Below are positions 1-64,000 of a stretch of 64,000 nt of DNA, piece by piece (the first letter of the stretch is position 1; each line of letters starts with the position of its first letter). The notes beneath the pieces are model-generated. The model was not told where the DNA came from, made no database searches, and saw only the letters and a list, made by a program, of their open reading frames with translations. Both the position numbers and the translations under genes were made by a program. The stretch lies in the NCBI RefSeq assembly GCF_000376265.1, contig NZ_AQWU01000069.1, forward strand, positions 1 through 64,000, given 5' to 3'. This DNA comes from Thermus igniterrae ATCC 700962 (GTDB lineage: Bacteria > Deinococcota > Deinococci > Deinococcales > Thermaceae).

Positions 1-1
1 A

Positions 2-220
2 GGTGCGTACCGGAGGCTTTTGGGGCGGCGGTGGGAGCTGGAGACGGTCTTTGGTCTGCTGAAGGGGCCGATGGGGCTGGTGGGGGCGGTGGGGAGGGTA
101 CGGGGGCTGAAGGCGGTGGCCCTGCAAGTGGAAGCTTGGGTGATGGCCTGGAGCGTGGTGGCCCAGCTTCTTGGGCAGGCGGGTCTGCCCATCACCCGGG
201 TGTTGCGGGCGGTGGCGTGA
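2..220 (+). CDS. C-terminal fragment of a DDE transposase (cut by window edge)
   Basis: Open from the first base in frame 2 and ending at TGA. The visible 72 residues start GAYRRLLGRRWELETVFGLL and contain an R-x3-E-x6-K arrangement (R10, E14, K21), as in the Y-R-E-K signature around the catalytic Glu of IS4-type transposases; the expected Tyr is Leu here. The following hydrophobic helix and the ending about 50 residues after the Glu fit the C-terminus of such an enzyme. The 5' part lies outside the window, so whether the element is intact cannot be judged. No terminal inverted repeat was recognised in 221-311, which holds nothing else identifiable. Confidence 0.6.
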   Translation, partial: GAYRRLLGRRWELETVFGLLKGPMGLVGAVGRVRGLKAVALQVEAWVMAWSVVAQLLGQAGLPITRVLRAVA

Positions 221-311
221 GGTGAGTACGCAGGTGAATATCCGAAAAGGGGGCTTTGGGTTTGAGGATAACGGGCGGGCCCGGCTTTGTCCAGATGCGG
301 GTTTGCCTTTC

Positions 312-1508
312 TCAAACGTGGAGAAGGGTGTCGGCGTACCGCCCGCTGGTGTAGAGGCCCACGTAGTTTTCCGCCAGGAAGCGTTGCAGGTGGGGGCTTT
401 CCCGAAGGTGGCGCAGCTTGGCCTGGCGCAGGGCCTCTTCAAAGGGGTCTTCCAGGGTGTGGAGGAGGGTGGTCATCCAGTAGGAGAAGAGCTCCGCCTG
501 CCACACGTGGCGGAGGGCGTCTTGGGTGTAGCGGTTGAGGAGGCTAGAGTCCCCCTCCTGGTAGTAGGCCAGAAGGGCCCGGCAGAGCACGGCTACATCG
601 CAAAAGGCCAGGTTCATCCCCTTGGCCCCCGTGGGGGGTACCACGTGGGCGGCGTCCCCCACCAGGAAGAAGCGCCCGTACTGCATGGGCTCCACCACCA
701 GGGAGCGCATGGGGGTAAGGCTCTTTTCCAAAAGGGGCCCCGGCTTCACCTCGGCCACCCCTTCCAGGCGCCAGTTGAGCTCCTCCCAGATGCGCTCCTC
801 CGGCCACGCTTCCAGCTTTTCGTCTGGCCTCACCTGCAGGTAGTTCCGCGAGAGGGTGGGGGAGCGCATGCTGAAGAGGGCGAAGCCCCGGGGATGGCTG
901 GCGTAGATCAGCTCCTCGGCGGCGGGCGGGGTCTCCGCCAGGATGCCCAGCCAGGCAAAAGGGTAGGTCTTTTGCTGGACCCTGGCCCCAGGGAGGTGCT
1001 GGCGGGCCAGGCTATGGGAGCCGTCTGCCCCTACGACGAACTCCGAGGCCAGGCGCCCTTCTCTCCCCTCGGGAGTGCGGTAGAGGAGCACCGGGGCCTC
1101 CTCCAGGCCTTCCAGGCCCACCACCTCGTGCTCAAAGAGGATTTCTCCCCCGGCCTCCAGGTGGTGGCGGATCATGTCCCGCACCAGGTACTGCTGGCCG
1201 TAGACCCAGATGGTCTTCCCCGAAAGGGCGAGGAAGTCCAGGTGAAGGGCTTCCCCGTGGAAGGCCAAGTATACCCCCCGGTGCTCCAGCCCTTCTTGGA
1301 GCATTCGCTCCCCTACCCCCGCCCGCAGGGCGATTTCCTTGGTGCCCCACTCCAGGACGCCCGCCCGGATGCGGTGGGGACTGGTTTCCAGATAGGCGCG
1401 GCTACGGGCCTCGAGGACCACCGCCTCCACCCCAGCCCGCCGCAGGAGGTGGGCCAGGAGGAGGCCGGCAGGCCCGGCTCCCACGATGGCCACCTGTACC
1501 CTACGCAT
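312..1508 (-). CDS. pobA: 4-hydroxybenzoate 3-monooxygenase
   Basis: FAD- and NAD(P)H-dependent cytoplasmic enzyme that converts 4-hydroxybenzoate to protocatechuate. The 398 residues match the usual length (about 394). Seen: N-terminal FAD dinucleotide-binding GAGPAG at 10-15, the GADGSHS motif at 160-166, and GDAAHVVPPTGAKGMNLA at 284-301. Substrate-pocket residues known from Pseudomonas PobA are present: Tyr202, Ser213, Arg215, Tyr223 and the C-terminal NYVGL tyrosine. It is the last gene of a transporter/Rieske dioxygenase operon and overlaps the preceding small gene by 8 bases (ATGCGTAG), so translation is probably coupled. Its product would feed a protocatechuate-cleaving dioxygenase; two extradiol candidates lie nearby. 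Confidence 0.93.
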   Translation of the reverse strand: MRRVQVAIVGAGPAGLLLAHLLRRAGVEAVVLEARSRAYLETSPHRIRAGVLEWGTKEIALRAGVGERMLQEGLEHRGVYLAFHGEALHLDFLALSGKTIWVYGQQYLVRDMIRHHLEAGGEILFEHEVVGLEGLEEAPVLLYRTPEGREGRLASEFVVGADGSHSLARQHLPGARVQQKTYPFAWLGILAETPPAAEELIYASHPRGFALFSMRSPTLSRNYLQVRPDEKLEAWPEERIWEELNWRLEGVAEVKPGPLLEKSLTPMRSLVVEPMQYGRFFLVGDAAHVVPPTGAKGMNLAFCDVAVLCRALLAYYQEGDSSLLNRYTQDALRHVWQAELFSYWMTTLLHTLEDPFEEALRQAKLRHLRESPHLQRFLAENYVGLYTSGRYADTLLHV

Positions 1509-1755
1509 TCTCTCCCCCGAAGAGGACCAGGTCCGAGAAGGGCCGCACCTCCACCCCCTCCTCCTCGGGGCCGTAGGGGGTGTGGAGGAGGCGGGAGAAG
1601 GTCTCCACCGTCTGCCAGGTGAGGGCCTCCAGCTCCAGGGGGTCCAGGTCGATGCTGTATCCCAACCTTGGAGCGCTTATGCGAAGGCGTTCCCCGTTGC
1701 CGGTACGGACCTTCTCTATGGTCACGGTGGTGAACTCGTTGGTGAGGGTGATCAT
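1501..1755 (-). CDS. Small conserved protein of Rieske dioxygenase operon (dihydrodiol-dehydrogenase-labelled family)
   Basis: An 84-residue protein starting MITLTNEFTTVTIEKV, preceded by AGGAGG seven bases upstream of the ATG; a longer frame upstream is antisense-type noise and lacks a ribosome site. It contains a predicted beta-rich N-terminus (ITLTNEFTTVTI, RLRISAPRLGYSIDL) and a helical C-terminus (LELEALTWQTVETFSRLL). From memory, small proteins of this type sit beside aromatic-ring dioxygenases and are often labelled dihydrodiol dehydrogenase, but it is far too short to be a dehydrogenase and no cofactor motif is visible. A role as accessory subunit of the dioxygenase is inference. It lies 8 bases from the beta subunit and overlaps pobA. 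Confidence 0.7.
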   Translation of the reverse strand: MITLTNEFTTVTIEKVRTGNGERLRISAPRLGYSIDLDPLELEALTWQTVETFSRLLHTPYGPEEEGVEVRPFSDLVLFGGENA

Positions 1756-1763
1756 TGGGCCTC

Positions 1764-2276
1764 CTAAAGGAAGAAGCTGAGGTTGTGGGTGGGCAGGGTG
1801 CTCTGGTCCAGGATCACCACCCTTCGGGCCAGCTTCCAGGTGCCGTTTTCCCGGCGGAGGAGGTCCCGCCGCTCGGCGGACAGGAAGGTGTACTCGGGCC
1901 GGTCCCAGCGGCTGCGGAAGACCAGCAGGTTGGAGCGCACCTCCACCTCCTCTCCCCGCTCCGTGGGCTTGGGTTCTCCCACCCGTACGTTGGTGACAAA
2001 GTGGCGCAGGCGGGAAGGCGGGTCTTCCGCCCAGGCAAAGCCGGTCTCCAGACGGGCCACCCGCATCTCTAAGGAGGTGCGGTCCTCGTCCAGGTGGAAC
2101 ATCCGCTCGCTCACCCCCCCGTAGCCCCCCTCCGGAGGACGTTCCCGGGTGAGGCGCACGGGCACCTGGTAGAGGACGTCCTCGGTGGTGAGGGAGAGCC
2201 ACTCCCGGTAGCGCCCCTCGTCCAGGAGTTCGGCTTCCCGGTAGAGGAATTCCAGGACTTCCCGGGTGATGTCCAT
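1764..2276 (-). CDS. Aromatic-ring-hydroxylating dioxygenase, beta subunit
   Basis: A 170-residue NTF2/SnoaL-fold protein of the ring-hydroxylating dioxygenase beta family (usual length 160-190). Seen: N-terminal helices with FLYREAELLDEGRYREWLSL, then LSAERRDLLRR and the C-terminal strand RRVVILDQ, all typical of the family. The beta subunit is structural: it forms an alpha3beta3 hexamer with the alpha subunit, whose gene ends 10 bases upstream. No reductase or ferredoxin gene accompanies the pair. Substrate cannot be read from the sequence; the operon context (pobA, aromatic-acid-type ABC transporter) suggests an aromatic carboxylate. Confidence 0.9.
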   Translation of the reverse strand: MDITREVLEFLYREAELLDEGRYREWLSLTTEDVLYQVPVRLTRERPPEGGYGGVSERMFHLDEDRTSLEMRVARLETGFAWAEDPPSRLRHFVTNVRVGEPKPTERGEEVEVRSNLLVFRSRWDRPEYTFLSAERRDLLRRENGTWKLARRVVILDQSTLPTHNLSFFL

Positions 2277-2286
2277 GCTTCCCTCC

Positions 2287-3624
2287 TCAGCCCAGCATCA
2301 GCTCCAGGTAACGCCGGTAGAAGTTGCGCAGGTTCTCGTCGGTGAAGTTGATGGGATAGGCCACCCCGGGCCCGGGCCAGTTGGGGTCGGGGGCCACGTT
2401 CTGTCCCATCTGGTAGTTGAAGCGGAGCCGGCGGCCCAGGGTGCTTCCAGCGTTTTGGGCTACGTGGGACCAGATCTCCGTGTCGTCCTGTTCAAAGGTG
2501 CCCGAGGAGCCGAAGAAGCGCAGGTAGGAGTGGCGGGCCTTCTCCTTGAACCACTCGGGGGCGTCCTTCTCCACCATGCCCCAGGAGAAGATCTCTATGC
2601 GTCCCGGGCCCAGGGGATGCCAGACCCTGAAGGTCAGCATGGGCACGGGTGTGGGGTAGCGGTGGTCGGGTTTGCGGATGGGGTTGTGCAGGGAGAAGTT
2701 GGGGAAGAGGGTGATGAGGAAGATGCGGGTTTCCCGCGCCACCTCCCACTGCTCCCGGGTGGGGTAGGAGGTCCTGGCCCGCTCCATCATCTCCTCTGGG
2801 TAGCCCCAGAAAGGGGGGAGCTTGGCCCCGGGGGGGCCACCCACCACCATGGTCCCGTGCCCCTTGCCCGGGATGTGGATCTGCTCCCCGTACATGGCGT
2901 ACTTGGCGTCCCGGGGGGCGATGCCCAGCTCAATCATGGAGCGGTGGGTCATGAGGGTGTGGTAGCTGTCGCTGATAAAGGTCTCCAGGGCCAGCTTCCA
3001 GTCGGTGTTCACCACGAAGCGCTGGGGTGGGCCCAGGACCTCCAGGCCCTGGGGGCTCCTCTTGGTTACCAGCTCCAGGTACCAGCGGGCGTCTCCAAGC
3101 CAGGCCTCGAGGGAAGGGGCCTCGGGGTCCAGGTTGCCGAAGATGAGGCCGTCAAACTCCGCCAGCTTGGGGATGGGCACCAGGCCCCACTCCGCCTTGT
3201 TGAACCCCTCGCCGAAGGCTTCCCGCTCCGCGGGTACCCCCACCAGGGTCCCGTCGTTGCGGTAGGTCCAGCCGTGGAAGGGGCAGCGGAAGTGGCTGGC
3301 GTTGCCCGCCTCCGCCCGGCAAACCCGCATCCCCCGGTGGCGGCACATGTCCAGGAAGGCACGTACCTGTCCGTCCTCTCCCCGTACCACGATAAAGGCG
3401 TTATTGAGGATGTAGCGGAGGACGTAGTCCCCGGGGCTTGGCACCTCCGAGGCGTGGGCCAGGTAGATCCAGGAACGGGAGAAGATGCGCTCCTTCTCCA
3501 GCTCAAAGATCTCGGGGTCGTTGAGGATTCCCGCGGGCACCAGGCCTTCCTCGAGGCCCTCGGCCAGTTCCCGAAGGAGCCTGGGCACCCTTTCCATGCC
3601 CTTTGCGGTCTTGCCGCTTCCCAT
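2287..3624 (-). CDS. Aromatic-ring-hydroxylating dioxygenase, alpha (Rieske) subunit
   Basis: Catalytic subunit (445 residues) that adds both atoms of O2 to an aromatic ring. Rieske [2Fe-2S] ligands are seen as C94-x-H96 and C114-x2-H117 (CRHRGM, CPFHGW). The mononuclear iron site is in TDWKLALETFISDSYHTLMT, giving Asp219, His222 and His227; a later Asp in DDTEIW would be the third ligand. The ATG at 3624 lies 8 bases after AGGAGG; two upstream in-frame GTG codons overlap that ribosome site and are less likely. It follows the transporter ATPase gene by 12 bases. Family members act on benzoate, anthranilate, salicylate and polycyclic compounds; the exact substrate is unknown. Confidence 0.92.
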   Translation of the reverse strand: MGSGKTAKGMERVPRLLRELAEGLEEGLVPAGILNDPEIFELEKERIFSRSWIYLAHASEVPSPGDYVLRYILNNAFIVVRGEDGQVRAFLDMCRHRGMRVCRAEAGNASHFRCPFHGWTYRNDGTLVGVPAEREAFGEGFNKAEWGLVPIPKLAEFDGLIFGNLDPEAPSLEAWLGDARWYLELVTKRSPQGLEVLGPPQRFVVNTDWKLALETFISDSYHTLMTHRSMIELGIAPRDAKYAMYGEQIHIPGKGHGTMVVGGPPGAKLPPFWGYPEEMMERARTSYPTREQWEVARETRIFLITLFPNFSLHNPIRKPDHRYPTPVPMLTFRVWHPLGPGRIEIFSWGMVEKDAPEWFKEKARHSYLRFFGSSGTFEQDDTEIWSHVAQNAGSTLGRRLRFNYQMGQNVAPDPNWPGPGVAYPINFTDENLRNFYRRYLELMLG

Positions 3625-3636
3625 CGCCACCACCTC

Positions 3637-5109
3637 CTACACGCCCAAGTACCGGTGGAGTACCGCCTCGGTGGCCTCCCAGGGGCTTCCCTCCCAGACG
3701 ATGCCTCCGTGCTCCAGGATGTAGACTCGGTCGGCCACCGAAAGGGCCATCTGGACGTTCTGCTCGGCCAGGAGCACTGTCTCTCCCTCCCGCTTCAGGG
3801 TGCGCACCACCTCGGCCACCTGCCGGACCATGAGGGGGGAAAGCCCCTCGGTGGGCTCGTCCATGAGGAGCAGGCTGGGGTTGCGCAACAGGGCGCGGGC
3901 GATGGCCACCATCTGCTGCTCCCCTCCGGAGAGGGCTTTGGAAGGGCTTTTGCGCCGCTCGGCCAGCCGGGGGAAGACCTCGAGGACCCGCTCCACGGTC
4001 CAGGGGCCGCGGCTCCCCCAGGCGGCTAGGCGCAGCTCCTCCTCCACGTTCAGGCCGTCAAACATGCGCCGTCCCTGGGGCACCAGGGCTAGGCCCAGCT
4101 CCGCCCGGCGGTGGGCGGCAAGATGGCCGAGGGGCTTGCCGGCCAGGCGTACCTCGCCGCCCTTTAGGGGCACGAGGCCCATCAAGGTGCAAAGGAGGGT
4201 GGTCTTGCCCATGCCGTTGCGGCCCAGGAGGGCCACCACCTCCCCCCGCCGCACCCGGAGGTGAACGCCGTTGAGGACCCGCATTCCCCCGTAGCCTGCC
4301 ACCAGGCCCTCCACCTCCAGCACCGTCTCCTGGCCTGCCCCCCCGGAAGCGTCCTCCGGGGGGGCCTCGAGGGCACCCCCACTCCCCACGTAGATCTCCT
4401 GCACCTCGGGGTTTTCCCGCACGGCCTCGGGGTCCCCCTCGGCTACCACCTGGCCGTAGTGAAGCACGGTCACCCGGTGGGCGAAGCGTAGGGCGTACTC
4501 CAGGTCGTGCTCCACCAGGAGGACGGTTATCCCCGGGTCCAGGCCTAGGATCAGCTGCCCGATGCGCTCCCGCTCAGCCCCGGAAAGCCCCGCCAGGGGC
4601 TCGTCCAGGAGGAGGACCTGGGGGTCTTGCACCAGGGCCATGGCGATTTCCAGCTGGCGCTTTTCCCCGTGGGAAAGGGCTCCCGCCGGGTCCTCTGCCC
4701 GGCCGGAGAGGCCTACTTGCTCCAGCACCTCCTCCACCCGGGCGTCCGTGGCCAGGGGCTGGTGGAAGACCCGGCTCTGCCCCGTGGCGGCCTGCCGGGC
4801 CAGGGCCACGTTCTCCCAGACCGCCAGCTCGGGCAGGACGCTGGAGCGCTGGAAGGTGCGGCCTAGGCCCAGGCGGGCCACCCGCTCCTGGGGCAGGCCG
4901 GTGACCTCCCGGCCACCCAGGAAGACCCGTCCCTGGTCGGGCTTGAGTTCCCCGGAGATGACCTTGAAGAGCGTGCTCTTTCCCGCCCCGTTAGGGCCGA
5001 TCACCGCCCGGCGTTCCCCCCGCTGGACGGAAAGGTGGATCCCCGTCAGGGCCAGGATGCCCCCGAAGGCCTTGCTGACCTTCTCCACCCTAAGCGCTTC
5101 CACGCCCAC
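3637..5109 (-). CDS. Fused LivG-LivF ABC transporter ATPase
   Basis: A 490-residue protein with two complete ABC ATPase domains of the branched-chain amino acid/aromatic acid (HAAT) family. Domain 1 (about 5-242) is LivG-like: Walker A GPNGAGKST at 38-46, signature LSHGEKRQLE at 145, Walker B LLLDEP at 166. A linker of about 20 residues rich in Gly/Ala/Pro follows. Domain 2 (about 263-490) is LivF-like: Walker A GRNGMGKTT at 296, signature LSGGEQQMVA, Walker B LLLMDEP. These are normally two separate proteins. The gene overlaps livM by 20 bases. Given its operon with a Rieske dioxygenase and PobA, the transporter probably imports an aromatic acid rather than leucine. Confidence 0.93.
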   Translation of the reverse strand: MGVEALRVEKVSKAFGGILALTGIHLSVQRGERRAVIGPNGAGKSTLFKVISGELKPDQGRVFLGGREVTGLPQERVARLGLGRTFQRSSVLPELAVWENVALARQAATGQSRVFHQPLATDARVEEVLEQVGLSGRAEDPAGALSHGEKRQLEIAMALVQDPQVLLLDEPLAGLSGAERERIGQLILGLDPGITVLLVEHDLEYALRFAHRVTVLHYGQVVAEGDPEAVRENPEVQEIYVGSGGALEAPPEDASGGAGQETVLEVEGLVAGYGGMRVLNGVHLRVRRGEVVALLGRNGMGKTTLLCTLMGLVPLKGGEVRLAGKPLGHLAAHRRAELGLALVPQGRRMFDGLNVEEELRLAAWGSRGPWTVERVLEVFPRLAERRKSPSKALSGGEQQMVAIARALLRNPSLLLMDEPTEGLSPLMVRQVAEVVRTLKREGETVLLAEQNVQMALSVADRVYILEHGGIVWEGSPWEATEAVLHRYLGV

Positions 5110-6043
5110 CCCCCAGCTTGCGTTCCAAAAGCGGCCACAGCCCCTCGCGGGCGAAGAGGACAGTGAGGATGAGCAGGCCGCCCACGAAAAGGCCCCACAG
5201 CTCCGTGAAGGAGCTGACCCAGGCCTGGACGAAGGTGTACAGGAGGGCCCCGAAGGCCGCCCCGAAAAGCCCCCGGCTTCCCCCCAGGAGCACCATGACC
5301 ATCAGGGTGGCGGAGGTGAGCCAGAAGAGGTCGTGGGGACTGACGAAGGTGCGGTGCAAGGCCACCCCAGCTCCGGCCAGCCCGGTGAGGGCCCCGGTCA
5401 GGACGTAGGCCCAGAGCTTGTAGTAAAAGGCCGGCACCCCCAAGGAGCGCACCTTCTCCTCGTTTTGGCGGATGGCCTCGAGGGTCTTCCCATAGGGGCT
5501 TTGCAGGAGGAGGCGGAGGCCCGCCACCGCGAGGACCAGCAGGCCCAGGGCCCCCAGGTGCAGGAGGGTTGGGCTCAGGCCTGTTCCCTGGAGGCTCAGC
5601 CCGTCGTCTCCGCCGGTGACCGCGTTCCACTTGTGGGCCACGGAGTAGACCATCTGCCCGAAGGCCAGGGTGAGCATGAGGACGAAGATGCCGTGGGTGC
5701 GGAAAAGGAGCAGGCCGGTCAGAAGGGCGTAGAGGGCCGCCACCGCCGGGGCCACCAGGAGTCCCAGGGCCAGGGGGAGCCCGGCCTTCAGGCTGAGGCC
5801 TACCGCGTAGGCCCCAAGGCCCAGGAAGGCCGCCTGGCCCAGGGAGGGGATGCCCCCGTGGCCCAGGAGAAAGCTCAGGGCCACCGCTGCCAGGCCGAAG
5901 AGGGCGGCCTCGGTGGCCAGGTAGAGGGTGTAGCCCTGGACCAAAAGGGGGGCCAGGAAGAGGAGCCAAAGCCCTCCTCGCATGAGCCAGGGGAGGCCTC
6001 GCCGCCATTCCTTCAGGGCCTTTTGCGGTATCCAGGCCATCAT
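5090..6043 (-). CDS. ABC transporter permease, LivM type
   Basis: Inner-membrane permease of 317 residues with about nine hydrophobic segments, beginning with LWLLFLAPLLVQGYTLYLAT and including the family hallmark LGHGGIPSLGQAAFLGLGAY near residue 60-80 (the GxxSLGxAAFxGxGAY loop of LivM proteins). It pairs with the LivH-type permease, whose gene overlaps by four bases (ATGA), and with the fused ATPase downstream. Start chosen at 6043 for this coupling; a second Met directly follows (MMAW). Confidence 0.9.
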   Translation of the reverse strand: MMAWIPQKALKEWRRGLPWLMRGGLWLLFLAPLLVQGYTLYLATEAALFGLAAVALSFLLGHGGIPSLGQAAFLGLGAYAVGLSLKAGLPLALGLLVAPAVAALYALLTGLLLFRTHGIFVLMLTLAFGQMVYSVAHKWNAVTGGDDGLSLQGTGLSPTLLHLGALGLLVLAVAGLRLLLQSPYGKTLEAIRQNEEKVRSLGVPAFYYKLWAYVLTGALTGLAGAGVALHRTFVSPHDLFWLTSATLMVMVLLGGSRGLFGAAFGALLYTFVQAWVSSFTELWGLFVGGLLILTVLFAREGLWPLLERKLGGGRGSA

Positions 6044-6903
6044 GCGACCCTCCGTCCAAGGAGGCCCTCAGGCTTCAGGGCCAGGACCAGGGCCATCAGG
6101 GCGAAGATGAGGAACATGGCCGCCTGGGGGAGGAAAAGCCGCCCAAACCCGTCCACCACCCCCACCAGGAGGGCGCCCCAGAAGGCGCCCTCTATCCGTC
6201 CAAGCCCCCCGATCACCACCACGATCAGGGCGAAGAGGGTCATCTGGGCGTCCAGACCGGGGGCCAGGGCGATGAGGGGAGCCCCCACCACGCCGCCGAG
6301 GCCGGCTAGGGCCGTCCCCACCCCGAAGGTAAGGAGGCTCACCCGGGCCGGGGGCACGGCCAGGGCACTGGCCATGTCCGGGTCAGCGGTCACCGCCCGC
6401 ACCTGGATGCCGAAGGGGGTCCGGGCCAGCACCAGGCGCACGGCCAGGAAGAGGGCCACCCCCAGGCCCAGGACGAAGAGGGGGTACTTGGGGTAGAGGA
6501 AGGCCCCCAGGAAGAGGGGGCCCGAGAGCTCCGGGGGTGGGGGCACAGAACGGATGGCCGCCCCGAAGACCCCGCGCAGGAGGTCGGCGATCACGAAGCC
6601 CAGGCCGATGGTGAGGAGCACTTGCTCCAGCTCCCGGCCGTGGAGCCCCCGGAGGAGGAACCGCTCCACCGCCACCCCCAGGAGGCCTACCCCCAGGGGT
6701 ACCAGGAGGAGGGCCAGCCAGAAGTTGCCCAGGGCGTTGGTCAGGACCAGGCCCAGGTAGGCCCCCAGCATGTAGAAGGCCCCGTGGGCCAGGTTCACCA
6801 CCCGGGCTACCCCAAAGATGAGGGAAAGCCCCAGGGCCAGGAGGAAAAGGAGCATGGCGAAGGCCAGGCTGTTGAGAAGCTGGGTCAGGAGGAGGAGGGC
6901 CAT
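6040..6903 (-). CDS. ABC transporter permease, LivH type
   Basis: Inner-membrane permease of 287 residues, typical of LivH (280-310), with eight or so hydrophobic segments. The N-terminal part contains GLSLIFGVARVVNLAHGAFY, the conserved NLAHGxxxMLGAY motif of the family, and the C-terminal part VVIGGLGRIEGAFWGALLVG, also typical. It follows the binding-protein gene by five bases and shares ATGA with livM. Part of an operon whose other products degrade aromatic acids. Confidence 0.92.
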   Translation of the reverse strand: MALLLLTQLLNSLAFAMLLFLLALGLSLIFGVARVVNLAHGAFYMLGAYLGLVLTNALGNFWLALLLVPLGVGLLGVAVERFLLRGLHGRELEQVLLTIGLGFVIADLLRGVFGAAIRSVPPPPELSGPLFLGAFLYPKYPLFVLGLGVALFLAVRLVLARTPFGIQVRAVTADPDMASALAVPPARVSLLTFGVGTALAGLGGVVGAPLIALAPGLDAQMTLFALIVVVIGGLGRIEGAFWGALLVGVVDGFGRLFLPQAAMFLIFALMALVLALKPEGLLGRRVA

Positions 6904-6908
6904 GACCG

Positions 6909-8099
6909 CTACTTGCCGGGGTCGCGGATTACCCCCAGGTCGGCGATGAGGCGGTTGGTGAGGACGCCGTCAATGCGCGCCACCTCCCGGGCGTAGACGT
7001 GCTGGGTGGCGTTGTTGGTCTCTGGGTCAATCTGCACGAAGCCCCGGGGACTGATGATCTTGGCGTTCTTGAAGGCGGTGAGGAGGCGGCTTTTGTTGCC
7101 CACGTCCCCCTGCACGTCGTTCAGGGCCCCCACGATGAACTGCATGGCGTCGTAGCCCCGCACGGCGAAGTGGTTGGGCACGCCCCCGTACTTCTGGCGG
7201 TAGGCGCGGATGAACTCCCGGTTGGCCGAGTTGTTGAGGGTGTAGACCCAGTGGTCCCCGCTCTTGGCCCCGATGGCTGCGTCCCCGATGGCCTCGAGGA
7301 CGTTTTCGTCCGTGACCTCCCCGCTCACTGCCAGCTGCACGGTGCGGTTCAGGCCGAACTGGACGAACTGGCGCATGAAGATCACCGCATCGCTACCCGA
7401 AAGGACGGCGAACACCGCCTCGGGCCGGGCGGCGGCGATGCGGGAGATCACGGCGCTGTAATCCGTGCTCCCCAGGGGAACGTATACCTCGGCTACCGGC
7501 TCGCCCCCCGAGGCCAGGAAGCCCTCCTTGAAGGCGGCGGTGGCCTCCTTGCCAAAGGCATAGTCCAGGGCCAGCAGAAAGACCCGCTTGCCCACGTTTC
7601 TGGCCACCCAGGGGCCCATGGGGTAGTGTTGCTGCCAGGCGCTGATGGAGGTGCGGAAGATGTAGGGGCTACGGCGCTCCCGGGTGATGCCGTTGGCGGC
7701 GGCGTTGGCCACCACCAAGGGGATCTGCCGCTCGTGCACATAGTCCCGGATGCCGTAGGCCGAGGAGGAAAGGATGATGCCCGCAAGGAGGTGTACCCGG
7801 TCCTGCTCCACCAGCTTGCGCACCTTCCGCACGGCCACGGCGGGGTCGGCTTCCTCGTCCTCCTTGAGGAGCTGGATCCGACGCCCTCCCGCCTGGTAGT
7901 CCACCCTTTCCAGGTAGAGCTCCATGCCCCGGGTGATCTCCTGCCCAAGTCGCGCATAGGGGCCAGAGTAGGAGAGCACCACCCCGATGCGGATGGGCTC
8001 CTCTCGCTGGGCGATGGCGAAGGAGAAGCGGGAGGAAACCGCTAGCCCCGCAAGCCCAAGCCCTGCTTTGACCAGCTGCCTCCGGTTGACCTTGCCCAT
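6909..8099 (-). CDS. ABC transporter substrate-binding protein, LivK type (first HAAT system)
   Basis: Exported solute-binding protein of 396 residues. The ATG at 8099 follows AGGAGG by seven bases and gives the N-terminus MGKVNRRQLVKAGLGLAGLA, a twin-arginine-like signal (RRQLVK then a hydrophobic stretch ending at a predicted cleavage after SFAIA). The mature part begins EEPIRIGVVLSYSGPYARLG, the standard start of the periplasmic-binding-protein type 1 fold in LivK-like proteins. First gene of the operon running down to pobA; a good promoter lies at 8128-8157. Ligand is probably an aromatic acid by context. Confidence 0.9.
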   Translation of the reverse strand: MGKVNRRQLVKAGLGLAGLAVSSRFSFAIAQREEPIRIGVVLSYSGPYARLGQEITRGMELYLERVDYQAGGRRIQLLKEDEEADPAVAVRKVRKLVEQDRVHLLAGIILSSSAYGIRDYVHERQIPLVVANAAANGITRERRSPYIFRTSISAWQQHYPMGPWVARNVGKRVFLLALDYAFGKEATAAFKEGFLASGGEPVAEVYVPLGSTDYSAVISRIAAARPEAVFAVLSGSDAVIFMRQFVQFGLNRTVQLAVSGEVTDENVLEAIGDAAIGAKSGDHWVYTLNNSANREFIRAYRQKYGGVPNHFAVRGYDAMQFIVGALNDVQGDVGNKSRLLTAFKNAKIISPRGFVQIDPETNNATQHVYAREVARIDGVLTNRLIADLGVIRDPGK

Positions 8100-8127
8100 T
8101 TTCGTCCTCCTTTGGGTTCTTGGCCCC

Positions 8128-8162
8128 ACCCTAGCAGATCTTCGTCCAAAATGTCAACAATC
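8128..8162 (-). promoter_or_regulatory. Promoter with GntR-type operator for transporter/Rieske/pobA operon
   Basis: On the minus strand a consensus -35 TTGACA (8157-8152) is followed after 18 bases by TAGGGT (8133-8128), giving a short leader before the ATG at 8099. The -35 is embedded in TTGTTGACA, close to the TTGT-N2-ACAA half-site pair bound by GntR-family regulators. The string GATTGTTGACA-N12-ATCTGCTA is repeated exactly, same spacing, at 21872-21902 in front of the second dioxygenase/GntR operon. Confidence 0.7.
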
Positions 8163-8202
8163 GTGTCTACCAAACCAGAGTCCCCTAGGGTTGCCCCCCG
8201 TT

Positions 8203-9174
8203 CTATACCCCAGCCCTTTCCCGCACCGGAGGGGTGCCATAGGTATAGAAGGTCTCCGGCAACTGCCCTCCGAACCAGATGGTGCTCTTTTCCAGGTCGT
8301 TCACGTTGGTCACATCCCAGACCACGGTCTTCCAGGTGGGGTCAAAGATGAGGTAGCCGGTGTCCCCAAAGAGCTCCACCCGGGTGCCCCCAGGCTCAAA
8401 GACGTACATGAAGTAGGCCTGGGTGGTGCCGTGCTTGCCCGGGCCGGCCTCAATGCGCACGTCGTAGTCCATGCACAGGTCGGCCAGGTCCATGAGGTGC
8501 TGGGGGTACCCGTACCAGAAGGCGATGTGGTGGAAGCGGCCCTTAGAGCCCGTGGCATCCCGCATGAGGCCGATCTCGTGCACTAAGGGGCTCACCGAGA
8601 GCCAGGCCCCAAGCTCTTCCCCCTCGCCCCGCACCTTCTGCTCCCGGAGCCGGAAGCCCAGGACCTCCTCAAAGAAGCGGCGGTTGGGGGTAACCTCGGC
8701 GCAGAGGCAATTCACGTGGTCAATGCGACGCACGGGCACGCCCCTTAGGGGGCGCTTGGAGGGGCGGTTTTTCAGCTTGCTCCGCTTCTCCGGCGGCGCC
8801 TCGTAGTAGGCCACCTCAAAGAGGAGCTCCATCAGGTGCCCGTCCGGGGTGCGGAAGCGGTAGGCGGGGCCGTGGCCCAGGTCACCCTCCGTCCAGCCCT
8901 GGCCGAGCCCCGTGGCCTCAATGGCCTGTACCCGGTGCTCCAGGGCCTCGGGGGAAGCGGCCCGCCAGGCGATGTGTCCCAGCCCGGCCTCCTTAGCCTC
9001 GGTGATCTTGAGGCTGTGGTGGTACCAGTCCTCGTAGGCCCTCAGGTAGACGGACTGGCCTTCCCGGGCCGTTACCTCCATGCCCAGAAGCTCGGTGAAG
9101 AACCAGAGGGTCCCCTCGGGGTTGGGGCTGTAGATCTCCGCGTGGGCCAGCTGTACGATGTCAAACCCTTCCAT
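8203..9174 (-). CDS. Extradiol ring-cleavage dioxygenase, VOC type I (catechol 2,3-dioxygenase-like)
   Basis: A 323-residue two-domain vicinal-oxygen-chelate protein. The metal-binding facial triad is expected in the second domain and is seen as His153 (RIDHVN), His215/216 (RFHHIAFW) and Glu267 (RVELFG); the family motif [20 protein letters not shown] is present. Such enzymes use Fe(II) or Mn(II) to cleave catecholic rings next to the diol. It is translated with the CMD-fold gene upstream (one-base overlap TGATG). With PobA and a dehydrogenase-branch meta pathway nearby, protocatechuate 2,3-cleavage is a reasonable hypothesis, but catechol or homoprotocatechuate cannot be excluded. Confidence 0.88.
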
Positions 9175-9581
9175 CAGAGCCTCCCTTCCTCCTCCATGCG
9201 CAGAATTTCCTGGATCACCTCCGCCCCGCGGTTGGCGGCGGGTAGGCCCCTAAAGAGGAAGGCCAGCCCCACCACGGCGTTGAGCTCCTCATAGCTGGCC
9301 CCGGCCCGGCGGGCGGCGATGGCATGGAGCCGGGCAGCGTCGGAAAGGTCCATGAGGAGCATGCCGAAGAGCATGAGCTGGGCCGTCTTCACGTCAAAGC
9401 AAGGGGGGTACATGAGTCGGGCGCGGAGCTCCTCTTGCATCCTCAGGGTCTCGGGGTCCAGGCGGGCCAGCAGGTCGGTGCGGGCCTGGATCCGGGGGGG
9501 CACGAAGCCGATGAGCTCGCGGTAGCGCTCTCTAAGGCGCTCCAACTCCTCGGGGGGCATGTTCAAGGGCAGACTGGACAC
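9174..9581 (-). CDS. Carboxymuconolactone-decarboxylase-fold protein
   Basis: A 135-residue protein starting at GTG 9581, seven bases after AGAAGGAGGT; the next ATG (9560) is an alternative, and a longer frame lacks a ribosome site. Seen: a helical CMD/AhpD-type core with [20 protein letters not shown] and [19 protein letters not shown]. The CxxCxxxH redox motif of AhpD is absent, so a peroxidase role is unlikely. Gamma-carboxymuconolactone itself belongs to the intradiol pathway, which is not encoded here. A role as decarboxylase or lactone-type isomerase of the extradiol product is inference from its coupling to the dioxygenase. Confidence 0.78.
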
Positions 9582-9630
9582 CGTGTTGACCTCCTTCTGA
9601 AGGGCAGAAAGCCTCGGGTGTTTGCCCTTC

Positions 9631-9660
9631 ACCTTAGGTGGGGGTTTTCCCCCGAGGCAA
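9631..9660 (-). promoter_or_regulatory. Promoter of CMD/extradiol dioxygenase operon
   Basis: Minus-strand -35 TTGCCT (9660-9655), 18-base spacer and -10 TAAGGT (9636-9631), predicting a leader of about 43 bases to the GTG at 9581. The spacer is itself an inverted repeat, GGGGG-TTTT-CCCCC on the plus strand (9640-9653). Confidence 0.5.
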
Positions 9661-9667
9661 GCCATGC

Positions 9668-9695
9668 GTTCGCCTATACGGAACAGACTGTTCGG
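9668..9695. promoter_or_regulatory. Three-half-site operator for the IclR regulator
   Basis: GTTCG at 9668-9672, CGGAAC at 9679-9684 (inverted) and GTTCGG at 9690-9695 are spaced one helical turn apart. The right pair forms the perfect inverted repeat GAACA-GAC-TGTTC (9681-9693). PobR/PcaU-type IclR regulators are known to bind three repeated half-sites in this direct-plus-inverted arrangement. The element sits between the two back-to-back -35 boxes of the divergent genes. Confidence 0.55.
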
Positions 9696-9700
9696 ATATG

Positions 9701-9729
9701 CTGAAAAGACCTATCGGCCAAGGTATCCT
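9701..9729 (+). promoter_or_regulatory. Promoter of iclR/meta-pathway operon
   Basis: A consensus Thermus -10 TATCCT (9724-9729) with a weak -35 CTGAAA (9701-9706), spacer 17. The weak -35 just downstream of the IclR half-sites suggests activation by the regulator. A second -10-like TACCCT lies at 9737-9742. Confidence 0.5.
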
Positions 9730-9756
9730 GGCCCGCTACCCTCGGAGGTGAGGCCC

Positions 9757-10539
9757 ATGCTGGGGACGGTGCAGAAGGTGGGGGAGGTGTTGGAGCTCTT
9801 CACCCGGGAGCATCCCGAGTGGGGGGTAAGCGAGGTGGCTAAGGCCCTGGGCATCCCCAAGTCCAGCGCCCACGCCCTTCTGGCCACCCTGGTCCAGATC
9901 GGGTTCTTGAAGCGGACCCGGGAGGGAAGGTACCGGCTGGGGTGGCGGATCCTGGCCCTTTCCCAGGTGCTCCTTTCCACCAGCTCCTGGCGCATGGAGG
10001 CCCGGAGGGCCATGGAGGAGCTGGTGGCCCGCTTCGGGGAGACCACCCACCTGGCGGTGTTGGAGTGCGGTCGGGTGGTGTACGTGGAGAAGCTGGAGGG
10101 CACCCGGGCGGTGCGGGTGGTGAACACGGGGGTGGGGGTGGAGCTTCCCGCCCACTGCAGTGCCGTGGGCAAAGTGCTCCTGGCCTTCCGCCCCTGGGAG
10201 GAGGTGGAGAGGATCATGGCCGAGCGCGGCATGCCCGCCTTTACCCCCAACACCATCACCACCCTGGACGAGCTCAGGACGGAGCTCCAGGCGGTGCGGG
10301 AACGGGGGTACGCCTACGACATAGAGGAGGTGGTGCCGGAGCTCTGTTGCGTGGCCGCCCCCATCCGGGACCACACGGGGGAGGTGGTGGCAGCCTTAAG
10401 CCTCTCCGTGCCCTTTTACCGGTTCCAGCAATTGAAGGAGGAGTACCGGAGGAGTGTTCTGGAGGCGACCCGGCAGGTTTCCGAGCGGCTTGGCTACATG
10501 GGGGAGGAGGCATGGACAAGGTCAAGGTGGCGATCCTAG
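9757..10539 (+). CDS. IclR-family transcriptional regulator of meta-cleavage genes
   Basis: A 260-residue protein with an N-terminal winged helix-turn-helix ([20 protein letters not shown], then [20 protein letters not shown] at about 27-46) and a C-terminal IclR effector domain ([31 protein letters not shown]). ATG 9757 is preceded by GGAGGTGAGG; the frame is open further upstream but crosses the promoter and operator. Divergent from the CMD/dioxygenase genes and overlapping the acetaldehyde dehydrogenase gene by 28 bases, so it heads the operon it probably controls. PobR, PcaR and PcaU, which sense 4-hydroxybenzoate or protocatechuate-pathway compounds, are family precedents; the effector here is unknown. 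Confidence 0.9.
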
Positions 10540-11432
10540 GGTCTGGCAACATCGGCACGGACCTGATGTACAAGCTCCTGAAGAGCCCGGGGCACATGGA
10601 GCTGGTGGCGGTGGTGGGCATAGACCCGGCCTCCGAGGGGCTGGCCCGGGCCAGGGCCCTGGGCCTCGAAGCCAGCCCCGAGGGGATCGCCTACCTCCTG
10701 GAGAGGCCGGAGATCCGCATCGTCTTTGATGCCACCAGCGCCAAGGCCCACGTGCGCCACGCCAAGCTGTTGCGCGAGGCGGGGAAGATCGCCATTGACC
10801 TCACCCCGGCGGCCCGGGGGCCCTACGTGGTCCCCCCGGTGAACCTCAAGGAGCACCTGGACAAGGACAACGTGAACCTCATCACCTGTGGGGGGCAGGC
10901 CACCATTCCCCTGGTCCATGCCGTGCACCGGGTGGCCCCCCTGCGCTACGCGGAGATGGTCTCCACGGTGGCCTCCCGTTCGGCGGGGCCAGGGACCCGG
11001 CAGAACATCGATGAGTTCACCTTCACTACCGCCCGGGGCCTGGAGGCCATCGGGGGGGCGGAGAGGGGCAAGGCCATCATCATCTTGAACCCGGCGGAGC
11101 CCCCCATCCTCATGACCAACACCGTGCGGGTCATTCCCGCGGAAGAGCCCCCGGACCGCGAGGCGGTGGTGGCCAGCGTGCGGGCCATGGAGGCGGAGGT
11201 GCAGGCCTACGTGCCCGGGTACCGGCTTAAGGCGGATCCCGTCTTTGAACGCCTGCCCACCCCTTGGGGGGAGCGCACCGTGGTCTCCATGCTCCTGGAG
11301 GTGGAGGGGGCGGGGGACTACCTGCCCAGGTACGCCGGCAACCTGGACATCATGACCGCCTCCGCCCGGCGGGTGGGGGAGGTCTTCGCCCAGCACCTGT
11401 TGGGCAGGAGCGCGGAGGAGGTGCGGGCATGA
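10512..11432 (+). CDS. Acetaldehyde dehydrogenase (acylating)
   Basis: Converts the acetaldehyde released by the aldolase to acetyl-CoA with NAD+ and CoA; in known systems (DmpF, MhpF, BphJ) it forms a channelling complex with the aldolase encoded next. The 306 residues fit the family. Seen: NAD-binding [12 protein letters not shown] at 7-18, the catalytic Cys126 in [11 protein letters not shown], and conserved [14 protein letters not shown]. The start overlaps iclR by 28 bases after GGGGAGGAGG, and the stop shares ATGA with the aldolase gene. Confidence 0.95.
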
Positions 11433-12472
11433 GCTGGAGCCTGGAAGGGGCCAGGCCCCCGGTGGTGGTGGATACCACCCTGCGGGACGGCTCCCACGCC
11501 CACCGCCACCAGTACACCCCGGAGGAGGCCCGGGCCATCGCCAGGGCCCTGGACGAGGCCGGGGTGTACGCCATAGAGGTCTCCCACGGGGACGGGCTCG
11601 GGGGGTCCTCCCTGCAGTACGGCTTCTCCCGCACCGAGGAGATGGAGCTCATCCGGGCGGTGCGGGAGGTGGTGCAAAGGGCCAAGGTGGCGGCCTTGCT
11701 GCTTCCCGGCATCGGCACCCGCAAGGAGCTCAAGGAGGCGGTGGCGGCGGGAATCCAGATGGTGCGCATCGCCACCCAGTGCACCGAGGCCGACATCTCC
11801 GAGCAGCACTTCGGCATGGCCAAGGAGATGGGCCTGGAGGCGGTGGGTTTCCTGATGATGAGCCACATGCGCCCGCCGGAGTTCCTGGCGGAGCAGGCCC
11901 TTTTGATGGAGGGCTACGGGGCGGACGTGGTCTACATCGTGGACTCCGCCGGGGCCATGCTCCCCAGCGAGGCCTACGCCCGGGTGCGGGCCCTGAAGGG
12001 GGCGCTTACCCGGGCCAAGGTGGGCTTCCACGCCCACAACAACCTGGGCCTGGCCATAGGCAACACCCTGGCTGCCTTGGCTGCGGGAGCCGACTGGGTG
12101 GACGGGACGCTGAGGGGCTACGGGGCGGGGGCGGGGAACGCGGCTACGGAGGTGCTGGCCGCGGTTTTGGACAAGGTGGGCCTTAACCCGGGCCTGGACG
12201 TCTTCAAACTGTTGGATGCGGCAGAGTACGTCATGGGCCCCATCCTGCACTTCCAACCCTACCCGGACCGGGACTCCGTGGCCATCGGCTACGCGGGGGT
12301 CTACTCCACCTTCCTCCTCCATGCCAAGCGCATCGGGCGGGAGCTGGGGGTGGACCCCTTGGCCATCCTGCTGGAGCTGGGCCGGCGGCAGGCGGTGGCC
12401 GGGCAGGAGGACTGGATTTTGCGGGTGGCCCTGGAGCTCAAGGAGAAGGAGTCCGGGGCCCTGGCAGACTAG
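11429..12472 (+). CDS. 4-hydroxy-2-oxovalerate aldolase
   Basis: Mn-dependent aldolase (DmpG/MhpE/BphI family, 347 residues) that splits 4-hydroxy-2-oxopentanoate into pyruvate and acetaldehyde. Seen: the HMGL-like barrel start [16 protein letters not shown] with the catalytic Arg/Asp/His cluster, [18 protein letters not shown] with the metal-binding HxH (HAHNN), [19 protein letters not shown], and the C-terminal helical region that contacts the dehydrogenase. Directly coupled to the acetaldehyde dehydrogenase gene by ATGA. Confidence 0.95.
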
Positions 12473-12481
12473 GGAGGGCGT

Positions 12482-12676
12482 ATGGTGGTGCTGCGGGTGA
12501 CCCTGTTGCAGGGCAGGCCTTTGGAGAAGAAGCGGGAGCTGGCCCAAAGGCTCACGGAGATGGTGGCCCGCCGTTTGGGCGAGGATAAGGAAGAGGTCCG
12601 CCTTATCCTCTACGAGGTTCCTAAGGAGAACTGGGCCGTGGGCGGGGTGCTCCTGGCCGACCGGGAGGGGGCATGA
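12482..12676 (+). CDS. 4-oxalocrotonate tautomerase-like subunit lacking Pro1
   Basis: A 64-residue tautomerase-superfamily monomer, the normal 4-OT length. Numbering without the initiator Met, Arg11 (LLQGR), Arg39 (EEVRL) and an aromatic at position 50 (Trp, in ENWAVGGV) are kept, and these bind substrate in 4-OT. The catalytic general base Pro1, however, is replaced by Val: the gene starts ATG-GTG-GTG-CTG and no alternative start gives an N-terminal Pro. On its own it should be weak or inactive. A second small subunit with Pro1 is encoded at 15691-15867 in the same operon, so the two may form a heterohexamer. Confidence 0.85.
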   Translation: MVVLRVTLLQGRPLEKKRELAQRLTEMVARRLGEDKEEVRLILYEVPKENWAVGGVLLADREGA

Positions 12677-13383
12677 GCCCCGGGGCCCTGGCCCTTTTGG
12701 AGGCGGTGCGCGAGGCCCGGGCCACGGGCCGTCTCCTCCAGGGGGGCCGGGACTGGGGGGTGGGCCTCGAGGAGGCCTACCGCATCCAGGAGGCCCTCTT
12801 TCCCGGACCCCTCAAGGGCTACAAGCTGGGGCTGGTCTCCCCGGCCAAACAGCAGCAGATGGGCATCGCCGAGCCCATCCTGGGCCGGGTGCACCCGGAG
12901 ATGCTTTTAGAGAGCGTGCACCTTGCCCGCTTCCTCCAGCCCCGGGCAGAGCCCGAGGTGGCGGTGGTCCTCAAGGCCGACCTTTCCCCTGGGGCTGGGG
13001 TGGGCCAGGCCCATGCCGCCATGGGAGGCTTCTTCCTGGCCGTGGACATCCTGGACTCCGTGTGGGAGGGGTACCGCTTCACCCTGGCCGAGGTGGTGGC
13101 GGACAACACCTCTGGAGGAGGGTTTCTCCTAGGGCTGAGGCGTCTTGCCCATCTCCCCAGGGGAAGCCTCCGCCTTTACCTGAACGGGGAGAAGGTGGCG
13201 GAAGGCCCCCTCGAGGCCCTCGGGGACCCGGGGGCCCGGCTTGCCTGGCTGGCGGAGCGGGTGGGGGGTCTGAGGGCAGGACAGGTGGTCTTCCTCGGCT
13301 CCCCCGCCCCTGCCGTCCCCTTGAGGCCGGGGGTACTGGAGCTTTGGGGCGAGGGGGTTCTTCTCCTTGCCCGGGTGACGTAG
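12673..13383 (+). CDS. 4-oxalocrotonate decarboxylase (hydratase/decarboxylase family)
   Basis: A 236-residue member of the MhpD/XylI/XylJ family (usual length about 260). The motif KGYKLGLVSPAKQQQMGIAE with a following EPILG fits the decarboxylase branch (DmpH/XylI have GLTSxAKMxQMGVxEPI), whereas the paralogue at 14898 has the hydratase form. Metal-ligand acidic residues are in RAEPEVAVVLK and DNTSGGGF. It would decarboxylate 2-oxo-3-hexenedioate to 2-oxopent-4-enoate, with Mg2+ or Mn2+, in complex with the hydratase as known for DmpE/DmpH. Overlaps the tautomerase stop by four bases. Confidence 0.85.
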   Translation: MSPGALALLEAVREARATGRLLQGGRDWGVGLEEAYRIQEALFPGPLKGYKLGLVSPAKQQQMGIAEPILGRVHPEMLLESVHLARFLQPRAEPEVAVVLKADLSPGAGVGQAHAAMGGFFLAVDILDSVWEGYRFTLAEVVADNTSGGGFLLGLRRLAHLPRGSLRLYLNGEKVAEGPLEALGDPGARLAWLAERVGGLRAGQVVFLGSPAPAVPLRPGVLELWGEGVLLLARVT

Positions 13384-13392
13384 GAGGGACGT

Positions 13393-14901
13393 ATGGTGGA
13401 ACCCAAGCTCTACCGGGAGACGCTGGAAAGGCTTAAGGCCCTGGGTTTTCCCTTTGACCTCCCCTTGGAGGTGGCCCATTACATCGGGGGCGAGTTCGTA
13501 CCGGGGGAGAACCGCTTCCCCGTGGTCTATCCCGCCACCGCAGAGGTGATCGGTACCGCCCCCGAGGGCCGGGCCAAGGAGGTGGAGGCCGCGGTGGCCG
13601 CCGCCAAGGAGGCCTTCCAGAAGTGGAGCCGGCTCTCCCCCAGCCAAAGGAGGCCCTACCTGCGGCGCTTTGCGGAGAAGATCCGGGAGTACAAGCCGGT
13701 CTTTGAGGTCCTGGAGACCCTGGACGTGGGCCGGCCCATCCACGAGAACCGCCTGGGGTACGTGGAGCGCATGGCCAACAACATAGAGTTCTTCGCCGAC
13801 TTTGCCGTGACCCATGGCTCCGAGGCCTACCCCATGGAGAACGGCTACGTCAACTACGTGCTCCGCTTCCCCGTGGGGGTGGCGGCCCTCATCACCCCCT
13901 GGAACATGCCCTCCATGCTGGCCACCTGGAAGATCGGCCCCACCCTAGCTTTCGGCAACACGGCCATCCTGAAACCGGCGGAGTTCACCCCCTTGGGGGC
14001 TTGGCTCCTCGCCCGGTGCGCCCACGAGGCCGGGCTACCCCCGGGGGTCTTCAACGTGGTCCACGGGTTTGGCCCGGACTCCGCCGGGGAACTCCTCACC
14101 CGGCACCCCGAGGTGCGCCTCATCTCCTTCACCGGGGAGACCACCACCGGCAAAATCATCATGAAGAACGCCGCCGACTCCCTGAAGCGCCTCTCCATGG
14201 AGCTTGGGGGCAAGGCCCCCAATCTCATCTTTGAGAGTGCCGATCTGGACCGGGCGGTGGAGGTCACCCTGCGGGCCAGCTTCTTCAACCAGGGGGAGGT
14301 GTGTCTGGCCGGGTCCCGCCTTCTGGTCCAACGCTCCATCTACGAGCCCTTTCTGGAAAAGCTGGTGGCCGCGGCCAAGGCCCTGAAGGTGGGGGACCCC
14401 CTGGACCCCGAGACCCGGATGGGGGCCTTAATCGCCGAGGAGCACCTGCAGAAGGTGATGGCCTACGTGGAAATCGCCCGGGAGACCGCCACCATCCTCA
14501 CAGGGGGCAGACGCCCTGAGCTCTCCCATCCCTTTGACAAGGGCTATTTCCTGGAGCCCACGGTGGTGGTGGACGTGAAGCCCACAGACCGGGTCTGCCA
14601 GGAGGAGATCTTCGGGCCCATGGTGGTGGTGATGCCCTTTGACACCGAGGAGGAGGCCATTGCCCTGGCCAACAACACCCCCTACGGCCTCAACGCCATC
14701 GTCCAGAGCCGGGATGTGGGCCAGGTCCTCCGGGTCTCCGAGGCCCTCGAGGTGGGCACGGTCTGGGTGAACGACTGGTTCGTGCGCGACCTGCGGGTAC
14801 CCTTTGGTGGGGCCAAGCAGTCGGGGATCGGTCGTGAGGGTGGCCACTACGGCTACGAGTTCTACTACGAGACCAAGAACGTCTGCATCGCCAACCGATG
14901 A
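13393..14901 (+). CDS. 2-hydroxymuconate-6-semialdehyde dehydrogenase
   Basis: NAD-dependent aldehyde dehydrogenase of 502 residues. Seen: oxyanion Asn171 in TPWNMPS, general base Glu270 in MELGGKAPN, nucleophile Cys304 in NQGEVCLAGS, and the C-terminal PFGGAKQSGIGREGGHYGYE. Similar to XylG/DmpC and to 5-carboxymethyl-2-hydroxymuconate semialdehyde dehydrogenases. Being in the middle of a meta-pathway operon with tautomerase and decarboxylase, its role is to oxidise the ring-cleavage semialdehyde to 4-oxalocrotonate. No XylF-type hydrolase is present, so this dehydrogenase branch is the only route encoded. Good ribosome site GGAGGGACGT before ATG. Confidence 0.92.
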   Translation: MVEPKLYRETLERLKALGFPFDLPLEVAHYIGGEFVPGENRFPVVYPATAEVIGTAPEGRAKEVEAAVAAAKEAFQKWSRLSPSQRRPYLRRFAEKIREYKPVFEVLETLDVGRPIHENRLGYVERMANNIEFFADFAVTHGSEAYPMENGYVNYVLRFPVGVAALITPWNMPSMLATWKIGPTLAFGNTAILKPAEFTPLGAWLLARCAHEAGLPPGVFNVVHGFGPDSAGELLTRHPEVRLISFTGETTTGKIIMKNAADSLKRLSMELGGKAPNLIFESADLDRAVEVTLRASFFNQGEVCLAGSRLLVQRSIYEPFLEKLVAAAKALKVGDPLDPETRMGALIAEEHLQKVMAYVEIARETATILTGGRRPELSHPFDKGYFLEPTVVVDVKPTDRVCQEEIFGPMVVVMPFDTEEEAIALANNTPYGLNAIVQSRDVGQVLRVSEALEVGTVWVNDWFVRDLRVPFGGAKQSGIGREGGHYGYEFYYETKNVCIANR

Positions 14902-15680
14902 ACATGGACCTGGAAGCCTTCGCCCAAGAGTTGGAGAACGCCTGGGAAGGGAAGAGGCCGGTGGAACCCCTTTCCGAGCGGGGCCTTGCCGGCATAGAGG
15001 CGGCCTACAGGGTGCAGGAGGCCTGGAGCCGCCTGCGGCAGGCCAAGGGGGACAGGGTGGTGGGCCGGAAGATCGGGCTCACCTCCAAGGCGGTACAGCA
15101 ACAGCTTGGGGTGGACCAACCCGACTTTGGCAACCTGTGGGCAAGCCGCTTTCTCGGGATGGGGGAGCGGCTGGAGGTGCCCCACGAGCTCTTCCTCCAG
15201 CCCCGGGTGGAGGGGGAGCTAGCCTTTTTGATGGGGCGGCGCCTTCAGGGACCCCACGTCACACCCCAGGAGGTCCTGGCGGCCACGGAGGCGGTGGCCT
15301 TTGCCCTGGAGATCGTGGACTCCCGTATCCGCGACTGGCGGATCCGCATTGAGGACACCATCGCCGACAACGCCTCCTTCGGGGCCTTCGTGGTGGCCCC
15401 CTGGGAGAAGGGCCTCCTGGAGGAGGACCTCACCACCCTGGCCCTGGTCCTCCACAAGAACGGGGAGCCCCTGGTCCAGGGCGTGGGCGCGGCCTGCCTT
15501 GGCCACCCGGCCAGGGCCGTGGCCTGGCTGGTCAACGCCCTGGCTGCTTTCGGCGTGGGCCTGGAACCCGGGGACATCGTGATGTCGGGGGCCTGGGCCC
15601 CGGTGTTGCCCGCGGGCCCGGGGGACCTCTTCACCCTGGTGGCCACCGGGGGAAGGACCCTTAGCCTGCGTTTTGTCTAG
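14898..15680 (+). CDS. 2-oxopent-4-enoate hydratase
   Basis: A 260-residue protein of the MhpD/XylJ/DmpE family that hydrates 2-hydroxypenta-2,4-dienoate to 4-hydroxy-2-oxovalerate, the substrate of the aldolase at 11429. Seen: VVGRKIGLTSKAVQQQLGV and DQPDFGNL (hydratase-type), metal-ligand PRVEGELAFLMG, and EDTIADNASFGAFV. It is a paralogue of the decarboxylase at 12673. Start shares ATGA with the upstream dehydrogenase stop. Confidence 0.9.
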   Translation: MNMDLEAFAQELENAWEGKRPVEPLSERGLAGIEAAYRVQEAWSRLRQAKGDRVVGRKIGLTSKAVQQQLGVDQPDFGNLWASRFLGMGERLEVPHELFLQPRVEGELAFLMGRRLQGPHVTPQEVLAATEAVAFALEIVDSRIRDWRIRIEDTIADNASFGAFVVAPWEKGLLEEDLTTLALVLHKNGEPLVQGVGAACLGHPARAVAWLVNALAAFGVGLEPGDIVMSGAWAPVLPAGPGDLFTLVATGGRTLSLRFV

Positions 15681-15690
15681 GAGGTTGGCC

Positions 15691-15867
15691 ATGCCCATGC
15701 TGGAAATCCTGGTATCCCGGAAGGCTCCCCTTACCCCAGAGGAACGGGAGGCCCTCCGCCAGGAGGCCGAGGCCATCTTCCAGGAGGTGCTGGGCACCCC
15801 TCCGGGGCGCCTGCGGGTCCTGGTGCTGGAGGAGGCCCCCCAGGGGGATGGGGTGGAGGAGGACTAA
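15691..15867 (+). CDS. Second 4-oxalocrotonate tautomerase-like subunit, with Pro1
   Basis: A 58-residue protein from ATG 15691 (11 bases after AGGAGG), beginning MPMLEILVSRKAPLTPEERE. After Met removal it has the catalytic N-terminal Pro1 and Arg at position 39 (PGRLRV), but Ala at position 11 where 4-OT has Arg. This is the mirror image of the Pro-less subunit at 12482. A longer in-frame start at 15673 would bury the proline and is rejected. Last gene of the meta operon; its TAA overlaps the convergent livF stop, leaving no room for a terminator. Confidence 0.82.
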   Translation: MPMLEILVSRKAPLTPEEREALRQEAEAIFQEVLGTPPGRLRVLVLEEAPQGDGVEED

Positions 15868-16562
15868 CCTCCCAGATAGGCCTGGCGCACGCTGGGGTCC
15901 CGGAGGAGCGCCTCGGGGGTTCCTTCCCGCACCAGGTGCCCCTGTTCCAGGAGGTAGGCCCGCTGGGCCACCCCCAGGGCCAGGCCGGCGTTTTGCTCCA
16001 CCAAGAGCACGCCCACCCCTTTGGCGGTGAAGGCGGGCAGGGTTTCCAGGATCTTCCGGGCCAGGATGGGGGCTAGGCCCAGGGTGGGCTCGTCCAGGAG
16101 AAGGTAACGGGGCCGCTGGGCCAGGGCCCTGGCCAGGGCCACCATGCGTTGTTCCCCCCCGCTCATGGAGCCCACCCGCTGGGGCATGCGCTTTTCCAGG
16201 TGGGGGAAGAGGGCTAGGATCTCCTCCCAGGGAGGATCACCCCCCCGGTAGCTGCCCAGGAGGAGGTTTTCCCGCAGGGAGAGGTTGCGGAACACGCCTC
16301 CCCGTTCAGGCACCAAGGCCAGGCCCCGGGCGGCCAAGGCCTCGGTTCTACCCTGCAGGATGAGGGGGGTCACCTCCTCTCCGTCCAGGAATACCTGGCC
16401 CCGGGCAGGGACCAGTCCCAGGAGGGCCTTGAGCAAGGAGCTCTTGCCTGCGCCATTGGCTCCCAGGACCGCCACCACCTCCCCGGGGGCCAGGAAGAGG
16501 TTCACCCCTTCCAGGGCCCGATGGGCGCCGTAGCTCACCCCCAGTTGGTGGATTTCAAGCAT
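15864..16562 (-). CDS. ABC transporter ATPase, LivF type (second HAAT system)
   Basis: A 232-residue ATPase. Seen: Walker A GANGAGKSS, signature MSGGEQRMVALARAL, Walker B LLLDEPTLGLAP, and switch His region LLVEQNAG typical of LivF. ATG 16562 gives MLEIHQLGVSYG; the longer frame upstream lies in the neighbouring gene. Overlaps the upstream fusion gene by 8 bases. Works with the LivM-LivG fusion, LivH and the binding protein encoded upstream. The signature motif here is intact, unlike that of its LivG partner. Confidence 0.92.
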   Translation of the reverse strand: MLEIHQLGVSYGAHRALEGVNLFLAPGEVVAVLGANGAGKSSLLKALLGLVPARGQVFLDGEEVTPLILQGRTEALAARGLALVPERGGVFRNLSLRENLLLGSYRGGDPPWEEILALFPHLEKRMPQRVGSMSGGEQRMVALARALAQRPRYLLLDEPTLGLAPILARKILETLPAFTAKGVGVLLVEQNAGLALGVAQRAYLLEQGHLVREGTPEALLRDPSVRQAYLGG

Positions 16563-18222
16563 GCTCCACCCCCAGATAAACCTCCACCACTTTGGGATGC
16601 CGCAGGACCTCGGCTGGGGTGCCATGGGCGATGACCTCGCCGAAGGAGAGAACGTAGACCCGGTCGCAGAGGGCGCGGACAGCGGGCATCAGGTGCTCCA
16701 CCACCACCAGGGTTATCCCCCGTCCCTTGAGGGCTTGAAGCAAGGCGATGGCCTCCTGCAGTTCTGAGGGGTTCAGGCCTGCCAGCCATTCGTCCAGGAG
16801 GAGGAGCTTGGGGGAGAGGGCTAGGGCGCGGGCCAGTTCCAAGCGTTTTTGGTCCAGGTAGGTCAGGGCCTGGGGGTGGTGGTGGGCCTTTTCCCTTAGG
16901 CCCAAGGCCTCGAGGAGGCCCCAGGTGGCCTCTTCGGCCCCCTTGACCCGGCGCAGGCTCAAGGGGAGGTAGACGTGCTGGTAGACCGTGAGGGAAGGGA
17001 ATAGCCGCACCTGCTGGAAGGTGCGAGCCAGGCCCCTTTGGGCCAGGAACTCAGGGGGTTTGCCCGTGGTCTCCTGCCCCAGGAAGGAGATGTGGCCGCC
17101 ATCGGGTCTGAGGGTGCCTGCTAGGAGACCCAAGGCGGTGGTCTTGCCCGAGCCGTTGGGGCCTATCAGGCCCACGGTCTCCCCGGGGCGGACCTCCAGG
17201 TGGAGCCCCGCCACGGCCACCAGGCCGCCGAAGGCCTTACGCAGGCCCCTTGCCTCCAGGAGTGGACCCGTTTCCGGGCCCACCTGGGGGAGGGGTGGGG
17301 GGGTGGCCTCGAGGCCTGGCTGGGGCAGGGTAGAGGAGGGGGGCCGTTCCCGGAACAGGCCCAGGAGGCCTCGAGGCAGGAAGTACACCAAGAGGATGAA
17401 GAATAGTCCAAGGAGGGCGGTGGCGTGGTGGGGGAAGGGCCCGCTCAGGAGGTCATAGACCAGGACCAGGGGAGGGGCCGCCAAAAAGGCGCCCGAGGGG
17501 TGCCGAAGCCCCCCTAGGAGGGCGGTGATGGCGGTGAGGAAGGAGAGGTTGGGGTTGAAGGCCAGGCCAGGGTCCACGTAGACCCAGCGGGGGGCGACCA
17601 CGGCTCCTATGGCGCCCATGATCCCCGCGGTGGCGGCGAAGACCACCACCCTCAGGCCGAACACCCGGACCCCCGCGTGCCGGGCGGCGGTCTCGTCGTC
17701 CCCCAGGGCTAGGAGGGCCAGACCGAAACGGCTTTGCAGGAAGAGGTGGCCGAGCCCCAAGGTCAAAAAGGCCAGCAGGGCCAAGGCGTAGTACAGGTCC
17801 AGGGGGCTGGCCTCCACAAACACATAGCTTCCCACCGACCCCCCCAGGTTGCGCTGCGCCCAGGTCACCAGCTGCCGCACCAGCTCCGCCAGGCCGTAGG
17901 TGAAGACGGTGAAGTAGATGCCCTGGAGCCTCAGGGTGGCCAGACCCACCCCCAGGGCCAAGAAGGCGGCGAGGGCGAAGGCCAGAACGACCAATACCGG
18001 CCACGGGGCAAACTCGTGGAGGAGGGCCACCGTGTACACCCCGGTACCGAAAAAGGCCGAGGTGGCCAGGCTCAGGTGCCGCGCCGGTCCGGTGAAGGTG
18101 GCCCAGGCGGCGCCCAAGGCGGCGTAGAGGAGCACGGAAAGCCCTAGGGAGCGCAGATACTCCCCGCCCCACCAAGGGAGGGACAGGAAAAGGAGAAGGA
18201 AGCCCGCGAGGTAGACCTTCAT
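16555..18222 (-). CDS. Fused LivM permease - LivG ATPase
   Basis: A 555-residue fusion. Residues 1-290 form a LivM-type permease (eight or more hydrophobic segments, from LAGFLLLFLSLPWWGG to LLGLFFILLVYFLPRGLLGL). A Pro-rich linker (about 292-320) leads to a LivG-type ATPase with Walker A GPNGSGKTT, Walker B LLLLDEWLAGLNP and switch His VVEHLMP. The ABC signature is degenerate: LTYLDQKRLELARAL where LivG proteins have LSYGQQRRLEIA, so the Gly of LSGGQ is lost. Coupled to livH by ATGA. The context (aromatic aldehyde dehydrogenase in the same operon) suggests import of an aromatic compound. Confidence 0.93.
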   Translation of the reverse strand: MKVYLAGFLLLFLSLPWWGGEYLRSLGLSVLLYAALGAAWATFTGPARHLSLATSAFFGTGVYTVALLHEFAPWPVLVVLAFALAAFLALGVGLATLRLQGIYFTVFTYGLAELVRQLVTWAQRNLGGSVGSYVFVEASPLDLYYALALLAFLTLGLGHLFLQSRFGLALLALGDDETAARHAGVRVFGLRVVVFAATAGIMGAIGAVVAPRWVYVDPGLAFNPNLSFLTAITALLGGLRHPSGAFLAAPPLVLVYDLLSGPFPHHATALLGLFFILLVYFLPRGLLGLFRERPPSSTLPQPGLEATPPPLPQVGPETGPLLEARGLRKAFGGLVAVAGLHLEVRPGETVGLIGPNGSGKTTALGLLAGTLRPDGGHISFLGQETTGKPPEFLAQRGLARTFQQVRLFPSLTVYQHVYLPLSLRRVKGAEEATWGLLEALGLREKAHHHPQALTYLDQKRLELARALALSPKLLLLDEWLAGLNPSELQEAIALLQALKGRGITLVVVEHLMPAVRALCDRVYVLSFGEVIAHGTPAEVLRHPKVVEVYLGVEHA

Positions 18223-19103
18223 TGCCGGGCCACCTCCCGGTTGCCCCTCAGGTACAAGACGGCCAGGACGAAAAGCCCGTACACCGCGGCCATGCTGAGC
18301 CCGGGGTTGACGAAGCGGGTCACCAGGGCCTCGGCCAAACCTAGGGCCACCCCTCCCAGAAGGGCCCCCGGGGCGCCGCCCAGGCCCCCCAGGATGACCA
18401 CCACCAAGGCCTTGAGGGTAAGCTCGGGCCCCGAGGCGGGGGTAAGGGTGTGGAACATGCTGAGGAGAACCCCGGCCGCCGCTCCCACCCCTCCTCCAAG
18501 GGCGAAAGCCCAGGCGCTCAGCCGGACGGCAGGGATGCCCACCAATAGGGCTTCCTCAGGCTCCCGGCTCAGGGCCCGGGCCGCCATTCCCAGACGGGTG
18601 CGGGTGAGGACCAGATGGGCCAGGACCACCAGGGCCAGGGCCACACCAAAAGCTAAGAGTCGGTTGAGGGCCACAGCGGTGGTGCCCAGGGATACCCCCT
18701 GGCCCAGGTAGCTGTAGCTGAAAAGCCGCCCGCCCAGCTCGGCGGCCAAAAGCCCCTGGATGAGGAAGGAGAGGCCAAAGGTGAGGAGGATGAGGCGCCC
18801 CTCGTTTTCCCCATCCAGGGCCAGGGTGCGCCCCACCAAGGGCAGGAAGAGGAGGCGGTGCAGGAGGAGGTTGCCCAGGGCGAAAAGGGGCGGAAGGGCG
18901 ACTAGGGCCACGAGGGGGCTTAGGGTAAGGCCCTGGTAGAGCAAGGCGGTGGCGATGCCCGCCAGGGCCACGGCCTCCCCGTAAGCCAGGTTGAGGATGC
19001 GGGCCACCCCGTACTGCAGGGCGAGGCCTAGGGCCAGGAGGCCATAAACCCCGCCCGCAATGGCCCCCGTGAGCAGGGCATCCAGCAGGGGCATGGGCTT
19101 CAA
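18219..19103 (-). CDS. ABC transporter permease, LivH type (second system)
   Basis: A 294-residue polytopic membrane protein. Seen: the N-terminal hallmark ALQYGVARILNLAYGEAVAL (NLAxGxxxxxG family motif) and the C-terminal VVVILGGLGGAPGALLGGVA. It shares four-base overlaps with both its neighbours. Paralogue of the LivH at 6040 but clearly diverged. Confidence 0.92.
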   Translation of the reverse strand: MKPMPLLDALLTGAIAGGVYGLLALGLALQYGVARILNLAYGEAVALAGIATALLYQGLTLSPLVALVALPPLFALGNLLLHRLLFLPLVGRTLALDGENEGRLILLTFGLSFLIQGLLAAELGGRLFSYSYLGQGVSLGTTAVALNRLLAFGVALALVVLAHLVLTRTRLGMAARALSREPEEALLVGIPAVRLSAWAFALGGGVGAAAGVLLSMFHTLTPASGPELTLKALVVVILGGLGGAPGALLGGVALGLAEALVTRFVNPGLSMAAVYGLFVLAVLYLRGNREVARQ

Positions 19104-20299
19104 CGGCTCCAGGAGGGCTTGGGTACCCTGGGGGCCACGGCCCCGGGACGCTCAGGCATCAGGGCCACGAACTCCCCTCCCTGCCACTGGCCGATCAGCC
19201 AGTTGCCCCGGAAGACGTTGCCCTCCAGCTGCAGGGGGCCCAGGAGGGTGTCAAAGGTCTCCTGGCGCAGCAGGCGAACGATCTGGAAGCGGTCCACCTT
19301 GCCAATCTTCTCTATGGCGGCGCGAAGCGCCTGCAAAGAGGCGTAGGTGACGGGGCTGGCCCAGCGGTCGGGTTCCTGGTTGGTCACCGCCCGGTGACGC
19401 TCCAGGTAGGTGCGCCAGGCCTGGTTGGGCACAACCCCACCCAGGCCCATGATGCCCTCGGCATTGGCCCCGTAGCGCTGGCGGAAGATGGGAAAGGCGG
19501 TGCCCACGCCCAGGAAGAAGACCGCGGGGTTGAACCCCACCACCGCCGCGGCTTCGGGGAGAGCCAGGGTCTCCGCGGGGTAGCTGAAGGCCACGAAGGC
19601 ATCGGGGCTTCGTCCCTTCACCGCGTTGAGGAGGGACTGGAAGTCGCTGAAGCCCGCGGGGTAGCCCTGGAAGTAGACGAGCTCCAGGCCCTCCTTTTGC
19701 GCTGCCCGCCGGAAGGCCCCGGAGAGTTCTAGCCCGAACTCGTCATCGGTGTGGACCACCGCCACCCGGCGCCCCATCCGCCCCGCCGCGGCCAGGTTGC
19801 GCAGGAGGAGGGCCAGGGCCTCGGCGTACTGGGAGGGTAGGCCCAGAAAGGAAAAGTAGCTAGGCCAGCGGCGCACCAGTTCGGGCGTTTTCTCGCTGAG
19901 ATTGGTGACGGCGATCTGGGGATAGCCATGGCGGGCGAAGACGGGGGCCACCGCCAGGTTCATGGCCGTGCCCCAGGGGGGGAGAACGAAGTCCACCCTG
20001 TCCTGGGTGATGAGGCGCTCTATGTTGCGGATGGTCTCTTCCGGGCTGGAGCGGTCGTCATACTCCACCACGGCGATGCGGGTGGGGCCCGTGGCCAGCT
20101 TGAGGCCGCCGGCGGCGTTTACCTCCTCCACCCAGAGGCGGTAGTTGGGCAAGGTGGTGATGCCCGCTCCCGTGGCGTAGGGGCCGGTTTTGGAGATGCT
20201 GTAGCCAATGCGCACCGTGCGAGCCTGGGCCCGGCCGGCCAACAGTAGGCTAGCGGCGGCGGCCATGCCTTGGACGAGCAGGGACCTACGGGTCTTCAT
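19100..20299 (-). CDS. ABC transporter substrate-binding protein, LivK type (second system)
   Basis: Exported binding protein of 399 residues. The N-terminus MKTRRSLLVQGMAAAASLLL resembles a twin-arginine signal (TRRSLL) with likely cleavage after RAQA. The mature chain starts RTVRIGYSISKTGPYATGAG, typical for amide/branched-chain/aromatic-acid binding proteins, followed by the usual NERLI/DRVDFVLPP segment. Follows the aldehyde dehydrogenase gene by 12 bases and heads the transporter block. Confidence 0.9.
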   Translation of the reverse strand: MKTRRSLLVQGMAAAASLLLAGRAQARTVRIGYSISKTGPYATGAGITTLPNYRLWVEEVNAAGGLKLATGPTRIAVVEYDDRSSPEETIRNIERLITQDRVDFVLPPWGTAMNLAVAPVFARHGYPQIAVTNLSEKTPELVRRWPSYFSFLGLPSQYAEALALLLRNLAAAGRMGRRVAVVHTDDEFGLELSGAFRRAAQKEGLELVYFQGYPAGFSDFQSLLNAVKGRSPDAFVAFSYPAETLALPEAAAVVGFNPAVFFLGVGTAFPIFRQRYGANAEGIMGLGGVVPNQAWRTYLERHRAVTNQEPDRWASPVTYASLQALRAAIEKIGKVDRFQIVRLLRQETFDTLLGPLQLEGNVFRGNWLIGQWQGGEFVALMPERPGAVAPRVPKPSWSR

Positions 20300-20311
20300 G
20301 GCGTTTCCTCC

Positions 20312-21775
20312 CTAGAACGGGTACTGCAGGGGTTCCGTTTGCACGGTAATCCAACGGAGCTCGGTGAACTCTTGGATCCCGGCCCGTCCGCCGAAGCGGC
20401 CGTAACCGGAGGCCTTCACGCCACCAAAGGGCATTTGGGGTTCGTCGTGCACCGTGGGCCCGTTGATGTGGCAGATGCCCGACTGGACCCTTCGGGCCAG
20501 CCGCAGGCCCTTGGCGATGTCCTGGGTGAAGATGGCGGCGGAGAGGCCATATTCGGTATCGTTGGCCACGCGGACGGCCTCCTCCTCATCCCGTACCCGG
20601 ACCACCGCCACCACCGGGCCGAAGGACTCCTCGTGGTAGATGCGCATCTTGGGGGTTACCTGGTCCAGGACCGTGGGCCAGAAGAAAGGGCCCTCCTTCT
20701 TGCCTCCCACCACCAGCCTGGCCCCCAGCATGAGGGCCTCCTCCACCAGCTCAGCTACCCGCTCCGCCGCCTTGGGGTCCACCAGGCATCCCAGGGCCAC
20801 CTGCCCCTGCCGGGGATCGCCCACGGGGAGGTTGGCTGCCCGTTCTGCCAGCTTGGCCACCAAGGCCTCGGCCACCGCCTCTTCCACCACCACGCGCTCC
20901 GTGGACATGCAGATCTGGCCCTGGTTGGCGAAAGCCCCGAAGGCGATGGCCCTGGCGGCGGCCTCGAGGTCCGCGTCCTTGAGCACAATGGCTGGGGCCT
21001 TGCCCCCGAGTTCCAGCAACACCGGCTTGAGATGCCGGCCACAAAGCTCGGCGATGATGCGCCCGGTACGGGTGGAACCCGTGAAGTTGACGCGGCGCAC
21101 CGCAGGGTGGGCGATGAGGGCCTCCACCACCCTGGGGGCCTCCTCGGGGGCGGTGGTGAGGAAGTTGACCACCCCGGCGGGGAGCCCGGCTTCCTCCAGG
21201 GCCTCCACGATGAGGGCGTGGGTGCGTGGGGAAAGCTCCGAGCCCTTGAAGACCACGGTGTTCCCGCAGGCCAAGGGGGTGGCGAGGGCCCGCACCCCCA
21301 GGATCACCGGGGCGTTCCAGGGGGCCAGGCTCAGGATCACCCCCACCGGCTGGCGCACGGCAAAGGCCAGGGTGCCGGGGCGGTCGGAGGGGATGACCTC
21401 CCCGGTGATCTGGGTGGTGAGGGCGGCGGCCTCCTTGAACATCCCCGCTGCCAGGTGGACGTTGAGGTGGGCCCAGCCAGGGGTGGCCCCCGTTTCCGCC
21501 ACCATGGCCTCCACGAAGGCTTCGGTCCTGGCCTCGAGGGCCTCGGCTGCCTTCCACAGGAGGTCCCGGCGCACGCTTGGAGAGGTTTCCGACCAGGTGG
21601 TGAAGGCGGTTTGCGCTGCCTCCACTGCGGCCTGGGCGTCCTCGAGGCTGGCCGCAGCCGCTTCGGAAGCGGTCCCTTGCCCCAGGGGGCCGACCCGGGT
21701 GAAGGAGCGTCCCCCGGTAGCCTCGCGCCACTGGCCTGCGATGTAAAGCCGCACTCGGGCGGGTGCAGATACCAT
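20312..21775 (-). CDS. Aromatic aldehyde dehydrogenase (salicylaldehyde/vanillin dehydrogenase-like)
   Basis: NAD(P)-dependent aldehyde dehydrogenase of 487 residues with Asn154 (APWNAP), Glu255 (LELGGKAP) and Cys289 (NQGQICMST). The C-terminal signature INGPTVHDEPQMPFGGVKAS and the ending GYGRFGGRAGIQEFTELRWI are characteristic of the salicylaldehyde, vanillin and benzaldehyde dehydrogenase group, which make the aromatic acid. First gene of the operon with the second ABC transporter. AGGAGG precedes the ATG by about seven bases. Substrate is inferred from the family, not proved. Confidence 0.88.
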   Translation of the reverse strand: MVSAPARVRLYIAGQWREATGGRSFTRVGPLGQGTASEAAAASLEDAQAAVEAAQTAFTTWSETSPSVRRDLLWKAAEALEARTEAFVEAMVAETGATPGWAHLNVHLAAGMFKEAAALTTQITGEVIPSDRPGTLAFAVRQPVGVILSLAPWNAPVILGVRALATPLACGNTVVFKGSELSPRTHALIVEALEEAGLPAGVVNFLTTAPEEAPRVVEALIAHPAVRRVNFTGSTRTGRIIAELCGRHLKPVLLELGGKAPAIVLKDADLEAAARAIAFGAFANQGQICMSTERVVVEEAVAEALVAKLAERAANLPVGDPRQGQVALGCLVDPKAAERVAELVEEALMLGARLVVGGKKEGPFFWPTVLDQVTPKMRIYHEESFGPVVAVVRVRDEEEAVRVANDTEYGLSAAIFTQDIAKGLRLARRVQSGICHINGPTVHDEPQMPFGGVKASGYGRFGGRAGIQEFTELRWITVQTEPLQYPF

Positions 21776-21871
21776 GTTTTCCTCCTCAGGGCCAGGGTAG
21801 AGCAGGCTGGCCGGGGGTAGCCAGGGGGGCGTTCTGCTATGGCGAAAGCCAGGTTCGGTTTAATCGGACAG

Positions 21872-21906
21872 GATTGTTGACAAAAAAGTTGACTATCTGC
21901 TACCCT
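21872..21906 (+). promoter_or_regulatory. Promoter with GntR-type operator for second extradiol operon
   Basis: -35 TTGACA (21877-21882), 18-base spacer, -10 TACCCT (21901-21906); the start site would fall about ten bases before the ATG at 21923. The -35 lies in the inverted repeat TTGT-TG-ACAA (21874-21883), the half-site geometry of GntR/FCD regulators, and GTTGAC recurs 12 bases on (21888-21893). Same GATTGTTGACA-N12-ATCTGCTA string as at 8162-8132 on the other strand. The GntR regulator encoded at 22909 is the obvious candidate. Confidence 0.7.
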
Positions 21907-21922
21907 CGGGGCAGGAGGGGGC

Positions 21923-22912
21923 ATGGAAAAGGTCTTTCCCGAGGAATGCGCCCGTTGGCCCTACGGCGACCTGGCCCACCTGGCCCACCTGGAGCTCCTC
22001 ACCCCCAAGCCCGAGGCCAGCCTCCACTTCTTCACCCAGGTCATGGGCCTGGAGGTGAGCGGCCAGGAGGGGGATTCGGTCTACCTCAGAGGCTGGGACG
22101 ACTACGAGTTCCACACCCTGAAGCTCACCGCGGGCAAGCGCCCAGGGTTGGGCCACGTGGCCTTCCGCACCAAAAGCCCTCAGGCCCTGCTCCGGCGGGT
22201 GCGGGCCCTGGAGGCCTCGGGTCTCGGCGAGGGGTGGACGGAGGGAGACCTCGGCCACGGTCCCGCCTACCGCTTCCGTACCCCGGACGGGCACCTCATG
22301 GAGCTCTACTACGAGACCCGCTGGTACACCCCCACGGAGGCCACCCGGCCGGCTCTGAAGAACCAGGCCTCCCGCTTTCCCGGTAGGGGAGCCAACCTGC
22401 GGCGCCTGGACCACGTCAACCTCCTGGCCGCAGATGTGACGTCGGTGCGGGCCTTCATGGAGGAGGTTTTGGGAATGAAGGTGACCGAGCAGATCGTCTT
22501 CAGCGATGGGAGCGAGCAGGGGGCCTGGCTCACCTGCAACAACAAGACCTACGATGTGGCGGTCACCAAGGACCACCTGGGGGCCCGGGGCAGGCTCCAC
22601 CACTTCACCTATGCCGTGGACACCCGGGAGGAGGTCTTGCGGGCGGCGGACATCTGCCTGGAGCACGGGGTCTTCATTGAGACCGGGCCCCACAAGCACG
22701 CCATCCAGCAGACCTTCTTCCTCTACGTGTACGAGCCCGGGGGGTGCCGGTTTGAAATCGCCTCCCCCGGGGCCAGGTTGCTCCTCGCTCCCGACTGGAA
22801 GCCCATCCGTTGGAACGAGGAGGAGCGCAAGAAGGGGCAGGCCTGGGGCCTGCAGACCGTTCCCACCTTCCACACCTACGGGGTGCCCCCGGTGGAGGCG
22901 GGCGAGGGATGA
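21923..22912 (+). CDS. Extradiol ring-cleavage dioxygenase, VOC type I (second copy)
   Basis: A 329-residue paralogue of the dioxygenase at 8203, sharing for example [20 protein letters not shown]. Metal ligands: His164 (RLDHVN), His226/227 (RLHHFTY) and Glu278 (RFEIAS); the motif GPHKHAIQQTFFLYVYEPGG is also present. The genes after it (PIG-L and RraA families) resemble the lower gallate/protocatechuate 4,5-type route that ends in a 4-carboxy-4-hydroxy-2-oxoadipate aldolase, so the substrate is likely a catechol bearing a carboxylate. That would be unusual, since those routes normally use a type II (LigAB/GalA) dioxygenase. Confidence 0.86.
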   Translation: MEKVFPEECARWPYGDLAHLAHLELLTPKPEASLHFFTQVMGLEVSGQEGDSVYLRGWDDYEFHTLKLTAGKRPGLGHVAFRTKSPQALLRRVRALEASGLGEGWTEGDLGHGPAYRFRTPDGHLMELYYETRWYTPTEATRPALKNQASRFPGRGANLRRLDHVNLLAADVTSVRAFMEEVLGMKVTEQIVFSDGSEQGAWLTCNNKTYDVAVTKDHLGARGRLHHFTYAVDTREEVLRAADICLEHGVFIETGPHKHAIQQTFFLYVYEPGGCRFEIASPGARLLLAPDWKPIRWNEEERKKGQAWGLQTVPTFHTYGVPPVEAGEG

Positions 22913-23571
22913 GGATGCCGGCGGTGGAAAAGCGCACGGAAGGGCAGAGCGCCTACCTGCGGTTGCGGGAGGCCATCTTGAAAGGGGAGCTCCTCCCCGG
23001 GCAACGCCTGGTGGAGAAAGAGCTTTCGGAACGCTACGGCCTGGGTCGGGCCGCCATCCGCACCGCCTTGGCCCGCTTGGAACAGGAGGGTTTGGTGGAC
23101 AGCGAGCCCTACCGGGGGGCCTGGGTGCGGGCGATTGGGGAGGAAGAAGCCCTGGAGATCCTCGAGGCCCGCATGGCCCTGGAGTGCCTGGTGGCCCGCC
23201 ACGCCGCCAGGAAGGCCACGGCGGCGGACGTAGAGCGGCTTCGGGGAATCCTTAGAGAGATGGAGCGCCGCCTGGCGGAAGGGGACCTCCTGGGGATGTC
23301 GGAGCTCAACAGGACCCTCCACCAGACCCTGGTGGACATCGCCGGCCACCGCACGGCCGCCCGCCTCATAGAGGCCCTCCGCGCCCAGGGGGTGCGCCAC
23401 CAGTTCCGCACCATCCTGGTGCCGGGGCGGGCCCAGCAGTCCTTGGCGGAGCACCGCCGCATCGTGGAGGCGGTGGCTGCCCACGATGAGGCCGAGGCGG
23501 AGAGGGCCATGCGGGCCCACCTGGAGGGCGTCACCGCCGCCCTGCGCCAGACCCAAGGAGGGTTGCCGTGA
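22909..23571 (+). CDS. GntR-family regulator, FCD subfamily
   Basis: A 220-residue repressor-type protein with an N-terminal winged helix (AYLRLREAILKGELLPGQRL, then RYGLGRAAIRTALARLEQEG at about 42-61) and an all-helical FCD effector domain in which metal-binding His/Asp positions are plausible (NRTLHQTL, AEHRRIVEA). FCD regulators typically sense organic acids. ATG shares ATGA with the dioxygenase stop. Candidate regulator of the element at 21872-21906 and of its copy at 8128-8162. Confidence 0.9.
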   Translation: MRMPAVEKRTEGQSAYLRLREAILKGELLPGQRLVEKELSERYGLGRAAIRTALARLEQEGLVDSEPYRGAWVRAIGEEEALEILEARMALECLVARHAARKATAADVERLRGILREMERRLAEGDLLGMSELNRTLHQTLVDIAGHRTAARLIEALRAQGVRHQFRTILVPGRAQQSLAEHRRIVEAVAAHDEAEAERAMRAHLEGVTAALRQTQGGLP

Positions 23572-24479
23572 GTCCCAGCCCGCGCGCCTGGGCCCTGGTG
23601 CAGGGAGGGTACGACCTCCACGTGCACGTGGCGCCCGACCTCCTCCCCCGCAAGACCGACGACCTGACCCTGGCCCGGCGGTTTCGCGAGCTGGGCCTCA
23701 AGGGCTTCCTCCTGAAGTCCCACTTCGTGCCCACCGGGGAGCGGGCGGCGGTGGTGCGCCAGGCTGTCCCCGGGGTGGAGGTCTTAGGGGGCGTGGTCCT
23801 GAACCACGCCGTGGGCGGTTTGAACCCCGTGGCCGTGGAGGTGGCGGCCCGCTCGGGGGTGCGTTTCGTGTGGTTGCCCACGGTGGATGCTGCCAACGAG
23901 GCCCGGGAGGTGGAGGAGCTTCCCCCCGAAAAGCGGCCCCAATGGGTCCGGTTGCAGGCGGCGTTTCGCGAGGCGGGGCTCCTCCCCCCGCCCCTAAGCG
24001 TTCTGGACCCCTCGGGCAGGCTGTTGCCGGAGGTGCGGGCCGTGCTCCGAGCCGTGGCCCGGCACGGGCTGGTTTTGGCCACCGGCCACCTTTCCCGGGA
24101 GGAGGTCCTCAGGGTGGTGGAAGGGGCCCTTGAGGAGGGGGTCCGTTGGGTGGTGGTCACCCATCCGGACTATCCCACCCAGAACCTGACCCTCTCCGAG
24201 CAGCGCCTCCTCGCCGGCTGGGGGGCCTACCTGGAGCGTTGCTTCGTCCCCTTTTTCACGGGGAAGGTCCCTTGGGAGCGGCTTTTCCAAGCCCTGCGGG
24301 AAACCCCACCGGAGCAGAACTTCCTCTCCACGGATCTGGGCCAGCCCTCCAACCCCCCGGTAGAGGAGGGCCTGGCCCTTTTCGCCGACCGCCTTCTGGA
24401 AGCCGGCTTCAGCGAGGCCGAGGTGCGCCACTGGGCGGTGACCGTCCCTACGCGCTTGGCCGAAGGGGGTGTGAGGTGA
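23568..24479 (+). CDS. DUF6282-type amidohydrolase-like protein
   Basis: A 303-residue protein from a GTG start sharing GTGA with the GntR stop. The N-terminus GGYDLHVHVAPDLLPRKTDD contains the HxH (His18, His20) that begins metallo-dependent amidohydrolase barrels; ATGHLSREE (His) and VVTHPDYPTQ follow, and FLSTDLGQPSNPP carries the Asp expected near the last strand. All elements of a metal-binding TIM barrel are therefore visible. Function not established. In an aromatic operon it could be a decarboxylase (compare ACMSD-like enzymes) or a lactone hydrolase such as LigI; this is inference. Confidence 0.75.
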   Translation: MSPSPRAWALVQGGYDLHVHVAPDLLPRKTDDLTLARRFRELGLKGFLLKSHFVPTGERAAVVRQAVPGVEVLGGVVLNHAVGGLNPVAVEVAARSGVRFVWLPTVDAANEAREVEELPPEKRPQWVRLQAAFREAGLLPPPLSVLDPSGRLLPEVRAVLRAVARHGLVLATGHLSREEVLRVVEGALEEGVRWVVVTHPDYPTQNLTLSEQRLLAGWGAYLERCFVPFFTGKVPWERLFQALRETPPEQNFLSTDLGQPSNPPVEEGLALFADRLLEAGFSEAEVRHWAVTVPTRLAEGGVR

Positions 24480-25186
24480 AGCGGCTACTGGTGGTGAGCG
24501 CCCACGCGGCGGACTTCGTGTGGCGGGCCGGGGGGGCGATTGCCCTCACCGTGGCCCAGGGGGGGAAAGCCCTGGTGGTGGCCCTGAGCTACGGGGAGCG
24601 GGGGGAGTCGGGGGAGCTTTGGAAGGAACCCGGCCAGACCCTGGAGCGGGTCAAGGCCATCCGGCACCAGGAGGCGAGCCGGGCGGCGGAGATTCTGGGG
24701 GCGGACTTCCTCCCCCTGGACTTGGGCGACTACCCCCTGCGGGTGGACGAGGGGGCCCAGGAACGCCTGGTGGAGGTCCTGGTGGACTTCGCCCCCGACG
24801 TCCTCATCACCCACACCCCCCGTGACCCCTTCAACCCCGACCACCCCGTGGCCTACGAGGTCACGGAACGTGCCCGGCAGCTGGCCACAGGGTCCGGGGT
24901 AGCCAGCGCCTTCAGGACGGTGCGCCCGCCGGAATTCCTCCTCTTTGAGCCCCACCAGCCCGAGCTGTGCGGCTTTATGCCCGACCTCTTCCTGGACATC
25001 ACACCGGTTTGGGAGAAGAAGCTTGCCGCCATGCAGGTGTTTGCCTCCCAGGGGTATCTGCAGCGCTACTACGCCGAGCGGGCCGAGCATCGGGCCAACC
25101 ATGCCCGGAGGATCTCGGGATGGCCGGATATCGCCCGGGCCGAGGCCTTTCAGCGGGTGTTGCCCCAGGTGGTGAGGAGCCTATGA
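24476..25186 (+). CDS. PIG-L/LmbE family protein, 4-oxalomesaconate hydratase (GalB)-like
   Basis: A 236-residue protein with the PIG-L metal site: His10 and Asp13 in SAHAADF and His123 in NPDHPVAY. Most PIG-L members are deacetylases, but GalB of Pseudomonas putida is a PIG-L hydratase acting on 4-oxalomesaconate in gallate breakdown. The next gene is an RraA-type protein, like the aldolase that follows GalB biochemically, which supports the hydratase reading. GTG start overlaps the upstream stop by four bases. Confidence 0.78.
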   Translation: MKRLLVVSAHAADFVWRAGGAIALTVAQGGKALVVALSYGERGESGELWKEPGQTLERVKAIRHQEASRAAEILGADFLPLDLGDYPLRVDEGAQERLVEVLVDFAPDVLITHTPRDPFNPDHPVAYEVTERARQLATGSGVASAFRTVRPPEFLLFEPHQPELCGFMPDLFLDITPVWEKKLAAMQVFASQGYLQRYYAERAEHRANHARRISGWPDIARAEAFQRVLPQVVRSL

Positions 25187-25845
25187 GCCTGAGCCCTCAG
25201 GAGCTGGAGGAACTGGCCCGGTTGGGGGTGGCCACCGTGTACGAGGCTGGGGGGCGGGAGGGGCTTCTGGACCTGCCCCTAAAGCGGCTGGTGCCCGCTA
25301 GCCGGGTGGCAGGGCCCGCCCTGCCCGTGGGCTGTGTCCAGGGGGACAACCTTACCGTCCATGCGGCCATGGCCGCGGTACGCCCTGGGGAGGTTCTGGT
25401 CTTTACCATGCCGGAACCGGAACCCGTGGCTTTGGTGGGGGAGCTCCTCGCCATCCAGGCCAAGGCGCAGGGGGCGGCTGCCCTCCTGGTGGATGGGGCA
25501 GTGCGGGACGCGGAGGAGCTGGCGGCCTTGGGCCTGCCGGTATGGGCCCGATGGGTGAGCCCTCGAGGGGCCAGGAGGGAGGTTTTGGGCCAGATTGGGG
25601 CGCCGGTGCGGGTGGGAGGCGTGGAAATCCGCTTGGGAGATATCCTCGTCCTGGACGGCGACGGAGCGGTGGTGGTGCGCCGGGAAAGGGCCCGGGAGGT
25701 GTTGGCGGCGGCCCGGGCCCGGGCCGCCCGGGAGGCGGCCCTGCGGGAGCGTTTCGCCCAGGGGGAGCTCTCCGTGGACGTCTATGGCCTGAGGCCCAAG
25801 GTGGCGGAGGCCCTGGCCGAGGCGGCAAGGCGTCGGGAGGGATAG
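25183..25845 (+). CDS. RraA-fold aldolase, 4-carboxy-4-hydroxy-2-oxoadipate aldolase-like
   Basis: A 220-residue protein of the RraA/class II pyruvate aldolase family. Seen: the active-site segment AALLVDGAVRDAEELAALGL with Arg108-Asp109 and acidic residues at 111-112, and a C-terminal helical extension as in HMG/CHA aldolases. Such enzymes (LigK, GalC, ProA) split 4-carboxy-4-hydroxy-2-oxoadipate into pyruvate and oxaloacetate with a divalent metal. Plain RraA ribonuclease inhibitors are shorter (about 160) and lack this context. Coupled by ATGA to the PIG-L gene. Confidence 0.8.
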   Translation: MSLSPQELEELARLGVATVYEAGGREGLLDLPLKRLVPASRVAGPALPVGCVQGDNLTVHAAMAAVRPGEVLVFTMPEPEPVALVGELLAIQAKAQGAAALLVDGAVRDAEELAALGLPVWARWVSPRGARREVLGQIGAPVRVGGVEIRLGDILVLDGDGAVVVRRERAREVLAAARARAAREAALRERFAQGELSVDVYGLRPKVAEALAEAARRREG

Positions 25846-25846
25846 G

Positions 25847-26620
25847 ATGGCCCTTCGTGTGGCCGTGTTGGGCCTTGGCGAGGCGGGGTCGGAGATTGCC
25901 CGGGACCTCTTGCGGGCAGGGGCCGTGGTGGTCGGGTATGACCCCGATGGGGAGAAGGACGTCCCCGGGGTGGTACGGGCCTGGGGGGAGGCCGAAGCCG
26001 CCAAGGGGGCGGACGTGGTCCTCAGCGTCAACTGGGCCCGGGTGGCCCTGGAGGTGGCCCAGCGGGTGGCCCCGGTCTTGGGACCGGGGCGGGTCTACGC
26101 CGACCTCAACACCGCAGGCCCGGGGCTCAAGCGGCGCCTGGCGGAGCTGTTGGCTCCCACGGGGGCCCTTTTCGCCGATGTGGCCCTCATGAGCCCGGTG
26201 CCGGGCAAGGGCATCCGCACCCCTTCCCTGGCTGCGGGTCCCGGGGCCTGGGCCTACGCCGAGGCCCTGGGTCCCTTGGGCGCCCAGGTGGAGGTGGTGG
26301 GGTCCGAGGCAGGGGGGGCAGCGGTGAGGAAGCTCCTCCGGAGCGTTTTTTTCAAGGGGATGGCCGCGGCGGTGATGGAGGCCCTGGCCGCGGCCAGGGC
26401 CTTGGGCCTCGAGGACGAACTCAAGGCCAACATCGCCAAAACCCTGGCCGAGGCAGATGCTTCCTTGGTGGAGCGCTTGGTGGCGGGCACCCTACGCCAC
26501 GCCCAGCGGCGGCGGGAGGAGATGTTGGCGGCCGCCGAGCTCTTGGAAGCCATCGGAGTGGAGCCCCTCCTGACCCGGGCCACGGCGGCCCACCTGGCCC
26601 GGCTTGCGGAAAAGGGCTAG
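25847..26620 (+). CDS. NAD(P)-binding oxidoreductase, 6-phosphogluconate dehydrogenase-like (DUF1932 type)
   Basis: A 257-residue protein with an N-terminal Rossmann domain (VAVLGLGEAGSEIARDL) and the beta-hydroxyacid dehydrogenase-like segment FADVALMSPVPGKG, followed by a helical C-terminal domain (GGAAVRKLLRSVFFKGMAAA) of the DUF1932 kind. The family reduces or oxidises short hydroxy-acids. One base separates it from the aldolase gene. Which intermediate it handles is unknown; it is the last gene of the operon. Confidence 0.8.
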   Translation: MALRVAVLGLGEAGSEIARDLLRAGAVVVGYDPDGEKDVPGVVRAWGEAEAAKGADVVLSVNWARVALEVAQRVAPVLGPGRVYADLNTAGPGLKRRLAELLAPTGALFADVALMSPVPGKGIRTPSLAAGPGAWAYAEALGPLGAQVEVVGSEAGGAAVRKLLRSVFFKGMAAAVMEALAAARALGLEDELKANIAKTLAEADASLVERLVAGTLRHAQRRREEMLAAAELLEAIGVEPLLTRATAAHLARLAEKG

Positions 26621-26645
26621 GGGAGCCTCCCCTTGCCACGGACCC

Positions 26646-26681
26646 CCACCTCCGGTTAGGCTTTGGCTTAACCGGAGGTGG
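26646..26681 (+). promoter_or_regulatory. 13-bp hairpin that sequesters the ribosome binding site of the TAXI gene
   Basis: CCACCTCCGGTTA (26646-26658) and TAACCGGAGGTGG (26669-26681) are a perfect inverted repeat with a 10-base loop. The 3' arm contains GGAGGTGG, the only ribosome binding site for the GTG at 26685, and the 5' arm supplies the matching anti-sequence. There is no T-run, so it is not a standard terminator. It could be a translational switch, an mRNA stabiliser for the upstream operon, or both. Confidence 0.7.
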
Positions 26682-26684
26682 AAC

Positions 26685-27668
26685 GTGAGTCGCCTTCTTG
26701 GCCTTTGCCTTTTCCTGGCTCTGGGCTTGGCCCAGAAGCCCCAAGTGCTTATCGGCACGGGAGGTGTGGGTGGGGTCTACTTCTACTACGGCACGGCGGT
26801 GGCCGAAATCCTGAACAAAAGTGGGGCGGTTCAGGCCCAGGCCATGCAGTCGGGGGGGTCCATAGAGAACCTCCTCCTCCTTCGCGACCGGACCGACCCC
26901 GCCCGGGGTGTCTACTACTGCGGGACGGCCCTTCCCGATGCCGTGCTCATGGCCCATCAGGGGGAGGAGCGCTTCCAGGGCAAGCCCGCTCCCGTGCGCA
27001 TCCTCTTCACCATGTACCCCAACTACTTCCACGTGGTCACCACGGAGGAGAGCGGCATCCGGGTGCTCCAGGACCTCAGGGGCAAGCGGGTCTCCACCGA
27101 GGTGGCCGGGGGCATCATTGAGTACGAGGCCCGGACCCTCATGGCCGCTGCCATACCGGGCTTTGACCCCCGGGTGCACTTCGCCAAGTGGGAGCGGCTC
27201 AGGGTGGCAGAAAGCGCCCAGATGCTCTCGGAGGGCAACCTGGACGCCTTCTTCTGGTCCGGGGGGTTGCCCACGGGGAGCATCCTGGAGCTGGCGGGAA
27301 GCCTGGCCCGCAAGGGCAAACGCCTATTCCTGGTCCCCCTGCCTCCCCAGAGCACCCCGGTGCAGGTGCTGCAACGCCGCTTCCCAGGGGTGGTGGACAC
27401 CGGGGTCATCCCCAAGGGGGTCTACAACACCCGCTACGATACGCCCACCCTCACCTTCTGGAACGTGTTCGTCTGCCCGGCCAGCCTCCCCGAGGAGGTG
27501 GCCTACGCCATGGTAAAGGCGGTGTTTGAGAACGTGGCCACCCTGCACGCGGCGGTGGCCCCCGCCAGGGATACCACCCTGGAGAACGCCGTGCGCTCCC
27601 GGGGAGGTAAGGTGCCCTACCACGAGGGGGCGGTGCGCTACTTCCGGGAGCGGGGCGTCTGGCGTTAG
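26685..27668 (+). CDS. TRAP transporter solute receptor, TAXI family
   Basis: Exported binding protein of 327 residues: signal peptide MSRLLGLCLFLALGLAQ with cleavage near residue 17, mature start KPQVLIGTGGVGGVYFYYG, the typical beginning of TAXI-type receptors, then SGGSIENLLLL and SLPEEVAYAMVKAVFENVA. The GTG start (26685) has GGAGGTGG four bases upstream; the longer frame would run through the hairpin and add no signal peptide. No TAXI-type fused permease (4TM-12TM) is adjacent, so its membrane partner must be elsewhere. Ligands of the family include glutamate and other dicarboxylates. Confidence 0.87.
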   Translation: MSRLLGLCLFLALGLAQKPQVLIGTGGVGGVYFYYGTAVAEILNKSGAVQAQAMQSGGSIENLLLLRDRTDPARGVYYCGTALPDAVLMAHQGEERFQGKPAPVRILFTMYPNYFHVVTTEESGIRVLQDLRGKRVSTEVAGGIIEYEARTLMAAAIPGFDPRVHFAKWERLRVAESAQMLSEGNLDAFFWSGGLPTGSILELAGSLARKGKRLFLVPLPPQSTPVQVLQRRFPGVVDTGVIPKGVYNTRYDTPTLTFWNVFVCPASLPEEVAYAMVKAVFENVATLHAAVAPARDTTLENAVRSRGGKVPYHEGAVRYFRERGVWR

Positions 27669-27673
27669 CCCTT

Positions 27674-28426
27674 CTAGAAGGCCCTCACCTCCACCCCTGC
27701 CTCCTCCAGGGCCCGCCGCACCGCCCGGGCCACCTGGGGGGCGTTGGGGTTGTCCCCGTGGATGCAGAGAGTTTCCGCCCTCACCGCCACCTCGCCCCCA
27801 TCCAGGGCCTCCACCCTGCCCTCCAGGACCATGCGCAAGGCCCTGCGCGCCGCCTCCTCGGGGTCGCTGATCCAGCTGCCCTCCAGGTGGCGGGGGGCCA
27901 GCTGGCCGTTTCCCAGGTAGGCCCGCTCGGGGAAGGCCTCCCGCACCACCCTGAGGCCCGCCTTTTGCGCCTCCTCCTCGTAGACGGTTCCCGGAAGCAC
28001 CACCAGGGGCACCTCCGGGTCAAAGGTCCGCACCGCCTCGGCGATGGCCCGGGCCGTCTCCCGGTGGCGGCAGGCCTTGAGGTAGAGGGCCCCGTGGGGC
28101 TTCACGTGGTGCAGGGGGAGGCCCTCGGCCCTCAAGAAGGCGTGGAGGGCCCCTATTTGGTAGAGGACATCCGCGTAAACCTCCTCGGGGGAGAGGGCCA
28201 TTTCCCGGCGCCCGAAGCCCACTAGGTCGGGGAAACCCGGGTGGGCCCCCACGGCCACCCCGTGGGCCTTGGCCAGGCGGACGGCCTCCCGCATGCGGCC
28301 GGGGCTTCCCCCGTGGAAGCCGCAGGCCAGGTTCACCGAGGTCACCAGGGGGAAGACCTCCCGGTCGTGGCCGTAGGTGAAGGCCCCGTAGGACTCGCCG
28401 GCATCCGCGTTCAGGTCAACGGTCAT
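27674..28426 (-). CDS. pxpA: 5-oxoprolinase subunit A (LamB/YcsF family)
   Basis: A 250-residue protein starting MTVDLNADAGESYGAFTYGH, the signature of PxpA. Also seen: SVNLACGFHGGSP, VAVGAHPGFPDLVGFGRR and HVKPHGALYL, all highly conserved in the family. PxpA normally acts with PxpB and PxpC to open 5-oxoproline using ATP; neither partner is in this window. ATG 28426 follows GAGGAGG; an upstream frame extension has no support. Last gene of a ten-gene operon with ABC and TRAP transporters. Confidence 0.92.
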   Translation of the reverse strand: MTVDLNADAGESYGAFTYGHDREVFPLVTSVNLACGFHGGSPGRMREAVRLAKAHGVAVGAHPGFPDLVGFGRREMALSPEEVYADVLYQIGALHAFLRAEGLPLHHVKPHGALYLKACRHRETARAIAEAVRTFDPEVPLVVLPGTVYEEEAQKAGLRVVREAFPERAYLGNGQLAPRHLEGSWISDPEEAARRALRMVLEGRVEALDGGEVAVRAETLCIHGDNPNAPQVARAVRRALEEAGVEVRAF

Positions 28427-28442
28427 GCTTGGACCTCCTCGG

Positions 28443-29132
28443 CTATAGCCTAAGGCAGGCTTCCTGGCCTCCCCAAAGGAGGCGTAGCTCCCCTTCGGCC
28501 TCGGCCACAAAGCCCTTCTCGGTCCGCCTCAAGGGGACATCGTGCCCGGGAAAGAGGCGCTCAAAGGCCATGAGGCGCTTCCGGCTTGTCAGGGCGGAGG
28601 CGGGGTCCAGGCAGGGAGGGGCTGGAGGGCCTTCCAGGTCAAAGCGGCTCTTCACGGCATCGCTCACCAGCACCCCCACCCCCTCCACCAGGAGGCCCAG
28701 GAGGCCCGGGGTGTGCCCCGGCAGGTGGAGGAGGAAGAGGCCCGGGAGGAGCCTGCCCTCTTGGGCCAGATGGAGGCGGTGCTCCTTTAGGAGGGGAAGG
28801 AGGGTGTACAGGCAGGCGGGGTCCCGCAAGGGGTTCTTTTGCACCGCCTCCGCGTGGGCTAGCTCAGCGGGGTGGATCACCACCTCCGCCCAGGGGAAGA
28901 GGTCCAGGTTGGCGGCATGGTCAAAGTGGAGGTGGCTCACCACCACCAGCGCCACCTCCTCAGGGGAAACCCCCAGGGCCTTAAGGCGTGCGTAGAGGCC
29001 CTCCCGCTCCCCAAAGCCCAGGGTGTCGTAGAGAAGGGTACGCTCGCCCCGGACCAGGTAGGCGGCGGAAAGCCCCAGGTACCCCCGGTGGCTCCGGGCG
29101 GGGAAGCCGGTGTGGAGGGGGAGGACCTCCAT
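28443..29132 (-). CDS. Metallo-beta-lactamase-fold hydrolase (lactonase-like)
   Basis: A 229-residue cytoplasmic protein with the full binuclear zinc signature: HLHFDH (about 67-72), LPGHTPG, Asp in LVSDAV, and a terminal LFPGHD. Arrangement and length resemble AHL-lactonase-type and related quorum-quenching or lactone hydrolases. The start directly abuts the DctM stop (TGAATG). In this operon it may hydrolyse a lactone or cyclic intermediate; substrate is not readable. Confidence 0.88.
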   Translation of the reverse strand: MEVLPLHTGFPARSHRGYLGLSAAYLVRGERTLLYDTLGFGEREGLYARLKALGVSPEEVALVVVSHLHFDHAANLDLFPWAEVVIHPAELAHAEAVQKNPLRDPACLYTLLPLLKEHRLHLAQEGRLLPGLFLLHLPGHTPGLLGLLVEGVGVLVSDAVKSRFDLEGPPAPPCLDPASALTSRKRLMAFERLFPGHDVPLRRTEKGFVAEAEGELRLLWGGQEACLRL

Positions 29133-30434
29133 TCATCCTCCCGTCATGGTGCGGGGGAGCCAGGTGGCCAGGCCTGGGAAGGCTACCAGGAGGGCCACCA
29201 TGAGGAGGAGGACCCCCATGAAGGGCAGGGCGTAGCGGGCGATGCGGAAGAGGTCCTCCCCGGTGAGGGACTGGATCACGAAAAGGTTGAAGCCCACTGG
29301 GGGCGTGATCTGGGCCAGCTCCACCATGATCACCAGGTAGATGCCAAACCACAGGGGGTCCACCCCGATGGCCTTGACCACCGGCAGGATGACGCTGATG
29401 GTGAGGACCACGATGGAGATGCCGTCCAGGAACCAGCCCAGGACGATGTAGACCAGGCTGAGGAAGAAGATGAGGGCCAGGGGGGTGATGCCCGCCTCCA
29501 CCGCCCAGCCCGCCAAGGCCCGAGGGATGCCGGTGAAGCCCATGGCCAGGGTGAGGACCCCGGCTCCCGCCAGGATGAGGCCAATCATGCTGGTGGTGCG
29601 CACCGCCCCCAGGAGGCTCTGCCACAGAAGCTCCCGGGAAAGCTCCCGGTTCAGGGCCGAAAGGAGAAGGGCCCCCGCCACCCCGATGGCCGCGGCCTCC
29701 GTGGGGGTGGCCACCCCCAGGTAGATGGAGCCCAACACCAGGACGATGAGGAAGAGAACGGGGAAGACCCCCAGAAGCCCCCTGAGGGCCTTGCCCAGGG
29801 GAATGGGGGGTTCCTGGGGTAGGCTCTGGCGGCGGAGGAAGGCCAGGAGGACCACCAGGGCCATGAAGAGGAGGGCCAGAAGGAGGCCCGGCACCACCCC
29901 GGCCATGAAGAGCCGGGCCACGGAGACCTCGGCCATCACCCCGTAGACGATCATGACGATGCTGGGGGGGATGAGGAAGCCCAGGGTGCCTGCCCCGGCC
30001 AGGGAGCCCAGGGCCAGGGGGCGCGGGTAGCCCCGGCGCAGAAGCTCGGGCAGGGTGAAGCGGCCCACGGTGGCCGTGGTGGCCGCGGAGGAGCCGATGA
30101 CCGCGGCGAAGAGGGCGCTGGCCACCACGTTCACGTGGAGAAGTCCCCCGGGCAGGCGGGCGAGAAGGGGGGAGAGGCCGGCGAAAAGCCCCTGGGCCAG
30201 CCGGGAGCGGTAGAGAATCTCCCCCATCCACACAAAGAGGGGCAGGGCGGCCAGGCTCCAGCCCGAGGTGCTGGTCCAAAGCGCGGTGGCTAGGTTGGGC
30301 CCCGGGGGGGCGGAGGTGAAGAGGGTAAGCCCCACGAGGCCCACCAGCATGAGGGCTAGGCCCACGTAGACCCCTAGGCCCAGGAGGAGGAAAAGCAGGA
30401 GGACGAGAAAAAGCCCCACCTCCAGGAGGCTCAC
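29133..30434 (-). CDS. TRAP transporter large permease (DctM)
   Basis: A 433-residue inner-membrane protein with about 12 hydrophobic segments, the normal DctM size. Seen: GSSAATTATVGRFTLPELLR, the conserved segment GFLIPPSIVMIVYGVMAEVS, and AQITPPVGFNLFVIQSLTG near the C-terminus; all three are family hallmarks. It uses the sodium gradient to import the ligand delivered by the DctP protein. Overlaps dctQ by four bases. Confidence 0.95.
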   Translation of the reverse strand: MSLLEVGLFLVLLLFLLLGLGVYVGLALMLVGLVGLTLFTSAPPGPNLATALWTSTSGWSLAALPLFVWMGEILYRSRLAQGLFAGLSPLLARLPGGLLHVNVVASALFAAVIGSSAATTATVGRFTLPELLRRGYPRPLALGSLAGAGTLGFLIPPSIVMIVYGVMAEVSVARLFMAGVVPGLLLALLFMALVVLLAFLRRQSLPQEPPIPLGKALRGLLGVFPVLFLIVLVLGSIYLGVATPTEAAAIGVAGALLLSALNRELSRELLWQSLLGAVRTTSMIGLILAGAGVLTLAMGFTGIPRALAGWAVEAGITPLALIFFLSLVYIVLGWFLDGISIVVLTISVILPVVKAIGVDPLWFGIYLVIMVELAQITPPVGFNLFVIQSLTGEDLFRIARYALPFMGVLLLMVALLVAFPGLATWLPRTMTGG

Positions 30435-30916
30435 CTTTCCACCCCCTTCAGGGCCTTCAGCCAGGCCTCGAGGAGGGCCAGGGCGAAAAAGGAAAGCCCC
30501 AGGGCCAAAAAGCCCTGAGGGAGCCAGAGGGGTAGGGCGAGAAGCCCCGGGGCCAGGTCCCCGTAGCGGTAGCTTTCCCCCACCTTGAGCCAGGCCTGGA
30601 GGGTGGCGTAGAGGGCCCCCAAAAACCCCAGCCCCAGGGCCAGCCCCTCCACCCAGGGCCTGGACCTGGGGGAAAGCCGCTCCAGAAGAAGCCCCACGCG
30701 GATGTGTCCCCCGGCCCGCAGGGTGGGGGCGAGGCCGAGGAAGATGAGTCCAGCAGTGGCAAAGCCCGCCATCTCCAGGGCGGAGGGCACCACAAAGCCC
30801 AGGTAGCGCCCCAGGACCTGGGCCAGGATGACCAGGAGGATGAAGAGGCCCATGAGGGCCGCCAGGCCCTCCGCCAGGCGGAAGAGGCCCTCGAGGACCC
30901 GCCCGAGGAGGCTCAT
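30431..30916 (-). CDS. TRAP transporter small permease (DctQ)
   Basis: A 161-residue membrane protein with four hydrophobic segments (ALMGLFILLVILAQVLGRYL; MAGFATAGLIFLGLAPTL; GLALGLGFLGALYATLQ; FLALGLSFFALALLEAWL), as expected for DctQ. Contains the conserved QVLGRY and LRAGGHIRV. Lies between dctP and dctM with four-base overlaps on both sides. Confidence 0.93.
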   Translation of the reverse strand: MSLLGRVLEGLFRLAEGLAALMGLFILLVILAQVLGRYLGFVVPSALEMAGFATAGLIFLGLAPTLRAGGHIRVGLLLERLSPRSRPWVEGLALGLGFLGALYATLQAWLKVGESYRYGDLAPGLLALPLWLPQGFLALGLSFFALALLEAWLKALKGVER

Positions 30917-31872
30917 CGGCCCAGGTACTTCCGGTAGACCAGGGCCCCCGTGGCCCCCACCTTCCGCTGCCAGTCCAGGATCATGGTGTCCCCGGCCTTC
31001 TTAAGGTCCGCCATGAGCTGGGGCGTGGGCTTGACCACCTGCATGCCCCGCTGGGCCAGGGTCTGGAGGGCCACTTCCTCCCGCTCCTGGCTGAGCCGCC
31101 ACCCCCGCTCCTCGGCCCGGCGCGCCGCCCTGAGGAGGGCCTCCCGGTCCTGGGCGGAGAGGCTTTCAAAGGCCCTGCGGCCGATCACCACCATGTTCTT
31201 GGGGATCCAGGCCTTGAGGTCGTGGAAGTAGCGGCTAAAGTCCCAGGCCTGGGTGTCCACCCCGGTGACGGGGGAGGTGATCATGGCCTCCACGATGCCC
31301 GTGGCGAAGGCCTGGGGGATGTCCGCGGCCTCCACCTGGACCGGGGCCATGCCCAACAGTTCCGCCAGGCGGGCGGTGGCGGGGTTGTAGGCGCGGAAGC
31401 GCATGCCCCGCAGGTCTTGGGCGCTGGCCACGGGCTTTTTGGTGTAAAGCCCCTGGGGCGGCCAGGGCACCGCGTAGAGGAAGACCACCCCCCGGCTTGC
31501 CAGCCACTTTTCCACCTCGGGCCGCTGGGCCTGGTAGAGCCTACGGGCCTCCTCGTAGCTGGTGGCCACAAAGGGGATGGAGTCCAGCTCAAAGAGGGGA
31601 TTCTCGTTGGCTAGGAGGGACATGAGCACCTCCCCCAGCTGCACCTGGCCGTTGCGCACCGCGGGCAGGATCTGGGGGTGGGGGAAGAGGGAGCCCCCGG
31701 GGTGGACGGTGATCTTCAGCCGGCCCCCCGTGGCTTCCTCCACCTCCTTCACGAACTGCAGGATGTTCTGGGTGTGGAAGTTGGCCGGAGGGTAGGGGGT
31801 GGCCATGTTCCAGGCTTGCGCCTGGGCTACGGCCAGGAGAAATGCTGCCAAAGCCGTCCCGAGCTTGTGCAT
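30913..31872 (-). CDS. TRAP transporter substrate-binding protein (DctP)
   Basis: Exported binding protein of 319 residues. ATG 31872 (MHKLGTALAAFLLAVAQAQA) has GGAGGTGAG upstream and gives a clean signal peptide; the earlier in-frame start lacks one. Mature part WNMATPYPPANFHTQNILQF, then LRGMRFRAYNPATARLAELL with the conserved Arg that ligates the carboxylate of the substrate in DctP proteins, and MITSPVTG. The ligand is therefore probably a carboxylic acid. It begins 25 bases after the ABC binding-protein gene, with no promoter seen between. Confidence 0.92.
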   Translation of the reverse strand: MHKLGTALAAFLLAVAQAQAWNMATPYPPANFHTQNILQFVKEVEEATGGRLKITVHPGGSLFPHPQILPAVRNGQVQLGEVLMSLLANENPLFELDSIPFVATSYEEARRLYQAQRPEVEKWLASRGVVFLYAVPWPPQGLYTKKPVASAQDLRGMRFRAYNPATARLAELLGMAPVQVEAADIPQAFATGIVEAMITSPVTGVDTQAWDFSRYFHDLKAWIPKNMVVIGRRAFESLSAQDREALLRAARRAEERGWRLSQEREEVALQTLAQRGMQVVKPTPQLMADLKKAGDTMILDWQRKVGATGALVYRKYLGR

Positions 31873-31897
31873 ATTTATCTCACCTCCTCGCATTATT

Positions 31898-32887
31898 TTA
31901 CTGTCCGGGCACCCGGTTCACAAACTCGTTGGTGTAGGTGCGCTTGAGGTCAATGGGCGCCCGGGCCACGTTGGGGTCAAAGGCGGAGAGGACCGCCAGG
32001 GGGCGCAAGGGGGCGGTATCGCTGAAGCGCCCCGTGGGGGAGAAGGCCTCCAGAGAGTTTTTGAGGACCTTGAGGTACAGGGCCCGGTCCCCCAGGAAGT
32101 ACTCCTCGGGGAGCACGGCGGCGATCTCCTCGGGGGTCTTGCCCTGCATCCAGCGGAGGCCCCGCACCATGGCGTTCACCAGGCGCTGGGCGGTGTCGGG
32201 GTTTCGCTCCAGCCAGGCCCGGGTGGTGTAGAGGACGGCCGCCGGGTATTCCCCGCCCAGGACCTCCCGCGTCCCCTTGGTGGAGCGGGTGTCGGCCAGG
32301 ACCTTGATGAGCCCCCGTTCTTCCAGAAGGGTGATGGCGGGCTCCACGTTGGAAAGGGCGTCCACCTGTTTGTTCTGCACCGCCGCCACCGCCTGCGCCC
32401 CCACGGAGACCCCGATGACGGAGACATCCGTGGGCTTGAGGCCGTTTTTCACCAGGAGGTAGTTCAGGAAGAAGTGGGTGGAGCTTCCCGGGGCGGTCAC
32501 CCCCACCCTGCGCCCCTTGAGGTCGGCCACCGTCTTCACCTGGTCCGCCAGGTCCGCCCGCACCCCCAGGACGATGGCCGGGTAGCGCCCCACCTGCACG
32601 AAGGCCACGATGTCCCGCCCCTGGGCCTGCATCTGGATGGTGTGGTCGTAGAAGCCCATGACCACCTCCACGCTGCCCCCGATGAGGGCCTGGAGGGCCC
32701 GGGCCCCTGCCCCCAGGTCCTGGATGACCACGTCCAGGCCCTCCTCCTTGAAGTAGCCCAGGCGTTCCACCACGGTGAGGGGCAGGTAGACCACCGCGGT
32801 CTTGCCCCCCACCCCCAGGACAACCCGTTTCTGGGCCAAGCCCATGGCCAACAGCACCACCAAAAGCCAGACCAATCCGCGCTTCAT
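31898..32887 (-). CDS. ABC transporter substrate-binding protein, NMT1/SsuA type
   Basis: Exported protein of 329 residues with signal peptide MKRGLVWLLVVLLAMGLAQ. The mature part VVYLPLTVVERLGYFKEEGL and the downstream VGVTAPGSSTHFFLNYLLVK are typical of the NMT1/nitrate-sulfonate-taurine binding-protein family. Coupled to the permease by four bases. The family binds sulfonates, pyrimidine precursors, aromatic carboxylates and others; the ligand here is unknown. Confidence 0.9.
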   Translation of the reverse strand: MKRGLVWLLVVLLAMGLAQKRVVLGVGGKTAVVYLPLTVVERLGYFKEEGLDVVIQDLGAGARALQALIGGSVEVVMGFYDHTIQMQAQGRDIVAFVQVGRYPAIVLGVRADLADQVKTVADLKGRRVGVTAPGSSTHFFLNYLLVKNGLKPTDVSVIGVSVGAQAVAAVQNKQVDALSNVEPAITLLEERGLIKVLADTRSTKGTREVLGGEYPAAVLYTTRAWLERNPDTAQRLVNAMVRGLRWMQGKTPEEIAAVLPEEYFLGDRALYLKVLKNSLEAFSPTGRFSDTAPLRPLAVLSAFDPNVARAPIDLKRTYTNEFVNRVPGQ

Positions 32888-33657
32888 CCTTCACCCCCCT
32901 CTGCCCTGGGGCGCCAGGCGAGGAGCCGCCGCTCTACCCGGCCCACCAGGGCATCCAAGGCCAGCACGAAGGCCATGAGGACCACCATGCCCGCAAACAC
33001 CCCCGTGGTGTCAAACACCCCCTCGGCCTGGGCGATCACGTAGCCCAGGCCGGCGGCGCTGCCCAGGTACTCCCCCACCACGGCCCCAATCACGGCGAAA
33101 CCGATGGAGGTTCTAAGACTGGAAAATATCCAGCTGGCTGCCGAGGGCAGATAGACGTGCCGCAGGAGGTGGCTCCGTCGGGCGCCCAGAAGCCTGGCGT
33201 TTTGCAGGACCACGGGGCTCACCTCCTTCACCCCTTGGTAGGTGTTGAAGAAGGCCACGAAGAAGACCAGGGTCACCCCCAGGGCCACCTTGGAGAGGAC
33301 CCCTAGGCCGAACCAGAGGGTGAAGATGGGGGCGAGGACCACCCGGGGTATGGCGTTCAGGGCCTTGATGTAGGGGTCCAGCACCGCCGCCACGCTGGGG
33401 GCGAGGGCTAGCCATAGCCCCAGGGCCACCCCCAGGAGGGTGCCGAAGAAGAAGGCCAGGAGCATCTCCAGGGTGGTGATGTAGAGGTGGGGGTAGATCT
33501 CCCCGGTGCCGAACCAGCGGGCGATGCGCAGGGCGATGTCCGAGGGCTTGGAGAAGAAGAAGGGGTCTATGCGGCCGGTCCTCGAGGCCCACTCCCACCA
33601 GGCCAAAAACCCCAGGAGGAGGCCGAGTTGCCAGAGCCGGACCCTAAGCCCCCGCAT
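32884..33657 (-). CDS. ABC transporter permease, SsuC/TauC type
   Basis: A 257-residue permease with six hydrophobic segments. Seen: the EAA-like loop NARLLGARRSHLLRHVYLPS and the N-terminal FFSKPSDIALRI segment (typical LPSP-like start), GAVVGEYLGSAAGLGYVI near the end. Overlaps the ATPase gene by 14 bases. Confidence 0.92.
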   Translation of the reverse strand: MRGLRVRLWQLGLLLGFLAWWEWASRTGRIDPFFFSKPSDIALRIARWFGTGEIYPHLYITTLEMLLAFFFGTLLGVALGLWLALAPSVAAVLDPYIKALNAIPRVVLAPIFTLWFGLGVLSKVALGVTLVFFVAFFNTYQGVKEVSPVVLQNARLLGARRSHLLRHVYLPSAASWIFSSLRTSIGFAVIGAVVGEYLGSAAGLGYVIAQAEGVFDTTGVFAGMVVLMAFVLALDALVGRVERRLLAWRPRAEGGEG

Positions 33658-34417
33658 GGGCTCGCATCACCTCCCCTCGGAGGAGGTCCCAGATTTCCCG
33701 ATGGAGGCGTAGGAACTCCGGGGTGAGCCGGATCTCGGCCACGTCCCGGGGCCGGGGCAGGGGGATAGGGAAGTCCCCGATGGGCCGGGAGCGGGGCCCG
33801 GCGCTCATCACCACCACCCGGTCCGCCAGGGCGATGGCCTCCTCCAGGTCGTGGGTCACGAAGAGCACGGTCTTCCGGTCCTCCTGCCACAGCCTCAGAA
33901 GCTCGTTTTCCATGAGTTGGCGCGTCTGCACGTCCAGGGCGGCAAAGGGCTCGTCCATGAGCAGGAGCCTGGGGTTGGCGATCAGGACCTGGGCCAGGCC
34001 TACCCGCTTGCGCATCCCCCCGGAGAGCTGGTGGGGGTAGTGGTGGGGAAAGCGCCCGAGCCCCACCTTTTCCAGCCAGACCAGGGCCTTTTCCCGGGCC
34101 TCCCGCCAGGGCTGGCCCCGGAAGACCAGGGGCAGGGCCACGTTGTCCAGGGCGGTCTTCCAGGGGAGGATGGCGTCCTGCTGGAAGAGGTAGCCCGCCA
34201 CCGGGTTCAAGCCCTTGAGGGGCCGCCCTTCCAGCCAGACCTCCCCTTCGGAGGGGGTAAGGAGGCCTGCGGCCACGTTCAGCAGGGTGCTCTTGCCGCA
34301 TCCCGTGGGGCCCACTAGGCTCACGAACTCCCCAGGGGCCAGCCGCAGGCCCACCCCCTCCACGGCCACGTAGCGGCCAAAGGCCACGGAGACCCCACGG
34401 AACTCCAGGAAGCTCAT
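33644..34417 (-). CDS. ABC transporter ATPase, SsuB/TauB type
   Basis: A 257-residue ATPase: Walker A GPTGCGKST at 36-44, Q-loop YLFQQDAILPW, signature LSGGMRKRVGLAQ, Walker B LLLMDEPFAALD and switch FVTHDLEEA. These are the forms found in nitrate/sulfonate/taurine importers. Overlaps the AhpD-like gene by four bases. Confidence 0.93.
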   Translation of the reverse strand: MSFLEFRGVSVAFGRYVAVEGVGLRLAPGEFVSLVGPTGCGKSTLLNVAAGLLTPSEGEVWLEGRPLKGLNPVAGYLFQQDAILPWKTALDNVALPLVFRGQPWREAREKALVWLEKVGLGRFPHHYPHQLSGGMRKRVGLAQVLIANPRLLLMDEPFAALDVQTRQLMENELLRLWQEDRKTVLFVTHDLEEAIALADRVVVMSAGPRSRPIGDFPIPLPRPRDVAEIRLTPEFLRLHREIWDLLRGEVMRAHAGA

Positions 34418-34962
34418 GGGTAGTACTCAGGGTTGGGCTTGAAGCCCAGGGCGTTGAGGAGGCGGTTGGTGAAGTTGAACATGGCCGCCACCTCGGTGGC
34501 CTCGAGGATGGCCTCGTCGGAAAGCCCCACCTCCCGCAGGGGCCTCAGGTCCTCCTCGGTCATCTGGTGGTGCCCGTGGGTGACCTTCAGGGCAAACGCC
34601 ACCAGGGCCCGCATCCTGGGGGGCATCTCCGCCCGGCGGGGGTTGGCGGCCAGGACCTCGGGGAGGATGGGGTCTTGGATGAGGTCCTTGAGGTAGCGCT
34701 TGTGGCTGGCCACGCAGTACTCGCAACGGTTCTCCCCGCTTATGGCGATGGCCATGGCCTCCTTCTCCTCCCGGCTCAGGAGGCCTTCCCCCCGCATGAG
34801 GGTGTCGTAGTAGCGGAACCAGAGGAGGAAGCGGGGGCTTAGGGCAAAGGCCCGGGCCACGTTGGGCACAAAGCCCGTCTTTTCCCGGAAGCGGGCGAAG
34901 AGCTCCCGCACCTCCTGGGAAAGCTCCTCCTCCTGGGGTACCCGGAGCCAGGAGATCACCAT
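34414..34962 (-). CDS. AhpD-like alkylhydroperoxidase-fold protein
   Basis: A 182-residue CMD-family protein (ATG 34962, overlapping the cyclase gene by seven bases). It keeps the redox/proton-relay motif CEYCVASH (CxxCxxxH) inside ENRCEYCVASHKRYLKDLI, so a peroxidase-related activity is plausible, unlike the CMD protein at 9174. Members of this peroxidase-related subfamily are often 180-190 residues, as here. Why it belongs to a transporter operon is unclear. Confidence 0.82.
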   Translation of the reverse strand: MVISWLRVPQEEELSQEVRELFARFREKTGFVPNVARAFALSPRFLLWFRYYDTLMRGEGLLSREEKEAMAIAISGENRCEYCVASHKRYLKDLIQDPILPEVLAANPRRAEMPPRMRALVAFALKVTHGHHQMTEEDLRPLREVGLSDEAILEATEVAAMFNFTNRLLNALGFKPNPEYYP

Positions 34963-35765
34963 ACGGCCACCGTCCGCACCGGCCCCCCCGAGGCCCCCCG
35001 GTGCTTGGGCCCCCCCACGAAGAGGAGGGCCCCCGAGGGGGGCACCTGGGCCAGGTTGGCCAGGTTCTCCAGGCCGTACTTCCCTGCGCCCAGCAGGACC
35101 AGGTGGGCTTTGAAGTCTCTGGAGGGGCCGAAGTCCAGGGAGAGGGTGTCCACCCCCACCCCCACGATCTCCCGCTCCCGCACCAAGAACGCCGCCGCCT
35201 CCGGGGAGAAGCCGGGGAAGTGGAGGGTGCCGGAGGCGTCCTGGTTGAGGAAGGCCTTGGGGTTGCGCCAGCGGGCCTCCCATCCCGAGTGCATGGCCAC
35301 GAAGGCCCCCCGGGGCAGGCGGCCATGCTGGCGCTCGTAGGCCAGGATATCGTCCACGGTCACCTGGGCGTCGGGGTTGCGGGCGGCCTTCTCGTGGATG
35401 TGGATCACGGCTAGGGGAGCGATGAGGGTATTTATGGGGAGTTTTTCCGCGGTGAGGCCCCCTTCGGCGAAGTGGGCAGGGGCGTCCATGTGGGTGCCCG
35501 AGTGCTCCCAAAGGTCCAGGCGGTTCCCGTAGTAGCCGTTTTGCCGCACCGTAACCAGGGTGGTGATGCGCATGGGCTCGGCCCCGGGAAACAGGGGGAT
35601 CTCCGGGGAGAGCTCGTGGGTGAGGTCCACCGCCTTGCTGAAGGCCTTGCCCTGGACCTCCGCCTGCGCCAAGGCCTTACCCGCCAAAAGCCCGAGGCCC
35701 ATCCCCAGGAAAGCCCTGCGGGAAAGGGCGCGGGCCACCTCTTCCATCACCAAGGGCGCGCACAT
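34956..35765 (-). CDS. Exported cyclase-family (kynurenine formamidase-like) hydrolase
   Basis: A 269-residue PF04199-type protein. The N-terminus has a twin-arginine signal, LSRRAFLGMGLGLLAGKALA, so it should be exported folded. The metal-binding signature HSGTHMDAPAHF is intact (about 88-99). Relatives hydrolyse N-formylkynurenine, isatin and other cyclic or linear amides with Mn2+ or Zn2+. First gene of the operon running to pxpA; AAAGGAGG precedes the ATG. An extracytoplasmic amidase feeding a TRAP or ABC importer is the natural reading, with the substrate unknown. Confidence 0.87.
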   Translation of the reverse strand: MCAPLVMEEVARALSRRAFLGMGLGLLAGKALAQAEVQGKAFSKAVDLTHELSPEIPLFPGAEPMRITTLVTVRQNGYYGNRLDLWEHSGTHMDAPAHFAEGGLTAEKLPINTLIAPLAVIHIHEKAARNPDAQVTVDDILAYERQHGRLPRGAFVAMHSGWEARWRNPKAFLNQDASGTLHFPGFSPEAAAFLVREREIVGVGVDTLSLDFGPSRDFKAHLVLLGAGKYGLENLANLAQVPPSGALLFVGGPKHRGASGGPVRTVAVW

Positions 35766-35789
35766 GCTGGCCTCCTTTCTTGCCGTATA

Positions 35790-35828
35790 AACTTACCACG
35801 GGGCGGCAAAGGTAGGCAAGGGCTTGCC
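35790..35828 (-). promoter_or_regulatory. Promoter with overlapping palindrome before the cyclase operon
   Basis: Minus strand: -35 TTGCCT (35819-35814), 18 bases, extended -10 TGGTAAGTT (core TAAGTT at 35795-35790). The -35 overlaps the inverted repeat GGCAAG-GG-CTTGCC (35815-35828), a possible operator. The string TAAACTTACCACG covering the -10 (35788-35800) recurs at 52186-52198 before another minus-strand transporter operon. The rest of 35829-35989 shows no gene. Confidence 0.5.
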
Positions 35829-35989
35829 GGCCTGTCCTTTACCCGCTTTCCCCGACCGAGCCTGGTGCAGTGCGGAATTCACCCCTATTCCATGACCACC
35901 TGAACCTTCGGGGGACCTCCGCATGCGTAAGGGTGGGCCCTCATGAAACCAACACCCTGCGCTCAGGAACGGGCGGTAGCATAGAGCAA

Positions 35990-36946
35990 ATGGGGCGATG
36001 GGGGTTTCCCCAGGGGGGGTTTAGGCGGTGGGGACGGGGGGTCTTCTGGCTGACCTTGTTGCTCCTCGCCCTCGCCGCTTGTCGCGGGACGGGCGAGGCC
36101 CCTGAGCCTCCTGGAAGCCCACCTCCTGCGCCTGGTCCTGCGCCGAGCGTGCGTACTTGGATCTACCAGCTCACGGGCTATCCGGCCTCGGGGCTCGCCG
36201 CCTTGGGAGCCGCAGCCGCCGACCTTTACGTGATTGACCTCACCAAGGACGGGGCGACGCCTTGGTCGGGCGATGATCTTGCCGCCCTCGAGGGAAAACC
36301 CGTCTTGGCCTACATGGAGATCGGGGGGATGGAAAACTACCGGCCGGAGTATTCGGTGGTCCAAAAGGATGCGCCCGATCTACTCCTGAACTCGGTGCCA
36401 GGCTGGAGTGGGGAGTGGTATGCCAAGTACTGGGACGAGCGCTGGTGGAACCTAGTGGTGCGGCCTAGGCTGGACAAGGCCTTTGCGGCGGGGTTTAAAG
36501 GGATCTACCTGGACCTGGTGGATGCCTACGAGGGGATCAGCCTAAATTTGGTCCCGGGAGAAACCCGGGATAGCTTGGCGGCCAAGATGGTGGCCCTCCT
36601 GGGGCGGATCAGCCAGTATGTCAAGGCCAAAAGGCCCGACTTTTGGGTCTTTCCCCAAAACGCCCCGGAACTCAGGATGCGGCCGGGATATCTCTCGGCC
36701 ATAGATGGGATTGGCCTCGAGGAGCTCTTCTTCTACGCCACCGACAAACCCTGTACGGACTCGGGTTGCCAAGAACGCCTCGCCCACGCCCGCGCCATCC
36801 GGGATGCGGGCAAGCTGGTTCTCACGGTGGACTACGCCACCCGGCCGGAAAACGTGCGGGCGGCGTGCGAGAAGTCCCGTGCGGAGAGGTTTGTGCCGTA
36901 CGTGACCGTGGTGGACTTGGATCGGATTAGCCCCTTGTGTCCGTGA
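35990..36946 (+). CDS. GH114-type glycosidase lipoprotein
   Basis: A 318-residue protein from ATG 35990 with lipoprotein signal ending LLLLALAAC (Cys31), then a Pro-rich spacer and a TIM-barrel of the endo-alpha-1,4-polygalactosaminidase (GH114) type: VRTWIYQLTGY, DLYVIDLTKDG, VLAYMEIGGMENYRPEY, FKGIYLDLVDAY with the likely catalytic Asp, and IDGIGLEELFFYA with the second acidic residue. Such enzymes cut galactosamine-rich polymers; relatives accompany Pel-type exopolysaccharide genes. It is convergent with, and overlaps by 20 bases, the minus-strand GH114 gene. Confidence 0.82.
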   Translation: MGRWGFPQGGFRRWGRGVFWLTLLLLALAACRGTGEAPEPPGSPPPAPGPAPSVRTWIYQLTGYPASGLAALGAAAADLYVIDLTKDGATPWSGDDLAALEGKPVLAYMEIGGMENYRPEYSVVQKDAPDLLLNSVPGWSGEWYAKYWDERWWNLVVRPRLDKAFAAGFKGIYLDLVDAYEGISLNLVPGETRDSLAAKMVALLGRISQYVKAKRPDFWVFPQNAPELRMRPGYLSAIDGIGLEELFFYATDKPCTDSGCQERLAHARAIRDAGKLVLTVDYATRPENVRAACEKSRAERFVPYVTVVDLDRISPLCP

Positions 36947-37628
36947 GGCTCAAAAGGTACCGTTCCTGGGCGAGGACCGGCGTTAGCCCGTAGGCCAGGG
37001 CCCGCTTCCTTGCGAAGCGGGCGAGCCTAGGGTCTGGGGCGTAGTCTAGGCTGTACCGCTCCCAGGGGTATTGGGTAAGGACCAGGGCCCAGCGGGCGTT
37101 GGCGCGGAGGGCAGGCCGGGGAAGGGGCTTTCCGCCCCCTTCCCACGTGGTGGAGAAGGCTTCAAAGACGATGCCGTCCACGAGTTCCGCCAGGTGGGGC
37201 AGGAGGGCGAAGCCGCGGTTGGCGAGGAGGAAGCAGGGCCCCACCGCCCTGCGGATTTCCAAGAGAAGGCGTAGGGTGCCTTCCCGGTTCGTGGCCGCCC
37301 CTTGGTCCAGGGTGTCTAGGAAGAGGCCGCGAAAGCCTCGGGCCAAGTAAAGCAAGGCGCTTTCCACCACCTTGGCCACCCAGGCTGGGTGGGTGGGGTC
37401 CACGAGCCTCGTGTTCCAAAGGGGGTTCAGGCCCCGCTGCCAGGGCGCCTCGGGGCCCGGGTCCTCCCCGAGGCTCAGGTAGGCCAGGGGCTCGGTGGGG
37501 GCTAGGGCCGCTAGCTCCTCTGGGGTGTAGGCCCAAGGCTGCAGGACCACGCGGCGGAAGGCCCGAAGCTCGGCAAGCCTTCCTTGGCCGTAGTAAAAGG
37601 CGAGGGGCTTAAAGAAGGTAGACGCCAT
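36927..37628 (-). CDS. GH114-like glycosidase, no signal peptide
   Basis: A 233-residue TIM-barrel protein similar in layout to the GH114 lipoprotein: FFKPLAFYYGQGRLAELRAF, EPLAYLSLGEDPGPEAPWQ, FRGLFLDTLDQGA (candidate catalytic Asp) and LVDGIVFEAFSTTWEGGG (second acidic residue). No signal peptide is seen at this start, and the gene overlaps the membrane-protein gene upstream by 20 bases. In PelA the glycosidase is a domain of a larger protein; here it stands alone. Cytoplasmic location is surprising for a polysaccharide hydrolase and leaves room for another role. Confidence 0.72.
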   Translation of the reverse strand: MASTFFKPLAFYYGQGRLAELRAFRRVVLQPWAYTPEELAALAPTEPLAYLSLGEDPGPEAPWQRGLNPLWNTRLVDPTHPAWVAKVVESALLYLARGFRGLFLDTLDQGAATNREGTLRLLLEIRRAVGPCFLLANRGFALLPHLAELVDGIVFEAFSTTWEGGGKPLPRPALRANARWALVLTQYPWERYSLDYAPDPRLARFARKRALAYGLTPVLAQERYLLSLTDTRG

Positions 37629-38871
37629 AGCGCTCCGGGTGGCGCAAGTACTCCAGGAAGTAGAGGAGGAGGGAAAGCCCCACGGCCCCCAGGATCAAGG
37701 GGTTTTCCGTCAGGTGGAGGAGGAGGGCGCTTGCCAGCAAGGCGAAGGCGCTGGCCCGGATGCCCCCCAGAGCGTTTAGGCCCAAGGCCACGGCGCTCGT
37801 GAAGCCCAAGAAGCCAAAGCCGAGGAGCGCCTTTCCGTAAACGTCCGACCAGGGAAGCGCCAGCAGAAGGACCAAGGTGGGGACCGAGGCGGTGAGGGCG
37901 TAGGTCCAGAAGGCGCGTTGGATGGCAAGAACGAGGGATTCCGGGCTCGCCTTTTGCCAAAGGGTTTGGCCCAAGGCCTGCACGAAGGCGGCCAGGCGCA
38001 TCTCTATCAGCAAAGCGGCGAGCAGGTAAGCGGCTAGGCCCAAAAGCGCCCCTTGTCCTGCTCCTTCCACGAGGCGCCAGAGCACGAGGCCTTGCCCCAA
38101 GCCGTATGCGGCGTAGACCCATTCGGTTAGAGCGGCGTGGTACAAGAACAAGAGGCCGTGCGCTTTGGGCAGCCCCACTTCCCGAAGGAGGAAGGTTAGG
38201 GGGAAAAGCCCCACCCAAAGGGGAGAAGTTCCCACCATCCGGAGTACGATTGCCCCCAAGAGGAAGCCGGCGGCAACCCCTGTGGCCTTGCCCTCGAGGC
38301 CCTTAAGCGTCAAGACCCCCACCGCCACCCAGGCCACGCCCACGCTCCAGGAGGCGGCCGGGCCCAAATCCCAAGGGGCGGTGAGGGAAACGCCCACGAC
38401 CCCCAGCCAGGCAAAGGCGGCGTGGACGCTTGGGACCTCGCCCGGGCCGAGCTCCACCACCGCCTTGAGGGCTCCCCGGGCGGCGAGCTGGCTCCAGACC
38501 AGGAGGAAAAGGGCGGGAAGCCACCCCACCTCCCCCGCGCCTTGAAAAGCCACCAGGGTACCCAGCAGGGTGAGGGCCACCGCCAGGTGCCGCAACCCCA
38601 GGCCCCCTTGCGGCCTAGGGGCCTTTGCCCGGGGGCGAAAATCGCGCTGGGCCAGGGCGAAGAGGGCTTGGGCCAGGGCAAAGGTGCTCGTAAGCCCAAA
38701 GAGCCGTTCCACGCGGTAGCGGTTGTAGCCCAAAACCTCCAAGTGGGCGGCAAGCTCGTAGGGGTCGCTCGCTTGGGCGAGGAGGTCTTGGAGGGTGCGG
38801 GCCAGGTCCTGAAGTGCTTGGGCACGAGGGGGTGGGAAGGTGGGGGGGCGGTACTCTCCTCGGGCGCTCAC
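37609..38871 (-). CDS. Polytopic membrane protein, PelG-like exporter candidate
   Basis: A 420-residue protein from GTG 38871 (sharing GTGA with the glycosyltransferase stop). Residues 1-90 are soluble and helical (LARTLQDLLAQASDPYELAA, then GYNRYRVERLFG); the rest contains about ten hydrophobic segments, e.g. GLLFLYHAALTEWVYAAYGL and LLGLAAYLLAALLIEM. No clear family signature was recognised. Position directly after a PelF-like glycosyltransferase gene is that of PelG, the membrane exporter of Pel systems, and size is similar (PelG about 456). Assignment is by context. Confidence 0.6.
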   Translation of the reverse strand: MSARGEYRPPTFPPPRAQALQDLARTLQDLLAQASDPYELAAHLEVLGYNRYRVERLFGLTSTFALAQALFALAQRDFRPRAKAPRPQGGLGLRHLAVALTLLGTLVAFQGAGEVGWLPALFLLVWSQLAARGALKAVVELGPGEVPSVHAAFAWLGVVGVSLTAPWDLGPAASWSVGVAWVAVGVLTLKGLEGKATGVAAGFLLGAIVLRMVGTSPLWVGLFPLTFLLREVGLPKAHGLLFLYHAALTEWVYAAYGLGQGLVLWRLVEGAGQGALLGLAAYLLAALLIEMRLAAFVQALGQTLWQKASPESLVLAIQRAFWTYALTASVPTLVLLLALPWSDVYGKALLGFGFLGFTSAVALGLNALGGIRASAFALLASALLLHLTENPLILGAVGLSLLLYFLEYLRHPERYGVYLL

Positions 38872-40289
38872 TCCGGCACCTCCACCGCCCTGCGCAGGGC
38901 TAGACCCTCGTAAATGGCGGAAAACTCTCGCAGCATTCGCTCCAGGGTGTAAAGGGAGAGCACCTTTTCCCGAGCCTTTTGGCCCAATTCCAGGCACCGC
39001 TCGGGATTTTGTAGAAACCCTAAGAGGGCTTCCGCCAACGCCTCGGGATCCATGGCGGGCACCACCTCGCCCACCCCCTCCAAGACTTCCCCCACGCTTC
39101 CCACCCGGGTACCCACCAGGGTGCGGCCCACCGCCATGTTTTCAATGACCGTGTAGGGGAAGCCCTCGGAGATGCTGGAAAGAACCCCCACCCATCCCTG
39201 GCGGTAAGCCTGGTACACGGGGCTCGCCGGGCCCATGAAGCGCACGTTCGCTCCCAGGCCGAGTTCTTCCACGCGAGCCCTGACGCTTGCGGCGTAGCCC
39301 TCGTTGCCTCGAGGCACGGGGCCGAAGAGGAGGAGCCGGGCCTCCGGCGACGCCTCCCGCACCCTGCCGAAGGCTTCCACCAGGGTGAGGAGGTCCTTCA
39401 AGGGGTCAATCCGCCCCACCCAGACGGCGGTGGGGGGGCCTTCCAGGCGGAGAGGTGCCTCGGGGAACTGGGCGGGATCTATGCCGTTGGCCACCACCCG
39501 GATGCGCTTGGGGTCAGCCCCCAGCTCCACCTCCCAACGCAGGTTGAAGCGGCTCACCGTGGTGATGAAATCGGCCTTCTGGTAGGCCAAGCGGCTCGTG
39601 AGGTGGTAGAAGCGGGCCTGGACCAGGCGCTCCGCCGGAGAGGGGTTGGTTTCCGAGAAGGCCAGGTACCGCTCCCGCAGGAAAACCCCGTGCTCCGTGA
39701 GGAGGAAGGGCACCCCCAGGTGCCGGGATACGAGCCAAGCGGGAATGACCGCCAGGCCCCCGCTGGTGGCATGCACCAGGTCCACCTCGGGAATGGGGTC
39801 TAAAGCCAGGAGGGGAAGCAGGGTGGCGCGCAGCCAGTGCAAGACGGCAAGCCCCTCCCCCAAGGTGGGGGGGCGGCCAAGGAGGAGGCTGAGGCGTTGG
39901 CTGAGGAGCCCTTGGACCTTGGGATGGAGGAAGAGGTCGTGAAGGTGGCGCTTGCGCAGAAGGAAAAGCTCCCAAAGCCCCTCTTGGAAGCTGGCGAGGT
40001 CAAGTTCCAGAAAGGAGAAGAGCTTTTCCAAGGCGGGAAGAAGGGCGTGCAAGGGAGCGGGGGAGAAGGGGAAGGACCGGGGCGGGCGGAAGAGGTGAAG
40101 GGTCCGCAAGGGGGTGCCGGGAGGCAGGGGCAGGACCGGCTTGGTCTGCTGGGGTCCCCAAAGGGCGAGCACCGTGAAGGCCCCTTCCAGGCCGAAAAGG
40201 AGCTGCTCGCACCAGCGGCTTACCCCGCCCACGGCGTAGGGGTAGGTCCCTTCGGTGATGAAAAGAACCCTAAGGCGTTTGGAAGGCAT
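38868..40289 (-). CDS. PelF-like glycosyltransferase (GT4)
   Basis: A 473-residue GT-B enzyme. The start LRVLFITEGTYPYAVGGVSR, with WCEQLL following, is the hallmark of PelF (DUF3492 N-terminal domain). The C-terminal half has RIRVVANGIDPAQF, TAVWVGRIDPLKD and the nucleotide-sugar site SSISEGFPYTVIENMAVGR with the conserved E-x7-E. PelF uses UDP-sugar to polymerise the Pel polysaccharide in the cytoplasm. ATG 40289 overlaps the deacetylase gene by 20 bases; a TTG further upstream is less likely. Length is close to Pseudomonas PelF (about 507). Confidence 0.86.
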   Translation of the reverse strand: MPSKRLRVLFITEGTYPYAVGGVSRWCEQLLFGLEGAFTVLALWGPQQTKPVLPLPPGTPLRTLHLFRPPRSFPFSPAPLHALLPALEKLFSFLELDLASFQEGLWELFLLRKRHLHDLFLHPKVQGLLSQRLSLLLGRPPTLGEGLAVLHWLRATLLPLLALDPIPEVDLVHATSGGLAVIPAWLVSRHLGVPFLLTEHGVFLRERYLAFSETNPSPAERLVQARFYHLTSRLAYQKADFITTVSRFNLRWEVELGADPKRIRVVANGIDPAQFPEAPLRLEGPPTAVWVGRIDPLKDLLTLVEAFGRVREASPEARLLLFGPVPRGNEGYAASVRARVEELGLGANVRFMGPASPVYQAYRQGWVGVLSSISEGFPYTVIENMAVGRTLVGTRVGSVGEVLEGVGEVVPAMDPEALAEALLGFLQNPERCLELGQKAREKVLSLYTLERMLREFSAIYEGLALRRAVEVPE

Positions 40290-42381
40290 AGGTGCCCGTT
40301 CCGACAAAGCAGCGGTTCACGCCAGCGTAGGCTTCGCAGGCGGGGCCTTGGACGCCTGTCACCCAGACGGGCTTGCCCTGGAGGGTGAGGGTGCGGGCGG
40401 CCGGGTCAATCAGGGCCTTCACGCTTCCCGTCCGCACCGCCTCGTAGTGGCGGTAGCGCTTCAGGGCGTGCTCCCCGTACTCCCCCCAGGTGGGGGAGAG
40501 AAGGGGGAGGGCGGTGTAGGTGGCGTACTTGGCCACAAGGGTTTCCACCCAGTCAAAGACCAGGTTCTTGCCCGGGGCGTACTCATGGAGGTTGGCCTGG
40601 TGGAAGTAGTGGCTTCCCCCGTCGGTGAAAAGGTGCCAGAGCGCCAGGTTCGTTTCCTGCTGCAGGTATTCCGCGTAGGTCAGGTCGCGGGGCCAGTAGG
40701 GGTCAGTGCCGCCCGGGCCATAAACGCTGTTGTAGGCGGCTAGGGCTTCCTGCGCCGTGGTGACGTTGTAAAAGACGTTAGTGGGCCGGTCCGCCACCAG
40801 GTAAAGCCCGGGGGCGAGGGGGTGGGGGTAGGCGCAGGTGCGGCAGGGGGGCTTTTGGCTATCCACCGACCAGTTGATCTTGGCGAAGCGCACCTTGTAC
40901 TCCGCAAGGGCCTGGAGGAAGAAGGGGTTAGAGGCCCCAAGGCCGTTGTCCGTGCGGGGGAAGTCGTAGGGGTTTTGTCCCTTCCAGCCAAAGCCGGAGT
41001 ACTGGCCGCTTTTGAACACGGTGTGCTCGTAGCGGAGGCCGAGGAGGCTCGCCACCCGGTTGTTCTCGGCGATCTCGCGCTCCGCCTGGGCCAGGTCGGT
41101 GAAGTCCATGTCCCAGTGGGTGTAGGAGTGGTTGTAAAAGCGGAAGGTGTCCTTTAGGGCCTGGCTGGCCTGGACCAGGTCGTCCGCCAAGTTCAGGGGC
41201 TCTTGCGCCAGGGTTTCGGACGGGTCGCAGGGGTCTTGGTTGTCGTTGGGGTTGGGGTCCAAGACGGCCCCACAGCCGTTAAAAGCCAGGTCCAGGGTGA
41301 AGGCCTGAGCCACGGGGTAGGTTTGGCGGAGGATCGCCTGCTTGGCGGCGACGGCCTGGGCCTCGGCCCCGCTGAGGCGGAAGGTGAGGGTGTTCCCCAC
41401 CCCGGAGCTATCCCCAGAGACCTCGGTGGAGAGGAACCAGTCGTCCACGTCTACCCTGAGGTAGCGGCTGTACTCCCCCACGTACACCCCTCGGGTGAGC
41501 CAGCGGATGAGCCCGGGGGCGAGGAGCCAGGTGTGGACGAGGTAGGGGCTTTGGTCAAAGGTGAGGACGAGTTGCTCCCGCCCGTCAGCAGTGGCGCGCA
41601 CGATGCCGAAGAGGTTGCCATCGGCGTCCGTGAGAAGGGGGGTGGCGGCGCACGTGCCGCTTAGCGTCGCCTTGTAGGCATAGGCGTGCCGGAGGGGCAG
41701 GGTGCCCGTGAGGTCCGGGAAGAGGGTTTGGCCTTCTTGCGTCAAGGTGAGGGGGTAGCTTTGCGTGGCGAGGTCTATGCCGTTTGGGTCGTAGGCTGCG
41801 GGGCTTGGGGTTAAGAAGCCGGCCACGTTGCTCAGGCAGTGGTCCTCGGGGTAGGTTCCGGGATAGGTGTAGAGGACGAGTTCCCGAACGCCGTAATCCC
41901 GCTCGTAGGCCCAAAGGCGGTTCCAGTCGTCCGCGGACATGTGGTAGGTGGGTCCCGAGTCGGACCAGGTGGCCAGCTGGCCCTCCGCCAGGATCACCCC
42001 TTGGAAGCGCCCGGTGCCGTCGGGGTTGGTGAGGGGGACCTGGCTGAAGGGCGTCTGGCTCACGTTCACCACCTCGTAGGGGATGAGAAACGTTTCCAGG
42101 ATGTCTTGGGCGGCGGCGAAGTGGGGGGCTTGCTCGGGGTCGGTGGAGGTGGTCAGGACCAGGATGCGGGCCTCGTACTTGGCCCCGGGAAGGGCCTGGG
42201 GCCTTAGGGGAAGCGTGAGGGGTACGGGCCCCTCGAGGGCCGGCAAGGGGCGGCTTGGAAGCACCGGCAAGGCCGGGGGGGCGAGGGGCGGGCCCTTCAC
42301 CTGCACCTTGGGTGCCTGGGAGGACGGGCCTTGGAAGCTGCAGGCGGCGAGGAGGAGGGCAAGGAGGGCGAGGCGGCGCAT
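40270..42381 (-). CDS. Lipoprotein polysaccharide deacetylase-like (Agd3/PelA-type)
   Basis: A 703-residue protein with a lipoprotein signal MRRLALLALLLAAC (Cys14). Residues about 70-300 form an N-terminal alpha/beta region (EARILVLTTSTDPEQAPHFA). The central part shows a carbohydrate-esterase metal site: RYLRVDVDDWF (Asp pair) and FRFYNHSYTHWDMDF with H-x3-H, followed by GGSHYFHQANLHEY near the end. This layout resembles the CE18 deacetylase Agd3 and the deacetylase part of PelA, which remove acetyl groups from galactosaminogalactan or Pel. Surface anchoring fits polymer modification after export. Confidence 0.78.
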   Translation of the reverse strand: MRRLALLALLLAACSFQGPSSQAPKVQVKGPPLAPPALPVLPSRPLPALEGPVPLTLPLRPQALPGAKYEARILVLTTSTDPEQAPHFAAAQDILETFLIPYEVVNVSQTPFSQVPLTNPDGTGRFQGVILAEGQLATWSDSGPTYHMSADDWNRLWAYERDYGVRELVLYTYPGTYPEDHCLSNVAGFLTPSPAAYDPNGIDLATQSYPLTLTQEGQTLFPDLTGTLPLRHAYAYKATLSGTCAATPLLTDADGNLFGIVRATADGREQLVLTFDQSPYLVHTWLLAPGLIRWLTRGVYVGEYSRYLRVDVDDWFLSTEVSGDSSGVGNTLTFRLSGAEAQAVAAKQAILRQTYPVAQAFTLDLAFNGCGAVLDPNPNDNQDPCDPSETLAQEPLNLADDLVQASQALKDTFRFYNHSYTHWDMDFTDLAQAEREIAENNRVASLLGLRYEHTVFKSGQYSGFGWKGQNPYDFPRTDNGLGASNPFFLQALAEYKVRFAKINWSVDSQKPPCRTCAYPHPLAPGLYLVADRPTNVFYNVTTAQEALAAYNSVYGPGGTDPYWPRDLTYAEYLQQETNLALWHLFTDGGSHYFHQANLHEYAPGKNLVFDWVETLVAKYATYTALPLLSPTWGEYGEHALKRYRHYEAVRTGSVKALIDPAARTLTLQGKPVWVTGVQGPACEAYAGVNRCFVGTGTYAFQTP

Positions 42382-42385
42382 GGCT

Positions 42386-44335
42386 TCACCTTCCCTTCTG
42401 GGGCAGGTTCAGGGGGCTTAGCCCCAGACCCTGCGGCTGGATGCTCGCTACCCCGCTTCCTTGCTGGACCCCGTTGGCGTCCAAGGTCAAGACGTGCCAC
42501 CAGGTGTTGTACCCGACACCGCTTGTGGGGGCGGGGAAGTTGGCCACGGGGTAGCCCGCGTTAAAGACCTGCACCTGAGCCCCTGAGGTGCTCCAACTAC
42601 CCCCGCCGAAGTACCAGTGGACGTAGACGCGGTAGCTTCCCCCTTGGTAGGCGAAGCGGAGGGTTTCCTGCCCGGGGCCTTGGGGGGTATCCCCTTCCAG
42701 GCAGGCGGGGCCGGTGGGGGGGCAGGTGCCCGGGTTGTTCCAGTAGATGTGGTTCGCCGCCGGGCTGTCGGGGTAGAAGAGGTGGAGGTCCAAGTCGGCG
42801 GCGTTGTTCCAGGAGAGGAGTATGCGCCACTCGGAAGCGTAGGTGACGGTGAGGGTGAAGTCCCAGATCCCTGGGGTGCCGCCCCCTTGGGGCGTGGCCC
42901 GAAGGCGCAAGGGGTAGGTGCCGGGGGGTGGGTTTTGCACCTGGAGGGCCACGGGTCCGCCGCTCGCCGGAAGGGTGGTGCCGGAGAGGGCGATGCCGGG
43001 AGGAGGAGGGGTTCCGTCCTGGCGGGTGAGGGTGAGGTCCAAGGGGGTGTTGAAGCCGTTTTGCGGCGTTACGTTGACCTGGAGGCTTCCTGACCCGCCC
43101 CAGGGCAGGGTTAGGGCGGTATCCCCGCTTAGGGTGAAGCCCGTGGCCCTCAAGGTGAAGCTTGCCTCCCGCACCCGGCCTCCTCCTTCCGCCCGGAGGG
43201 TGAGGGCGTAGTCCTGAGGACTCAGGCTCGGGGCCAGGGCGAGGGTGAGGGCAAGGGTGAGGGGGTTTGGGCCAAGGCTTACCTGGGTGGGGCTCAGGAG
43301 GATGCCCGAGGGCGGGTTGACCAGGCTCAGGTTTACGGGTCCGGTGAAGCCGTTTAGGGGGGTGAGGGTGAGGGTGGCCTGGGCGGTGCCGCCCACGGGG
43401 GCGGTGGGGGTGCCCGAAAGGCTTAGGACGAAGTCGGGGGCGGTGCTGTTCACCGCGATGGCCCGGCTTCCCGCGCTCCCGGCGCTGAAGAGGATGGCCC
43501 CTTGGCTCACGCTTTGGTTGGCGGAAACCCGGTAGACTTTGCCCGCGTAACCCGAAGGGGTGGTGTCCTGGACGACGAGCCCCTCGGCCGCCTGGAAGGT
43601 AAGGGGGGGAAGCGTGCCGTGCCCGGAGTTGCCCACCAGGACCAGGGCGGTTTCGCCGGGGTTGAGGTTAAGGGCCAGGGGCGCCACCTCGAGGCCCGGC
43701 CCCAGGTTCGGATTCACCACCTTGCGCAAAAGCCGTACTAGGTCCTGCTCGTCCGCGTAGCCGCTGGAGTCCAGGTCGGCGTGGTAGCGGCGGTAGGGGG
43801 TGGGGGAGGCCGCACCCGTGAGGAGGTCGGCGAGGAGGAGGGCGTCCGACAGGCTCACCCCTCCGCTTCCGTTCAGGTCACCCAAAGGGTTTTGCGCAAA
43901 AGAGGCCTCCACCTCGTTCTGGGCTATGCCAGGAAGGGGGGTGTAGCCCTGAGAGGCCAGCTGGCCTTGGGGGGCCGGGCCTCCCCCTTCCCAGGAGGGG
44001 GTGATCCGGGTTGCTTCCGCTTCCAAAACGCGGACCTCGGGTCTTGCCCCCGGTCGAAGGACCTGGAACTGGACCCGAAGCACCTCGCCGGAGCGGGCTT
44101 GGTAGGAAACCCCTGCCAGGCGCACCTGGCCCGCCTCCTGGTACACCTCGGTGAGGAGGGGGCTTTGCAGGCCCAGGTAACGGAGGGCGCTTGGGTCAAA
44201 GGTGATGTCCACAAGCAGACCCCGCGTGGCCTCGCCACGCAGGACCAGGGTGTCGGGAGAAGGGGCATGAGTCCCTTGCGGACCCCCGCAGGCGGCGAGG
44301 AGGAGAAGGACGAGCAAGTAGGGGCGTTTTGCCAT
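42386..44335 (-). CDS. Cohesin-like/dockerin/Ig-like surface lipoprotein
   Basis: A 649-residue lipoprotein (signal ending LLLAAC, Cys16). Order of parts: cohesin-like beta-sandwich at about 28-110 (LVDITFDPSALRYLGLQSPL; LRVQFQVLRPGARPEVRV); type I dockerin at 151-207 with two calcium loops (LGDLNGSGGVSLSDALLLAD and HADLDSSGYADEQDLVRLLR); three or so Ig-like repeats at 215-500 with the recurring NGFTGPVNLSL / NGFNTPLDLTL pattern; and a C-terminal domain with ILLSWNNAADLDLHLFYPDS, typical of YfaP-like extracellular modules. Such cohesin plus dockerin combinations are known from cellulosomes; function here, beside polysaccharide genes, is probably surface assembly or polymer binding. Confidence 0.8.
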   Translation of the reverse strand: MAKRPYLLVLLLLAACGGPQGTHAPSPDTLVLRGEATRGLLVDITFDPSALRYLGLQSPLLTEVYQEAGQVRLAGVSYQARSGEVLRVQFQVLRPGARPEVRVLEAEATRITPSWEGGGPAPQGQLASQGYTPLPGIAQNEVEASFAQNPLGDLNGSGGVSLSDALLLADLLTGAASPTPYRRYHADLDSSGYADEQDLVRLLRKVVNPNLGPGLEVAPLALNLNPGETALVLVGNSGHGTLPPLTFQAAEGLVVQDTTPSGYAGKVYRVSANQSVSQGAILFSAGSAGSRAIAVNSTAPDFVLSLSGTPTAPVGGTAQATLTLTPLNGFTGPVNLSLVNPPSGILLSPTQVSLGPNPLTLALTLALAPSLSPQDYALTLRAEGGGRVREASFTLRATGFTLSGDTALTLPWGGSGSLQVNVTPQNGFNTPLDLTLTRQDGTPPPPGIALSGTTLPASGGPVALQVQNPPPGTYPLRLRATPQGGGTPGIWDFTLTVTYASEWRILLSWNNAADLDLHLFYPDSPAANHIYWNNPGTCPPTGPACLEGDTPQGPGQETLRFAYQGGSYRVYVHWYFGGGSWSTSGAQVQVFNAGYPVANFPAPTSGVGYNTWWHVLTLDANGVQQGSGVASIQPQGLGLSPLNLPQKGR

Positions 44336-44346
44336 ATGAGCACCTC

Positions 44347-45121
44347 TTAGGGGCCGAGGGAAAGGCTACCCACAGCCACGGATTCCTCTTCGTAGGAGCC
44401 TGCTTGCACCAGGATCCCTTCTTCTAGGGAGAGCACGTCCCCGCCCGACCCTCTCAGGGCAACCACTCCCACCTGACCGGGACCCTGGAAGGCTTGGGTG
44501 GCTTCGCAGGCCACCAAGGCGTTCCAGAGATTCGGGTTCCGGGAAACCTGGTGGAGGTCGGCGAGGCCCTCCTTGGGTGAGGGCTCCTGGGCTGAGGGTA
44601 AGGGTGAAACCCAAGAGGACCTCGAGGCGAAACCCCGCTCCTTGGTGGGGCCGGAGGGTTTGGCCGAGGTGGGTGGCCACGAAGTAGCCGTTCTCCCCCC
44701 GCCCCGGGAGTCTTGGCTTAAGGGCCAACAGGACCAAAACCCCGAGGTCCTTTTCCTGGGCGAGGTGGCCGCTTTGCGCCCGGAGCTTGAGGGCGTAACT
44801 TCTGGGCGCAAGCGTGTCTAGGGCAGAATCCCCCAGGGTTTCGTGGACTGCGTTGCCGGAAAGCCACACGGAGGAGGGGGTCAGGGCGAAACCGGGCGCA
44901 GAGCTGCCGTCCCAGTGGGCCAAGGTGAGATGCACCGAGCCGGCGAAACTCTCTTCTGGCGTGAGGGTGATCCAGGTGGCCTGGTTCCCCCCTTGGGGAA
45001 TGGTGAGGGTGGAGGGGAGGGGGCCTGAGAGGGTGAAGGAGGGACCAGGCACCCGGGGAAGCTGGGTATAAGAGGTAAGCCCTAAAAGCACGAGAAAACC
45101 CCGCATCCAAGCTGCCTTCAT
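44347..45121 (-). pseudogene. Frameshifted cohesin-type secreted protein
   Basis: Starts at ATG 45121 (sharing ATGA with the preceding gene) with signal sequence MKAAWMRGFLVLLGLTSYTQ, an Ig-like domain (GGNQATWITLTPEESFAGSV), and the beginning of a cohesin-like domain ending FTLTLSPGALTQGG. From there the frame turns to noise, while the frame shifted by one base continues GLADLHQVSRNPNLWNALVA and goes on to CEATQAFQGPGQVGVVALRG, ending at 44347. This aligns without gap to the C-terminal cohesin of the neighbouring 732-residue protein (GALTSGCTLDFVQVSTSPNQ). The break is in GGAGGG (plus 44567-44572): one extra G, either a real mutation, a sequencing error or a +1 frameshift site. Confidence 0.78.
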
Positions 45122-47316
45122 GGGGTCAGGGTGAGGCTTCCTCCGCTCACCGAGGTGTCCTCGGTGTAGTCGGGCTTGGTAAGCGCCACGTTCCCCACGC
45201 TCAGGGTTCCGCCGCCCGTTCCCGTGACGGTGAGGACTGCGAGCTGGCCGGGTCCGGTGAAGGAGCTGTTGCACACGAGGGCCACGTTCCACTGGTTGGG
45301 GCTCGTGGATACCTGAACGAAGTCCAGGGTGCATCCTGAGGTCAAGGCACCCGTGCCCGCGCTCAGGCTGAAGCCTGCGGGTAGCGTGACGCTAAAGAGA
45401 GCGGCGCGGTAGGCGTCCGTGGTGCCCACCAGGTTCACCCCCACGCTGTAGGTGTTGCCCGTGCGGCCCAGGAGGGTGGGTTGGAGGGCCTTGGGGGCGG
45501 CGTTAACCGTGAGGGTAAAGGCCTGGCTCCGGGCGAGGCCGCCACCTGTGGCTTGGAGGGTAAGGGTGTAGTTGCCGGGGGGCACGTTGGGCCCCACGTT
45601 CAGGACGAGGGCCACGTTGCCATTGGTGGTGGGGTTTTCGGCGAAGGCGTAGGTCACCTGGTTGCTCCCGTTGCCGAGGATGGTCCCGCTCAGGCTCAAG
45701 GACACGGGTCCAGAGAAGTGGGTGCGGTTGAGGGTGACGTTCCCTGTACCCGAAGCCCCTTGTGTTACGGCGATGTCGTTTGCGCTCACGGTGAAGTCGT
45801 AAAGGGTGACGCTCAGGGGTTGGCTGCGGGAGAGGTTCCCCCCGGTTGCCCGCACTTGGAGGTTGTAAACCCCAGCCGGGGCGCTTCCCGCCTGCACGGT
45901 CAAGGCCACGGGGCTGCTTGCGGGCAGGGTGGCGCTAGCCGGGCTTAGCGTGAGGGGAGTGGGGTTGCCGTTGGTGTCGGTGAGCCCCAGGCTCACGCTC
46001 CCGCTGAAGCCGCCGTAGGTGGAGAAGAACGCTTGTAGGCTTGCCGTTCCTCCCACGGGGAGGGTGAGGGCGCTCTGGTCTAGGTAGAAGTCAAACCCGG
46101 GGTTTTCCTGAACCACCAAGGCGAAAGGTTTTTCTTGGGAGTTGCTTCCGCTTTCCGCCTTGAGGCGCAGGGTGTAGGTGCCCGGGGCCACCCCGCTTCC
46201 TACGCTAAGGGTGAGGGTACCGCTGAAGGGGCCACTCAGGTTCACCGTGGAGGGGCTTGGTAGGCTCACTCCAGAGGGGGCGTCCAGGAGGCTCAGGCTC
46301 ACGGTGCCTGTGAAGCCGTTCACCGGGGTAAGGCTAAAACCTAGGGTGGCGGTTCCCCCGGGGGTGGTGCTGGTGCTCGGGGCGGCTAGGTTCAAGGTGA
46401 AGCTGGGGTAGGGGGCGTGGACCCGGGCGGTGCGGGTGCCGGCGGCGCCGGCTTGGCACTGAATGCTGCCTTCCAGGGTGTTGCTCTGGGCCTGCACCTT
46501 GTAGGCCTTGCCTGCGGCTCCCTGGGGGGTTTCGTCCGTCAAGGCGATCCCTTGGGGGTGGGTGCAGGACACGGTGGGAAGGGCGCCATTCCCGGAGTTG
46601 TTGAGGAGGAGATAGGCGGACGCCCCAGGGCTCAGGGTGAAGTCCTGCGGGGCGAGCTCCAAGTTAGGTTCTAAACCCGGGTTCACGATCTTCCGCAACA
46701 GAAGGGCCAGATCTTGGCCCGTTAGAGTGCCGCTAGAGTTGAGGTCGCCGTGGTAGCGCTGGTAAGGGGTGGGGTTCGTGAGGTTGCCGGCCAGAAGATC
46801 CGCGAGCAAAACGCCATCCCCCAGGTTTACCGCCCCGTTTCCATTCAGGTCGCCCAAGGGGTTTTGCACGAAGGAGGGGTCAGCATCCCCCTGGCCGATC
46901 CCTGGTACCGCGGATTGCGGCAGGAGCTGGGCCTGGGGCCGGAGGGTGCCTGCCCCCCAGGTTTGCCTTACCGTCCGCCCCTCGGGGTAGGTTTCCACCA
47001 CCCGCACCTCCGGCCGTGCCCCAGGCCGAAGCACCTCAAAGCTGAGCGCCAAGATGGGGCCCGAGGGCGCATTGGGGGCCACCGCCGCCGCCCGGACCCT
47101 CCCCGCTTCGGCGAAGGCCTCGGCGGCGTAGGGGCCTTCCGCCCCCACGTAGCGCAACGCTGTGGGGTCAAAGGTGGCCTCCACCAAGACCCCCCGCGCG
47201 CCGTCACCCTGGAGCGCCAGGGTCCAGGTTTCCGGGGCCCGGCTCGTGGGTTGCGAGCAAGCCCCAAGCAAGAGGCCTAGGGCCAATCCTAATACCGCAC
47301 GCCAACGCTCTTTCAT
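45118..47316 (-). CDS. Large cohesin/dockerin/Ig-like surface lipoprotein
   Basis: A 732-residue lipoprotein from ATG 47316 (AGGAGGT upstream; the longer frame adds no signal). Signal ends LLLGAC (Cys20). Parts: cohesin-like domain about 30-110 (GVLVEATFDPTALRYVGAEG); dockerin 153-211 (LGDLNGNGAVNLGDGVLLAD and GDLNSSGTLTGQDLALLLRK); four Ig-like repeats about 220-600 (each with NGFTGTVSLSL or GGFSGSVSLGL-type cores); and a C-terminal cohesin-like domain about 610-732 (NTYSVGVNLVGTTDAYRAAL ... GPGQLAVLTVTGTGGGTLSV). The N-terminal half is a paralogue of the protein at 42386. Having both interaction partners suggests self-assembly or linkage of the three surface proteins. Confidence 0.82.
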   Translation of the reverse strand: MKERWRAVLGLALGLLLGACSQPTSRAPETWTLALQGDGARGVLVEATFDPTALRYVGAEGPYAAEAFAEAGRVRAAAVAPNAPSGPILALSFEVLRPGARPEVRVVETYPEGRTVRQTWGAGTLRPQAQLLPQSAVPGIGQGDADPSFVQNPLGDLNGNGAVNLGDGVLLADLLAGNLTNPTPYQRYHGDLNSSGTLTGQDLALLLRKIVNPGLEPNLELAPQDFTLSPGASAYLLLNNSGNGALPTVSCTHPQGIALTDETPQGAAGKAYKVQAQSNTLEGSIQCQAGAAGTRTARVHAPYPSFTLNLAAPSTSTTPGGTATLGFSLTPVNGFTGTVSLSLLDAPSGVSLPSPSTVNLSGPFSGTLTLSVGSGVAPGTYTLRLKAESGSNSQEKPFALVVQENPGFDFYLDQSALTLPVGGTASLQAFFSTYGGFSGSVSLGLTDTNGNPTPLTLSPASATLPASSPVALTVQAGSAPAGVYNLQVRATGGNLSRSQPLSVTLYDFTVSANDIAVTQGASGTGNVTLNRTHFSGPVSLSLSGTILGNGSNQVTYAFAENPTTNGNVALVLNVGPNVPPGNYTLTLQATGGGLARSQAFTLTVNAAPKALQPTLLGRTGNTYSVGVNLVGTTDAYRAALFSVTLPAGFSLSAGTGALTSGCTLDFVQVSTSPNQWNVALVCNSSFTGPGQLAVLTVTGTGGGTLSVGNVALTKPDYTEDTSVSGGSLTLTP

Positions 47317-47560
47317 GGCACCTCCTGAATACGAACCCAAAATCTTTAGCGGGATGGAAGACAACAGACCAAACCTCCCCAGAGGAGGGAAAGGAGAACC
47401 GCCACGCTGCGGGGGAAGAAGGCATCAATTATCCATGGATCTCTGCTTCCACCCCGCTATCCCAAGCTTAGAAGGAGGTGAGGAACTTGTCTTCCGACTT
47501 TGGGCCTAGGTCAAAGGTTACCAGTGCCCTAAGTCTTTTATACGGAAGGTCCTAAGCCTC
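47317..47560 (-). other. Intergenic region before the surface-protein genes
   Basis: No coding potential seen in these 244 bases. Less GC-rich than its surroundings. A weak minus-strand promoter is possible (TTGGTC, 18 bases, TAAAGA, ending near 47345). GGAAGACAA (47356-47364) and TTGTCTTCC (47487-47495) are perfect inverted repeats 122 bases apart and could close a large leader structure. Confidence 0.4.
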
Positions 47561-48946
47561 CTACGGGAACTCCGTCAGCCCGCCCAAGGCCACGTAGGGC
47601 AGGAAGCCAAGCTCCAGGGCGCGCTGTTCCGCCCAAGCCTTGGCCTCGAGGCTTGGGGCCACATCCAGGCTCAAGGCGGGAAGCCCCCGGCTTCGGAAGG
47701 GCCAGACGGGGCTCGGGTCGGCCAGGCTGGGCCTTCCGGCGGCGTCCAGGGAGAGGCCCGAATAGACGACCCCATCTAGGTAACGGGCGGTGCGCCGCAA
47801 GACCCGGAAGCCCCGGTGTTGCAGGAAAAGGGCCCCGGGTTCGGCCTGGCGTAAGCCTCGCACCAAGGCGGCTAGGGCGGGGATTTTCTCCGGGTAAAGA
47901 TCGGCCAGGTCCAGCCCGTCCAGGAAGAAGCCTTCAAACCCCAAGGCGAGCAGCCGGGCCGCCTCGGCCCGCACGTAGGCCCGCCAAGCGGGGGACGCAG
48001 GGTCCATGAGGAGGGCGTCCGGCGCGTAGGGGTTGGGTCCCAAAGCGGCGTGCTGCCACCCTCGGGCTTCCGCCTCCTTTTGGGGAACCACCCCCAGGGG
48101 CAGGTAGGCCACCACCTTCGTTCCCCCCTCCTTGAGCCCTCGCACCAGGTCCAAGGGGGCTTCCCGGGCCAAGACCACCAGGTCGTACGCCCGGAGGCGG
48201 GCAAGGGTTTTGGGATCTCCCCCGTAGTAAAGCGCCCAGCGCTTAAGCCCTTGGAGGCGGCTTGGAATGGGGGGAAGGGCCGCTTCCCGGGCCCGCACCT
48301 CTGCGGTTAGGGCCTCGAGGTCCTGCGGGGCCTGGAGGAAGACCAGGTAGCCGTAATTGCCCGGGGAGTGGAAGCTTCCCCCCATGGGCCAGAGGGTGTA
48401 CTCCTGGGCACTCGGGTGGCCGCGGCCCACCTTGAGTTGCCACAGGCTCCCGGGCTTGGGGGGAGGAAGGGCTTCCCCGAAGGGGATGCGCAGGGCCGCC
48501 CACCACCCCCCCGGGAACGTCCCGGTCCGGGCCTCGTAGGAAAGGGGAGCGGTGTAGCGCCGGAAGCGCACGCCCTTGGGGTTCACCGCCAGGTGCAGGT
48601 CCGGGGCCTCCTCGTCAAAGGGGTCCCACCGCAGGAAGACCTCGAGGGTATCGTCCTGCCACCACTCGGGGTCGTCCGGGCCCCGCTCCGCCTTGGGCGG
48701 CGCCTCCTGCTCCAGGCGGGCCAGCACGTACAAGGCCTCGCCGTCGTAGGCCACCTGGAAGCTCCCGGGAAAGCGGGCGGTTTCGGGGGGGTACGTGGTG
48801 GTGAGGCGAAGGGAATAGACGGGAAGCCCCGGGTAGCTTTCCACGCCCCAGGGGCCTTGCGGGCGGGGCAGGGCTTGGGCCACCACCACCCTTTGGGCCA
48901 AGGCCAATCCACCCAGGGTCAATAGGGCTAGCAAAATTCGGAGCAT
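47561..48946 (-). CDS. Exported CBM9-like plus GH114-like protein
   Basis: A 461-residue secreted protein with signal MLRILLALLTLGGLALAQ. Residues 20-215 look like a carbohydrate-binding CBM9/DOMON domain (FQVAYDGEALYVLARLEQEA; WWQDDTLEVFLRWDPFDEEA; WWAALRIPFGEALPPPKPGS). Residues 235-461 are a GH114-like TIM barrel (KRWALYYGGDPKTLARLRAY; GFEGFFLDGLDLADLYPEK; RYLDGVVYSGLSLDA). It is thus a glycosidase with its own binding module, the third of its kind in this island. No ribosome site precedes the ATG, and a -10 lies seven bases upstream, so the mRNA is probably leaderless. Confidence 0.78.
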   Translation of the reverse strand: MLRILLALLTLGGLALAQRVVVAQALPRPQGPWGVESYPGLPVYSLRLTTTYPPETARFPGSFQVAYDGEALYVLARLEQEAPPKAERGPDDPEWWQDDTLEVFLRWDPFDEEAPDLHLAVNPKGVRFRRYTAPLSYEARTGTFPGGWWAALRIPFGEALPPPKPGSLWQLKVGRGHPSAQEYTLWPMGGSFHSPGNYGYLVFLQAPQDLEALTAEVRAREAALPPIPSRLQGLKRWALYYGGDPKTLARLRAYDLVVLAREAPLDLVRGLKEGGTKVVAYLPLGVVPQKEAEARGWQHAALGPNPYAPDALLMDPASPAWRAYVRAEAARLLALGFEGFFLDGLDLADLYPEKIPALAALVRGLRQAEPGALFLQHRGFRVLRRTARYLDGVVYSGLSLDAAGRPSLADPSPVWPFRSRGLPALSLDVAPSLEAKAWAEQRALELGFLPYVALGGLTEFP

Positions 48947-48952
48947 GGATTC

Positions 48953-48980
48953 ACTATAGCCCCTTAGCGCCTGGGGTCCA
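48953..48980 (-). promoter_or_regulatory. Promoter giving a leaderless transcript for the CBM9-GH114 gene
   Basis: Minus strand -10 TATAGT (48958-48953) with a possible -35 TGGACC (48980-48975), spacer 16. Six bases separate the -10 from the ATG at 48946, placing the transcription start at the start codon. The promoter overlaps the end of the upstream permease gene. Confidence 0.55.
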
Positions 48981-49761
48981 GCCGGTCCCTTAGCCCGTCC
49001 CCCAAGAGGTTGAAGCCGAGCACCGCCAGGGTGAGGGCGAGCCCCGGCACCAAGGCGGGGAAAGGGGAGAGGGGCAGGAAGCTTTGCGCCTCCCGGAGCA
49101 TCCGCCCCAGGCTCGGGGCGGGGGGCTGGACGCCGAGGCCCAGGTAGGAAAGGGCGGCCTCGGCCAGGAGGGCGGCGGCGAAGGCCAGGCTGGCCTGGAC
49201 GAGGAGGGGCCCGAGGAGGTTCGGCAGGAGGTGGCGGAGGAGGATCCGCCCCCTCGAGGCCCCCAAGGCCACGGCCGCCTCCACAAACGGGGCGCTCCGG
49301 AGGCTTAAGGCGTAGGCCCGGGCCAGGCGGAAGAAGGCGGGCACCATGGAAAGCCCCACGGCCAGCATGCTGCTCAGGGCCCCAGGCCCGAGGAGGGCGG
49401 CGAAGAGGAGGGCGAGGAGAAGCCCGGGGAGGGCGTAAAGCGCCTCCATCAGGAGGCTAAGCGCCCCGTCCCATGGCCCCGCCAAATAGCCGGCGAAAAG
49501 GCCCAAGGCCACCCCCAGGGTAAACCCCACCCCCACGGCGATGCCGCCCACCCAGAGGGCGTTTTTGGCCCCGTGGAGGACCCTCGCCAGGAGGTCCCGG
49601 CCCAAGGGGTCGGTGCCCAGGGGGTGCTCGGGGGAAGGGGGGCTCAGGCGGCGGAGGAAGTCGGGGGCGTTGGGGTCCACGGGGTAGAGGAAGGAGGCGA
49701 GGGCCAGGAGGAGGAAGAGGCCCACCAGGAGGCACCCCAGGAGGAGGCTTGGGCTACGCAT
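48964..49761 (-). CDS. Dipeptide-type ABC transporter permease, DppC family
   Basis: A 265-residue permease with six hydrophobic segments. The N-terminal loop SPPSPEHPLGTDPLGRDLLA is the conserved DppC/OppC hallmark, and LGASRGRILLRHLLPNLLGP is the EAA loop. Overlaps dppB by eight bases. No ATPase gene follows; a glycosidase gene with its own promoter does. Confidence 0.92.
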   Translation of the reverse strand: MRSPSLLLGCLLVGLFLLLALASFLYPVDPNAPDFLRRLSPPSPEHPLGTDPLGRDLLARVLHGAKNALWVGGIAVGVGFTLGVALGLFAGYLAGPWDGALSLLMEALYALPGLLLALLFAALLGPGALSSMLAVGLSMVPAFFRLARAYALSLRSAPFVEAAVALGASRGRILLRHLLPNLLGPLLVQASLAFAAALLAEAALSYLGLGVQPPAPSLGRMLREAQSFLPLSPFPALVPGLALTLAVLGFNLLGDGLRDRLDPRR

Positions 49762-50689
49762 ACTCCACCCTCGGGTCCAAAAGCCCGTAGAGGAGGTCCA
49801 CCAAGACGTTGAAGAGCACGATGAGGGCCGCCATGGTGAGGACCAGGCCCTGGAGGAGGGGGTAGTCCCGGGCCTCCAGGGCGGTGAGGGCCAGGCTCCC
49901 CAGGCCCGGCAGGGCGAAGACCGCCTCCACCACCACCGCCCCCGTGAGGAGGAAGCCCCCCTCGAGGCCGAGCAGGGTGACCAGGGGAAGGCTTGCCGGC
50001 TTCAGGGCGTGCTTGAGGAGGACGGAAGGCTCCGGCACCCCCTTGGCCCGGGCGGTGCGGATGTAGTCCTGGGAAAGCACCTCCAGGAGGCTCGCCCGGG
50101 CCATGCGGAACAGGATGGCGGCCCGGGAAAGGGCCAGGGTGAGGGCGGGGAGGAGGAGGTGGCGGAGGGCCTCCCTGGGGCTCGCCCAGCCCGGGAAGCC
50201 GCTTGCGGGCAGGAGCGGGAGATGGACGGCGAAGAGGTAAAGGAAGACCACCCCCAAAAAGAACGTGGGGAGGGACTGCAGGACGGTCACAAGGCCGCTT
50301 AGGGCAAGGTCCAAAGGGGGAAAGCGCACCGCAAGGAGCGCCAAGGGGAGGGCCAAGGCCAAGGCCCCCAAAAGCCCCAGGAAGACCAGGGCCAAGGACA
50401 GGGAAAGCCGCTCCTCTAGGAGTTCCGCCACGGGCTTGCCGTAGCGGATGGACTCCCCCAGGTCCATGCGGGCAAGCCCCCCGAGCCAGTCCAGGTAGCG
50501 CGCCAGGGGGGGCTTGTCCAGACCCAAGGACCTCTCCAGGGCCGCCCGGGCCTCGGGGGAGGCCTCGAGGCCCAGGATGGCCTGCACCGGATCCCCAGGC
50601 AGGAGGAGGAGGGAGGCGAAGACCAAGGTGGCGGCAAGCCAAAGGGTGGCCAGGGCGAGGAGGAGGCGCCTTAAGAGGAAGCCCCGCAT
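49754..50689 (-). CDS. Dipeptide-type ABC transporter permease, DppB family
   Basis: A 311-residue permease of normal DppB size. Seen: N-terminal RRLLLALATLWLAATLVFAS, the periplasmic-side GDPVQAILG, SLGLDKPPLARYLDWLGGLA and the C-terminal EAA loop YIRTARAKGVPEPSVLLKHA with VVEAVFALPGLGSL. Its start abuts the binding-protein stop. Confidence 0.93.
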   Translation of the reverse strand: MRGFLLRRLLLALATLWLAATLVFASLLLLPGDPVQAILGLEASPEARAALERSLGLDKPPLARYLDWLGGLARMDLGESIRYGKPVAELLEERLSLSLALVFLGLLGALALALPLALLAVRFPPLDLALSGLVTVLQSLPTFFLGVVFLYLFAVHLPLLPASGFPGWASPREALRHLLLPALTLALSRAAILFRMARASLLEVLSQDYIRTARAKGVPEPSVLLKHALKPASLPLVTLLGLEGGFLLTGAVVVEAVFALPGLGSLALTALEARDYPLLQGLVLTMAALIVLFNVLVDLLYGLLDPRVEYA

Positions 50690-52168
50690 CTAGCGCGCCA
50701 GGTAGACCCGGGTCACGTTGAGGCTCGGGGTGGGCTGGTTCTGCCACCAGCCCATCACCTCCCGGCGCATGGCGGCGATGTAGGGGGCGTTCATCACCCA
50801 GACGTTCACCGCGTCCTGGGCCAGGAGGCGTTGCATTTCCTTCATGAGCTCACAGGCCCGGTTGGGGTCGGGGGTGCGCAGGTACTGGGTGTAAAGCTCC
50901 CGGAAGCGAGGGGAGTCGTAGCGGAAGTAGTAGCTCGGGTTGGCGTATATCCCGATGTCGTGGGGCTCGGAGTGGCCGATGATGGTCATCTGGTAGTCCG
51001 CCCCGCGGAAGACCCGGGAAAGCCAGGTGGCCCACTCCACCACCTCCAGCCGGGCCTGGACCCCGATCTGGCCCAGCTGGGCGGCGATGGCCTCCCCGAG
51101 CCGCCGCTCATAGGGGTAAGGGGCCGCCAAGGTGAAGGTGAAGCGCAAGGGGTTATTGGGCCCGTACCCCGCCTCCTGCAAAAGGGCCCGGGCCCGGGCG
51201 GGGTCGTAGGGGTAGAAGCCGGAGAGGTCTTCGTAGCACCGCTCTCCCGGCGAGCGGTGGCTGCCGATGGGGGTGCCATAGCCCAGCATCACCCCCTCCA
51301 CCAGGGCCTTCTTGTCCACGGCGTGCTGCATGGCCCGGCGCACCCGGAGGTCGTTGAAGGGGGGGCGGCTGTTGTTCATGCCCACGGTGATCTCCGTGGT
51401 GGTGAAGCCCGTGACCACCTTGAAGGCGGGGTCCCGCTGCAACACCAGGGCGTTTTCCGGGCTCACCCCCAGGCCGATCACGTGGATGTCCCCGGCCCGG
51501 AGGGCGGCGAGCTGGGCGTTCGGGTCGGGGAGGAAGCGGAAGAAGACCCGGTCCAGGTAGGGAAGGCCGGGCTCGTAATAGCCGTCAAAGCGCTCCAACC
51601 GCACCCCCACCCCCCGCTCCCAAGCCACGAAGCGGAAGGGTCCGGTGCCGATGGGGTTCGTGCGCTGCTCCTCCACCCGCCCTTTGGGCCCGATGACGGA
51701 GTCGGGGCGGGCCAGGTTGAAGAGGAAGTCCTGGTTGGGCTGGCGCAGGCGGAAGACCACGGTGTAGGGGTCCTTGGCCTCCACGCTTTGGATGTCCTGG
51801 TAGTACTCGGGGTGGGTGTGGCCGGACTTGGGGTCCCGGGCGCGGGTGAACTTGAAGACCACGTCCTCGGCGGTGAAGGGGCTCCCGTTGTGAAAGCGTA
51901 CCCCCTTGCGCAGGTAGAAGGTCCAGGTGAGGCTCGTGGGGCTTCCCTGCCAGCGCTCCGCCAGGGCGGGCACGATCTCCCCCTTCTCATTGAACTTCAC
52001 CAGGCCCTGGAGGACGTTGTCGTAGAGCATCCGGGGAATCTCCTGGCTGGTGGAAGCCGTGGGGTCCAGGACCGGGGGTTCGGCCAGGATGGCCACCCTT
52101 AGCTCCCCGCCCCGGGTCTGGGCCAGGGCTAGGCCCAACAGCAGCACCAAAGCCAGCCACTTTCGCAT
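50690..52168 (-). CDS. Dipeptide-type ABC transporter substrate-binding protein (family 5)
   Basis: Exported protein of 492 residues with signal MRKWLALVLLLGLALAQ and the family 5 core: PALAERWQGSPTSLTWTFYL, the RKGVRFHNGSPFTAEDVVF segment (signature), and VRRAMQHAVDKKALVEGVML. AAAGGAGG precedes the ATG. Relatives bind di- or oligopeptides, nickel or sugars; the downstream M20 peptidase neighbour suggests peptides or acyl-amino acids. Confidence 0.92.
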   Translation of the reverse strand: MRKWLALVLLLGLALAQTRGGELRVAILAEPPVLDPTASTSQEIPRMLYDNVLQGLVKFNEKGEIVPALAERWQGSPTSLTWTFYLRKGVRFHNGSPFTAEDVVFKFTRARDPKSGHTHPEYYQDIQSVEAKDPYTVVFRLRQPNQDFLFNLARPDSVIGPKGRVEEQRTNPIGTGPFRFVAWERGVGVRLERFDGYYEPGLPYLDRVFFRFLPDPNAQLAALRAGDIHVIGLGVSPENALVLQRDPAFKVVTGFTTTEITVGMNNSRPPFNDLRVRRAMQHAVDKKALVEGVMLGYGTPIGSHRSPGERCYEDLSGFYPYDPARARALLQEAGYGPNNPLRFTFTLAAPYPYERRLGEAIAAQLGQIGVQARLEVVEWATWLSRVFRGADYQMTIIGHSEPHDIGIYANPSYYFRYDSPRFRELYTQYLRTPDPNRACELMKEMQRLLAQDAVNVWVMNAPYIAAMRREVMGWWQNQPTPSLNVTRVYLAR

Positions 52169-52187
52169 GGGGACCTCCTTTGGCCTA

Positions 52188-52198
52188 AACTTACCACG
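52188..52198 (-). promoter_or_regulatory. Extended -10 promoter element before the first dipeptide-type transporter
   Basis: Minus strand TGGTAAGTT with core TAAGTT (52193-52188), 20 bases before the binding-protein ATG at 52168. No good -35 is seen. Part of the 13-base string TAAACTTACCACG that is also found at 35788-35800. Confidence 0.45.
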
Positions 52199-52199
52199 C

Positions 52200-53357
52200 C
52201 TACTCCAGGAAGAGCACGGCCAAGGCGGCGTAGACCCGGGCCGCCTGAACCACCTCCTCCAGGTCCACCCACTCGTCCGTCTGGTGGGGAAGGGTCTTCT
52301 TCCCCGGACCCATGACCACCACGGGCAGGCCGGCCCAGGCCCTTAGGAAGGTGCCGTCCGTGGCCCCGGGCACCCCGCCCAGGCGGAAGGGAAGGCCCAG
52401 GAGTTGGAGGGCTTCCTCCGCCGCCTGGACCAGGGGGTCTTCCCGAGGGGTTTCCACGGGGGGGCGGTCCTCGAGGACCTCCACCTCCACCCCGGCAAGC
52501 CGGCGGACCTCGGCTACCAGATGGTCGTGGTCCATCCCCGGCACGGTGCGCACGTCCAGGGCCACCTCCGCCCAGGGTGGGATCACGTTGAGCTGCCCCT
52601 CCCCGGCGCTGGCCAGGAAGCGGGTGGGGGTGAGGTAGGGAAGGCCCAAATAGGGGTGGGAGAAGGCCTCCTGCCAACGGCCTTCCTGCTCCGCAAGCCC
52701 CACCAGGAAGCGGGCCGCCTTGGGGATGGGGTTGTCCCCGGCGTAGGGCATGGCCCCGTGGGCCATGCGCCCGGGGAAGCGGAGCCTGAGGCGCAGGGCT
52801 CCCTTCTGCCAGAGGCAGGCCTCCATCTCCTCGGGCTCGGCCACCACCGCTCCCCGGAAACCCCGGGCCAGGCCCCCTTGCACGAAGGTCTTGACCCCCT
52901 GCATCATTCCCTCCTCGTCCACCAGGGCGGCCAGGCGCAGGGGGCGCCTGGGCTTTCCCAGGACCCGCTTCACCGCCAAAAGGGCCCCCACCAGGGCGGC
53001 CAGGCCTCCCTTCATGTCGCAGGCTCCCCGGCCGTAGAGGCGCCCTCCTTCCACCACCCCGGCGTAGGGGGGATGGGTCCAGAGGGCCTCCTCCCCGGGG
53101 GTGACCACGTCCGTGTGGCCCTCGAGGATAAGCCCCCCTTTCCCTTCCCCCAGGTCCGCCACCAGGTTGGGCCTTCCCGGGGCCACCCCTTGCCGAAAGG
53201 GGGCTAGGCCCCTTGCCCGCAGGTACTCTTCCAGGAAGGCCACCACCCCTTCCTCCCCCGGCCCCGGGTAGTGGCTGGGGATCCGCACCAGGGCCTGGGC
53301 CAGGGCCATGACCTCCTTAGCCTCCACCGCCTCCGCCGCCAGGAGGGCGCGGCTCAT
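52200..53357 (-). CDS. M20-family peptidase/deacylase (ArgE/DapE-like)
   Basis: A 385-residue zinc hydrolase from ATG 53357. Seen: GLILEGHTDVVTPG (metal His and Asp), YGRGACDMKGGLAALVGALL (bridging Asp), LVDEEGMMQG (catalytic Glu pair), and a dimerisation domain containing GRMAHGAMPYAGDNPIPKAA. Family enzymes remove acyl groups from amino acids or split dipeptides. It lies four bases after the MmsA-like gene and upstream of a dipeptide-type transporter, so uptake and hydrolysis of peptides or N-acyl amino acids is likely. Confidence 0.9.
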   Translation of the reverse strand: MSRALLAAEAVEAKEVMALAQALVRIPSHYPGPGEEGVVAFLEEYLRARGLAPFRQGVAPGRPNLVADLGEGKGGLILEGHTDVVTPGEEALWTHPPYAGVVEGGRLYGRGACDMKGGLAALVGALLAVKRVLGKPRRPLRLAALVDEEGMMQGVKTFVQGGLARGFRGAVVAEPEEMEACLWQKGALRLRLRFPGRMAHGAMPYAGDNPIPKAARFLVGLAEQEGRWQEAFSHPYLGLPYLTPTRFLASAGEGQLNVIPPWAEVALDVRTVPGMDHDHLVAEVRRLAGVEVEVLEDRPPVETPREDPLVQAAEEALQLLGLPFRLGGVPGATDGTFLRAWAGLPVVVMGPGKKTLPHQTDEWVDLEEVVQAARVYAALAVLFLE

Positions 53358-53361
53358 CCCC

Positions 53362-54786
53362 TCACCACCTTTCCACCACCACCTTTCTTTGGGTGTAGAA
53401 GAGGAAGGCATCGGGCCCGTGGGGGTGGAGGTCGCCGAAGAAGGAGTTCCGCCAGCCGGAGAAGGGGTAGAAGGCGAAGGGCTGGGCCACGCCCACGTTC
53501 ACCCCCACCATGCCCGCCTGGACCCTTTCCCGGAACTCCCGGGCCGCCCGGCCGCTGGCGGTGAAAAGGCAGGCCATGTTGCCGTAGGGAACGGCGTTGG
53601 CCTGGGCGATGGCCTCCTCCAGGGTCCCCACGCGGCTTACCCCCAGGACCGGGCCGAAGATCTCCTCCCGCCCCACGGCCATCCCCGGGGAGACCCGGTC
53701 CAGGACTGTGGGGCCCAGGAAGAAGCCCGGGCCCTCCACGCCCCTCCCGTCCAGGGCCAGCCTGGCCCCCTCCTCGAGGCCCCTTTGGATGTAGCCCACC
53801 ACCTTCTTGCGGTGTTCCTCCCGGATCAGGGGGCCCACCTGCACGCCCTCCTCCCAGCCCGGGCCCACCTTAAGCCTCCGGGCCGCCTCCACCACCCGCT
53901 CCAGAAGTTCTTCCCCCACCGCCCCCACCCCCACGGCCACGCTCCCCGCCAGGCACCTTTCCCCGGCGTTGCCGAAGGCGGAGTTGAGGATGGCGGGGAT
54001 GGCCAGGTCCAGGTCGGCGTCGGGGAGGACGATAAGGTGGTTCTTGGCCCCCCCGGCGGCGGAGACCCGTTTGCCGTGCTGGGCGGCCAGGGCGTAGATG
54101 CGGCGGGCCACCCCTTCCGAGCCCACGAACTGCACCGCCTTCACCCCGGGGTGGGCCGCCAGGGCCTCCGCCGCCTCCTTCCCCCCGTGGACCAGGTTGA
54201 GGACCCCTTCGGGGAAGCCCGCCTCCAGGAAGAGCTCCGTCAGGCGCACCGCTCCCAGGGGGGTGCGCTCCGAGGGTTTGAGGACGAAGGTGTTCCCCGC
54301 CACCACGGCGATGGGGAACATCCAGAGGGGGATCATCACCGGGAAGTTGAAGGGGGGGATGCCGGCCACCACGCCCAGGGGGTAGTGGAAGAGGTTTTGG
54401 TCTATCCCAGGGTTCACCTCCCGCAGGGTGCGGCCCTGGAGGAGGGTGGGGGCGGAGAGGGCAAAGTCCACCACCTCAATGCCCCGCCGCACCTCTCCCC
54501 GGGCCTCCTCCAGGGTCTTGCCGTGGTGGAGGGTGACCAGGCGGGCCAGCTCCTCAAAGTGCCCCTCCAAAAGCTCCTTGAAGCGGAACATGAGCCGGAC
54601 CCGCTCTAGAAGCGGGGTGCGGCTCCAGGTGGTGAAGGCCCTTTCCGCCGCGGCCACCGCCTCCGCCACCTCTTCCTCCCCGCACAGGGGCACCTCCTCC
54701 AGCACCTCCCCGGTGGCGGGGTTGTAGACGGGCAGGGTGGGCCGGGAAGCCTCCCGCCAGGTGCCACCCATGAGGTTTTTGAGCAT
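53362..54786 (-). CDS. mmsA: CoA-acylating methylmalonate-semialdehyde dehydrogenase-like
   Basis: A 474-residue aldehyde dehydrogenase of the MmsA group: PFNFPVMIPLWMFPIAVVAG, the group-specific AAGGAKNHLIVLPDADLD in place of the ELGGK Glu motif, and nucleophile Cys278 in GNAGERCLAGS. Lack of the general-base Glu fits acyl transfer to CoA. Typical reactions convert methylmalonate or malonate semialdehyde to propionyl- or acetyl-CoA in valine, beta-alanine or inositol breakdown. ATG 54786 follows AAAGGAGG; divergent from a short-chain dehydrogenase. Confidence 0.9.
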   Translation of the reverse strand: MLKNLMGGTWREASRPTLPVYNPATGEVLEEVPLCGEEEVAEAVAAAERAFTTWSRTPLLERVRLMFRFKELLEGHFEELARLVTLHHGKTLEEARGEVRRGIEVVDFALSAPTLLQGRTLREVNPGIDQNLFHYPLGVVAGIPPFNFPVMIPLWMFPIAVVAGNTFVLKPSERTPLGAVRLTELFLEAGFPEGVLNLVHGGKEAAEALAAHPGVKAVQFVGSEGVARRIYALAAQHGKRVSAAGGAKNHLIVLPDADLDLAIPAILNSAFGNAGERCLAGSVAVGVGAVGEELLERVVEAARRLKVGPGWEEGVQVGPLIREEHRKKVVGYIQRGLEEGARLALDGRGVEGPGFFLGPTVLDRVSPGMAVGREEIFGPVLGVSRVGTLEEAIAQANAVPYGNMACLFTASGRAAREFRERVQAGMVGVNVGVAQPFAFYPFSGWRNSFFGDLHPHGPDAFLFYTQRKVVVERW

Positions 54787-54844
54787 GCTTTCCTCCTTTG
54801 GTCCCCATCTTCCTCCTGAGGACTGGGGATTGCAAGCCGGGCCT

Positions 54845-54872
54845 TTGCACCTGGAGTGGGGGGGCGTAGTAT
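54845..54872 (+). promoter_or_regulatory. Promoter of the short-chain dehydrogenase gene
   Basis: -35 TTGCAC (54845-54850), 16-base spacer, -10 TAGTAT (54867-54872). The start site would be about seven bases before ATG 54886, giving a nearly leaderless mRNA; this decides against the upstream in-frame ATG at 54871, which overlaps the -10. Confidence 0.5.
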
Positions 54873-54885
54873 GGGGGCAAAGTCT

Positions 54886-55677
54886 ATGGACTACCGGAGC
54901 CTTTTTGACCTCAGGGGCCAGGTGGCCCTGGTGGTGGGGGCGGCCTCGGGGATCGGCCGGGCCTCGGCCGAGGCCCTGGCCGCCTTCGGGGCCAGGGTGG
55001 TGCTGGCGGACCGGGACGAGAAGGGCTTGGAGGAGGCCTTGAAGGCCATCCTGGAGGCCGGGGGCCAGGCGGAGGCCCACCCCATGGACCTGGGGGACAA
55101 GGAGGCCGCGGCCCGCCTGGTGGAGGGGGTGGTGCAGGCCCACGGCCGCCTGGACACCCTGGTCTCCACCCCGGCCATCAACGTGCGCAAGCCCCTCCTG
55201 GACTACACCGAGGAGGAGGTGGACCGGGTGGTGGACCTAAACCTGAAGGGTACCCTCCGTCTCCTCCAGGCCGGGGGCAGGGCCATGCGGGCCCAGGGTG
55301 GGGGTAGCCTCATCGCCTTCGCCTCCATCCGGGCCCTGGTGGTGGAGCCGGGCCAGGGGGTCTATGCCGCCACCAAGGCGGGAATCCTGCAGCTTATCCG
55401 CGCCCTGGCCGCGGAGCTTGGGCCCTACGGGGTCAGGGCCAACGCCGTGGCCCCGGGGCCCATTGAGACCCCCCTCACCGCTCCCATCAAGGCCCATCCC
55501 GACTGGTACCGGGCGTATGCAGGGAAGACGGCCCTAGGCCGCTGGGGGAAGCCCGAGGAGGTGGCCATGGCCGTGGTCTACCTGGCCTCCCCCGCTTCCA
55601 GCTACGTCACCGGCACCCTTTTCCTGGTGGACGGAGGGTGGACGGCGGTGGACGGGCGGTTCACCCCACCCCTTTGA
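54886..55677 (+). CDS. Short-chain dehydrogenase/reductase
   Basis: A classical SDR of 263 residues: cofactor-binding VVGAASGIGRASAEA at 17-31, Asp42 after the second strand (VLADRD, favouring NAD), Asn119, Ser147 (AFASIRA), Tyr160 and Lys164 (YAATK). The usual NNAG is replaced by TPAIN. C-terminal SYVTGTLFLVDGGW is typical. Divergent from mmsA and upstream of a second dipeptide-type transporter. Substrate not assignable. Confidence 0.9.
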   Translation: MDYRSLFDLRGQVALVVGAASGIGRASAEALAAFGARVVLADRDEKGLEEALKAILEAGGQAEAHPMDLGDKEAAARLVEGVVQAHGRLDTLVSTPAINVRKPLLDYTEEEVDRVVDLNLKGTLRLLQAGGRAMRAQGGGSLIAFASIRALVVEPGQGVYAATKAGILQLIRALAAELGPYGVRANAVAPGPIETPLTAPIKAHPDWYRAYAGKTALGRWGKPEEVAMAVVYLASPASSYVTGTLFLVDGGWTAVDGRFTPPL

Positions 55678-55686
55678 GCCTAGGTC

Positions 55687-55716
55687 TTGACCCTGCTTCT
55701 GGGGAAAACGTAGGAT
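55687..55716 (+). promoter_or_regulatory. Promoter of the second dipeptide-type transporter operon
   Basis: -35 TTGACC (55687-55692), 18-base spacer, -10 TAGGAT (55711-55716), about 30 bases of leader to ATG 55753, which has GAGAGGAGG upstream. Confidence 0.6.
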
Positions 55717-55752
55717 TGGCCACAAGGGTCTTCAACCCGGAGAGGAGGCGGT

Positions 55753-57315
55753 ATGCGGCGTTGGCTTTTGGGGTTTGCGATGCTTTTGGGGTTGGCCTTT
55801 GCCCAGGACCGGACCCAGGTCCTGGTCTATGGCGGGGACTGGACGGACCTCATCACCCTGGACCCGCAGGTGGTTTACGAGTTCACCGGGGTGATGATCG
55901 CCGACAATCTCTATGAGACCCTGGTGCGCTTTGAGGGCAACGACCTTTCCACCCTCCGCCCGGGCCTGGCCGAGAGCTGGCGGGTGGAGCGTGGGACCAC
56001 GGACTGGGTCCTCACCTTCAAGCTCCGTCGGGGAAGCAAGTTCTCCACGGGGCGGGAGGTAACGGCCAAGGACGTGGTCTTCAGCTTTGAGCGGGCCCTG
56101 GCCTTGAAGGGCCCGGGCTCCTTCCTCTTCACCGACATCGCCCAGCTCAAGCCTGGCGCCACCAAGGCCCTGGACCCCTATACCGTGGAGGTGCGCATCC
56201 CCAAGACCGCCTCCCCCCAGTCCTTCCTCTCCATCCTCACCTTCACCATCGGGGGCATCGTGGACTCGGAGGAGGCCCAAAAGAACGCCAAGGGAGGCGA
56301 CTTCGGCAAGGACTTCCTCACCAACAACTCCGCGGGCTCCGGGCCTTACCGCTTGGTGCGCTGGGACCGGGGGAACCAGGTGATCCTCGAGGCCAACCCC
56401 CACGCCCGGGTTAAGCCCAAGGTCCAGCGGGTGGTCCTGCGCTACATCCAGGAGCCGGCGGTGCTCCGTACGGCCCTGGAGTCCGGCGAAATAGACATCG
56501 CCGAGGGGCTCACCCCTGAGGCCCTGCGGGCCATCGCCGCCAACCCCCGCTTCAAGGTGGTGCGGGCCGAGACCCTGCGCCTCCAGTACCTGGCCATGAA
56601 CATGAAGGCAGGAAGCCCCTTTGCCAACCCCAAGGTGCGGGAGGCGGTGCGCTGGGCGGTGAACCAGGACGAGCTGGTCCAGGGGCTTTTGCAGGGCAAC
56701 GCCATCAAGGTCCAGACCTTCATCCCCAAGGGCCTCCTCGGCCACAACCCCACGACGCCCTACCGGTACGACCCCGAACGGGCCAGGAGGCTCCTGGCGG
56801 AGGCGGGCTACCCCCAGGGGCTGGAGTTTGAGCTTCTGGCCAGCACCGGTATCTGTGGCGGTGGGGTCCCCTGCCCGGACGTGGCCGCTAAGCTCCAGGC
56901 CGACATGGCCAAGGCCGGCCTGCGGGCCAGGATCCGCACCATCGCCAACGCCGAGCTTCTGGCCACCTACCGGGCCCAGAACCACCAGATGGTCCTGGCG
57001 GGCTGGAGCCCCGACTTCCCCGACCCCGATGGCAACGCCACCCCCTGGTCGGATTTTGGTGCCCGCTCCCTGGCCTGGCGCAACAGCTACAATGACGAGG
57101 TGGCGGCCAAGCTGGCCCGGCAGGCGGCCCTCGAGGCCGATCCCGAAAAGCGCAGGGCCCTCTACAAAATCCTCACCGAGAAGGTCCTGCGGGAGGGGCC
57201 CTATGTGGTCCTCTACCAGCCTGCCCTTCCCATAGGCCTCTCCGCCAAAGTGGAGGGGTTCCTGAAGAACCCCATGATGTCCGTTCCCCTGTGGCAGGTG
57301 GGCAAGCAGCCCTAG
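55753..57315 (+). CDS. Dipeptide-type ABC transporter substrate-binding protein (second system)
   Basis: Exported family 5 binding protein of 520 residues: signal MRRWLLGFAMLLGLAFAQ, then TLDPQVVYEFTGVMIADNLY, LRRGSKFSTGREVTAKDVVF (family signature), VREAVRWAVNQDELVQGLLQ. A terminator-like hairpin follows the stop and precedes the permease genes, which would give more binding protein than permease. The second system is diverged from the one at 50690. Confidence 0.92.
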   Translation: MRRWLLGFAMLLGLAFAQDRTQVLVYGGDWTDLITLDPQVVYEFTGVMIADNLYETLVRFEGNDLSTLRPGLAESWRVERGTTDWVLTFKLRRGSKFSTGREVTAKDVVFSFERALALKGPGSFLFTDIAQLKPGATKALDPYTVEVRIPKTASPQSFLSILTFTIGGIVDSEEAQKNAKGGDFGKDFLTNNSAGSGPYRLVRWDRGNQVILEANPHARVKPKVQRVVLRYIQEPAVLRTALESGEIDIAEGLTPEALRAIAANPRFKVVRAETLRLQYLAMNMKAGSPFANPKVREAVRWAVNQDELVQGLLQGNAIKVQTFIPKGLLGHNPTTPYRYDPERARRLLAEAGYPQGLEFELLASTGICGGGVPCPDVAAKLQADMAKAGLRARIRTIANAELLATYRAQNHQMVLAGWSPDFPDPDGNATPWSDFGARSLAWRNSYNDEVAAKLARQAALEADPEKRRALYKILTEKVLREGPYVVLYQPALPIGLSAKVEGFLKNPMMSVPLWQVGKQP

Positions 57316-57334
57316 GCCTTTGGGGTATAGTGAA

Positions 57335-57361
57335 GCCCGTGGCCTCCTGCCGCGGGCTTTT
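57335..57361 (+). terminator. Intra-operon terminator/attenuator
   Basis: GCCCGTGG (57335-57342), 7-base loop, CCGCGGGC (57350-57357), then TTTT. The stem has eight pairs including one G-U. It lies between the binding-protein and permease genes of the same strand, a position known to lower permease expression relative to binding protein. Confidence 0.7.
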
Positions 57362-57364
57362 CCT

Positions 57365-58372
57365 ATGGGCGCCTATATCCTGAAAAGGCTTTTTTTGGTC
57401 CTCTTCGTGGGGGTAGGGATCACCTTCGTCACCTTTGTCATCGCCCAGGTCATCCCCATTGACCCGGCGGTGGCCGCCCTAGGCGAAAATGCTCGTGAGG
57501 AGCAGATCCGGGAGTTCCGGGAGCGCTACGGCTTGGACAAGCCCCTCCTGGTGCAGTACGGCCTCTACCTGCAACGGCTTTTACAACTGGACCTGGGGCG
57601 CTCCTTGCGCACGGGCCGCCCCGTGGCGGAAGACCTTAAGGAGTTCTTCCCCGCCACCCTGGAGCTCTCCTTGGCGGCCTTTTTGGTCGCCGTTTGCTTG
57701 GGCCTGCCCGCCGGGATCTGGGCCGCCTTGCGGCAAAACCGCGCCCCGGACTTGCTGGTGCGCCTCATGGCCCTGCTCCTGGGCTCCACCCCGGTCTTCT
57801 TCCTGGCCATCCTCCTCCTGGAGTTGCTCCACCGGAAGCTGGGGCTACTTCCCGGACCTGGCCGGCTGGACCCCTATCTCATCCCCCCACCCCCGGTGAC
57901 CGGCATGGTCACCTTGGATGCCCTCCTGGCCCGGGACTGGGTGGCCTTCCGCGATGCCCTCCACCACCTGGTCCTGCCCGCCTTCGTCCTGGGCTCAGCC
58001 TCTGCCGCCCTCCTGGCCCGCATGGTGCGGGCGGCCATGCTGGAGGTGCTCTCCCAGGACTACATCCGTACCGCCTGGGCCAAGGGTCTTGCCGAGAGGC
58101 AGGTGGTCTTCCGGCACGCCCTTAAAAACGCGGCCCTCCCTGTCCTCACCCTTCTGGGTGGGCTCATGGGGGGGTTGCTCTCCGGGGCCGTGCTCACGGA
58201 GACCATCTTCTCCTGGCCGGGATTGGGGCGGTACGTCACCCAGTCGGCCACCAGCCTGGACTTCCCGGCGGTCATGGGGGTGACCCTTTTGGTGGGGCTG
58301 GTCTACTCCCTCCTGAACCTCCTGGTGGACCTCTTCTACGCCCTCTTGGACCCGAGGATCCGCTATGCGTAA
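57365..58372 (+). CDS. Dipeptide-type ABC transporter permease, DppB family (second system)
   Basis: A 335-residue permease from ATG 57365, which is the first plausible start after the terminator hairpin; no clear ribosome site is seen. N-terminus GAYILKRLFLVLFVGVGITF, then IDPAVAALGENAREEQIREF, RERYGLDKPLLVQYGLYLQR, and the EAA loop YIRTAWAKGLAERQVVFRHA. Works with the DppC-like permease overlapping by eight bases. Confidence 0.9.
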   Translation: MGAYILKRLFLVLFVGVGITFVTFVIAQVIPIDPAVAALGENAREEQIREFRERYGLDKPLLVQYGLYLQRLLQLDLGRSLRTGRPVAEDLKEFFPATLELSLAAFLVAVCLGLPAGIWAALRQNRAPDLLVRLMALLLGSTPVFFLAILLLELLHRKLGLLPGPGRLDPYLIPPPPVTGMVTLDALLARDWVAFRDALHHLVLPAFVLGSASAALLARMVRAAMLEVLSQDYIRTAWAKGLAERQVVFRHALKNAALPVLTLLGGLMGGLLSGAVLTETIFSWPGLGRYVTQSATSLDFPAVMGVTLLVGLVYSLLNLLVDLFYALLDPRIRYA

Positions 58373-59189
58373 GCTCCTGCGCCGCTTCTTCCGCAACCCC
58401 GGGGCGGTCCTGGGGTTGGGGCTTCTCCTTGCCCTTCTTCTCCTTGCCCTCCTCGGGCCTTCCTTGGCCAAGGACCCCCTGGAGCAAAACCTCCTGGAGC
58501 GCCTGAAACCCCCTAGCCCTGAGCACCCCTTGGGCACGGACCAGCTGGGGCGGGACGTCTGGGCCCGGGTGGTCCATGGGGCCCGCATCAGCCTGGGGGT
58601 TGGCTTTGGGGTGGTCTTCCTGGCCAGCCTCCTGGGTACGGCGGTGGGCCTGCTGGCGGGGGGGCTTGGGGGGAGGTGGGACAACCTCCTCATGCGGCTC
58701 ACCGACATCTTTTTTGCCTTTCCTTCCCTCATTTTGGCCATGGCCATCGCCGCCGCCCTGGGGCCCAACCTGGTGAACACGGTGATCGCCGTGGCCCTGG
58801 TCACCTGGCCCATCTACGCCCGCCTGGTTCGGGCCCAGGTCCTGGCCCTGAGGGAGCGAGAGTTTGTGGAGGCGGCCAGGGCCCTGGGGGCGGGTTCAGG
58901 CCGCATCCTCCTGCGCCACCTGTTGCCCAACGCCCTCACCCCTGTTCTAGTCCAGGCCAGCTACGAGGTGGGGGCGGCCATCCTAACGGCGGCGGGCCTT
59001 TCCTTTATCGGCTTTGGAGCCCAGCCCCCTACCCCGGAGTGGGGGGCCATGGTGGCCGAGACCCGCAACTACATGGCCGAGGCCCCCTGGGCGGCCACCG
59101 CACCCGCGGTGGGCATCCTTCTCGCCGTGCTGGCCTTCAACCTCCTGGGGGATGGGCTGAGGGACGTGTTGGACCCCAGGGGGCGCTAG
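58365..59189 (+). CDS. Dipeptide-type ABC transporter permease, DppC family (second system)
   Basis: A 274-residue permease with KPPSPEHPLGTDQLGRDVWA (family hallmark) and the EAA loop ALGAGSGRILLRHLLPNALT. Six hydrophobic segments. Its stop codon shares CTAG with that of the convergent nagA. No ATPase gene follows, so as for the first system ATP hydrolysis must come from a subunit encoded elsewhere. Confidence 0.92.
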   Translation: MRKLLRRFFRNPGAVLGLGLLLALLLLALLGPSLAKDPLEQNLLERLKPPSPEHPLGTDQLGRDVWARVVHGARISLGVGFGVVFLASLLGTAVGLLAGGLGGRWDNLLMRLTDIFFAFPSLILAMAIAAALGPNLVNTVIAVALVTWPIYARLVRAQVLALREREFVEAARALGAGSGRILLRHLLPNALTPVLVQASYEVGAAILTAAGLSFIGFGAQPPTPEWGAMVAETRNYMAEAPWAATAPAVGILLAVLAFNLLGDGLRDVLDPRGR

Positions 59190-60262
59190 CCCACCCGCCT
59201 CCCCCCCAGGTAGACGGCCTGGACCCGCAGGTCTTCGTCCAGCACCACCAGGTCCGCCCGCTTGCCCACGGCGATCTCCCCCCGGTCGGGAAGGCCCAGG
59301 TAGCGGGCGGGGTAGAGGCTGAGCCGCCAGGCCGCCTCCTCCAGGGAAACCCCCCAGGCCACCAGCCGCCGCAGGGCCTCGTCCATGGTGAGGGCACTCC
59401 CCGCCAGGGAATCCCCCCGCCACACCCCCTCCCCCCGCTTGACCACCCGCCCCTCCCCCAGGGGATACTCCCCGTCGGGCATGCCCGCGGCCGCCACCGC
59501 GTCCGTGACGAAGTAGAGCCCGGGGATGGCCCTGAGGGCCAGCCGGAGGACGGCGGGGTGCACGTGGAGGCCATCGGGGATGAGCTCCGCCCACGCTCCC
59601 CGCTCCAGGGCCAGGCCCACCACCCCGGGCTCCCGGTGGTGCAGGCCGGTCATGGCGTTGTAGAGGTGGGTGAAGCCGGAGGCCCCCGCCTCCAGGGCGG
59701 CCAGGGCCTCCCCGTAGGTGGCGGCGGTGTGGCCCAGCTGGACCCGGACTCCCCTCTCGGCCAGGAGGCGGATGAGGTCCAGGGCCCCGGGGAGCTCGGG
59801 GGCCAGGGTGAGGACGCGCACGGGGGCGAGGGAGAGGAGGCGCTGGGCCACCTCCGGGTCTGGGGGAAGGGGGAAGGGGGGCTGGGCCCCCAGGCGCTTG
59901 GGGTTGAGGAAGGGGCCTTCCAGATGGGCGCCCAGGATGGCCTCGCCCAGGGGGCCTTTCATGGCCTCCTGGATGGCCAGGAGGGCGCTTTCCAGGTGGG
60001 GTAGGGGTGCGGTGAGGGTGGTGGGGAGGAGGCCGGTGGTGCCGTGGCGGAGGTGGAAGGCGGCGGTGCCCTCCACGCCCTCCCTGCCGGCCATTACCTC
60101 GTATCCTCCGCCCCCATGCACGTGGAGGTCCAGGAAGCCGGGGAGGATGAGGGGGCCTTCCACAGGGGCTTCCTCCAGGGCCTCTATGCGCTCGGTGAAG
60201 CGGATGCGGCCCCGCATCCATCCTTGGGGGAGGAGAAGCAGGCCTTCTAGCACCCCGGCCAT
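59186..60262 (-). CDS. nagA: N-acetylglucosamine-6-phosphate deacetylase
   Basis: A 358-residue amidohydrolase: LPGFLDLHVHGGGGYEVMAG (HxH metal motif), GAHLEGPFLNPKRLGAQ (metal Glu), QLGHTAATYGEALAALEAGA, THLYNAMTGLHHREPG, and FVTDAVAAAGMPDG (catalytic Asp). It removes acetate from GlcNAc-6-phosphate in amino-sugar recycling. No nagB or transporter is adjacent. A weak or absent ribosome site and a -10-like TAGGCT close upstream suggest a very short leader. Confidence 0.92.
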   Translation of the reverse strand: MAGVLEGLLLLPQGWMRGRIRFTERIEALEEAPVEGPLILPGFLDLHVHGGGGYEVMAGREGVEGTAAFHLRHGTTGLLPTTLTAPLPHLESALLAIQEAMKGPLGEAILGAHLEGPFLNPKRLGAQPPFPLPPDPEVAQRLLSLAPVRVLTLAPELPGALDLIRLLAERGVRVQLGHTAATYGEALAALEAGASGFTHLYNAMTGLHHREPGVVGLALERGAWAELIPDGLHVHPAVLRLALRAIPGLYFVTDAVAAAGMPDGEYPLGEGRVVKRGEGVWRGDSLAGSALTMDEALRRLVAWGVSLEEAAWRLSLYPARYLGLPDRGEIAVGKRADLVVLDEDLRVQAVYLGGRRVG

Positions 60263-60270
60263 CCTTTCGC

Positions 60271-60289
60271 TAGCCTATCCCCTAGGCTA
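60271..60289. promoter_or_regulatory. Palindrome in the nagA/decarboxylase divergent promoter
   Basis: TAGCCTA-TCCCC-TAGGCTA, perfect 7-base arms (60271-60277, 60283-60289). Each arm reads TAGGCT, a -10-like hexamer, towards its own gene: six bases before ATG 60295 on the plus strand, nine before ATG 60262 on the minus strand. It may be an operator, or two mutually exclusive -10 elements. No matching -35 boxes were found. Confidence 0.5.
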
Positions 60290-60294
60290 AGGGA

Positions 60295-61458
60295 ATGGAG
60301 CCTTCTCTAGACCCCAGGTTCTTAGAGGCCCTGCGGAGGCTTCTCCCGGACCAGTCCACCCCCTTTTACGCCTACGACTGGACCCGGGTGGTGGTCCAGG
60401 TGGCCCGCATGCGGCGGGCCTTCCCCTTCGCCCGCCTCCTCTACGCCCTAAAGGCCAACCCACGCCTGGGCCTGCTCCGCCGGCTTCGGGGTTTGGGCCT
60501 GGGGGCGGAAGCGGTCTCCTTGGGCGAGGTTTTGCGGGCCTACCGGGCGGGGTTTGGACCCGAGGAAGTGGTCTGGAATGGCCCGGTGAAACCCGTGGAG
60601 GCCCTTTTGGCCCTGCGGGAACGTTCGCCGGTGGTGGTCCTGGACTCGGAGGGGGACATTTTGCGGGTGGCCCGCCACCTGCCCCAGGCCCGGGTCCTCC
60701 TCCGGGTGAACCCGGACCTTCCCGTGCGCACCCACGGCCACCTGGCCACGGGCAGGGGGGAGAGCCAGTTTGGCGTCCTGCCCGAGGCGGTGCCGGGGCT
60801 TGTGCAGGCCATTCGCCAGCGGGGGCTTGGGTTTTTGGGGCTCCACCTTCACTTGGGCTCGGCCCTGGACAGGGTGGAGGACTTCCTCCAGGGCTACCGG
60901 GTGCTGGAGGCCCTCTTCCCCCAGGTGGGGCCGGTGGCGGTGCTGGACCTTGGGGGTGGGTTTGGCTTGGGGCTGGACCTCGAGGCCCTCTCCCACCCCA
61001 TGCAGGCGCTTGCCCGCCTGTACGGCGCCCAGGTCTGGCTGGAGCCGGGCCGCTTCCTCCTGGCCGAGGCCGGGGTGCTGGTGGTGCGGGTGGTGGGCCT
61101 GAAGGAGACCCGGCGGCGCTACCTCCTCCTGGACGGGGGGATGACTGCCCTGCTCCGCCCCGCCCTGTATGGCGCCCGCCACCCGGTCCTGCCCCTATAC
61201 GCTTCCCAAGCGGAAGGGGAGTTTGACCTGGCAGGCCCCGCCTGCGAGGCGGGGGACGTGCTGGCCCGGGGCGTGCGCCTTCCCGTGCCCAAGGAGGGGG
61301 ATGCCCTCGCCCTCCTGCAGGCCGGGGCCTACGGGGGGAGCATGGCCCTCACCTACCTGGACACCCCCAGGCCCAAGGAGCTCCTCTGGACGGGGGAGGG
61401 GTGGGAGGTGTTGCGGGAGAGGGATGCACTAGAAAGCCTCTGGGCAAATGAGGGCTAG
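60295..61458 (+). CDS. PLP-dependent decarboxylase, diaminopimelate decarboxylase-like
   Basis: A 387-residue fold III PLP enzyme: YALKAN with the Schiff-base Lys53, GLHLHLGSALD (His stacking on PLP), LDLGGGFGLGLDL (phosphate loop), LEPGRFLLAEAG, CEAGD with Cys317, and LQAGAYGGSMALTYLDTPRP, all typical of the LysA/ornithine decarboxylase group. Thermus is known to make lysine by the aminoadipate route and to use ornithine in its cell wall, so a genuine DAP role is doubtful. Other substrates (carboxynorspermidine, ornithine, lysine) remain possible. Confidence 0.85.
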   Translation: MEPSLDPRFLEALRRLLPDQSTPFYAYDWTRVVVQVARMRRAFPFARLLYALKANPRLGLLRRLRGLGLGAEAVSLGEVLRAYRAGFGPEEVVWNGPVKPVEALLALRERSPVVVLDSEGDILRVARHLPQARVLLRVNPDLPVRTHGHLATGRGESQFGVLPEAVPGLVQAIRQRGLGFLGLHLHLGSALDRVEDFLQGYRVLEALFPQVGPVAVLDLGGGFGLGLDLEALSHPMQALARLYGAQVWLEPGRFLLAEAGVLVVRVVGLKETRRRYLLLDGGMTALLRPALYGARHPVLPLYASQAEGEFDLAGPACEAGDVLARGVRLPVPKEGDALALLQAGAYGGSMALTYLDTPRPKELLWTGEGWEVLRERDALESLWANEG

Positions 61459-62144
61459 GCCTGCTTCAGGAGGCCAAAGAGGCCCCAGTGCTCCCGCAAG
61501 AGCTCCGGGTGCCACTGCACCCCCAGGAAGAAGGGGTGTCCCTCCAGGGCCACGGCTTCCACCAAACCGTCTGGGGCCGCGGCTAGCGGCTTCAGTCCCT
61601 GGCCCAAGGCCTTGATCCCCTGGTGGTGATAGGAGTTGACCCGGAAGGTTTCGGGGAAGAGGGTGTTCAGCGGGCTTGGTCCCACCTGGCGCACGGTGTG
61701 GGCCAGGGCCGGAGGAGGGCTTTTTTGGAAGTGCTGTACCCTGTTGGGCCCTTGGGCCTCGAGGTCCTGGTAGAGGCTTCCCCCCAGGGCCACGTTCATC
61801 ACCTGCAGACCCCGGCAGACCCCCAGGGTGGGGAGGCCTTGGCTGGCGGCGTACCGGGCCAGGAAAAGCTCGTGGCCATCCCGTTCCGGGCTCACCTCCC
61901 CCAACCTGGGATGGGGCTCTTCCCCGTAGAGGAGGGGGTCCAGGTCCCCGCCCCCGGGCAGGAGGAGGCCGTCCAGATGGGGCAGGATGCGCTCCAGGGC
62001 CTCTGGGGGTTGCGGGGGCAGGAGGACATAGGCCAGGCCCTGGGCGGCCAGGGTTTCCAGGTAGGGCTCCAGCACGCCCCAAAACCTTGCCCTCATGACG
62101 CCCTCGCTCAGGCGGGACTGGGTGGCCACCCCAATGCGGCGCAT
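61455..62144 (-). CDS. Class I glutamine amidotransferase-like, gamma-glutamyl-GABA hydrolase (PuuD) family
   Basis: A 229-residue peptidase C26 protein: LLLPGGGDLDPLLYGEEPHP, nucleophile Cys110 in LGVCRGLQVMN, NSYHHQGI, and FLGVQWHPEL with the catalytic His and Glu. PuuD cleaves gamma-glutamyl-GABA in putrescine use; other members hydrolyse gamma-glutamyl amines or folates. Convergent with the decarboxylase gene, sharing CTAG between both stops. A link between the two enzymes in polyamine metabolism is only inference. Confidence 0.87.
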   Translation of the reverse strand: MRRIGVATQSRLSEGVMRARFWGVLEPYLETLAAQGLAYVLLPPQPPEALERILPHLDGLLLPGGGDLDPLLYGEEPHPRLGEVSPERDGHELFLARYAASQGLPTLGVCRGLQVMNVALGGSLYQDLEAQGPNRVQHFQKSPPPALAHTVRQVGPSPLNTLFPETFRVNSYHHQGIKALGQGLKPLAAAPDGLVEAVALEGHPFFLGVQWHPELLREHWGLFGLLKQA

Positions 62145-62183
62145 TGCCTCAGTCTAGTCCAGACGGCTCCGGGACCTGCCTCC

Positions 62184-62234
62184 TTGACGGGAGGGGTGGG
62201 ATGAGGGTATGGTGTGCTTACCGACCGGTCGGTG
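62184..62234 (+). promoter_or_regulatory. tetR promoter and TetR (PfmR-type) operator
   Basis: -35 TTGACG (62184-62189), 18-base spacer, -10 TATGGT (62208-62213). At the predicted start lies ACCGACCGGTCGGT (62220-62233), a perfect 14-base palindrome. TACCGACCGGTCGGTG (62219-62234) agrees at every fixed position with the site TACCGACCGNTNGGTN that, from memory, is reported for T. thermophilus PfmR. A repressor bound here would block start of its own gene. Confidence 0.75.
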
Positions 62235-62238
62235 AGCC

Positions 62239-62814
62239 ATGGTGACCACCACCCGCGACCGCATCCTGGAGGAGGCCGCAAAGCTCTTCACCGAGAAGGG
62301 CTACGAGGCCACCAGCGTTCAGGACATTGCCCAGGCCCTGGGCCTTTCCAAGGCGGCTTTGTACCACCACTTCCGCAGCAAGGAGGAGATCCTGGCCGAG
62401 ATCAGCCTCCTGGCCCTGGAGGGCCTCCTCAGGGCAGGGGAGAAGGCCCTCGGGACCGAGGACCCCCGGGAGGCCCTCCGCCAGTTCATGGAGGCCCACG
62501 CCCGCTTCTTTGAGGAGAACTACGCCTTCTTCGTCACCATGCTCCAAGGCATCAAGAGCCTCTCCCCGGAAAACCGCGCCAGGACCGTGGCCCTGCGGGA
62601 CCGGCACGAGGCTAACCTGCGGGAAATCCTGCGGCGGGGGATGGCCCAGGGGGTCTTCCGCCCCGTGGACGTGGCCTTGGCGGGACGGGCGGTGCTTTCC
62701 ATGCTCAACTGGATGATCCGCTGGTTCCGCCCCGGGGGGCCCATGCGGGCTGAGGAGGTGGCCCGGGGGTACTTTGACCTGATCCTGAGGGGGCTTGAAG
62801 ATGGAAGTACCTGA
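62239..62814 (+). CDS. TetR-family repressor of acyl-CoA metabolism (PfmR-like)
   Basis: A 191-residue TetR protein: helix-turn-helix within RILEEAAKLFTEKGYEATSV and DIAQALGLSKAALYHHFRSK (about 8-50), and a helical ligand-binding domain ending WMIRWFRPGGPMRAEEVARG, as in FadR/PaaR-type regulators that sense acyl-CoAs. It overlaps the acyl-CoA dehydrogenase gene by 14 bases and has an autoregulatory palindrome five bases before its ATG. Name by operator match; orthology to PfmR needs alignment. Confidence 0.88.
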   Translation: MVTTTRDRILEEAAKLFTEKGYEATSVQDIAQALGLSKAALYHHFRSKEEILAEISLLALEGLLRAGEKALGTEDPREALRQFMEAHARFFEENYAFFVTMLQGIKSLSPENRARTVALRDRHEANLREILRRGMAQGVFRPVDVALAGRAVLSMLNWMIRWFRPGGPMRAEEVARGYFDLILRGLEDGST

Positions 62815-63937
62815 GCACAGGGAGATCCGCGAGCTGGCCCGGCGGTTTTTGGAAGAGGCACGGCCTCTTCTCTGGGAGTACGAGGCCAAGGAGGCCTTCC
62901 CCTGGCCCCTGGTGGAGCGGATGGCGGAGCTGGGGTTTTTGGGGGTCTTCGTCCCCGAGGCGCTAGGGGGGGCGGGCCTGGACTTTTGGGCCTACATCGC
63001 CCTCCTGGAGGAGCTTGGAGGGGTTTCCTCCCTTCGCTCTATCCTCTCCGTGCAGCAGAGCCTGGTCCTCACCCCCCTCCTCACCTTTGGCAAGGAGGCG
63101 CAGAAGCGGCGCTACGTTCCCAGGCTGGCCCGGGGAGAGATCCTCGGGGCCTTCGGCCTCACGGAGCCGGGTTCGGGCTCGGATGCGGCAAGCCTTCGGA
63201 CCAGGGCCCATCGGGACGGGGCCTTTTACGTGCTGGAGGGGCAGAAGACCTTCATCTCCCACGCCAACGTGGCCGAGGTCTTCCTCATCTTCGCCAAGAC
63301 CGATCCCCAGGCCGGGGCCCGGGGCATCACCTGCTTTTTGGTGGAACGGGGGGACGGGGTGAGGACCCAGCCCCTGAAGGGCAAGCTGGGCCTTCGGGCG
63401 GCGGACACCGGGGTGGTCTTCCTGGACGGGGTGCGGGTGCCCGAGGATCGGGTGCTGGGACGCGAAGGGGAGGGCTTCCGCATTGCCATGGCCACCCTGG
63501 ATACCGGGCGCATCTCCCTGGCGGCGGGGGCGGTGGGGCTTATGCAGCGGGCCCTGGACCTCTCCTTGCGGTACACCCGGGAGCGGGAGCAGTTTGGCCG
63601 TCCTGTGGCCTCCTTCCAGCTCGTCCAAGGCCATCTGGCGGAGATGAAGCTGGACCTCGAGGCCAGCCGCCTCCTCACCTACCAGGCGGCCTGGAAGAAG
63701 CAGAAGGGGGAGCGGTACACCCTGGAGGCCAGTCTGGCCAAGCTCTACGCCTCCGAGGCCGCCAACCGGGTGGCCTACCGGGCCATCCAGGTCCACGGGG
63801 GGTACGGCTTCCTGGAGGAGTACGAGGTGGCCCGGCTTTACCGGGATGCCCGCATCCTCACCCTCTACGAGGGCACCAGCGAGGTGCAGCGGCTCATCAT
63901 CGGGGCGCACCTCACGGGGATGAAGGGGTTTGCCTGA
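62801..63937 (+). CDS. Acyl-CoA dehydrogenase
   Basis: A 378-residue FAD enzyme of the ACAD family (usual 380-400). Seen: FGLTEPGSGSDAASLRTRAH (FAD/substrate loop), TFISHANVAEVFLIFAKTD, RALDLSLRYTREREQFGRPV, and YRDARILTLYEGTSEVQRLI with the likely catalytic-base Glu. It forms an enoyl-CoA from an acyl-CoA and passes electrons to ETF. ATG 62801 after GAGGGGG; co-transcribed with the TetR gene and thus under the PfmR-type operator. Confidence 0.94.
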   Translation: MEVPEHREIRELARRFLEEARPLLWEYEAKEAFPWPLVERMAELGFLGVFVPEALGGAGLDFWAYIALLEELGGVSSLRSILSVQQSLVLTPLLTFGKEAQKRRYVPRLARGEILGAFGLTEPGSGSDAASLRTRAHRDGAFYVLEGQKTFISHANVAEVFLIFAKTDPQAGARGITCFLVERGDGVRTQPLKGKLGLRAADTGVVFLDGVRVPEDRVLGREGEGFRIAMATLDTGRISLAAGAVGLMQRALDLSLRYTREREQFGRPVASFQLVQGHLAEMKLDLEASRLLTYQAAWKKQKGERYTLEASLAKLYASEAANRVAYRAIQVHGGYGFLEEYEVARLYRDARILTLYEGTSEVQRLIIGAHLTGMKGFA

Positions 63938-63965
63938 AGCAGGAGGCCGGGCATCGGATGCGCTC

Positions 63966-64000
63966 ATGGGACGGCTAGAGGGCAAGGTCATCCTGGTCAC
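63966..64000 (+). CDS. Start of a short-chain dehydrogenase (cut by window edge)
   Basis: Twelve codons are visible, MGRLEGKVILVT, the typical beginning of an SDR just before the glycine-rich cofactor loop. AGGAGG is 19 bases upstream, rather far, but no other in-frame start is available. It follows the acyl-CoA dehydrogenase gene and is probably part of the same operon. Confidence 0.6.
   Translation, partial: MGRLEGKVILV

Follow-up and report, generated by a model that had tools for sequence, protein, structure and literature searches.

Which polymer, if any, would a Thermus species make with a set of genes that recalls the Pel exopolysaccharide machinery, and which protein would carry it over the inner membrane? 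The question is raised by an island at 35990-48946 of a 64,000-nucleotide stretch of Thermus igniterrae ATCC 700962 DNA (contig NZ_AQWU01000069.1), referred to here as the window. A sequence-only reading had named there a PelF-like transferase, an exporter candidate, a lipoprotein deacetylase, three GH114-type proteins and cohesin/dockerin proteins, and every gene that it named was found to be present (Table 1). On the minus strand, transcription would run from the gene at 47561-48946 through lipoprotein 2, the remnant, lipoprotein 1, the Agd3-like gene, pelF and the membrane-protein gene to the signal-less GH166-like gene. All island genes are under purifying selection (dN/dS 0.08-0.32). At 66.5% GC, the island lies too near the value of the whole window (68.2%) to support an argument for foreign origin, for which the PelF tree and the patchy distribution were used.

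Table 1. Genes of the island in window coordinates
Feature	Coordinates	Strand	Remark
GH191-type endo-galactosaminidase lipoprotein, 318 aa	35990..36946	+	convergent to operon
Signal-less PelA-hydrolase-like (GH166) protein, 233 aa	36927..37628	-	
Multi-spanning membrane protein, candidate exporter, 420 aa	37609..38871	-	predicted MOP-type fold
PelF-family GT4 glycosyltransferase (DUF3492), 479 aa	38868..40307	-	
Agd3-like (CE18 + CBM87) lipoprotein deacetylase, 703 aa	40270..42381	-	
Dockerin-like lipoprotein 1, 649 aa	42386..44335	-	
Remnant, shortened relative of lipoprotein 2, two overlapping frames (322-aa and 154-aa ORFs)	44347..45334	-	
Dockerin-bearing lipoprotein 2, about 732 aa	45118..47316	-	ORF open from 47364
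Secreted CBM9-like + PelA-hydrolase-like protein, Ser at catalytic Glu position	47561..48946	-	

The transferase was confirmed as PelF-like, passing the cut-offs of both NCBIfam PelF (149 bits; cut-off 100) and Pfam DUF3492 (122.9 bits; cut-off 23.3). The deacetylase carries a lipobox (LAAC), and both Agd3 Pfam domains scored above their cut-offs of 27.6 bits (Agd3_CE, 43.9 bits; CBM87_Agd3, 42.3 bits). A phmmer comparison with the solved Agd3 structure 6nwz gave 5.3e-14. Residues D313/D314, H418/H422 and H594 align with Agd3 D377/D378, H510/H514 and H668, so that motifs CM1 (DD), CM2 (HxxxH) and CM4 (H) are kept; the CM3 arginine (Agd3 R613) falls outside the alignment blocks. In the part of PMC7229062 that deals with these motifs, the Agd3 residues serve as base, metal ligands and acid. 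With both domains above cut-off and the metal and catalytic residues kept, the proposed Agd3/CE18-like lipoprotein deacetylase was borne out.

The membrane-protein gene begins one base ahead of the stop codon of pelF, in a GTGA overlap. It matched nothing in Pfam or NCBIfam, and none of 27 members of its family had a convincing Pfam match (none above chance); five of five annotated records (Thermus, two Deinococcus, Streptomyces and Kocuria) describe it as a hypothetical protein. PelG (PF16933) gave no match in the genome itself (E ≤ 10) or in 60 relatives, and none over the cut-off in 20 genomes with related loci. Pfam, PDB sequence search and profile comparison all gave negative results for homology to PelG; in hhalign the family profile scored 0.1-0.4% against PelG, compared with 99.2% for a PelG versus PelG positive control.

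A Chloroflexota relative was considered as a bridge to PelG. With two sequences it reached 76% (E 2.2e-5, full length), the control comparison with an unrelated 12-TM protein giving 0.2%. The score fell to 3.2% after two sequences were added, and because of this collapse the idea of a bridge was dropped. A weak PelG-like match in the Streptomyces flaveus genome proved to be a different protein from the membrane protein.

AlphaFold2 models of the Thermus protein (pLDDT 86.8, pTM 0.76) and of a Streptomyces relative (pLDDT 86.9, pTM 0.79) are not fully independent, since their alignments were drawn from overlapping sets. The best Foldseek matches of both models were MATE, WzxE and MurJ, with probability 1.00 but modest TM-scores of about 0.4-0.5, and the models indicate a probable MOP-type fold. 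PelG is usually assigned to the MOP superfamily. A MOP fold fits a lipid-linked flippase too. A soluble helical domain at the N-terminus (about residues 17-73) is conserved. The exporter candidate of the earlier reading was thus upheld as a multi-spanning protein with a predicted MOP fold, but PelG, against which it was to be compared, could not be detected in its sequence.

The three proteins described as GH114-type are indeed of galactosaminidase fold, but comprise one GH191-type protein and two that resemble the PelA hydrolase (GH166), one of these without the catalytic Glu. The plus-strand lipoprotein (lipobox LAAC) scored 104 bits with Pfam GH114, and the other two were below or at the cut-off. 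Compared with solved structures, it gave 2.2e-74 with 9ep5, assumed here to be the environmental GH191 enzyme described in PMC12054363, 2.3e-28 with TM1410 (GH191) and only 0.003 with Ega3 (GH114). The Asp and Glu active-site motifs YLDLVD and GLEELF are retained. Judged by these matches it is GH191-type rather than GH114, the two families being defined in PMC12054363.

The signal-less protein is termed GH166-like because it is nearest to the PelA hydrolase domain; its profile matched 5tcb at 2.5e-37, against only about 3e-14 for TM1410. Its E156 aligns with PelA E218, and D105 and E156 are invariant in 15 sequences from Thermus, Meiothermus, Trueperaceae and Caldatribacterium. No N-terminal signal was found in the homologues from these four groups. 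The gene overlaps that of the membrane protein by 20 nt, stop codon included, and the same 20-nt overlap occurs in 7 of the related loci outside the window. The secreted protein matched the PelA hydrolase at 4e-16 and has S396 at the E218 position, where Ser occurs in all five Thermus homologues aligned. Even so, purifying selection acts on it (dN/dS about 0.2).

The proposed cohesin/dockerin proteins were only partly recovered. Lipoprotein 2 (lipobox LGAC) has a Dockerin_1 match of 24.5 bits, lipoprotein 1 (lipobox LAAC) one of 21.2 bits, just short of the cut-off of 22.9, so that the dockerin assignment is borderline; dockerin chains were matched by each at 1e-3. No cohesin domain was matched in Pfam among the island genes. 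In the remnant, the 154-aa ORF is 41% identical to lipoprotein 2, and the counterpart in G005 and on T. brockianus pTB1 is a single ORF of about 252-257 aa.

Of 27 Thermus genomes, the same 8 contain PelF and the membrane protein (the window genome, G005, G006, G007, G008, G013, G023 and G026). The gene order is kept in all eight as far as the contigs reach, and the island is co-inherited in Thermus. Genes scattered through other Thermus genomes, or a failure to match PelF and CE18, had been named as what would speak against the island; on checking, neither was found. The flanks vary, four carriers having a common Opp/TRAP-side neighbourhood and at least two others lacking it, and in T. brockianus GE-1 the island lies on plasmid pTB1. 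Within the family, one further genus has four members in which deacetylase, pelF, membrane-protein and GH166-like genes also stand together.

The 80 PelF loci closest to that of Thermus were examined in GTDB genomes of four phyla; as they were picked by similarity to Thermus PelF, the counts describe this branch, not all PelFs. A same-strand membrane-protein gene follows pelF in 77/80 by HMM, usually with an ATGA/GTGA overlap (4 nt in 67 of the 77), and an Agd3-like gene lies upstream in 73/80. In two of the remaining three, both from Chloroflexota, a relative was found there by profile comparison (97-99%), and in the third the contig ends. The membrane protein therefore stands directly after pelF wherever this could be tested among the 80. 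Some Atribacterota and Trueperaceae loci consist of pelF, the membrane-protein gene and a GH166-like gene only.

In the PelF tree, one fully supported branch separates the 31 sampled PelFs that have the membrane protein as partner from the six sampled, all plasmid-borne, that have PelG. Thermus PelF clusters with Caldatribacterium, and a tree that keeps Thermus and Meiothermus PelF together was rejected (AU p 8e-5, for a group chosen once the tree had been seen). The tree and the patchy distribution support horizontal transfer of the island.

The island is likely to make, export and partly deacetylate a polymer resembling Pel or galactosaminogalactan: the order deacetylase-PelF-membrane protein equals pelADA-pelF-pelG, and all the enzyme families involved work on polymers of this sort. 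PelF would polymerise an N-acetylhexosamine at the cytoplasmic face, most likely GalNAc from UDP-GalNAc. The membrane protein, occupying the gene position of PelG, would move the chain over the inner membrane, and its N-terminal helical domain may dock PelF. Outside the inner membrane, the Agd3-like lipoprotein would strip part of the acetyl groups to give a cationic, adhesive polymer, which the GH191-type lipoprotein would trim. The signal-less GH166-like protein may cut chains left in the cytoplasm or end synthesis. Binding or organising the polymer at the surface would probably fall to the Glu-less GH166-like/CBM9-like protein and the dockerin lipoproteins. The Thermus envelope includes an outer membrane, which the polymer would presumably pass; no PelB/PelC-like route for this step was identified among the island genes scanned. 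As an account of the whole, with its mechanism, a synthase-dependent exopolysaccharide cluster of Pel/galactosaminogalactan type is given a probability of about 0.7. The sequence-only reading was right about PelF, the CE18-like deacetylase, the exporter candidate and the hydrolases, and its theme of synthesis, export and de-acetylation remains the likely one.

PelB-E were not recognised among the island genes scanned with Pfam and NCBIfam; a PelD search of the whole genome was empty, the control genomes being equally silent. The best GalE-like gene in the genome scored 196 bits against the GalE cut-off of 262. That the island holds no UDP-GalNAc epimerase counts against a Pel-type reading, as do this low GalE score, the failure to identify a PelB/PelC-like outer-membrane route, TM-scores of only 0.4-0.5 to MOP structures and the fact that such a fold would suit a lipid-linked flippase equally.

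The same hydrolases and deacetylase could instead serve to degrade the galactosamine polymers of other organisms, with an Opp-type ABC transporter importing the oligosaccharides. Immediately upstream, in the same orientation, are the OppA-OppB-OppC genes (48964-52168), the gene at 47561-48946 starts 17 bp after OppC, and several proteins of the island are of galactosaminidase fold. Nevertheless, a scavenging locus is unlikely: PelF and its coupled membrane protein, which are better conserved between phyla than any other part, would be left unexplained, and although Opp adjoins the island in the window, G005, G023 and G008, it does not in G026 and G006, and none was detected beside it in G007. 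It is distinctly unlikely that the PelF-like transferase glycosylates a lipid carrier for a surface glycan, the membrane protein flipping the product in the manner of Wzx. The presence of WzxE and MurJ beside MATE among the Foldseek matches would suit such a pathway, but the scan of the island genes revealed no initiating phosphoglycosyltransferase, Wzy polymerase or ligase, and the relatives of PelF, Agd3 and GH166/GH191 all indicate synthase-dependent Pel/GAG chemistry.

Decay of a plasmid-borne cluster, leaving remnants with little present function, is most unlikely. Reading frames are broken in the window remnant, in the membrane-protein gene of Thermus sp. 2.9 and in the T. brockianus GE-1 homologue of the 47561 GH166-like gene, the last two being split; all main genes in the window are nevertheless intact and under purifying selection.

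Read as a synthase-dependent polysaccharide cluster, the island has close parallels. The operon section of Bamford et al. 2020 (PMC7229062) describes agd3 operons of bacteria, those of Deinococcus-Thermus among them. Such operons encode a cytoplasmic transferase together with a multi-spanning membrane protein, and they frequently hold several GH114-type genes. The Thermus island has an Agd3 homologue, a glycosyltransferase, a multi-spanning membrane protein and GH114-type genes as well, so it is not made new by the earlier reader's statement of knowing no matching cluster. Since agd3 operons were reported there in 2020, the kind of cluster is not new, and the Thermus locus may be among the supplementary operons of that study. 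That operon section does not give the fold or family of the membrane protein, a separate PelF branch, the signal-less and Glu-less GH166-like proteins or the dockerin lipoproteins.

In Bacillus cereus, pelDEADAFG produces a deacetylated GalNAc polymer (PMC7112168, PMC13254593) and has the same order of deacetylase, PelF and membrane protein (pelADA-pelF-pelG; PMC7112168). The B. cereus deacetylase, however, is CE26/CBM114 and that of Thermus CE18/CBM87, and the B. cereus operon has PelD, PelE and PelG, the last undetected in Thermus (PMC7112168, PMC13254593). Pseudomonas aeruginosa pelABCDEFG shares the PelF family, and its GH166 hydrolase domain resembles two island proteins. Its PelA fuses hydrolase and CE21 deacetylase, whereas Thermus has separate proteins and a CE18-like deacetylase, besides the missing PelB-E matches noted above. 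The Aspergillus galactosaminogalactan cluster (uge3, gtb3, agd3, ega3, sph3) is similar in combining a CE18 deacetylase, galactosaminidase genes and a membrane-borne synthase. It differs in that Gtb3 is one integral-membrane transferase, for which Thermus has separate transferase and membrane-protein genes, and in its epimerase and GH135 genes, neither of which was recognised in the Thermus island.

Beyond Thermus, the loci may belong to a second line of PelF-dependent polysaccharide machines that spans at least four phyla (Deinococcota, Actinomycetota, Chloroflexota and Atribacterota), a proposal whose chances we judge to be about even. An unnamed MOP-fold exporter with an N-terminal docking domain would replace PelG, PelD and PelE would not be needed, and in Deinococcota and Atribacterota a cytoplasmic PelA-hydrolase-like enzyme would be translationally coupled to the exporter. 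For studies of galactosamine-polymer export without recognisable PelG, the membrane protein offers a named target, seen as the regular MOP-fold partner of the separate PelF branch. Moreover, a signal-less hydrolase with complete catalytic residues beside a synthase raises the question of what its substrate inside the cell might be. The CE18-like, GH191 and GH166-like enzymes of Thermus are probably heat-stable, and the genus is genetically tractable. In some Thermus from hot springs, the island probably enables the cells to produce and release a sticky polymer of galactosamine.

The oppA, oppB and oppC genes (window 48964-52168) lie directly upstream of the exopolysaccharide island, on the same strand as its genes, and end 17 bp ahead of the secreted GH166-like gene (47561-48946, minus strand). 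This adjacency was seen in only some of the Thermus genomes.

At 44347-45334 of the window, a gene is spread over two overlapping frames, and its counterpart in the island-bearing Thermus genome G005 and in T. brockianus occupies one uninterrupted frame, about 252-257 aa long. The stretch resembles a partial copy of the second, dockerin-bearing lipoprotein (45118-47316, minus strand) that has been broken or is drifting. In Thermus sp. 2.9, the candidate exporter gene is split between two overlapping ORFs of 267 and 203 aa (L047:11311-12698); the break is either natural or an error in the sequence determination. The homologue of the secreted GH166-like gene on plasmid pTB1 of T. brockianus GE-1 is likewise annotated as two overlapping ORFs (L127:5373-6768).

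Among the related loci, genome G059 carries Agd3-like domains within a very long ORF of 2644 aa (L043:3992-11923), with another long Agd3-like ORF and pelF downstream of it. On a Kocuria rosea plasmid, five genes form a compact run with a transposase gene on each side.

Genes of the Kocuria rosea plasmid locus (L137:5165-11870)
Gene	Product or annotation	Position occupied
1	733-aa hypothetical protein	deacetylase
2	pelF	
3	hypothetical gene	membrane protein
4	spherulin-4	
5	endo-galactosaminidase	

In a Chloroflexota locus, a signal-less spherulin-4-like ORF of 245 aa (L065:13366-14100) sits just downstream of the membrane-protein relative, and may be another instance in which a cytoplasmic hydrolase is encoded next to the synthase, after the first in Thermus.
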